Positions 1-20,716 of a DNA stretch of 20,716 bases are shown piece after piece. Under the pieces are notes generated by a model that searched no databases, was not told where the DNA came from, and saw nothing but the letters and a program-made list of their open reading frames with translations. The first letter of the stretch is position 1, and every line of letters begins with the position of its first letter. This DNA is from a virus: positions 1 through 20,716 of IMG/VR virus record IMGVR_UViG_3300034166_000756. One strand, 5' to 3'. Made by a program: the position numbers and the translations under genes.

Positions 1-346
1 TCATGCGCTCGGCGACCATAACCCAACCTTTGCCGAAGCCAAAGTCTTCGATGCTGGTTTTCTTGCTGCTGGCGAGCAGGTCTTCAACGCATAAACGTTC
101 TGCCCAGTCTGCCGAGTCTATGACGATGGTTTTGTAATCGGTCAACTTGGCCTCGGTTAACGCATCCGTTAACTGCTTCCAATTGTTGATCTCACAGCGG
201 TCAACGTCGAGGTGGCTAGTGCCTTGCTCGATGTCCAAGAATAGCGGCTTCGGGAACTTGGCCGCGAATGTGCTTTTGCCTACGGACTCCACGCCGTAAA
301 GAACTACGCGCTGGGCGCGTTGTTGTTTTCCTTTTGTTATTTTCAT
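1..346 (-). CDS. Sak4-like RecA-fold ATPase (AAA_24 type), 3' end missing
   Basis: This is the N-terminal 115 residues of a P-loop ATPase; the frame is still open at base 1, so the C-terminus lies outside the window. Residues 18-26 form a Walker A motif (GVESVGKST) right after a beta strand (RVVLYG), and residues 73-78 (TIVIDS) look like Walker B. The pattern of Walker A followed by FAAKFPKPLFLDIEQGT is typical of phage nucleotide-binding proteins of the AAA_24/Sak4 group, which assist single-strand annealing and recombination in phage replication modules. That role is family knowledge, not shown here. The ATG at 344-346 follows an A-rich leader (AAAACCAAAACAT) with no Shine-Dalgarno. It is last in the visible operon, 18 bases after the ParB-like gene, fitting a recombination cluster with the RuvC-like gene. 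Confidence 0.85.
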   Translation of the reverse strand, partial: MKITKGKQQRAQRVVLYGVESVGKSTFAAKFPKPLFLDIEQGTSHLDVDRCEINNWKQLTDALTEAKLTDYKTIVIDSADWAERLCVEDLLASSKKTSIEDFGFGKGWVMVAERM

Positions 347-364
347 ATGTTTTGGTTTTCTAGT

Positions 365-1153
365 TTATAATGCAAATGTGTTCCGATAAAATTGACGCAC
401 ATCCTTATGTGTTTGATCGATATCGACCATGTGGATTTTTTTTAACAACGGGTTTTTGATTGCGTTGAGAGTGTATGCAAACGCTTGATATGAATTAATG
501 ATTCTTTTATTTCCCTCCTTAATGCCCGTCAACCTTTGATACAATGCTCGTATGGATGCTGGCGTCTGCGAGAGTTCTTCAATATTGCATACGTTCAACA
601 AGACGAGCTTGCGATAGATTTCCAACATATGCTCATCTGGTTTCATAAGATAAGCGGTAACGAATGCAGCTTTAACTGGGGCCGTGCTTAACGATCTTTT
701 AGTTGTATTTGTCTGCTGGTATAGTTTAACGATTGCACAATCAACAACATCCTTAACATCCTGTAAGTTGCAACGACTAGGTGCACCGCCATAAAGAATG
801 CGAGATATGTGAGTAACAATTTCAGCGCATTTTTTATTGGTTCCAAGTAATACCGCATTGTTTCTAGGCATATTTCTATCCATCTCAGCAACGGCATCTT
901 GACTCACCCCTGTAGCAACCATTAGTTCAACAGCTCTGTTTGCCTCAACGATTGCTAGTAGTCTGTGCTGTCCATCAACAAGATGACCCAGAGTGTTAAA
1001 TGCAACCCCTTGGTGCGTTGTTACCCATTCCCCGCACTTGATTGAGTTGGCGTAACGTGACACTCTTTTTAAGTCTGCGTCTCTTATGTTATCATTTTTT
1101 TCCAAATATTGCATTGCAATTTCTGGAGTAATTATCTGCATTTCTATTTTCAT
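365..1153 (-). CDS. ParB-like/DndB-like phage protein with DGQHR motif
   Basis: A 262-residue protein. Residues 28-70 resemble the ParB/sulfiredoxin-like fold: LKRVSRYANSIKCGEW, then FNTLGHLVDGQHRLLAI with the signature DGQHR at 60-64. Proteins of this shape (a 'fill in G.L.DGQHR.AI' core plus a helical C-terminal half) are common in phages and have been linked to ParB-like nuclease or DNA-binding activity; the precise function is unknown. The ATG at 1151-1153 is preceded by GAAAATAGAAA. A second ATG four codons later (MQIITPE) is possible. It begins 4 bases after the RuvC-like stop, so probably in the same transcript. The gene looks more AT-rich than its neighbours on both sides, which could mean separate acquisition. 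Confidence 0.8.
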   Translation of the reverse strand: MKIEMQIITPEIAMQYLEKNDNIRDADLKRVSRYANSIKCGEWVTTHQGVAFNTLGHLVDGQHRLLAIVEANRAVELMVATGVSQDAVAEMDRNMPRNNAVLLGTNKKCAEIVTHISRILYGGAPSRCNLQDVKDVVDCAIVKLYQQTNTTKRSLSTAPVKAAFVTAYLMKPDEHMLEIYRKLVLLNVCNIEELSQTPASIRALYQRLTGIKEGNKRIINSYQAFAYTLNAIKNPLLKKIHMVDIDQTHKDVRQFYRNTFAL

Positions 1154-1156
1154 TTT

Positions 1157-1594
1157 CTATTTTCCTTTTTGTTGTGCTGCATAAACGGCTACAGCGAGTG
1201 CCGCCCACGAATGGGATTTGATGCCGTAGGTTGGCCCCGGCTGGGCCTTTGTTCCCTGTGGCCCGATGAGATCGAGCAAGGCTTGGCGAATGTTCGCGTC
1301 CTTGGCTCGCATCGTGCCACAGAGAAAAAGTTTAATATCCTTCCGAAAGATTAACTCGACGTCAACTCTTGCCACTTCGATGAATCGCCCTATCCAGACA
1401 CAGGTCTCGAATGTCGAAGCTCCGACTGCCATGCCGTAGGAGGCGATCATCTCGCAGGCGCAACGGTCGTATTCGCGACCGATAAGCACCTGCCGCATCT
1501 CCGCATTGGGAATGTGGCCGTGGTCAACGATCTTTCCGTTGTGAAACTGCACGAACGCGCTGTGCGTTGTGCCTGGGTCAATCGCGAGGTGCAT
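1157..1594 (-). CDS. RuvC-like Holliday junction resolvase (RNase H fold)
   Basis: A 145-residue protein that opens with the RuvC/RNase H-like strand MHLAIDPGTT, where D6 would be the first metal-binding acid. E48 in CEMIAS is a good candidate for the second acid, and residues 99-108 (DANIRQALLD) plus the C-terminal helix SWAALAVAVYAA fit the rest of the family fold. In the usual fold an acidic residue sits just before the terminal AAL.A helix; here I see KSHSW, with no acid at that exact place, so the last catalytic residue is uncertain. The family resolves Holliday junctions or branched replication intermediates before packaging. The ATG at 1592-1594 lies inside the end of the preceding gene (17-base overlap). 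The length is normal for small phage RuvC-like proteins. Confidence 0.85.
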   Translation of the reverse strand: MHLAIDPGTTHSAFVQFHNGKIVDHGHIPNAEMRQVLIGREYDRCACEMIASYGMAVGASTFETCVWIGRFIEVARVDVELIFRKDIKLFLCGTMRAKDANIRQALLDLIGPQGTKAQPGPTYGIKSHSWAALAVAVYAAQQKGK

Positions 1595-1832
1595 TGGCTC
1601 TGGTTCTAATTTTGTCGGCTGGCAGGTTAAGTGCTTCGCAAATTTGAAGAAATGCTTTCGAGTTTAGGAAAATTCGTGAAGTCTCGCGATTCTCGGCAGC
1701 ATACGCATTGTTGTATTCGCTTTTATACGTCTTGTTATGCCGTAAATCTTCGACCGCTTGACCAATTAACGCGCAAGCTAGGCTCCGAATAAACATATTT
1801 TCGATTTCGAGTTGATCCTCATCGTTTAACAT
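1578..1832 (-). CDS. hypothetical phage protein, 84 aa, helical
   Basis: A small soluble protein (84 residues from ATG at 1830-1832) with an acidic N-terminus (NDEDQLEIENMF), a predicted helical middle (ACALIGQAVEDLRHN) and a basic C-terminal end (KIRTRANAPRD). I do not recognise a family. The open frame extends upstream to a GTG at 1862, but the preceding membrane protein gene reads through that stretch and ends at 1826. The ATG shares 7 bases with that gene, so I prefer the ATG. Its 3' end overlaps the RuvC-like gene by 17 bases. This tight packing in the recombination cluster suggests a role in DNA metabolism, but that is only a context argument. Confidence 0.65.
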   Translation of the reverse strand: MLNDEDQLEIENMFIRSLACALIGQAVEDLRHNKTYKSEYNNAYAAENRETSRIFLNSKAFLQICEALNLPADKIRTRANAPRD

Positions 1833-1978
1833 TGCCCGTTGCGTCTCTCGCGTTCGCGCCACCAGCGGCGCATTTCCTCGGCGCGGGTCGTCGCCTTGGC
1901 ATTGCCGAGGATGTAGCCTGCGACGAATGACAGGAGGCTACAGAATCCGAACAGGATGAGAAAATTGATAGGTTCCAT
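1826..1978 (-). CDS. small single-pass membrane protein, 50 aa
   Basis: A 50-residue ORF starting at ATG 1976-1978. Residues 4-25 (INFLILFGFCSLLSFVAGYI) form one transmembrane segment. They are followed by a strongly basic cytoplasmic-looking tail (EMRRWWRERERRNGQC). The shape, an N-terminal anchor plus a charged amphipathic tail, is common for small phage membrane proteins. It could be an inner-membrane spanin-like or anti-host protein, but nothing in the sequence decides this. The gene is supported by context: its stop overlaps the next ATG by 7 bases, and it ends 5 bases after the preceding stop region. The leader is AATCTAAAATAT with no Shine-Dalgarno. Confidence 0.6.
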   Translation of the reverse strand: MEPINFLILFGFCSLLSFVAGYILGNAKATTRAEEMRRWWRERERRNGQC

Positions 1979-1983
1979 ATATT

Positions 1984-2199
1984 TTAGATTGGGAGGTTGT
2001 CGATGCTAGTGCGAACACCGTCGATTAGAATTTCTGCGCTTGAGTCGTCTTCGTGGCCTTCGGCGTCCTCTGCTGCCCATACTAGACCATTTGATTCTAC
2101 CCAGTTGCAACCCAGATCGTAATCTAGGCAGGTTGCAATGTCATTGGCTCCGCCGATTGTGCGGCTTGTTCCATCTGTGAATTTGATTTCGATTTTCAT
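1984..2199 (-). CDS. hypothetical acidic protein, 71 aa
   Basis: A 71-residue acidic protein beginning MKIEIKFTDGTSRTIGG at ATG 2197-2199. The start looks beta-stranded; residues 43-53 (AAEDAEGHEDD) are very acidic. No family is recognised. The frame is open farther upstream (to 2346), but that part translates to low-complexity F/K-rich sequence from an AT-rich spacer, so the ATG is the likely start. The leader AGAAAACCAAAAATGAAAAT closely resembles that of the Sak4-like gene (AAAACCAAAACATATGAAAAT), suggesting a shared initiation context. It is the first gene after a 174-base spacer and may begin a separate transcription unit. Confidence 0.6.
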   Translation of the reverse strand: MKIEIKFTDGTSRTIGGANDIATCLDYDLGCNWVESNGLVWAAEDAEGHEDDSSAEILIDGVRTSIDNLPI

Positions 2200-2344
2200 T
2201 TTTGGTTTTCTGTTTTTGGTTTCCTCGTCGGAGGGTTCATCCCTCGTTCGATGTGCAAACCCTCTTCTATCTCCGAAAAGATGAAAAGAAAAATTTTCAA
2301 GAAGTGTAAAAATAAATTTGAAAAAAATCTTTACAAACGCGCAC

Positions 2345-2373
2345 AACCAATGCCAGAGCGGTTCCGATTGGTT
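2345..2373. repeat. 7-bp inverted repeat after the winged-helix gene
   Basis: AACCAAT at 2345-2351 and ATTGGTT at 2367-2373 form an exact inverted repeat with a 15-base spacer, starting immediately after the stop codon of the 2374-2655 gene. There is no T-tract on either side, so it is a poor intrinsic terminator. It could be an operator for the upstream winged-helix candidate or an RNA hairpin. The rest of the spacer (2281-2340) is very AT-rich and may hold a minus-strand promoter, but I cannot pick a convincing -35/-10 pair. Confidence 0.3.
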
Positions 2374-2655
2374 TTACTGCTTAACAAGAGGGCGATAAAA
2401 ATTCACATTATAGCGTCGTCCATTGGCCAAAATTTTGGCAACTTTCTTTTCTAGGACACCTGATCTAAAGCCTCCATCTGCGAGTTTCCGACCTGCTCCG
2501 CCTTTGAGTTTAGAAATCTCGGAAATTTCCATGTTTGTCATCCATCCCTGTTCTTTCAGCTCGGCGGGGTCGCAAACTGCGGCCTCATCGAAAAAAGCAT
2601 TCCAAGCTTTGTTCAGATCGGCAGAAGCCACGGCTGATTGATTTTTCTTTCGCAT
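2374..2655 (-). CDS. winged-helix-like DNA-binding protein candidate, 93 aa
   Basis: A 93-residue protein. Residues 12-30 (ADLNKAWNAFFDEAA) form a helix, then GWMTNMEISEISKL looks like the first helices of a helix-turn-helix. GAGRKLADGGFRSGVLEKKVAKI would be recognition helix plus turn, and NGRRYNVNFYRP resembles the wing seen in phage winged-helix proteins. This is a pattern-level reading only. The ATG at 2653-2655 gives a 43-base overlap with the metallophosphoesterase, longer than other overlaps here; a GTG at 2629-2631 would shorten it to 19 bases. The gene is followed by an inverted repeat and a 174-base AT-rich spacer, where a regulator could act. Confidence 0.6.
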   Translation of the reverse strand: MRKKNQSAVASADLNKAWNAFFDEAAVCDPAELKEQGWMTNMEISEISKLKGGAGRKLADGGFRSGVLEKKVAKILANGRRYNVNFYRPLVKQ

Positions 2656-3335
2656 AAATTTACGGTGATCGAATTGTCTTTGTAATACCCATACGCAAAA
2701 CCCTGCGACCATGCGAATGTTGCTCGACGCGTCGAAGCATAGTCCATATCGAAACGCGCCAGCATTCCGACGCAATAGCCACTCGCGCCGTCGAGCGTGC
2801 GTGCGCGTTCCCATCCGACTCGGTGTAGGTGGGCCAGTATACATTGGCCGTATGTCTCCGCGTGGTCGCGGATGGCCTGCACGTTGTACATATATCCGTG
2901 CAGGAACTTGGTTCCACCTAGCTCGTAGAAGCTCCGAATGTGATACGGATATAGCCGCGCCTTGAGTTCCTTCGCGGTTTTTTCAATCGCTTGGATGGTG
3001 AGCGTAGCGGCGTGAGCCGCTAGCGCGTTTGGCGAGGCGGCGAGCTTGTAGAGCCGCGCTTCGTGATTGCCGTAGAGAATGCGCTGCGGGCGGATTTCTT
3101 GGAGGAAATCAATCCCGGCGCTGAGGTCGTCGCTCACGCTGGCGGCGCGATCGGCTGAGTTAGGGTCGTTCACCGCACCGGAGCGGAAGGCGGCAAGGTC
3201 AAGGAAGTCGCCTAGGTGAATTGTCGTATCCGGCTTCCAGCGGTCTTTGAACGTCAAGACGGCCTTGCGTGCCTCTGGGTCGATCTGGTCGCCATGAGAG
3301 CATCCGACTGCCATCCATTTTTTCCATCCCTTCAT
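2613..3335 (-). CDS. calcineurin-like metallophosphoesterase
   Basis: A 240-residue phosphoesterase with the metallophosphoesterase motifs in order: GCSHGD (11-16), LGDFLD (41-46, the GDxxD block), YGNHE (88-92, the GNH block), LHGY (145-148) and AHLH (168-171, the GHxH block). The first motif is normally DxH; here C12 takes the place of the metal-binding Asp while H14 is kept. The enzyme class hydrolyses phosphomonoesters or diesters with two metal ions; phage members may act on nucleic acid ends or nucleotides, but the substrate cannot be read from sequence. The ATG overlaps the upstream stop as ATGA (3332-3335), so translation is probably coupled. Confidence 0.85.
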   Translation of the reverse strand: MKGWKKWMAVGCSHGDQIDPEARKAVLTFKDRWKPDTTIHLGDFLDLAAFRSGAVNDPNSADRAASVSDDLSAGIDFLQEIRPQRILYGNHEARLYKLAASPNALAAHAATLTIQAIEKTAKELKARLYPYHIRSFYELGGTKFLHGYMYNVQAIRDHAETYGQCILAHLHRVGWERARTLDGASGYCVGMLARFDMDYASTRRATFAWSQGFAYGYYKDNSITVNLCERKINQPWLLPI

Positions 3336-3556
3336 GTAAGCTCTGGAATGTTTCGTTTGCTACGCTGTTCCCAAATCCAAGCGCGAACGGACTCCATCGT
3401 TTCTACGTCGAGCTTTGCGAACTCGCCGCATTCGTGCTTTAAAGCGGATCGAAGTTCCTGATCGATGTCGTCAAGCAGAATTAGGATATCAAGCCCCTTG
3501 CAGGCAACTTCGTGTTCGTATCGTTCCGTTTCGTCAAATTCAAGTGTTAGTTTCAT
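3332..3556 (-). CDS. conserved phage protein, 74 aa (LDDIDQELRS motif)
   Basis: A small acidic protein of 74 residues. The first ten residues read as a beta strand (MKLTLEFDET). They are followed by helix-forming ILILLDDIDQELRSALKH and a C-terminal helix ETMESVRAWIWEQRSKRNI. Proteins with the pattern strand, then D-[IL]-D-x-x-LR-x-x-[IL]-K, then VR..I.E are frequent small phage genes of unknown function in replication or post-lysis regions. I recall this only as a pattern and cannot assign a family name. It is linked by 4-base ATGA overlaps at both ends (3553-3556 and 3332-3335). Confidence 0.7.
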   Translation of the reverse strand: MKLTLEFDETERYEHEVACKGLDILILLDDIDQELRSALKHECGEFAKLDVETMESVRAWIWEQRSKRNIPELT

Positions 3557-3801
3557 GCTTCTTCGTCTTCCTCCTCTTCTTCTTCTTCTTCGTCTGGAAA
3601 TAAAATGTTGAAAGAATCGCTCGCGAGTCCCTCGACGGCAAATTTGTTCCCGAACACAAACTCTCCGTGCATGGTCTCTCCTGCCTGTTCCCAGCTAACA
3701 ATAGCAAGGCCACAGTCATAATGCTCCGACAGGATTCGCTTCGCTTCCGCGAGTGATTTCATTCGCTCCGATTCAACCGTCGGTTGTCTCTTTTTTTTCA
3801 A
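3553..3801 (-). CDS. hypothetical protein with poly-glutamate C-terminus, 82 aa
   Basis: An 82-residue protein with a compact N-terminal part (AEAKRILSEHYDCGLAIVSW, then GNKFAVEGL) and a C-terminal tail DEEEEEEEEDEEA. The tail is encoded by a GAA/GAG/GAC-rich tract that reads as repeated CTTC/CTC units on the plus strand. The HYDCGLAIVSWE..GET...FGN.FAVEGL pattern is seen in other small phage genes of unknown function. The start is TTG at 3799-3801, overlapping the endolysin stop as TTGA; this choice fits the 4-base overlaps at neighbouring junctions. An ATG at 3760-3762 is the alternative. The acidic tail could bind basic partners or mimic DNA, but this is speculation. Confidence 0.65.
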   Translation of the reverse strand: MKKKRQPTVESERMKSLAEAKRILSEHYDCGLAIVSWEQAGETMHGEFVFGNKFAVEGLASDSFNILFPDEEEEEEEEDEEA

Positions 3802-4271
3802 GCAAGAACGTCTATTTTTTTAGATACTCGGTTTCGTAAATTGGCGAGCATATCGCGCTCGGTCATTCCCTTCGCCCAATGCGGACGCATCTGATAGTGC
3901 GGTTCGTCAACAAATTTCCAGTCGCCACCCCACTCCATCCCGAGCGATTTGCCGAGAACGCCGAGTTCTCGGTAGAGCGGATGCTCTCCTAGGTATTCTC
4001 GGCCTTTGAAAATTCCGATGTCGGCAGCGATTCCAAAATTGTGATTGCTGTGACCTGCGGCGGCGTTCGTGACTTTTTTCCCTGGCGATGTTCTCCCCTT
4101 TGCATAGAGCGCATCTTGTTCTAGGTAGGATCGAGTGCCGCTGATAATTTTAACATCGCATCCAACCTTTGCGGCGATGCCCTTTGCCGCTCCTAGAAAG
4201 GCTCGCATGACCTTCTGCATCGTTGGGTGGAGCGTTGCTAGGTTTATTTCGCTTCGCTCGTCGAAGGTCAT
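3798..4271 (-). CDS. M15 peptidase endolysin (L-Ala-D-Glu / D-Ala-D-Ala type)
   Basis: A 157-residue zinc peptidase of the VanY/M15 family, with no added cell-wall binding domain. The motifs are SGTRSYLEQDALY (44-56), GHSNHNFGIAADI (73-85), and DEPHYQM (122-128). By comparison with the family, H77, D84 and H125 are the zinc ligands and D122 the catalytic acid. The family cuts peptide stems of peptidoglycan, and many phage endolysins belong here. The start ATG at 4269-4271 overlaps the lipoprotein stop as ATGA; an upstream extension of the frame to 4334 would lie inside that gene. The gene follows two small membrane proteins and a lipoprotein, which makes a lysis cassette and supports the endolysin role. 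Confidence 0.92.
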   Translation of the reverse strand: MTFDERSEINLATLHPTMQKVMRAFLGAAKGIAAKVGCDVKIISGTRSYLEQDALYAKGRTSPGKKVTNAAAGHSNHNFGIAADIGIFKGREYLGEHPLYRELGVLGKSLGMEWGGDWKFVDEPHYQMRPHWAKGMTERDMLANLRNRVSKKIDVLA

Positions 4272-4435
4272 TTTTTGAGTCCTTGGATGTCCGGTAATTG
4301 GTAGCAGAATGTTCCGAAATCCGTTTTCACGCATACAGACGGATTATTAAATCCAGCGCATGACGTCAGGGATGCCATCGTCGCGCAAGCGAACGACAAA
4401 ATGATCATCCAGAGCGCAATTTTTTTCGCGCTCAT
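4268..4435 (-). CDS. small lipoprotein, outer-spanin candidate, 55 aa
   Basis: A 55-residue protein with a lysine-rich start (MSAKK), a hydrophobic stretch IALWMIILSFACATMA (6-21), and a lipobox-like L23-T24-S25-C26, so it is probably exported and lipidated at C26, leaving a 30-residue mature peptide. Two further cysteines (37 and 46) could form a disulfide. Its position between holin candidates and the endolysin is where phages of Gram-negative hosts carry spanin genes. However, no inner-membrane spanin partner overlaps it, and the mature part is not proline-rich, so the spanin idea is an inference. ATGA overlaps join it to both neighbours. Confidence 0.6.
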   Translation of the reverse strand: MSAKKIALWMIILSFACATMASLTSCAGFNNPSVCVKTDFGTFCYQLPDIQGLKK

Positions 4436-4596
4436 TTTTCTTTGCGAAATACTTCGATGATCCCGATTATTGCCGCAACTGCCGTGCCGATGGCGTCCCA
4501 TTTCGACGGCTCTAAAGCCAAGCCTAGGACGCCGCCAAGGATTGCGAGGCCGCGAAACGTGGAAGGTTCCTTCAATTTTGCGAGTAGTGTTTTCAT
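4432..4596 (-). CDS. small membrane protein, holin candidate, 54 aa
   Basis: A 54-residue protein with start ATG at 4594-4596. A basic N-terminus (MKTLLAKLKEPSTFRG) precedes a hydrophobic segment LAILGGVLGLAL (17-28). A short link (EPSKWD) follows, then a second hydrophobic segment AIGTAVAAIIGIIEVF (36-50) and a basic end RKEK. Two membrane segments with charged ends, small size and position before an endolysin fit a class II holin, which makes inner-membrane holes that release the endolysin. It overlaps both neighbours as ATGA (4593-4596 and 4432-4435), which supports it being translated. Confidence 0.65.
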   Translation of the reverse strand: MKTLLAKLKEPSTFRGLAILGGVLGLALEPSKWDAIGTAVAAIIGIIEVFRKEK

Positions 4597-4760
4597 GGTT
4601 TTTTAGATTTTAGCATTTTATACAACGAAACTGCGCCAATGCAAATTCCGAGGACGAGAGAGAAAATGCGAAGCCACGCCTCAACCTCGGAGAACGAGAT
4701 TAGGACTGCCATTGCAGGTGCGCTCGTTCCAATGAACGTATGAAAAGCATGGTTGTCCAT
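4593..4760 (-). CDS. small membrane protein, second holin or antiholin candidate, 55 aa
   Basis: A 55-residue protein. Residues 9-24 (FIGTSAPAMAVLISFS) and 29-47 (WLRIFSLVLGICIGAVSLY) are hydrophobic and could form two membrane spans, followed by a basic end (KMLKSKKP). The ATG at 4758-4760 shares one base with the stop of the 434-residue gene (TAATG), so a longer frame reaching 4805 is not needed. It is the first gene of the lysis cassette. Two consecutive small membrane proteins suggest a holin/antiholin pair, but which one forms the hole cannot be told. Confidence 0.6.
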   Translation of the reverse strand: MDNHAFHTFIGTSAPAMAVLISFSEVEAWLRIFSLVLGICIGAVSLYKMLKSKKP

Positions 4761-6064
4761 TAGCTCAATCCGCCTTGCGAAATCAATTCTTCGGTAAGTG
4801 TGCATGGTTGCAAAATAATTGTGTTCCGCTCGCCGCCGGTAGTCAGTTCGATCTCAATCTCGGTCGTTACCGATGTTGCATTAAGAAGCAGATCGCGGAC
4901 GCCGAACGTGTTGAAATCCACGGCGGCGGTCTTGCCTGGTGCTGCGGTCAAGCCGCTTTGCACCTCCAATGTCGGAAGATTGATGAAGCCTTTGTCGCCG
5001 CCGAAATTGATGTCGTAGTAACTGTTCTGGACTCCGACGACCGTCGCGTTGCCTGCGCCGATGCTGTCGAGTGCTTGGAGTGCCGTTTGCAACTGCGCGG
5101 CGGTCGTGCTGGCGTCGAGCGGATCGGTCTGGCGCAGGACGGTTGTGGCTACGCTACCCGTTGTCACCGTGCCTGTGCCGGTCGTGATCGCGACGGCCCC
5201 TGCCGTTACGCCAAGCAAAAATTCGGTCGTCTGAGGAATCGAGCGCACGAAATATTGAAGCCCTGCCGTGTATCCGGTCAACGCCGTGAATCCTGTTAGA
5301 ACGACAGGCTGTGCGAGCGTCAGCCCGTGGTTGCTCGTTGTAATGAATACGCCGTCGGTGACCGTGCTGGCGATGTCCACGTTGTATGTCGGAACCGTTA
5401 TGCGAAAACTTCCGAGATACGGAGCGCGTGAAAATGAGACGCGTTGAATTTCGTTGTTGAGAGTCGAGCCTGTAATTGTAGTGGTCACGCTCACCGTCAT
5501 TGCCGTGCCGAGATCAGTCCATGTCGGCTCGTAGACTGCTGGAGCAAGACGAAGTTGAAGCTCTTGAATCTCGGCGTTGGTGGCGTCTCCTGCAATGCGC
5601 TCGTCGATGAGCGCGGTTGTGGTTGGAATTAACCTGGCGAAGTTGCCGGTGATCGCGCCCTGCGTGCCTGCCGAGTTGAACGAGACAACGAAGTTGGTTG
5701 CCATCGTGCCGTCTACGCTGACCGATCCTGCGGCGGTGATGGTTGAGAGAGAGTTGAGCGCGGACGAGATCGCGCCTGCGGTCGCGCTGAATCCGATTGC
5801 TCCGCTGGTCTGGCCTCCGAAGGAGAGCGTGAATGTGCCGCTGGCTGGAACTCCTGTGCGGCTTCCTACGCCGAATTTCACATCGGTTCCGGTGTAGTCT
5901 ACCACATCGAACGGACTTGCGATGTTGCCTGTCGCCTCCAAAAAATACAAATTGATCGCGCTGTTGTCGCCCTTCACGAATCGTTGCGTTGTCGCCGGTG
6001 CTAGGCTCGTCAAGCTGGTTGCCAAGCGGCGGTTCGTTGTGTCAATAAAAAGATCGCGTGCCAT
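4760..6064 (-). CDS. virion-associated beta-repeat protein, 434 aa (distal tail or receptor-binding candidate)
   Basis: A 434-residue protein rich in T, S, A, G and V, low in Cys and Lys, as in secreted or virion beta proteins. Residues 76-141 form a repeat: GTFTLSFGGQT, then ATAGAISSALNSLSTITAAGSVSVDG, then FVVSFN. A second copy begins at GSFRITVP (218-225) and resumes at TAAQLQTALQALDSIGAGNATVVG (321-344) and YYDINFGGD. In between lies an inserted segment of about 90 residues containing the HGLTLAQPVVL motif (246-256). Repeats of this type occur in phage structural and large surface proteins. Its place after the tail genes and before lysis is usual for baseplate or receptor-binding proteins, so that is the best guess. 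The ATG at 6062-6064 directly follows the previous stop. Confidence 0.7.
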   Translation of the reverse strand: MARDLFIDTTNRRLATSLTSLAPATTQRFVKGDNSAINLYFLEATGNIASPFDVVDYTGTDVKFGVGSRTGVPASGTFTLSFGGQTSGAIGFSATAGAISSALNSLSTITAAGSVSVDGTMATNFVVSFNSAGTQGAITGNFARLIPTTTALIDERIAGDATNAEIQELQLRLAPAVYEPTWTDLGTAMTVSVTTTITGSTLNNEIQRVSFSRAPYLGSFRITVPTYNVDIASTVTDGVFITTSNHGLTLAQPVVLTGFTALTGYTAGLQYFVRSIPQTTEFLLGVTAGAVAITTGTGTVTTGSVATTVLRQTDPLDASTTAAQLQTALQALDSIGAGNATVVGVQNSYYDINFGGDKGFINLPTLEVQSGLTAAPGKTAAVDFNTFGVRDLLLNATSVTTEIEIELTTGGERNTIILQPCTLTEELISQGGLS

Positions 6065-6343
6065 TTAGTTGGTAGGTTTGTCAACAGCTTCCCACTTGCC
6101 TATCGGACATCGCTCGGTCGCCATGCGGAGCTTTGCCCAGGTCGAGCATCCGCACTTGCGGCAACGGCCTGTGGAGTTGAGTGCGGTTGCGTCCCATTCG
6201 GGACAGGCGCGGCACGTTGCTTCGCGGGTGGCGAGTGCCTCCGGTGGCGTGGTGGCGAAGCCTGCGCGAGCGAAATTAAAAGCGGAGCTTCCGAATTGGG
6301 CCAATGTGCGAGCACGAAAATCAATGATATGTTGAGGGATCAC
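6065..6343 (-). CDS. zinc-ribbon-like small phage protein, 92 aa
   Basis: Residues 40-83 carry a cysteine pattern C44-x2-C47 ... C61-x2-C64-x-C66 ... C79, ending in CPIGKW. This pattern, with CGC in the middle and a final CP.GKW, is common in small phage proteins thought to bind zinc; the role is unknown. The start is GTG at 6341-6343, which overlaps the stop of the preceding gene as GTGA. The frame is open farther upstream to 6478 but that stretch is out of frame with the preceding gene and looks like noise. The preceding gene also has many cysteines, so the two may work together. Confidence 0.75.
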   Translation of the reverse strand: MIPQHIIDFRARTLAQFGSSAFNFARAGFATTPPEALATREATCRACPEWDATALNSTGRCRKCGCSTWAKLRMATERCPIGKWEAVDKPTN

Positions 6344-6804
6344 GAAAAGACAAAAGTTGGAGGAGTGACATCTGGGCCAAATCCAAAATTTTCCGTATGT
6401 GCAGTAAATTCGCCTCCATTTATTGTATACGTGACATCTGCACAGGTTACTGGAAACGGAAGATTGGTTGGACAACATGACTCGGCAGGCCCGCTGGCCA
6501 TTGTATTCATGAAATTATCACCCCCGAAAGCAAAGCAATTTGTTAATGCCGATAGTGCACAAGTATAAAATGTTCCACTCACATACCAAATGGCTGAAAA
6601 CCCTCCGCCGCTTGCTGTAAAAAATGTCGGCGAAGCCCCATTACAAGTGCCAGTTGTTGCATTTCTCATCGTTTGCAATAAGTCTCCACTTATAGCCGTA
6701 TCGCATCCGCAATTCACACAACACGCGCAATTAACAGCGCGAAGGCCAAGGGGCTCGTCTTTTTTGATCTTGATCAGCCCTTCTGGTGTCCGGCCTAGGA
6801 TCAC
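6340..6804 (-). CDS. Cys-rich tail-region protein, 154 aa
   Basis: An unusual protein with 11 cysteines in 154 residues. The cluster C26-x-C-C-x2-C-x-C34 is followed by a beta-rich, G/S/T-rich body (ASGGGFSAIWYVSGTFYTC) and a CC pair at 110-111. I recognise no family. The cluster could bind a metal; the other cysteines could form disulfides, which would suit an extracellular virion part. The start is GTG at 6802-6804, overlapping the previous stop as GTGA. GGAGGAG lies just upstream, but it is also coding sequence of the previous gene. A TTG at 6828 is possible but overlaps more. Composition in this region is more AT-rich than the gene to its left. Confidence 0.65.
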   Translation of the reverse strand: MILGRTPEGLIKIKKDEPLGLRAVNCACCVNCGCDTAISGDLLQTMRNATTGTCNGASPTFFTASGGGFSAIWYVSGTFYTCALSALTNCFAFGGDNFMNTMASGPAESCCPTNLPFPVTCADVTYTINGGEFTAHTENFGFGPDVTPPTFVFS

Positions 6805-7082
6805 GGACACTCCTCCGTGGCGATCCAAGTCAACCCGCCCGACACGGCTCCTAGAACATGGGTTCCGCTCTGAGGAACAGGCGGAATCTTGAGCTTGCGT
6901 TTTGTAAATCCCTCTTGGCCCGATGTCTCTTGGACTAAAGTAGCATCGATGTCAAGCGTTGCGTAAACGAAATTCTTGTCAAGGTCAGCCGCCTTTATCT
7001 GATATGGGTATCCGCCTGCTGACGATTTACCGGCAGACTTAACAAGCTGGCTAAATATATTTGGGACATCATTTTTTGCCAT
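6801..7082 (-). CDS. hypothetical protein in the tail module, 93 aa
   Basis: A 93-residue protein from ATG 7080-7082. The N-terminal half is basic and soluble (MAKNDVPNIFSQLVKSAGK); the C-terminal half looks beta-rich (FVYATLDIDATLVQ, GTHVLGAVSGGLTWIATEE). The end, AVSGGLTWIATEECP, resembles the 'G.L.W.....C' endings of small phage virion proteins that carry a short sugar- or receptor-facing strand, but this is weak. It lies between the distal tail gene and the Cys-rich gene and its stop is coupled to the latter as GTGA, so a virion role is a fair inference. Confidence 0.6.
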   Translation of the reverse strand: MAKNDVPNIFSQLVKSAGKSSAGGYPYQIKAADLDKNFVYATLDIDATLVQETSGQEGFTKRKLKIPPVPQSGTHVLGAVSGGLTWIATEECP

Positions 7083-7084
7083 TA

Positions 7085-7705
7085 TTATAGTCCGATGGTT
7101 GTCTGTTCAAACCCAGCGGCCGTAACAGATATGATGACCTCTGAAAATTCTCCGTAACTTGTGCTTTCATAGGATTCTGTTCGCCGATATAATTGTCTTT
7201 CAAATTGGCCAAAGACACCGATTGCGAGGCGTGTTCCGTCTTCATCGTAGATATATAATTGTGGAGTGTCTGGAGCAGTGACAAATTCACTTTTTCTTGC
7301 GGCAAAACGATATGTTGCCACATCAAAAAATCTTATATTATTATACGACTCAAAAAGAGCTCCAGTATTAACATTAAAAGTTCTTACTAAATAAGGGCCA
7401 AGGCGTTTATTTAAGTCCACAACGCCAGTCGTATTGACTCTACCGTAAGCGGTCACGGTGCAACTAATGAACCCATTTCCCATGTCTTGGTAGCTCGGCG
7501 CGGGGAAAATGTATGCCCCGTCGATGCACGGAGCAGAATCCTCCGTCGGAATCGGATCGCCCTCCCTGAAAGCAAAGTAATCAATCTGGTCGTCTGCCCG
7601 ACGAATGTAGTCCTGCTGTATCATGCAAAGTCCGCTCCGGAATGTCTGCACAACGCGATTCGGTTGCTTGATCCAGTCTGTTTGCCCGTGGTAAATGTAG
7701 CTCAT
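7085..7705 (-). CDS. distal tail protein candidate, 206 aa
   Basis: A 206-residue protein encoded 5 bases after the tape measure stop. It is beta-rich with many aromatic residues (SYIYHGQTDWIKQ, GDPIPTEDSAPCIDGAYIF, QLYIYDEDGTRLAIGVFG, SYGEFSEVIISVTAAGFEQ). No sequence family is recognised. In siphophages the genes directly after the tape measure encode distal tail or baseplate hub proteins, so the assignment rests on position. It starts at ATG 7703-7705 behind TTAAATAAT, without Shine-Dalgarno. Parts of the gene are notably AT-rich. Confidence 0.65.
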   Translation of the reverse strand: MSYIYHGQTDWIKQPNRVVQTFRSGLCMIQQDYIRRADDQIDYFAFREGDPIPTEDSAPCIDGAYIFPAPSYQDMGNGFISCTVTAYGRVNTTGVVDLNKRLGPYLVRTFNVNTGALFESYNNIRFFDVATYRFAARKSEFVTAPDTPQLYIYDEDGTRLAIGVFGQFERQLYRRTESYESTSYGEFSEVIISVTAAGFEQTTIGL

Positions 7706-7710
7706 ATTAT

Positions 7711-10266
7711 TTAAGCGATTAGTGCTGCGGTGGGTAGTTTCGGTTCAATTTTTTCAACTGCGGTTTTGATCGCTTCGACTGCAGTCTTGATCGCATCTAG
7801 CAACCCGTTCACGCCCGACTTCGCGGCCACGTCAACCTCGATGCCGTCCTTCACCGAGTCGCGAATGCCCTTGACGCTTTTTTCAGCATCGAGGGTTGTT
7901 GTAAATTTAGAAAACGCGGTTTTTGTGTTTTCCTTCGCTTCAGAACTGTCCATGGCGAGCTTGCCCTTAAAAGGAGACTTATTGATGCTATTCTTGACCT
8001 CGTCAATCGCTGATTTGCCCGCTTTTGAGTCGATAGGATTTTGTGACAATTTCATTTTGACCCCGTTCATGTAATCCACTACCGCTTCTATTTGCTCGCT
8101 GCCTGTCTGGCCGAGCTTGTCAATGTTGAGTTTTTTAACGATGTCAGGGAAGCTCTTATTTGCTAGATCCGTTCCAAGGATTTGATCCATCGCTTTCAAT
8201 TCAAGTCGTGCGGCCTTGGCGGTATTGTTCGCTTTTTCGAGAGCCTCAATTTGCTTCATGTTGGCAAGAGTTTGAGCAAAACCTGTCGCCGACTCTAAAT
8301 TTTCCGACATCGATTTTGCGGCTTTTGCCGATTCAAAAAACAGAGGATTTCCATCCTTGTCGGTCGTTACGATGTTTTGCGAATTTGATGCGGCTTCTGC
8401 AATGCGGCTAGCGAAATCAGTCGCTTGTTCTTCATCCATCCCCGCAGCGATTGCCTCTGCGAAATCGTCGGCATACTTCTTTTGCTCCTGTAAAGCCTTG
8501 ACGCGCTCCGAGTCGCCAGCGGCCTGCGCCTCGGCTAACTCAAGCTGATATTGCAGTTCTGCTTGTTTTCCCTCGTTTAACTTCGCCTGATCTTCTGCTC
8601 TTTTTTCGTCGGCTTCCGATGCTTTTGCTTGGCCTTTTTGATACTCGTCAAAGTATTTCCGCGCCTCCTGTTCTGCGGCGGCTTGAGATTTTGTCGTGCC
8701 GTCAACAGAGGCTGTCTGCTCACCCTGTGATTTTGTGATGCTTTGCGTGAGTCGATCAATTTCCTGCTGGTGCTTTTCCAGATCGGTAAATAGCGGCGGA
8801 ACGCCAGCCATGTTTTCCTTGAAGTTTTCTGGTATTTTTGCCATCGACTCGCCTGCCTTTTCGGCTGTCAGTTCCGCATGAATTGGTATTGCATCCAGCG
8901 CACGCTCAACCTCTGTCGCTGATGTTTCTGCTTCATATCGGAACGTGTCTGCCATTCCAGATTTACCGATGGCGTCCATGAAATCAGCCATCACCAAATA
9001 CAATTTTTCAGATATATATCCTGAAATCAAGTTTGCGAAATCTTGGAACAAAGCAACCAACGGCCCGCCTGATGCAAATTGCTCCATTATGAAATCGCCG
9101 ATTGTCTTAAAAGCCGCGACCATGTTGGTGTAAACGCTGTTTGCGGTCTCTTTAAATTGGAGTTGAATCGCCTCCCCTACGATTTCAAATGCCGTTCCCA
9201 TGTCTCCAGCATCAATCGCATCAAGTGCCGCTTGGAATCCTTTCATCCCTTCTCCTACGCCTGTGAAAAATTCAGCAAAGTCTTGCCCTATTTTAGCAGC
9301 ATCAATGCGAGTCAGCGCGGTTGTTAGAGCGTCGAGTGCAGGCTTCACCTTGTCGATAATTCCTGCCGCAAATTCTACGAATTTACCACCGATGACCGTC
9401 AAGTTGTCGCTGATTTTGTCGAACTGCGCGGCCCCCGCCTTCATAATATCCGGCAACGATCCGAGTTGAGCCTTTGCCGTCTCAAGCTCGCCATCCATGT
9501 TTGCAAATACCTGGTTCAATGCACCGCCAGATTTTCCGAATATCTCCATCGAGACGGCGGCCCTTTCTGCCGGATCTGGGATTCTAGCGATGGCCTTTCC
9601 TATTTCGCGGAGTTGCTCGTCTGGCGAAAGGTCTTTAAGTGTTGAAAGCGGAATGCCAAGTTTTGTAAAAGCGTCAGCGGCCTTGCTTGAACCGTCTTCA
9701 GCGTCAACGATGGCTTTTTGCATTTTGTTTAGAATCGGCCCGAGAGAGTCAGCCCCGACTCCTGTGTTTTCAAATGCTCGCTCCAGCAGCATGACTTTAT
9801 CGACAGCAACTCCCGTTCTTTCCGAGAGGTCTGCAAGCCTCCCGCCCATATCTAAAGCGTCTCCGAAGTCCTGCGCGGTCTTCTGAGCGGCTGCAAATGC
9901 CGCCTCTATTACCATCGATCCAGCCTTAGCCGCTGCGCCTGCGATACCAGCACCAATAGCAATCTTACCAAATCCAATTTCCCCCTTTTTCCCAGCATCT
10001 TCGGCTTTATCGCCAGCCGTTTTCATGTCCTTGCCTAGTTCATCGACCTTTGGTGATGTTGCGGTGGACGAATCTCCGATGGCCTTGATGTTTTTCTCCA
10101 TGCTTTCAACCTGACCGATGCGCTTCATCGTGCTTTCGAGTTCGGTCATCGAAAGCTCCCCGCTCGATACTTTGCCTTTTAGCTTGGTAAGTTCGTCTTG
10201 AACGGCCTTGAGTGTTTTCTCAAGTCCTGTGTCGGTTGCTCCAAATTCTACTGTAACGTCGGCCAT
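7711..10266 (-). CDS. tail tape measure protein, 851 aa
   Basis: The longest gene of the window and the expected length ruler of a siphovirus tail, also involved in DNA entry. The N-terminus is helical and coiled-coil-like (to about residue 95). A hydrophobic stretch GKIAIGAGIAGAAAKAG (100-116) follows, then the conserved-looking LADLSERTGVAVDKVMLLE (144-162) and the segment up to EIFGKSGGALNQVF typical of phage tape measures. A central hydrophobic part could insert in membranes, and a long A/E/K/Q-rich coiled region follows the middle. At about 0.15 nm per residue (a known rule of thumb) the tail would be near 130 nm. I see no lysozyme or peptidase domain inside. It starts at ATG 10264-10266 after TTAATAAA. 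Confidence 0.93.
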   Translation of the reverse strand: MADVTVEFGATDTGLEKTLKAVQDELTKLKGKVSSGELSMTELESTMKRIGQVESMEKNIKAIGDSSTATSPKVDELGKDMKTAGDKAEDAGKKGEIGFGKIAIGAGIAGAAAKAGSMVIEAAFAAAQKTAQDFGDALDMGGRLADLSERTGVAVDKVMLLERAFENTGVGADSLGPILNKMQKAIVDAEDGSSKAADAFTKLGIPLSTLKDLSPDEQLREIGKAIARIPDPAERAAVSMEIFGKSGGALNQVFANMDGELETAKAQLGSLPDIMKAGAAQFDKISDNLTVIGGKFVEFAAGIIDKVKPALDALTTALTRIDAAKIGQDFAEFFTGVGEGMKGFQAALDAIDAGDMGTAFEIVGEAIQLQFKETANSVYTNMVAAFKTIGDFIMEQFASGGPLVALFQDFANLISGYISEKLYLVMADFMDAIGKSGMADTFRYEAETSATEVERALDAIPIHAELTAEKAGESMAKIPENFKENMAGVPPLFTDLEKHQQEIDRLTQSITKSQGEQTASVDGTTKSQAAAEQEARKYFDEYQKGQAKASEADEKRAEDQAKLNEGKQAELQYQLELAEAQAAGDSERVKALQEQKKYADDFAEAIAAGMDEEQATDFASRIAEAASNSQNIVTTDKDGNPLFFESAKAAKSMSENLESATGFAQTLANMKQIEALEKANNTAKAARLELKAMDQILGTDLANKSFPDIVKKLNIDKLGQTGSEQIEAVVDYMNGVKMKLSQNPIDSKAGKSAIDEVKNSINKSPFKGKLAMDSSEAKENTKTAFSKFTTTLDAEKSVKGIRDSVKDGIEVDVAAKSGVNGLLDAIKTAVEAIKTAVEKIEPKLPTAALIA

Positions 10267-10270
10267 TTTA

Positions 10271-11071
10271 TTAAGTTTCTACAAGGGTTTTTTGTCTCTT
10301 TTTTAGAATCTGATTCATCTGATTCCGCATCTTTACGACCACAACAGCGGTTGCATTGTCTTGTTCGCTTTCTGGAATGACGTTGCTTGCCCACGGCACA
10401 TTATTAGTCAAGAAAACGCGAGGATTCTTAATGTCGCTTGTCATGTCCTGAACCTTGCCGGATCCGCTTCGCATCGCCTTTTTTACCCAAGTCGGAAATC
10501 CAGCAAGAAGCCCTCCCTTGTTCACTTTTTTCAGCTGTGTCGCGCAATCTGCCCACCCACCCTTGCTGATGCCGACTCGCTTTTGCACCTCTGAAATGTA
10601 GGTGTCTTGCTCCGATACAGACGCAATAAATAGCTTTGATCCTCGCGACTTCGTGCGTCCTGTCGTTTTGTTCCGAGCCTCGTTGTGGACGGATTTAATT
10701 TTGCTTGCGCTAATAACTTCCATCCCTGTCCACTTATTCAAAAAGCCGATGTTGCGAAGTATCGTTTCGACAATATCAAATCGACCGCTTTTTATCAAAG
10801 CCTTGAGTCGCGCCTTGATTCTTTGTGATTCAACTCTGTCAGCATATTCGTCAAGTTGCTCTGTGTTTTTAATAATTTTGCCGATGTCATTTTTTACGCG
10901 AATTGTTCCAGACTCTTGCTTGTCTCCAAACGGCTGCGTCCGCCGTGCCAACTCGACGCAAAGAAGGCGAGCATTGAGCGAGACGGCGTCAGGGATCGTG
11001 ACCTCGCGTATCTCTGCGTAGTCTTTCATGATCTGCTCAAACTTCACGCTCTCGAATTTAAACTTTGCCAT
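10271..11071 (-). CDS. tail-module protein of unknown family, 266 aa
   Basis: A 266-residue, lysine-rich protein between the chaperone pair and the tape measure, an unusual place for a gene of this size. The C-terminal part (RVFLTNNVPWASNVIP ... VVVKMRNQMNQILKKR) resembles the end of gp10-like tail-completion or neck proteins, in which a beta strand with NN.PYA is followed by a terminal helix. The N-terminal half (DAVSLNARLLCVELARRTQPFG) fits too, in reverse order of confidence. The middle (KARLKALIKSGRFDIVETIL) is basic and helical. The similarity is weak. It starts at ATG 11069-11071 and overlaps the frameshifted chaperone frame by 14 bases; only 4 bases separate it from the tape measure. 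Confidence 0.65.
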   Translation of the reverse strand: MAKFKFESVKFEQIMKDYAEIREVTIPDAVSLNARLLCVELARRTQPFGDKQESGTIRVKNDIGKIIKNTEQLDEYADRVESQRIKARLKALIKSGRFDIVETILRNIGFLNKWTGMEVISASKIKSVHNEARNKTTGRTKSRGSKLFIASVSEQDTYISEVQKRVGISKGGWADCATQLKKVNKGGLLAGFPTWVKKAMRSGSGKVQDMTSDIKNPRVFLTNNVPWASNVIPESEQDNATAVVVVKMRNQMNQILKKRQKTLVET

Positions 11072-11288
11072 ATTTTGCGAGTGTCGCCTCTATGGTGGCG
11101 AGAGCGTCAACATCGACGCTAGCGTTGTTACGTGACCAAGGACGATGGATTCCGTTTGAGTAATCGTCAGCCTGGAGCAACTGCAAGCCCACCGCGAACG
11201 GAAGTTCTTCAAGAATGTGAGCGAAGCCCCAGCCGGTCAGCTTGACAAGTCGAAACACGTAAGCGGCAAGCCAGTTGGGGCCGTTTAG
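11058..11288 (-). CDS. T-part of the tail assembly chaperone, made by -1 frameshift
   Basis: This reading frame has no good start of its own (the first possible is a GTG at 11258). It opens in the -1 frame exactly at the slippery heptamer that ends the upstream chaperone. After slippage the added sequence begins LNGPNWLAAYVFRLVKLTGWG and continues FAHILEELPF ... LATIEATLAKYGKV for 76 residues. The fusion would be 207 residues. In lambda and many siphophages the G and G-T chaperones bind the tape measure and recruit tail tube subunits; only the fusion carries the T domain. The frame ends 14 bases inside the next gene. The arrangement, site and position before the tape measure agree well with that model. 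Confidence 0.82.
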   Translation of the reverse strand, partial: LNGPNWLAAYVFRLVKLTGWGFAHILEELPFAVGLQLLQADDYSNGIHRPWSRNNASVDVDALATIEATLAKYGKV

Positions 11289-11294
11289 TTTCCC
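11226..11294 (-). promoter_or_regulatory. -1 programmed frameshift site: GGGAAAC slippery heptamer plus downstream stem
   Basis: On the minus strand G_GGA_AAC occupies 11294-11288 in the X_XXY_YYZ phase of the chaperone frame and is followed directly by the TAA stop (11287-11285). Six bases after the heptamer, GCCCCA (11281-11276) can pair with TGGGGC (11231-11226), and inside it GCTTG (11271-11267) with CAAGC (11244-11240), giving a two-part stem. A slippery site, a spacer of 5-9 bases and a downstream structure are the known parts of a -1 frameshift signal. The site is like the lambda G/GT site (GGGAAAG), differing only in the last base. Confidence 0.85.
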
Positions 11295-11680
11295 GATCCT
11301 GATCCTGCCTTAGATTCGGTTGCCGATGCGTTGTAAAGCTCAAAAGCGGCGTTCATGGCATCCGTCATCGCCGAGATTTCGAGGTGGTGGATCATGTTGT
11401 TTTCGATCCATGAATCCACGGCGTTGATGAATGCGCCTCGGTCATTGACGACCGATCGAATCGCGCTATACGGCTCGCTGTGAAGGTAGGCGAATGCGGC
11501 AGATTTCCAGACCAAATCCATGTTGCCGCTGAAGACCTCGTTGCGTTGCATCCATGAGATTGTGAGTGCGGTGATCGGTCGCAGGATGCGCCCATTCACG
11601 ATCTTCGGCCCGTCTTCCATTGCTTGGATGCGGAGGATTTCGTCGTCTTTTTCTAGTTCGTTGTCTTTGTTTTTTTTCAT
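11285..11680 (-). CDS. tail assembly chaperone (gpG-like), 131 aa
   Basis: A 131-residue protein with a highly charged N-terminus (MKKNKDNELEKDDE), a helical centre (TALTISWMQRN, MDLVWKSAAFAYLHSEP, INAVDSWIENNMIHHLEISAMTDAMNAAFELYNA) and a G/S-rich end next to the frameshift site. It lies between the tail tube and the tape measure as tail chaperones do. The family has low sequence identity, so the assignment rests on position, helical content and the frameshift signal at its last codon. The unshifted product ends at TAA 11285-11287. The start ATG at 11678-11680 follows AAAATAATTAT without Shine-Dalgarno. Confidence 0.82.
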   Translation of the reverse strand: MKKNKDNELEKDDEILRIQAMEDGPKIVNGRILRPITALTISWMQRNEVFSGNMDLVWKSAAFAYLHSEPYSAIRSVVNDRGAFINAVDSWIENNMIHHLEISAMTDAMNAAFELYNASATESKAGSGSGN

Positions 11681-11684
11681 ATAA

Positions 11685-12083
11685 TTATTTTAAAAATCTG
11701 GTCATCTCTTGCTTGGTTTTATCCGAAGCATTCTCTGAAATGGCGATGCGTTTTCCGTTGTGTTCGATCTCGATCAAGCGCGGAGTGTTGCGAATGATGT
11801 CCACTAAGACATCTCGGTTCGCTAGTGCGGCTCGGATGTAGCAAAGCGGATTCTCTGGGTCTTTTGCTTCGAGTTCGTCGCCGTCCTTGGTCATTTGGCG
11901 ATAGACGTGTGAAGCGTCTTGACCTTTTGAGTTCTCGCCCTCAAACCAGAACTCCGTGGACTCTTTGCCGTCGGAGCGCACCAGTCGAGTAACCGGCGGG
12001 AAGTTCATTTTAAAGCCCATTGTAGCGAGTGCTACAGCGGCCTTCAGGTTGATCGTGTGGAAAAATTTCTTATTTGCGTCCAT
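11685..12083 (-). CDS. hypothetical protein between tail tube and chaperone, 132 aa
   Basis: A 132-residue, fairly charged protein. The first residues, NKKFFHTINLKAAVALATMGFK, resemble small phage proteins in which an 'FF.T.dl.lAa.L...G' stretch begins a compact domain; the rest (STEFWFEGENSKGQDA, PLCYIRAALANRDVLVDII) is consistent with an alpha/beta fold. I cannot name the family with confidence. Its place directly after the tail tube hairpin and 4 bases before the chaperone gene suggests a tail assembly role. It starts at ATG 12081-12083. Confidence 0.65.
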   Translation of the reverse strand: MDANKKFFHTINLKAAVALATMGFKMNFPPVTRLVRSDGKESTEFWFEGENSKGQDASHVYRQMTKDGDELEAKDPENPLCYIRAALANRDVLVDIIRNTPRLIEIEHNGKRIAISENASDKTKQEMTRFLK

Positions 12084-12105
12084 GTTTTTGATTCTTATAT
12101 AAGGA

Positions 12106-12126
12106 GGCTCCCTTTAGCCGGGGAGC
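12106..12126 (-). terminator. hairpin after the tail tube gene, weak terminator or processing site
   Basis: GGCTCCC (12106-12112) and GGGAGCC (12120-12126) form a perfect 7-bp GC-rich stem with a 7-base loop, 20 bases after the tail tube stop on the minus strand. The bases following it on that strand are TCCTTATATAAG, so the T-tract is weak. It may reduce read-through after an abundant structural gene, or stabilise the upstream mRNA 3' end, rather than stop transcription fully. Confidence 0.5.
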
Positions 12127-12146
12127 CAGCGGCATCAGCCAGGGTT

Positions 12147-12512
12147 TTAGTCGATTTCGGGATACTGCGTTGCCGACACGTTGATAGTCTTGAATGTGCC
12201 TGCGCCGGTAGTCTCGGCAACGGAATCAACGATGACAGATCCGCCAGACACGCCGTAGGAATCGGTGTCGTTGGCGAGAGTCAGGATGTTGGCAAGCTCG
12301 TAATTCACGCCGCCGTTGATGACTCCATCAAGCGTGATCGTAGCCGTCTTGTTGAAGTAAGCCACGGCGACGGTATCGCCGAGCGCGTCCATGACAGTGG
12401 CTTTATCGCTCTGGACGGAGCGCGAGAATGAATTAAGAAGTAGACCTGTCTCTTGTAGAAGGCCGAATTCGACGCCCGAGGCGACAGTGGATGTGATGAC
12501 GGTAGCTGGCAT
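12147..12512 (-). CDS. major tail tube protein candidate, about 121 aa
   Basis: A short beta-rich, T/A/V-rich protein (MPATVITSTVASGVEFGLL, then KATVMDALGDTVAVAYFNKTATITLDGVI, then GGSVIVDSVAETTGAGTFKTINVSATQYP). The pattern of strand pairs and the position after the tail terminator candidate and before the chaperones fits a tail tube subunit, which polymerises around the tape measure. I chose the ATG at 12510-12512 because the preceding AATTATATG is the same as at the chaperone start (11680). A TTG at 12531-12533 overlapping the previous stop as TTGA is an alternative that adds seven residues. A hairpin follows, as expected for a highly expressed gene. Confidence 0.7.
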   Translation of the reverse strand: MPATVITSTVASGVEFGLLQETGLLLNSFSRSVQSDKATVMDALGDTVAVAYFNKTATITLDGVINGGVNYELANILTLANDTDSYGVSGGSVIVDSVAETTGAGTFKTINVSATQYPEID

Positions 12513-12529
12513 ATAATTCGTGGAAATTG

Positions 12530-12976
12530 TCAACTTGCGAAAAGCGCGGCGTGAACCGTGATCGTGACCGACCGCTCGAAATGCCGCTCGTTTGACGAGA
12601 GCGAAACTGGCCCATCACGAAGGATGCCGAATACGAAAGCATATTGCGGACGCACGGCGTTCAGCTTCGTCTTGAGTCCGGTGATGTCGTGCGAAATGCA
12701 AAGAACCTGCGACCACAAGTTTTCCATCGCCATCTGATCCATGTCGTCGGCTTGCACTATCAAAGCGATATCAACGGCGAACTGGAAAATCGCGGAGTCT
12801 ATAATGCTTTCTCGCTGGCGAGTGCATTTCACGAAGCACGCCGGCAATGTCATTGTGCCGAAGTTCTCCGCTGCCGTCACTACAAGTGCGCTCTGCATCT
12901 CTTGCTGAAGCGCAAGAACGAAGGTGTCGGTCAATGCTTTTTCAAGCGTCAGCGTGTATGTCGAGTCCGTTATCAT
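12530..12976 (-). CDS. tail terminator/completion protein candidate, 148 aa
   Basis: A 148-residue protein with an N-terminal helix (EKALTDTFVLALQQE), several strands (PACFVKCTRQ, FQFAVDIALIVQADD) and a central helix (MENLWSQVLCISHDITGL). Its last part (FVFGILRDGPVSLSSNERHFERSVTITVHA) fits the 'mixed alpha/beta with closing strand' pattern of phage tail terminators, which cap the tail tube and join it to the head connector. It sits just before the tail tube gene, the usual order. The ATG at 12974-12976 overlaps the 53-residue gene as ATGA. No unique motif proves the family. Confidence 0.65.
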   Translation of the reverse strand: MITDSTYTLTLEKALTDTFVLALQQEMQSALVVTAAENFGTMTLPACFVKCTRQRESIIDSAIFQFAVDIALIVQADDMDQMAMENLWSQVLCISHDITGLKTKLNAVRPQYAFVFGILRDGPVSLSSNERHFERSVTITVHAALFAS

Positions 12977-13134
12977 TCAGTTGGTCTTTCCGGCAATGTT
13001 GTGTAGTCAATTTCAGACTCCAGTTTTGCTATGCAACCCTGTGGCGGGTGCCATGTTTCAAGGTTGCCGTCCCAGAGGATGACATTTTCAAGCCAACCTC
13101 CCTCTGCATTCAAAATAACATATCGTTCGACCAT
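12973..13134 (-). CDS. small fibre-associated protein, 53 aa
   Basis: A 53-residue ORF (ATG 13132-13134) that begins VERYVILNAEGGWLENVILWDG and continues with NLETWHPPQGCIAKLES. The pattern 'Y.VI....VEN.ILWDG....W.PP.G' is typical of short proteins or domains found next to or at the end of phage tail fibres. It may help fibre folding or attach to the fibre; which one is unknown. The gene lies 2 bases after the fibre stop and overlaps the next start as ATGA, so it is probably translated. Confidence 0.65.
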   Translation of the reverse strand: MVERYVILNAEGGWLENVILWDGNLETWHPPQGCIAKLESEIDYTTLPERPTE

Positions 13135-13136
13135 AG

Positions 13137-15095
13137 TTAAAAGTAAGTTGTGATAATTGCCATTCCTGCCCCGCCAGTGCCGCCTGCTCCTCCATTGCCA
13201 GCCTCAGACGCACCTCCTCCTCCTCCTCCTGAGCTTGGGAATCCTCCGTTTCCTCCGCTGGTCCCATCAACAGTCCTCGATGAGTTTCCTCCGCCGCCAC
13301 CAGAGCCGACAGCGAATAAACCATTTACAGCGTTTGTATTATTTTGCCCAGCCCCTCCATTTGAGGCACCGCCAGTTAAATTCAAAAGATTGCTTCGCCC
13401 GCCGTTAAGCCCTGTCGATGTCGCGTTTGAATTGTTGATGCCCCCCGCTCCGCCACCCCCGGCACCTCCCATAAAATGATTGCTATTTGCTGCCGATGGT
13501 TGCCCCACGGCCCCGTTGCCGATGTTCCCTTGACCGCCGCTATTTGCGTTCAACGACCCAAATCCTACCGCCGAAGCGGCCCCCGATCCTCCACCTCCGC
13601 TCGCCCCTCCGGTTGCAATGTAGGTTATCTCGCCAGACGCTCCGCTTCCAAAAATCGTTGCCCCGCCTAAAACCCCAGCGCCTCCGGTTACCCCACTATT
13701 TGTTGACCCACTACCCCCAAGACCCCCCGCGCCAATAGTTATGCTAATAGGCGTTTCGGGCAATAGTTGTGCAGGGATATTCGCGGACAAACATCCGCCG
13801 CCTCCGCCGCCTGCCCCGCCCGAACGATTGGTCGAAGTAACATTTTTGAATCCGCCGCCCCCTCCGCCGCCGCCAGCAAGAAGTTGAATGTTAATAACTT
13901 TGGCGCCAGTTGGTTTAGTCCAAGACCCTGTGGTAGTAAAAATTTGAATATCTGTTGTTTCTGCTTTCCCGATTAGATCCGCTGAGAGTCCGCTGATAGT
14001 TCCGATGGTTAGCGTAGAATTTACCCAAAGCGTGGTGGCCGAATTCCAAAGGATCGTTTGGTTGTTTTGTGGCGAAGTGATCAACACGTCGTGCAATTCC
14101 TCAAGCTCAAATCCGTTTTGCGGTCGGATGTAAAGTTGCCCATTCCCAGCATTCGCGCGTTCGACAACGCCGATAAAAACAATATGATCGGGCTGGGTTG
14201 GCTTTACTCGCGTAAATGCTCCAGGTGTCGTATCGAGATAAATTGAGTCGCCGGACACATAGGGAGAGCCAAGTGAAAGCCCGTCGAGAACGCCTTGCGT
14301 AATTATGAATCCGTTTTGGTTTGCGCCAATGCTTTCGGCAACAAGGCCAATAGTTTTGGACGAGCTTGAATCTGCTACGTTTGACGCCCGCTTGACGCTT
14401 GCGCGGTTGCCTGTTGCTCCGAAAAGATAAACAACCTCGCCCTTGTTGAGCGTTGTCGCCTCGGCATTGCGAACGTAGGCGACAAGCATCGATCCCATTT
14501 GTAACTGCACGTTGCCGCCTGCAAGCCCGACTTGTGGTGCGCCTTCGGTCGAGTTCCAGAACATCTTGCCGATGGCATTAGTTTCGGTTGCCGCCGTGTT
14601 GAAATTGAGCGAGTCCGCAGGAACGTCTGCCAGCATCGAGATCGTGCGCGAAGCGGAAAGATCGCCGCCGCCTGTCAGTCCTGTGCCTGCCGTGATCGCC
14701 GTGATCTTGAGAGCCTTCGCGTCAAGCGCACTTTGCAAGTCGGTCTGATTCGCTAGCGTTCCGGTGATGCTTCCCCACGTCACAGAAGACAGCTTTGCAT
14801 CGAGAACCGTTTGAAGATCGGTCTGGTTCGAGAGCGTTCCCGCGATACCTCCCCAGATCGCTGATCCACCACCACCACCGCCTGTGATCCATTCCGTGTC
14901 GTAGTCGGCATTTGTTTTCTTCGCCAACACTTGCCCTGTGAAACCGCCGGTGACAACTCCAGGGCCAACTGGACCCGCTGGCCCCTGCGAACCGGTCGGC
15001 CCCGCCTCGCCTGCAATAATTTCGGTGCGGAGAATTGGTTGATTGTTGACGTTAGGAACTTCGCGGCCCTCGTCTTCTGGAAAGAAAATGCTCAT
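13137..15095 (-). CDS. tail fibre / adhesin with collagen-like repeat and glycine-rich tip, 652 aa
   Basis: A 652-residue fibre. Residues 31-46 are a collagen-like GPT-GSQ-GPA-GPV-GPG run. Then come GGGGGG (72-77), two 26-residue copies of W-G-x-I-x-GTLxNQTDLQ (81-132), the fibre-shaft motif AGTGLTGGGDLSASRTISM (136-154), and a middle domain (about 160-340) with NKGEVVYLFGATGNRASV, GDSIYLD and IRPQNGFELEELHDV. Similar middle domains are found in receptor-binding proteins of many phages. From about 385 the sequence TTTGSWTKPTGAKVINIQLL leads into a glycine-rich domain to the end (the Gly_rich_2/adhesin type), rich in GGGG, N and S. This tip probably contacts the host surface. The ATG overlaps the connector stop (ATGA, 15092-15095). 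Its place between connector and tail terminator genes is unusual. Confidence 0.88.
   Translation of the reverse strand: MSIFFPEDEGREVPNVNNQPILRTEIIAGEAGPTGSQGPAGPVGPGVVTGGFTGQVLAKKTNADYDTEWITGGGGGGSAIWGGIAGTLSNQTDLQTVLDAKLSSVTWGSITGTLANQTDLQSALDAKALKITAITAGTGLTGGGDLSASRTISMLADVPADSLNFNTAATETNAIGKMFWNSTEGAPQVGLAGGNVQLQMGSMLVAYVRNAEATTLNKGEVVYLFGATGNRASVKRASNVADSSSSKTIGLVAESIGANQNGFIITQGVLDGLSLGSPYVSGDSIYLDTTPGAFTRVKPTQPDHIVFIGVVERANAGNGQLYIRPQNGFELEELHDVLITSPQNNQTILWNSATTLWVNSTLTIGTISGLSADLIGKAETTDIQIFTTTGSWTKPTGAKVINIQLLAGGGGGGGGFKNVTSTNRSGGAGGGGGGCLSANIPAQLLPETPISITIGAGGLGGSGSTNSGVTGGAGVLGGATIFGSGASGEITYIATGGASGGGGSGAASAVGFGSLNANSGGQGNIGNGAVGQPSAANSNHFMGGAGGGGAGGINNSNATSTGLNGGRSNLLNLTGGASNGGAGQNNTNAVNGLFAVGSGGGGGNSSRTVDGTSGGNGGFPSSGGGGGGASEAGNGGAGGTGGAGMAIITTYF
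14700..14855 (-). repeat. tandem 78-bp repeat in the fibre gene
   Basis: Two adjacent copies coding for a 26-residue unit, W-G-x-I-x-G-T-L-x-N-Q-T-D-L-Q-x-x-L-D-A-K. The DNA copies differ at many third positions, so this is an old duplication kept for protein structure rather than a recent DNA event. Such units are usually part of a trimeric fibre shaft. Confidence 0.7.
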
Positions 15096-15394
15096 TTGTT
15101 AATATCCTCAAGGCTGAAATCGACCGATACGGCGTCTTGGGAAAGCTCTGCGGATGTGACGCGGAAGCGTCTGCCACCGATAACGAGAACGTCGCCGAGA
15201 GAAATGGTTTGAACGAAAGAATCATAGACCGCCGTGATAGTCATCGATGCGGAATCCATGAATCCGCCGTCCGCCAGGCTGTTGTCGCGCCGGTATGTTG
15301 TCCGGTTCGCGAGAAAATTACGCTCGCCAAAAGTGACCGCAAGCGGCAGATCGTCCAGCATAGCGGCTAGATCGTTAGTAAATATGTCGAGCAT
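15092..15394 (-). CDS. head-tail connector / neck protein candidate, 100 aa
   Basis: A 100-residue protein: a short N-terminal helix (MLDIFTNDLAAMLDDL), then beta strands (LAVTFGERNFLANRTTY, MTITAVYDSF) and the end GDVLVIGGRRFRVTSAELS...VSVDFSLED. The last part, with GGRRFRV followed by a strand, resembles head closure proteins (lambda FII-type fold). It is the first protein of the connector group after the glycosyltransferases. The ATG at 15392-15394 is preferred; a GTG two codons upstream is possible. A small hairpin touches the start. The stop overlaps the fibre start. Confidence 0.6.
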   Translation of the reverse strand: MLDIFTNDLAAMLDDLPLAVTFGERNFLANRTTYRRDNSLADGGFMDSASMTITAVYDSFVQTISLGDVLVIGGRRFRVTSAELSQDAVSVDFSLEDINK

Positions 15395-15395
15395 T

Positions 15396-15408
15396 CCCAC
15401 AAAGTGGG
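15396..15408 (-). promoter_or_regulatory. small hairpin directly before the connector start codon
   Basis: CCCAC (15396-15400) and GTGGG (15404-15408) form a 5-bp stem with a 3-base loop, so on the minus-strand mRNA the hairpin ends one base before the ATG. It could lower initiation until ribosomes from the upstream glycosyltransferase gene (stop 8 bases earlier) open it, giving translational coupling. It is short, and could be chance. Confidence 0.35.
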
Positions 15409-15415
15409 TAATGCG

Positions 15416-16078
15416 TCAAAACTTGCGCTCTACACGTCGCTGGTTTGGATGCGTGAAATCGTGCTTCGGGCTGTCCGCGATATGAACCCAACTCTTGCGA
15501 AGTGCCGACGCAAGGATGCTCGTGCTGGTGTTGATCGTCACAACATCGTTGGCGTCCCGTATATACGCGCACATATATTCTATCGTCTCAAATTCAGCCA
15601 TGCCGTGAGCGGCCTTCCCAGCGCAAACAACAGGCCTTCCGTTAGCGATTTGATGCGCTGCTGTAATGACATCGCGAGGGTCGATCTTTTTATCCTGACT
15701 GTATCCAGTAGGAAAACAAAGAACCCATGACCTAAGTTCGGGCGGTGTCACGATGGCTGGCGAGTTTAGAACAATCTGCCTGTCGATGTCCTTGCCTTCT
15801 GGAAATAGTCCGTAAACATAGTCACTCCAACTCAGCGGACTGGCGCAAAAATGTTCGTGACGATCAGGCCAGATTTGCAAGTTGATGATGCGGTCAAATC
15901 CGCTGTGGTCGTTTTGTGGATAGATCGGCTGGCAGTAATCGACCATCGCGAAAAGGCCGTGGTAATCAGGCAGGCACTCAAAGGTGACGTTGTGTCCCTG
16001 ATCCGCGAAATGCTTCGCGATTGGCAAGCAACGTGCGATGTCTCCGAGCCTCAAATGGTAAACAATTAGGATGTTCAA
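15416..16078 (-). CDS. GT9-like (heptosyltransferase-type) glycosyltransferase, 220 aa
   Basis: The N-terminus, NILIVYHLRLGDIARCLPIAKHFADQG, matches the first strand and G-D helix of GT9 glycosyltransferases, which use the GT-B fold and transfer heptose or related sugars. The C-terminal part, DANDVVTINTSTSILASALRKSWVHI, corresponds to the family's 'ND(S/T)..HLAAAL' region. At 220 residues it is clearly shorter than typical GT9 enzymes (about 330-350), so it may be a minimal phage version or lack a subdomain. The start is TTG at 16076-16078, exactly where the family homology begins, overlapping the previous stop as TTGA. An in-frame extension to 16177 lies inside the previous gene. Confidence 0.75.
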   Translation of the reverse strand: MNILIVYHLRLGDIARCLPIAKHFADQGHNVTFECLPDYHGLFAMVDYCQPIYPQNDHSGFDRIINLQIWPDRHEHFCASPLSWSDYVYGLFPEGKDIDRQIVLNSPAIVTPPELRSWVLCFPTGYSQDKKIDPRDVITAAHQIANGRPVVCAGKAAHGMAEFETIEYMCAYIRDANDVVTINTSTSILASALRKSWVHIADSPKHDFTHPNQRRVERKF

Positions 16079-16659
16079 AAGGTGTAATATTGTTCCGCTG
16101 ATTTTCCTGCAACCCAGCCGTGGAATCCGAACGAACGATCCGGCCCCGCCGTATTTTCCTCGATGTAATGTTCCCAAGAGAACGCCGCCGCGACATCCAC
16201 CGGAGCGAATTTGACGCCGTTGCTTTTAAATTCCTTCTCCATTGTTCGGCATAGGAAGACATCGGCAGCCTCTCCCTTCCAGAGAGGCTCCGCATTCGCT
16301 GCCATCTCCAAGAATTTCATGCTCTGGAGCGTGAATCCGGTATTGCCGACGCGATGTCCGACGTTCCAGAACGCTGGCCAAGCCGCGCCGATCATGTCGT
16401 ATTCCAGCCACGAATCCTTCCACAGGCGCGGATTGGCAATGAAGCCGTCGTGAGTGCAGATGAGCGCGTGCGAGGTGTCGATATAGTCGGCAAAGCGACC
16501 TAGTTCCCAATGCATCGCCTGTTGATAGTTGCAGTCCTCTGCGATATACACAGCGTCTCCGAATCCACCCAATCCGCAAAGGTGGTTGAACAACTTTTCG
16601 CTTTGTTCGTGCCTTGGTTTCAAGCCTTCAAATACGATCAATGTGACGTCTTTATTCAT
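16075..16659 (-). CDS. DUF5672-like glycosyltransferase, 194 aa
   Basis: A 194-residue protein with the pattern of DUF5672 proteins: an N-terminal strand (VTLIVFEGLKPRHEQ), a middle HALICTHDGFIANPRLWKD, the conserved SWLEYDMIGAAWP (83-95), GNTGFTLQSMKFLE (104-118) and an end PVDVAAAFSWEHYIEEN. The family has a GT-A like fold and occurs in sugar-transfer gene clusters. The THDGF segment could hold the metal-binding acid. The final GFHGW is also common in this family. The start ATG at 16657-16659 overlaps the previous stop as ATGA, and the stop overlaps the next TTG start, so the three cassette genes are coupled. Confidence 0.8.
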   Translation of the reverse strand: MNKDVTLIVFEGLKPRHEQSEKLFNHLCGLGGFGDAVYIAEDCNYQQAMHWELGRFADYIDTSHALICTHDGFIANPRLWKDSWLEYDMIGAAWPAFWNVGHRVGNTGFTLQSMKFLEMAANAEPLWKGEAADVFLCRTMEKEFKSNGVKFAPVDVAAAFSWEHYIEENTAGPDRSFGFHGWVAGKSAEQYYTF

Positions 16660-18329
16660 TTCGGGTGGAGTTCATCGAAGATTTCTTTTGCCCTTGCATA
16701 CTCTGCCGGATCGTTGCCGCGCTGGTATGTAGCATCAAGCGGACGCTCCTCAAAAAACGGGTGATGATGAACGATGCTAATGTCACGAGCATCAACAATC
16801 GCCCCATTTTTCGCGGCACGAAAGGTGAAGTCGGTATCGCTGTAGACGTTTCGGAATCTTGGGTTGAATAGTCCATTTTCTTGAAAATATTTACACGTCA
16901 TGATCGCCATGCAAAGCAAATCGTCTTTTCTATATCCGTCCGAAATCCGAAGAACCTGTGGTTTTGAAATGTCGAGACGCTTTTCGATCATGTCGTCCCA
17001 CCCTGGCGGACATTCCCAATCGTCCGAGAGTTGTATGATGATGTCGCCGGTTGCCTTTGCTGCTCCCAAGTTCCACGCTCCGACCGAATACCCTTGGTCT
17101 TTTTGCGTAACGGATCTGAATCGCTTTAGAACCTCGGCCTTTTCGTCGTCGTGATCGACCGCAAAGATATGTTCTACGCGCTCTGGATGCGTTGCGCGGG
17201 ATAACCATAGCGTCATACATTGCACGGCCTCTACCGGCCTTCCTCGCGTTGCGTGGACGAGTGAAATCTTGGGCTTGCTTGATCCTGCCAGCGTCTCGCG
17301 CTCGATCTCTTCGGCATCTTCGTTTCGTCCGAGAAGGCGAAGCGTCCATGCGTATAGTTGATCACCCTTCCACCCATACCATTCCTTCCGGTGCGTCCAT
17401 TGCGGGAACTTAGGAGTTGGAACTGCGAGCATTTCTTCCACCACTTTTAACGCTTCTTGGTATTTTTTCTCATCAAGCAGAATGCTAGCCTCTAGTCCGT
17501 AGGCTTCGCGGCGGTTCGGCTCAAGCTCCTTGGCCTTTCGCGCTAGGTTGAGCGAGGTTTCTCCGCTCGTAATGTTGGCGCAGTTTAAAAGAATCTCGTA
17601 GCGGTTGACGCCGTCGAGATCGGTCAAGGCTAGTGCCTCCGATCCGTATTTCGCGGCGAGTTCTTTCTTGCCAGCAATAAAGTTTTCGTAATGCAAATAG
17701 AATTTAAAGTGCGAAGTCATCCGGTCTTGATGCATCAGAATCCGGCGGTTGCGCTCGCTGCTGTTTCGCGCCCCGACTGGCGGTGCATGGACAATCTCTA
17801 GGTCTCGGCGCATACAGACCGAAACGTCCTTCGTCGGTTGCGCGTTCTCATGCACAGGACGATGCCACCATGCTGTTTTGTAGCGAAAGAAACGCTCGCG
17901 TGGTGCGCGTTTGCCTTGTTCGGGAATGACGTAGTCGGTCAATATCCAATCTTGTTCCGGTGGGCATTCTTCAAGCGCGGCCAGCGTTGGCGCGACCATG
18001 TGCGGCTCAATAATGTCGTCGCAATCGGCCCACATAACCCAGCCGTCTTTCCCTGCGAGTTCGTATGCCTTGGCGAATGCTTTGTTCCGAGCCTCTCCGA
18101 AGTTGTCGAGATGCTCCCAATCTGCGACCAGCGGAGAGTTGAGATATTCGTCAACGTGGCAACCGAGTTCCCTAGCGATGTCGAGCGTTTGATCCGGTGC
18201 AAGCGATCCGATTGCGCGGACGATAACGATCTCGTCGCAGATTTGTTTGAGTGACTTAACGCATCGCTCGATGCGCGGTTCTTCGTTGCCGCAGATAAGC
18301 CCTGCGACTAGCTTCTGTTTTTGTTTCAT
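16656..18329 (-). CDS. bifunctional glycosyltransferase: GT2 domain - TPR - second GT-A domain, 557 aa
   Basis: Residues 6-215 form a GT2 domain: LVAGLICGNEEPRIERCVKSL, the EIVIVRAIGS strand, FGEARNKAFAKA, and the DxD motif D102-C-D104 within WADCDDIIEP. Residues 220-350 are helical repeats of TPR type (NLARKAKELEPNRREAYGLEA, KYQEALKVVEEML). Residues 353-557 form a second GT-A domain: ISLVHATRGRP, IFAVDHDD, QLSDDWECPPGWDD with D436/D437, and SDTDFTFRA, HHHPFF near the end. Such double enzymes can add two sugars in sequence to a protein or glycan. The ATG at 18327-18329 is preferred over a TTG at 18356. It follows the capsid terminator and has a TTGACA upstream but no clear -10. Confidence 0.9.
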   Translation of the reverse strand: MKQKQKLVAGLICGNEEPRIERCVKSLKQICDEIVIVRAIGSLAPDQTLDIARELGCHVDEYLNSPLVADWEHLDNFGEARNKAFAKAYELAGKDGWVMWADCDDIIEPHMVAPTLAALEECPPEQDWILTDYVIPEQGKRAPRERFFRYKTAWWHRPVHENAQPTKDVSVCMRRDLEIVHAPPVGARNSSERNRRILMHQDRMTSHFKFYLHYENFIAGKKELAAKYGSEALALTDLDGVNRYEILLNCANITSGETSLNLARKAKELEPNRREAYGLEASILLDEKKYQEALKVVEEMLAVPTPKFPQWTHRKEWYGWKGDQLYAWTLRLLGRNEDAEEIERETLAGSSKPKISLVHATRGRPVEAVQCMTLWLSRATHPERVEHIFAVDHDDEKAEVLKRFRSVTQKDQGYSVGAWNLGAAKATGDIIIQLSDDWECPPGWDDMIEKRLDISKPQVLRISDGYRKDDLLCMAIMTCKYFQENGLFNPRFRNVYSDTDFTFRAAKNGAIVDARDISIVHHHPFFEERPLDATYQRGNDPAEYARAKEIFDELHPK

Positions 18330-18361
18330 GTTTACAAGTGATGTATATGTCAACAAAACAA

Positions 18362-18389
18362 AAAAGCCACCCCTTTCGAGGTGGCTTTT
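18362..18389 (-). terminator. intrinsic terminator after the major capsid gene
   Basis: AAAAGCCACC (18362-18371) and GGTGGCTTTT (18380-18389) form a perfect 10-bp stem with an 8-base loop. On the minus strand the stem ends in a long T-rich run (GGTGGCTTTTTTGTTTTG), as in an intrinsic terminator. It lies 24 bases after the capsid stop. On the plus strand the T-run is only four bases, so it works mainly for minus-strand transcription. It should make the glycosyltransferase genes less expressed than the capsid, or give them their own start. Confidence 0.9.
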
Positions 18390-18413
18390 CCGATGCGGTC
18401 TTGCTGGGGAATC

Positions 18414-19367
18414 TTAGGCGAATCCCGTGGTGATGCGGATAATGCTGGAACCGTCGATAACTTTCTCAGCCGAGTTCTGACGAACGCGGAGAACATTAGC
18501 GCGGCGAGCCTCGTCACGGTAGGTTTCGGAGACGAAAGGCACGGGACTATCAGCGGCCCATACGATCGTGCGACCGAATCCACCACCGGAGAAATCTCCG
18601 CCGGAGGTTGTGGCGAGTGCGAGGTAGGTGTTGCTCCAGATGAATCCACCGGAATAGGCTTGGCCTTTTGCGGCGTTGTTCTTTGGTGCGCGGCCTACAA
18701 GAACGCGGTCGACTCCGACAGCGGCGGCAACTTCGCCTTCGCTCAAGAGACGGCTTTGATCCGAAGGAACGATGCCGAAGAACTGGTTCTGCACTTTAGC
18801 GGAACGGCGGATGCGCTCGAACAAAGGCATGGACATAATCAAGGTGTTTGGAAGAACGCCATATTTGGCGAGTTCCAACTTGGCCGCTGCCACGTCACCG
18901 GGAACGTCGAAGCTGGTGATGTTCGCTTCTGTATAGGCTGCTGTTGCGCTGATCGCGGTCAGACCGTTAGCGGCGAATGCTGCGGTAGCAACACGAGCCT
19001 CGTGGCTGATTTGGATTTGGCGAAGCAACATCGAAGCGATGTTCACTTCGGTGTCGAAAAAGCGGTCGAGGTCGCGGCGGTTAGAATCAGGGAGAACCTC
19101 TTCGAGACCGTATTCGATCGCGTCGAACGAGTCGCTCGTGAACCGGCGGCTTGTGCGTGGGTATCCAGCACCAGCGGCGATTTTCAGAACGTCGTCGTTG
19201 AGAGTTTCAGAATCACCGATGTTCAATTTCAGATACGCGCCGGACTTGACGTCCGAGCTGTAAACTGGCATGACCTCGGTTCCGATGAACAAGTTGTTTT
19301 TGTTCGACAGACCTTCGTAGACGGCCTGCGCGATATCGGCGCGAATTGTTGTGTAGGAGAGTGCCAT
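18414..19367 (-). CDS. major capsid protein (HK97-like fold), 317 aa
   Basis: A 317-residue protein in the position after protease and decoration genes. Features agree with phage capsid proteins: no cysteine, A/G/S-rich, an N-terminal helical arm (SYTTIRADIAQAVYEGLSN), a charged middle (PRTSRRFTSDSFDAIEYGLEEVLPDSNRRDLDRFFDTE), the 'PNTLIMSMPLFERIRRS' helix (172-188) and a late strand region (VLVGRAPKN, FIWSNTYLALATTSG). PNTLIMS..LFE is typical of HK97-fold capsids, where a strand leads into a helix. It forms the icosahedral shell. It starts at ATG 19365-19367 and is followed by a strong terminator, as expected for the most abundant protein. The large plus-strand frame across it is a shadow. 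Confidence 0.9.
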   Translation of the reverse strand: MALSYTTIRADIAQAVYEGLSNKNNLFIGTEVMPVYSSDVKSGAYLKLNIGDSETLNDDVLKIAAGAGYPRTSRRFTSDSFDAIEYGLEEVLPDSNRRDLDRFFDTEVNIASMLLRQIQISHEARVATAAFAANGLTAISATAAYTEANITSFDVPGDVAAAKLELAKYGVLPNTLIMSMPLFERIRRSAKVQNQFFGIVPSDQSRLLSEGEVAAAVGVDRVLVGRAPKNNAAKGQAYSGGFIWSNTYLALATTSGGDFSGGGFGRTIVWAADSPVPFVSETYRDEARRANVLRVRQNSAEKVIDGSSIIRITTGFA

Positions 19368-19379
19368 AGTAGTGTTAGA

Positions 19380-19739
19380 TTATTGGTTGAATTTGGGAAC
19401 GTATTCGATCACGTCACCGGAAACGCCGCTGTTGATCGCAACTCCGAGAGTCACGGTCGATGCGTTGGCGTATGTTCCGACGACAAGTCCGCTGGTCACG
19501 GCGAAGACGGTATTACCGGCTGTAGCGATTGCGGAAAGGATGCCGAATTGGGTTGGGAAAAAAAGTTTGACGGCTCCTTGATTTCCAGCGGCGACGTCGT
19601 TCTGCACGACTCCGATGGCATTAGAGCCGGTTGATGCCGCTTGCGCAGCGTTTGCGCCTGTGATGTTCACAAGCGTGTTCGCGGTAATTGCGGAAGCGAA
19701 AGCGAAGCTTCGGATTCCGTTATCGTTTTGGGTTGCCAT
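19380..19739 (-). CDS. capsid decoration/stabilisation protein candidate, 119 aa
   Basis: A small 119-residue protein rich in A, G, V, N and T and with no Cys or Trp. It has many short strands (ANTLVNITGANAAQ, NAIGVVQNDVAAGNQGAVKLFFP, GNTVFAVTSGLVVG) and the end SGDVIEYVPKF. Small beta proteins between protease and capsid genes are usually decoration proteins (DUF2190-like or gpD-like) that bind the shell surface and may themselves carry sugars. The DUF2190 similarity is by pattern: 'GAN..AA.A.GVVQNDVAAG..G.V'. It starts at ATG 19737-19739 and ends 12 bases before the capsid start. Confidence 0.7.
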   Translation of the reverse strand: MATQNDNGIRSFAFASAITANTLVNITGANAAQAASTGSNAIGVVQNDVAAGNQGAVKLFFPTQFGILSAIATAGNTVFAVTSGLVVGTYANASTVTLGVAINSGVSGDVIEYVPKFNQ

Positions 19740-19751
19740 AAATTTGTTTGA

Positions 19752-20606
19752 TTAAAAGTTAAGTTCGTTGTTGTCGCGGGCTTCGATGTAGGCTTCGCGG
19801 TGATTACGCATCGCGAATCGAATGGCCTCGGTGCGGCTGCCGAGTTCCTCGGTCTTCTGCACGATGACTGATTTGAGGTCGAATTTTTCGACTGCTTTCT
19901 CTTCAGCGATGACCGATGCCTTTACTGGAGCGGCCCCGAAGTTGGAGATGATCGAGTCGAGCTTTGCTTCAAGTTTGGAAATGACGCTGAGTTCAGCGGG
20001 CATCTCTTCTTTCATTTCGGCTGCTGGCTCTTCGGCTGGCATTTCCATCTTGCTCTTGTAATCGCCGAAGGCGGTTTCGAGAGCTGCGAGACGAGAAACG
20101 ATGTCGGCGATGCTGACCTCGTCCTCCTTGGGTTCGATTTCGATTGTTGCGTCTTCCATTTGCGTGGGAAATTTGTCAACTTGCTTTGCCGTAAAACTGA
20201 AAAGACCTGTCGCGTTTGCGGCTGGTGTTTGCACGAGGTCTGCGCTGTAAAGCTCGGTGCAACTTGCGAAGGCTAGTCCCTCTACTTCGCGGATCGGCCC
20301 CGTGAAAGCGATGCTAATGCCGAAGGTGTCTGGCAGTTTGCTTGAAATCTCCATGACGTAATCGCGCATTGGCGATGTTTCGAGAAGGTTGAGATCACCC
20401 AAGAGTTGCTTGCCGACGATGCGGAAATTGTTAACGAATCCGACAATGTCCTTGATCCCTGCACCGTGATCCAGATTGACCTTGACGCCGCCCTTGTAGG
20501 ACTCGGCGCACTCTTTGACTTGCATCAAAGTTGTCTCGTCAACGTAAAGCCCGTGGCCTTTAGCCTCGCCGATTGAAATGATTGAAACTCCTTCGATGAC
20601 ATCCAT
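19752..20606 (-). CDS. prohead protease fused to scaffold-like C-terminal region, 284 aa
   Basis: The first 140 residues look like a HK97-type prohead protease: VNLDHGAGIKDIVGFV with H47, and FGISIAFTG with S98, the two conserved catalytic residues of that class, then CTELYSADLVQTPAANATGLF. The last half (about 150-284) is acidic and rich in E, A, K and M (EEPAAEMKEEMPAELS, KLEAKLDSIISNF) and probably helical, as in scaffolding or delta domains. Fusion of protease and scaffold is known in several phages. The protease cleaves capsid and scaffold during head maturation. The ATG at 20604-20606 follows the upstream stop by 19 bases. Confidence 0.85.
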   Translation of the reverse strand: MDVIEGVSIISIGEAKGHGLYVDETTLMQVKECAESYKGGVKVNLDHGAGIKDIVGFVNNFRIVGKQLLGDLNLLETSPMRDYVMEISSKLPDTFGISIAFTGPIREVEGLAFASCTELYSADLVQTPAANATGLFSFTAKQVDKFPTQMEDATIEIEPKEDEVSIADIVSRLAALETAFGDYKSKMEMPAEEPAAEMKEEMPAELSVISKLEAKLDSIISNFGAAPVKASVIAEEKAVEKFDLKSVIVQKTEELGSRTEAIRFAMRNHREAYIEARDNNELNF

Positions 20607-20625
20607 GCGAAGGCGCGGATGTCAA

Positions 20626-20716
20626 TTAGTCGTCCATCAATGCCATCGCCGCCTGTGCCATCAAATAAACTTCAAGTTCATTTTCCTCTTCGCAACCGAT
20701 GACGTTGAACGTGCTA
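20626..20716 (-). CDS. C-terminal end of an upstream head protein (portal?), partial
   Basis: The last 29 residues of an open frame entering from the right edge: STFNVIGCEEENELEVYL followed by MAQAAMALMDD and a TAA stop. It is helical and acidic. It stands directly before the protease gene, where portal or a minor head protein usually lies, but the piece is too short to tell. Confidence 0.5.
   Translation of the reverse strand, partial: STFNVIGCEEENELEVYLMAQAAMALMDD

Follow-up and report, generated by a model that had tools for sequence, protein, structure and literature searches.

A glycosyltransferase cassette in a fixed slot between capsid and connector genes of an uncultured phage clade probably serves virion-protein glycosylation

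Our findings suggest that three overlapping genes for glycosyltransferase-like proteins, which lie between the capsid and connector genes of an uncultured virus, probably serve stepwise glycosylation of a virion protein by a first enzyme that stays fixed and finishing enzymes that can be swapped, with catalysis and acceptor being what we infer from the genes. The first-pass annotation had proposed an oligosaccharide on a virion protein and this remains the best-supported reading, given head-module position, slot content in relatives, lead-enzyme layout and start motif, with capsid, decoration, connector and fibre proteins as candidate acceptors.

The window - a 20.7-kb uncultured virus record, analysed over all of its 20,716 nucleotides - has its main genes on the minus strand, where a protease/scaffold-like ORF (from 20606) is followed by genes for a small decoration-like protein, the capsid, the three cassette proteins, a connector-like protein and the tail fibre. 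The major capsid protein gene (18414..19367; phrog_1005 major head protein, E 1.4e-27) has a terminator-like hairpin (GCCACC...GGTGGC) plus T run on its 3' side (18360..18385). Downstream, a lead enzyme of 557 aa with GT2-TPR-GT2 layout (16656..18329) is joined by an ATGA overlap to a DUF5672 protein of 194 aa (16075..16659), a probable glycosyltransferase, and this by a TTGA overlap to a short-form protein of 220 aa with a TTG start and a predicted GT9 (GT-B) glycosyltransferase fold (15416..16078). The downstream border of the slot is a head-tail connector-like gene (15092..15400) whose match to PF05354 (Phage_attach, 0.0034) stays below the curated cut-off. ORFs, overlaps and Pfam or fold matches agree with the earlier description of three overlapping genes that follow a terminated capsid gene and precede a connector gene.

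To see this arrangement across a clade, IMG/VR was scanned with the three cassette proteins plus the capsid, which gave 124 contigs distinct by capsid sequence. Cassette genes were recognised by their homology to known ones, and on this count the lead enzyme comes next after the capsid in 121/121 contigs that extend past the capsid, while the remaining 3/124 end within 116 bases of it; not counted are two different extra ORFs between capsid terminator and GT2 (L004:4996-5749, L015:3925-4675, L323:9030-9587). Phage glycosyltransferases associated with virion genes are what virion glycosylation leads one to look for, and the order capsid-cassette-connector is found in 79 complete slots. These hold four sets after the lead enzyme: DUF5672 plus GT9-like, as in the window (set A, 48/79); a SAM methyltransferase plus GT9-like (set B, 4/79); a GT2-methyltransferase fusion plus a Gly_transf_sug/GT32-like protein (set C, 26/79); and, in a single contig (set D, 1/79), an FkbM methyltransferase, another GT2-like protein and a GT9-like one plus an ORF that resembles GT25 by eye only. 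So the trio, when sought at the same place in other phages, recurs in the same order in 48 distinct contigs, which together with low dN/dS argues that the order is not due to chance. That every relative sequenced in this region has the cassette in its head module, and that relatives have other glycan enzymes in this slot, both favour a virion acceptor.

How finishing sets differ is best seen in L171 (set C) and L276 (set B), whose capsid DNA is 96% identical: the two align at 93% up to a point 6 nt short of the lead gene's end, have nothing in common over 1.86 kb and resume alignment at 89% from a point 19 nt ahead of the connector. Based on these breakpoints, the finishing set has been exchanged as one block while the structural module around it remained conserved, which again favours virion glycosylation. 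Capsid and lead-enzyme pairwise distances correlate (r = 0.84 for 48 contigs, kinship ignored).

Slot content varies in further ways. Half of the set-A relatives (24/48) carry an insert of at least 222 bp between GT2 and DUF5672 which is absent from the window; its small ORF (43-230 aa; L039:3077-3752, L024:6280-6765, L025:2301-2873, L003:7053-7419 and others) starts MSDTPETD and has LERERDEARE-anchored modules in highly variable number, a variation that looks like module shuffling. Between lead enzyme and methyltransferase, one contig has an ORF (L340:4988-5524) with a sulfotransferase-like start (FPRSGHHWL); this reading and that of the GT25-like ORF (L269) are both motif-based, with no match to either in Pfam. 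Outside the clade, profile searches of bacterial genome contigs with GT2 and capsid alignments returned no relatives, while among 50,697 annotated phages there were none for the capsid or GT9-like protein and only distant matches for GT2 and DUF5672. A human-gut GT2 match (L357) was left out, being without phage structural genes.

Among set-A relatives, dN/dS is 0.050 for the lead enzyme, 0.037 for DUF5672 and 0.042 for the GT9-like protein compared to 0.070 for the capsid (full-length matches only, some dS values near saturation), and every scored copy is intact. The cassette genes are constrained to the capsid's degree, which speaks for a role in the virion. By contrast, a passenger (moron) that a permissive site tolerates and that has no role in the virion would be missing in some relatives, so that a lead enzyme present in 121/121 and strongly constrained makes this option hardly credible, even though the terminator ahead of the cassette and the extra ORFs between capsid and GT2 in L004, L015 and L323 are what one might expect of it.

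The terminator also counts against a virion acceptor, since it parts the capsid gene from the cassette; by eye, hairpin and T run are retained, with varying stem sequence, in 40 distinct capsid-cassette spacers of relatives. What the cassette has in common with virion genes is its start signal. In five large relatives, no hexamer is more over-represented than TTGACA at 13-27 nt ahead of ORF starts (24 observed vs 0.76 expected), and it is present (by eye) in 33/40 distinct capsid-cassette spacers. It stands ahead of the protease gene, a tail tube-like gene, further late genes and the cassette, as well as of a nested start inside the protease ORF. In the window, the box precedes the ATG of late genes by 13-18 nt (18353-18348, 20625-20620 and 20179-20174 on the minus strand), the first of these (18348..18353) belonging to the lead enzyme at a distance of 18 nt; in relative G001 it is found at 2802, 11554, 18121 and 34851. 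A box common to the cassette and to late genes such as those for protease and tail tube favours virion glycosylation. As to its nature, an ordinary sigma-70 promoter was dismissed by eye, since a -10 box is absent at 17 nt downstream and the spacing to the ATG varies too little. Shine-Dalgarno-like sites are few in these phages, and the box may possibly be an unusual translation or late-transcription signal. One TTGACA-preceded internal ATG (~20159, inside ORF 20606-19752) opens a 135-aa product beginning MEDATIEIEPKEDE, which by analogy would fit a scaffold protein nested within the protease ORF. Such nesting is found in lambda C/Nu3.

The lead enzyme, the only part of the cassette common to all sets, has a first GT2 domain at ~aa 6-185 (motifs WADCDD and HEN), a TPR-like region at ~aa 216-349 whose TPR signals are weak and a second GT2 domain at ~aa 354-540 (motif SDDWE). 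It passes Pfam PF00535 (Glycos_transf_2) with 56.2 bits vs a cut-off of 23.3 in two stretches (5.2e-15), these two domains are the only GT2-family matches in nine relatives, and the DxD-type motifs DCD and SDD are invariant among ten diverse homologues. Its closest solved sequences in the PDB are GmaR (2.3e-4) and SunS (0.014), both acting on proteins, which favours a protein acceptor here; that this similarity is weak and mainly confined to the first domain counts against it, and the NCBIfam equivalog cut-off for the SunS family (TIGR04195) is failed at 17.6 bits vs 350. GmaR transfers GlcNAc onto flagellin, its TPR being proposed to recognise the latter (PMC9638930), and FlmG combines TPR domain and transferase in one protein that acts on flagellins (PMC7591256). 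Judged by sequence, then, the lead enzyme appears to have the layout of protein glycosyltransferases: it is similar to Listeria GmaR in its GT2 domain, the order GT then TPR and the protein acceptor proposed for it, and to Bacillus SunS in GT2 domain and acceptor type, but a second GT2 domain sets it apart from both, and an antirepressor domain is not seen.

Since glycosylation of DNA is a usual role of phage glycosyltransferases (PMC7029224), the enzymes might instead act on the phage's own genome, as do the T4 beta- and alpha-glucosyltransferases. This seems very improbable to us: nine relatives (several of them fragments) lack a thymidylate-synthase-like enzyme for a hydroxymethylated base, the lead enzyme has no T4-type match among PDB sequences at E 0.1, and neither methyltransferase-bearing sets nor a TPR suggest DNA. 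In addition, a Mom-family gene (PF25680, 2.8e-39) in G001 (30115-30792, equal to L214:10115-10792) is absent from nine other records.

The two finishing enzymes of the window differ in how well they can be placed. The DUF5672 protein passes PF18922 (57.6 bits vs 24.4, E 1.6e-15), but with a low-confidence predicted structure (pLDDT 47). For the third gene it is the other way round: no Pfam or NCBIfam GT9 profile matches, whereas its AlphaFold model (pLDDT 91.9) is found by Foldseek to resemble GT9 heptosyltransferases over the whole length (E 2e-6 to 7e-6) and, across all 220 residues, scores Z 16.1 with WaaF, 15.5 with WaaC and 14 with TibC. A GT9 of Veillonella is also among the matches at Z 14-16, the next unrelated GT-B rows follow at Z 9.7, and RLGD is invariant. 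Given a GT9 fold over the whole chain but no sequence-profile match, we call the protein GT9-like: the model assigns it the fold, which is less than proven membership of GT9. Of the three different enzyme folds proposed for the cassette, two can be told apart, in that GT2 belongs to a GT-A family and the GT9-like protein to GT-B, whereas a third fold finds no support in a DUF5672 model of pLDDT 47. The phage protein shares its fold with TibC and WaaC/WaaF across 220 residues, yet is ~100 residues shorter at 14-16% identity; TibC is an iron-containing dodecamer and the comparison here is one of fold only. In G001, a gene adjoining the fibre (L213:10058-10912) has passenger-associated-transport repeats (PATR, 2.3e-16). 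These repeats are common in Verrucomicrobiota, and the gene is a possible hint at such a host; a link between a TibC-like GT9 and this fibre-side gene was dropped as the window's fibre is without PATR in Pfam.

That the GT9-like model fits TibC no better than it fits the LPS heptosyltransferases counts against a virion acceptor and leads to the main rival, in which the enzymes alter sugars on the host surface, in the LPS core or O-chain, at a late stage of infection and thereby block superinfection or loss of progeny on cell debris. WaaC and WaaF do build the LPS core, pelagimyophage transferases have been interpreted as O-chain modifiers (PMC7029224) and varied finishing sets would suit varied surfaces. 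Gtr-type serotype conversion, however, goes with a membrane-spanning transferase or flippase in a temperate phage, a pattern that the cassette does not show: its tested enzymes have no membrane-length hydrophobic segment (highest 19-residue hydropathy at or below 1.5) and no integrase (PF00589) is found in nine relatives, some of them fragments, both of which favour a virion acceptor. Adding a cassette that is always in the head module, a start box common to virion genes and a TPR lead enzyme resembling protein transferases, we consider modification of the host surface unlikely, albeit not negligibly so.

Placement in other phages bears on the same question. Podovirus ctKR88 encodes a distant homologue of the lead enzyme with GT2, TPR and a GT1-type domain one ORF past its capsid gene, with further transferases and methyltransferases downstream, and the ctKR88 protein led to a homologue in siphovirus ctf1B273 that lies between terminase and portal. 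A 67-kb contig (L110) has a DUF5672 relative at 65% downstream of a terminase-like ORF. This repeated placement among head genes of different phages, and in particular the ctKR88 and ctf1B273 homologues, argue for a virion acceptor. Homologous cassettes confined to host surface-sugar islands, which would have told against such an acceptor, were not what we found, yet one distant DUF5672 relative does lie inside a nucleotide-sugar island of cyanophage S-B05 and counts on the other side. The head-gene placement also matters for the idea that the enzymes modify a host protein or other host target during infection for takeover or counter-defence. While PHROGs matching the lead enzyme in its first (phrog_13126) and last part (phrog_14945) belong to the category of moron, auxiliary metabolic gene and host takeover, neither head-gene placement in several phages nor block exchange of finishing enzymes suggests a fixed host target, and PADLOC gave no match, so to our minds a host target is improbable.

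Returning to virion glycosylation, one may envisage a late glycan-assembly cassette of a tailed phage of ~37 kb without detected integrase. Two relatives are apparently complete at about this size: G001, whose first 3.6 kb are repeated with small differences, and G003 with a 127-bp end repeat. The GT2-TPR-GT2 enzyme would act in the cytosol, its TPR docking the acceptor - capsid, decoration, connector or fibre protein - with one GT2 domain adding the first sugar and the other probably the second. DUF5672 and GT9-like enzymes may then lengthen the chain using nucleotide sugars of the host, which would have to supply them, as an NTP_transferase for nucleotide sugars (pyrophosphorylase) is not found in relatives, several of them fragments. 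With finishing enzymes replaced as a block by other transferases or methyltransferases, phages would differ from one another in their glycan much as serotypes do, and particles might gain in stability, adsorption or concealment. A bolder proposal, which we put forward tentatively as possible rather than probable, is a virion serotype locus: a clade-wide particle glycan whose first linkage is fixed by the invariant GT-TPR-GT enzyme and whose outer part changes as blocks of glycosyl- and methyltransferases, with a sulfotransferase perhaps among them, are exchanged in the capsid-connector slot. There are few systems in which glycosylation of phage particles is documented. If our reading is true, a glycoprotein coat is a core trait of a widespread phage clade and varies by cassette exchange, with bearing on adsorption, persistence in water and recognition by other organisms, and the clade would supply cytosolic protein glycosyltransferases whose choice of acceptor is directly testable with neighbouring virion proteins.

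Phage-encoded virion glycosylation as such is already known. In mycobacteriophages Che8 and Rita, phage-encoded glycosyltransferases have been linked to glycans of the major capsid protein (Freeman et al. 2023, cited in PMC11256854), and the window resembles them in encoding its own transferases, here for a putative glycan. Maravista, a related phage, is described as having glycosylation genes near the 3' end of its genome rather than in a fixed slot between capsid and connector, and the mycobacteriophages differ from the window's clade, where an invariant GT2-TPR-GT2 enzyme is combined with exchangeable finishing sets. Sugar islands of pelagimyophages and cyanophages are likewise phage-borne glycan genes, one with the distant DUF5672 relative, but they are hypervariable or devoted to sugar synthesis, whereas the slot described here is compact, constant and in the head module, with no nucleotide-sugar genes found. 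We found no description of such an arrangement in the open-licence literature. What is new, then, is a fixed slot between capsid and connector, a constant GT-TPR-GT lead enzyme and clade-wide block exchange of the enzymes that follow it.
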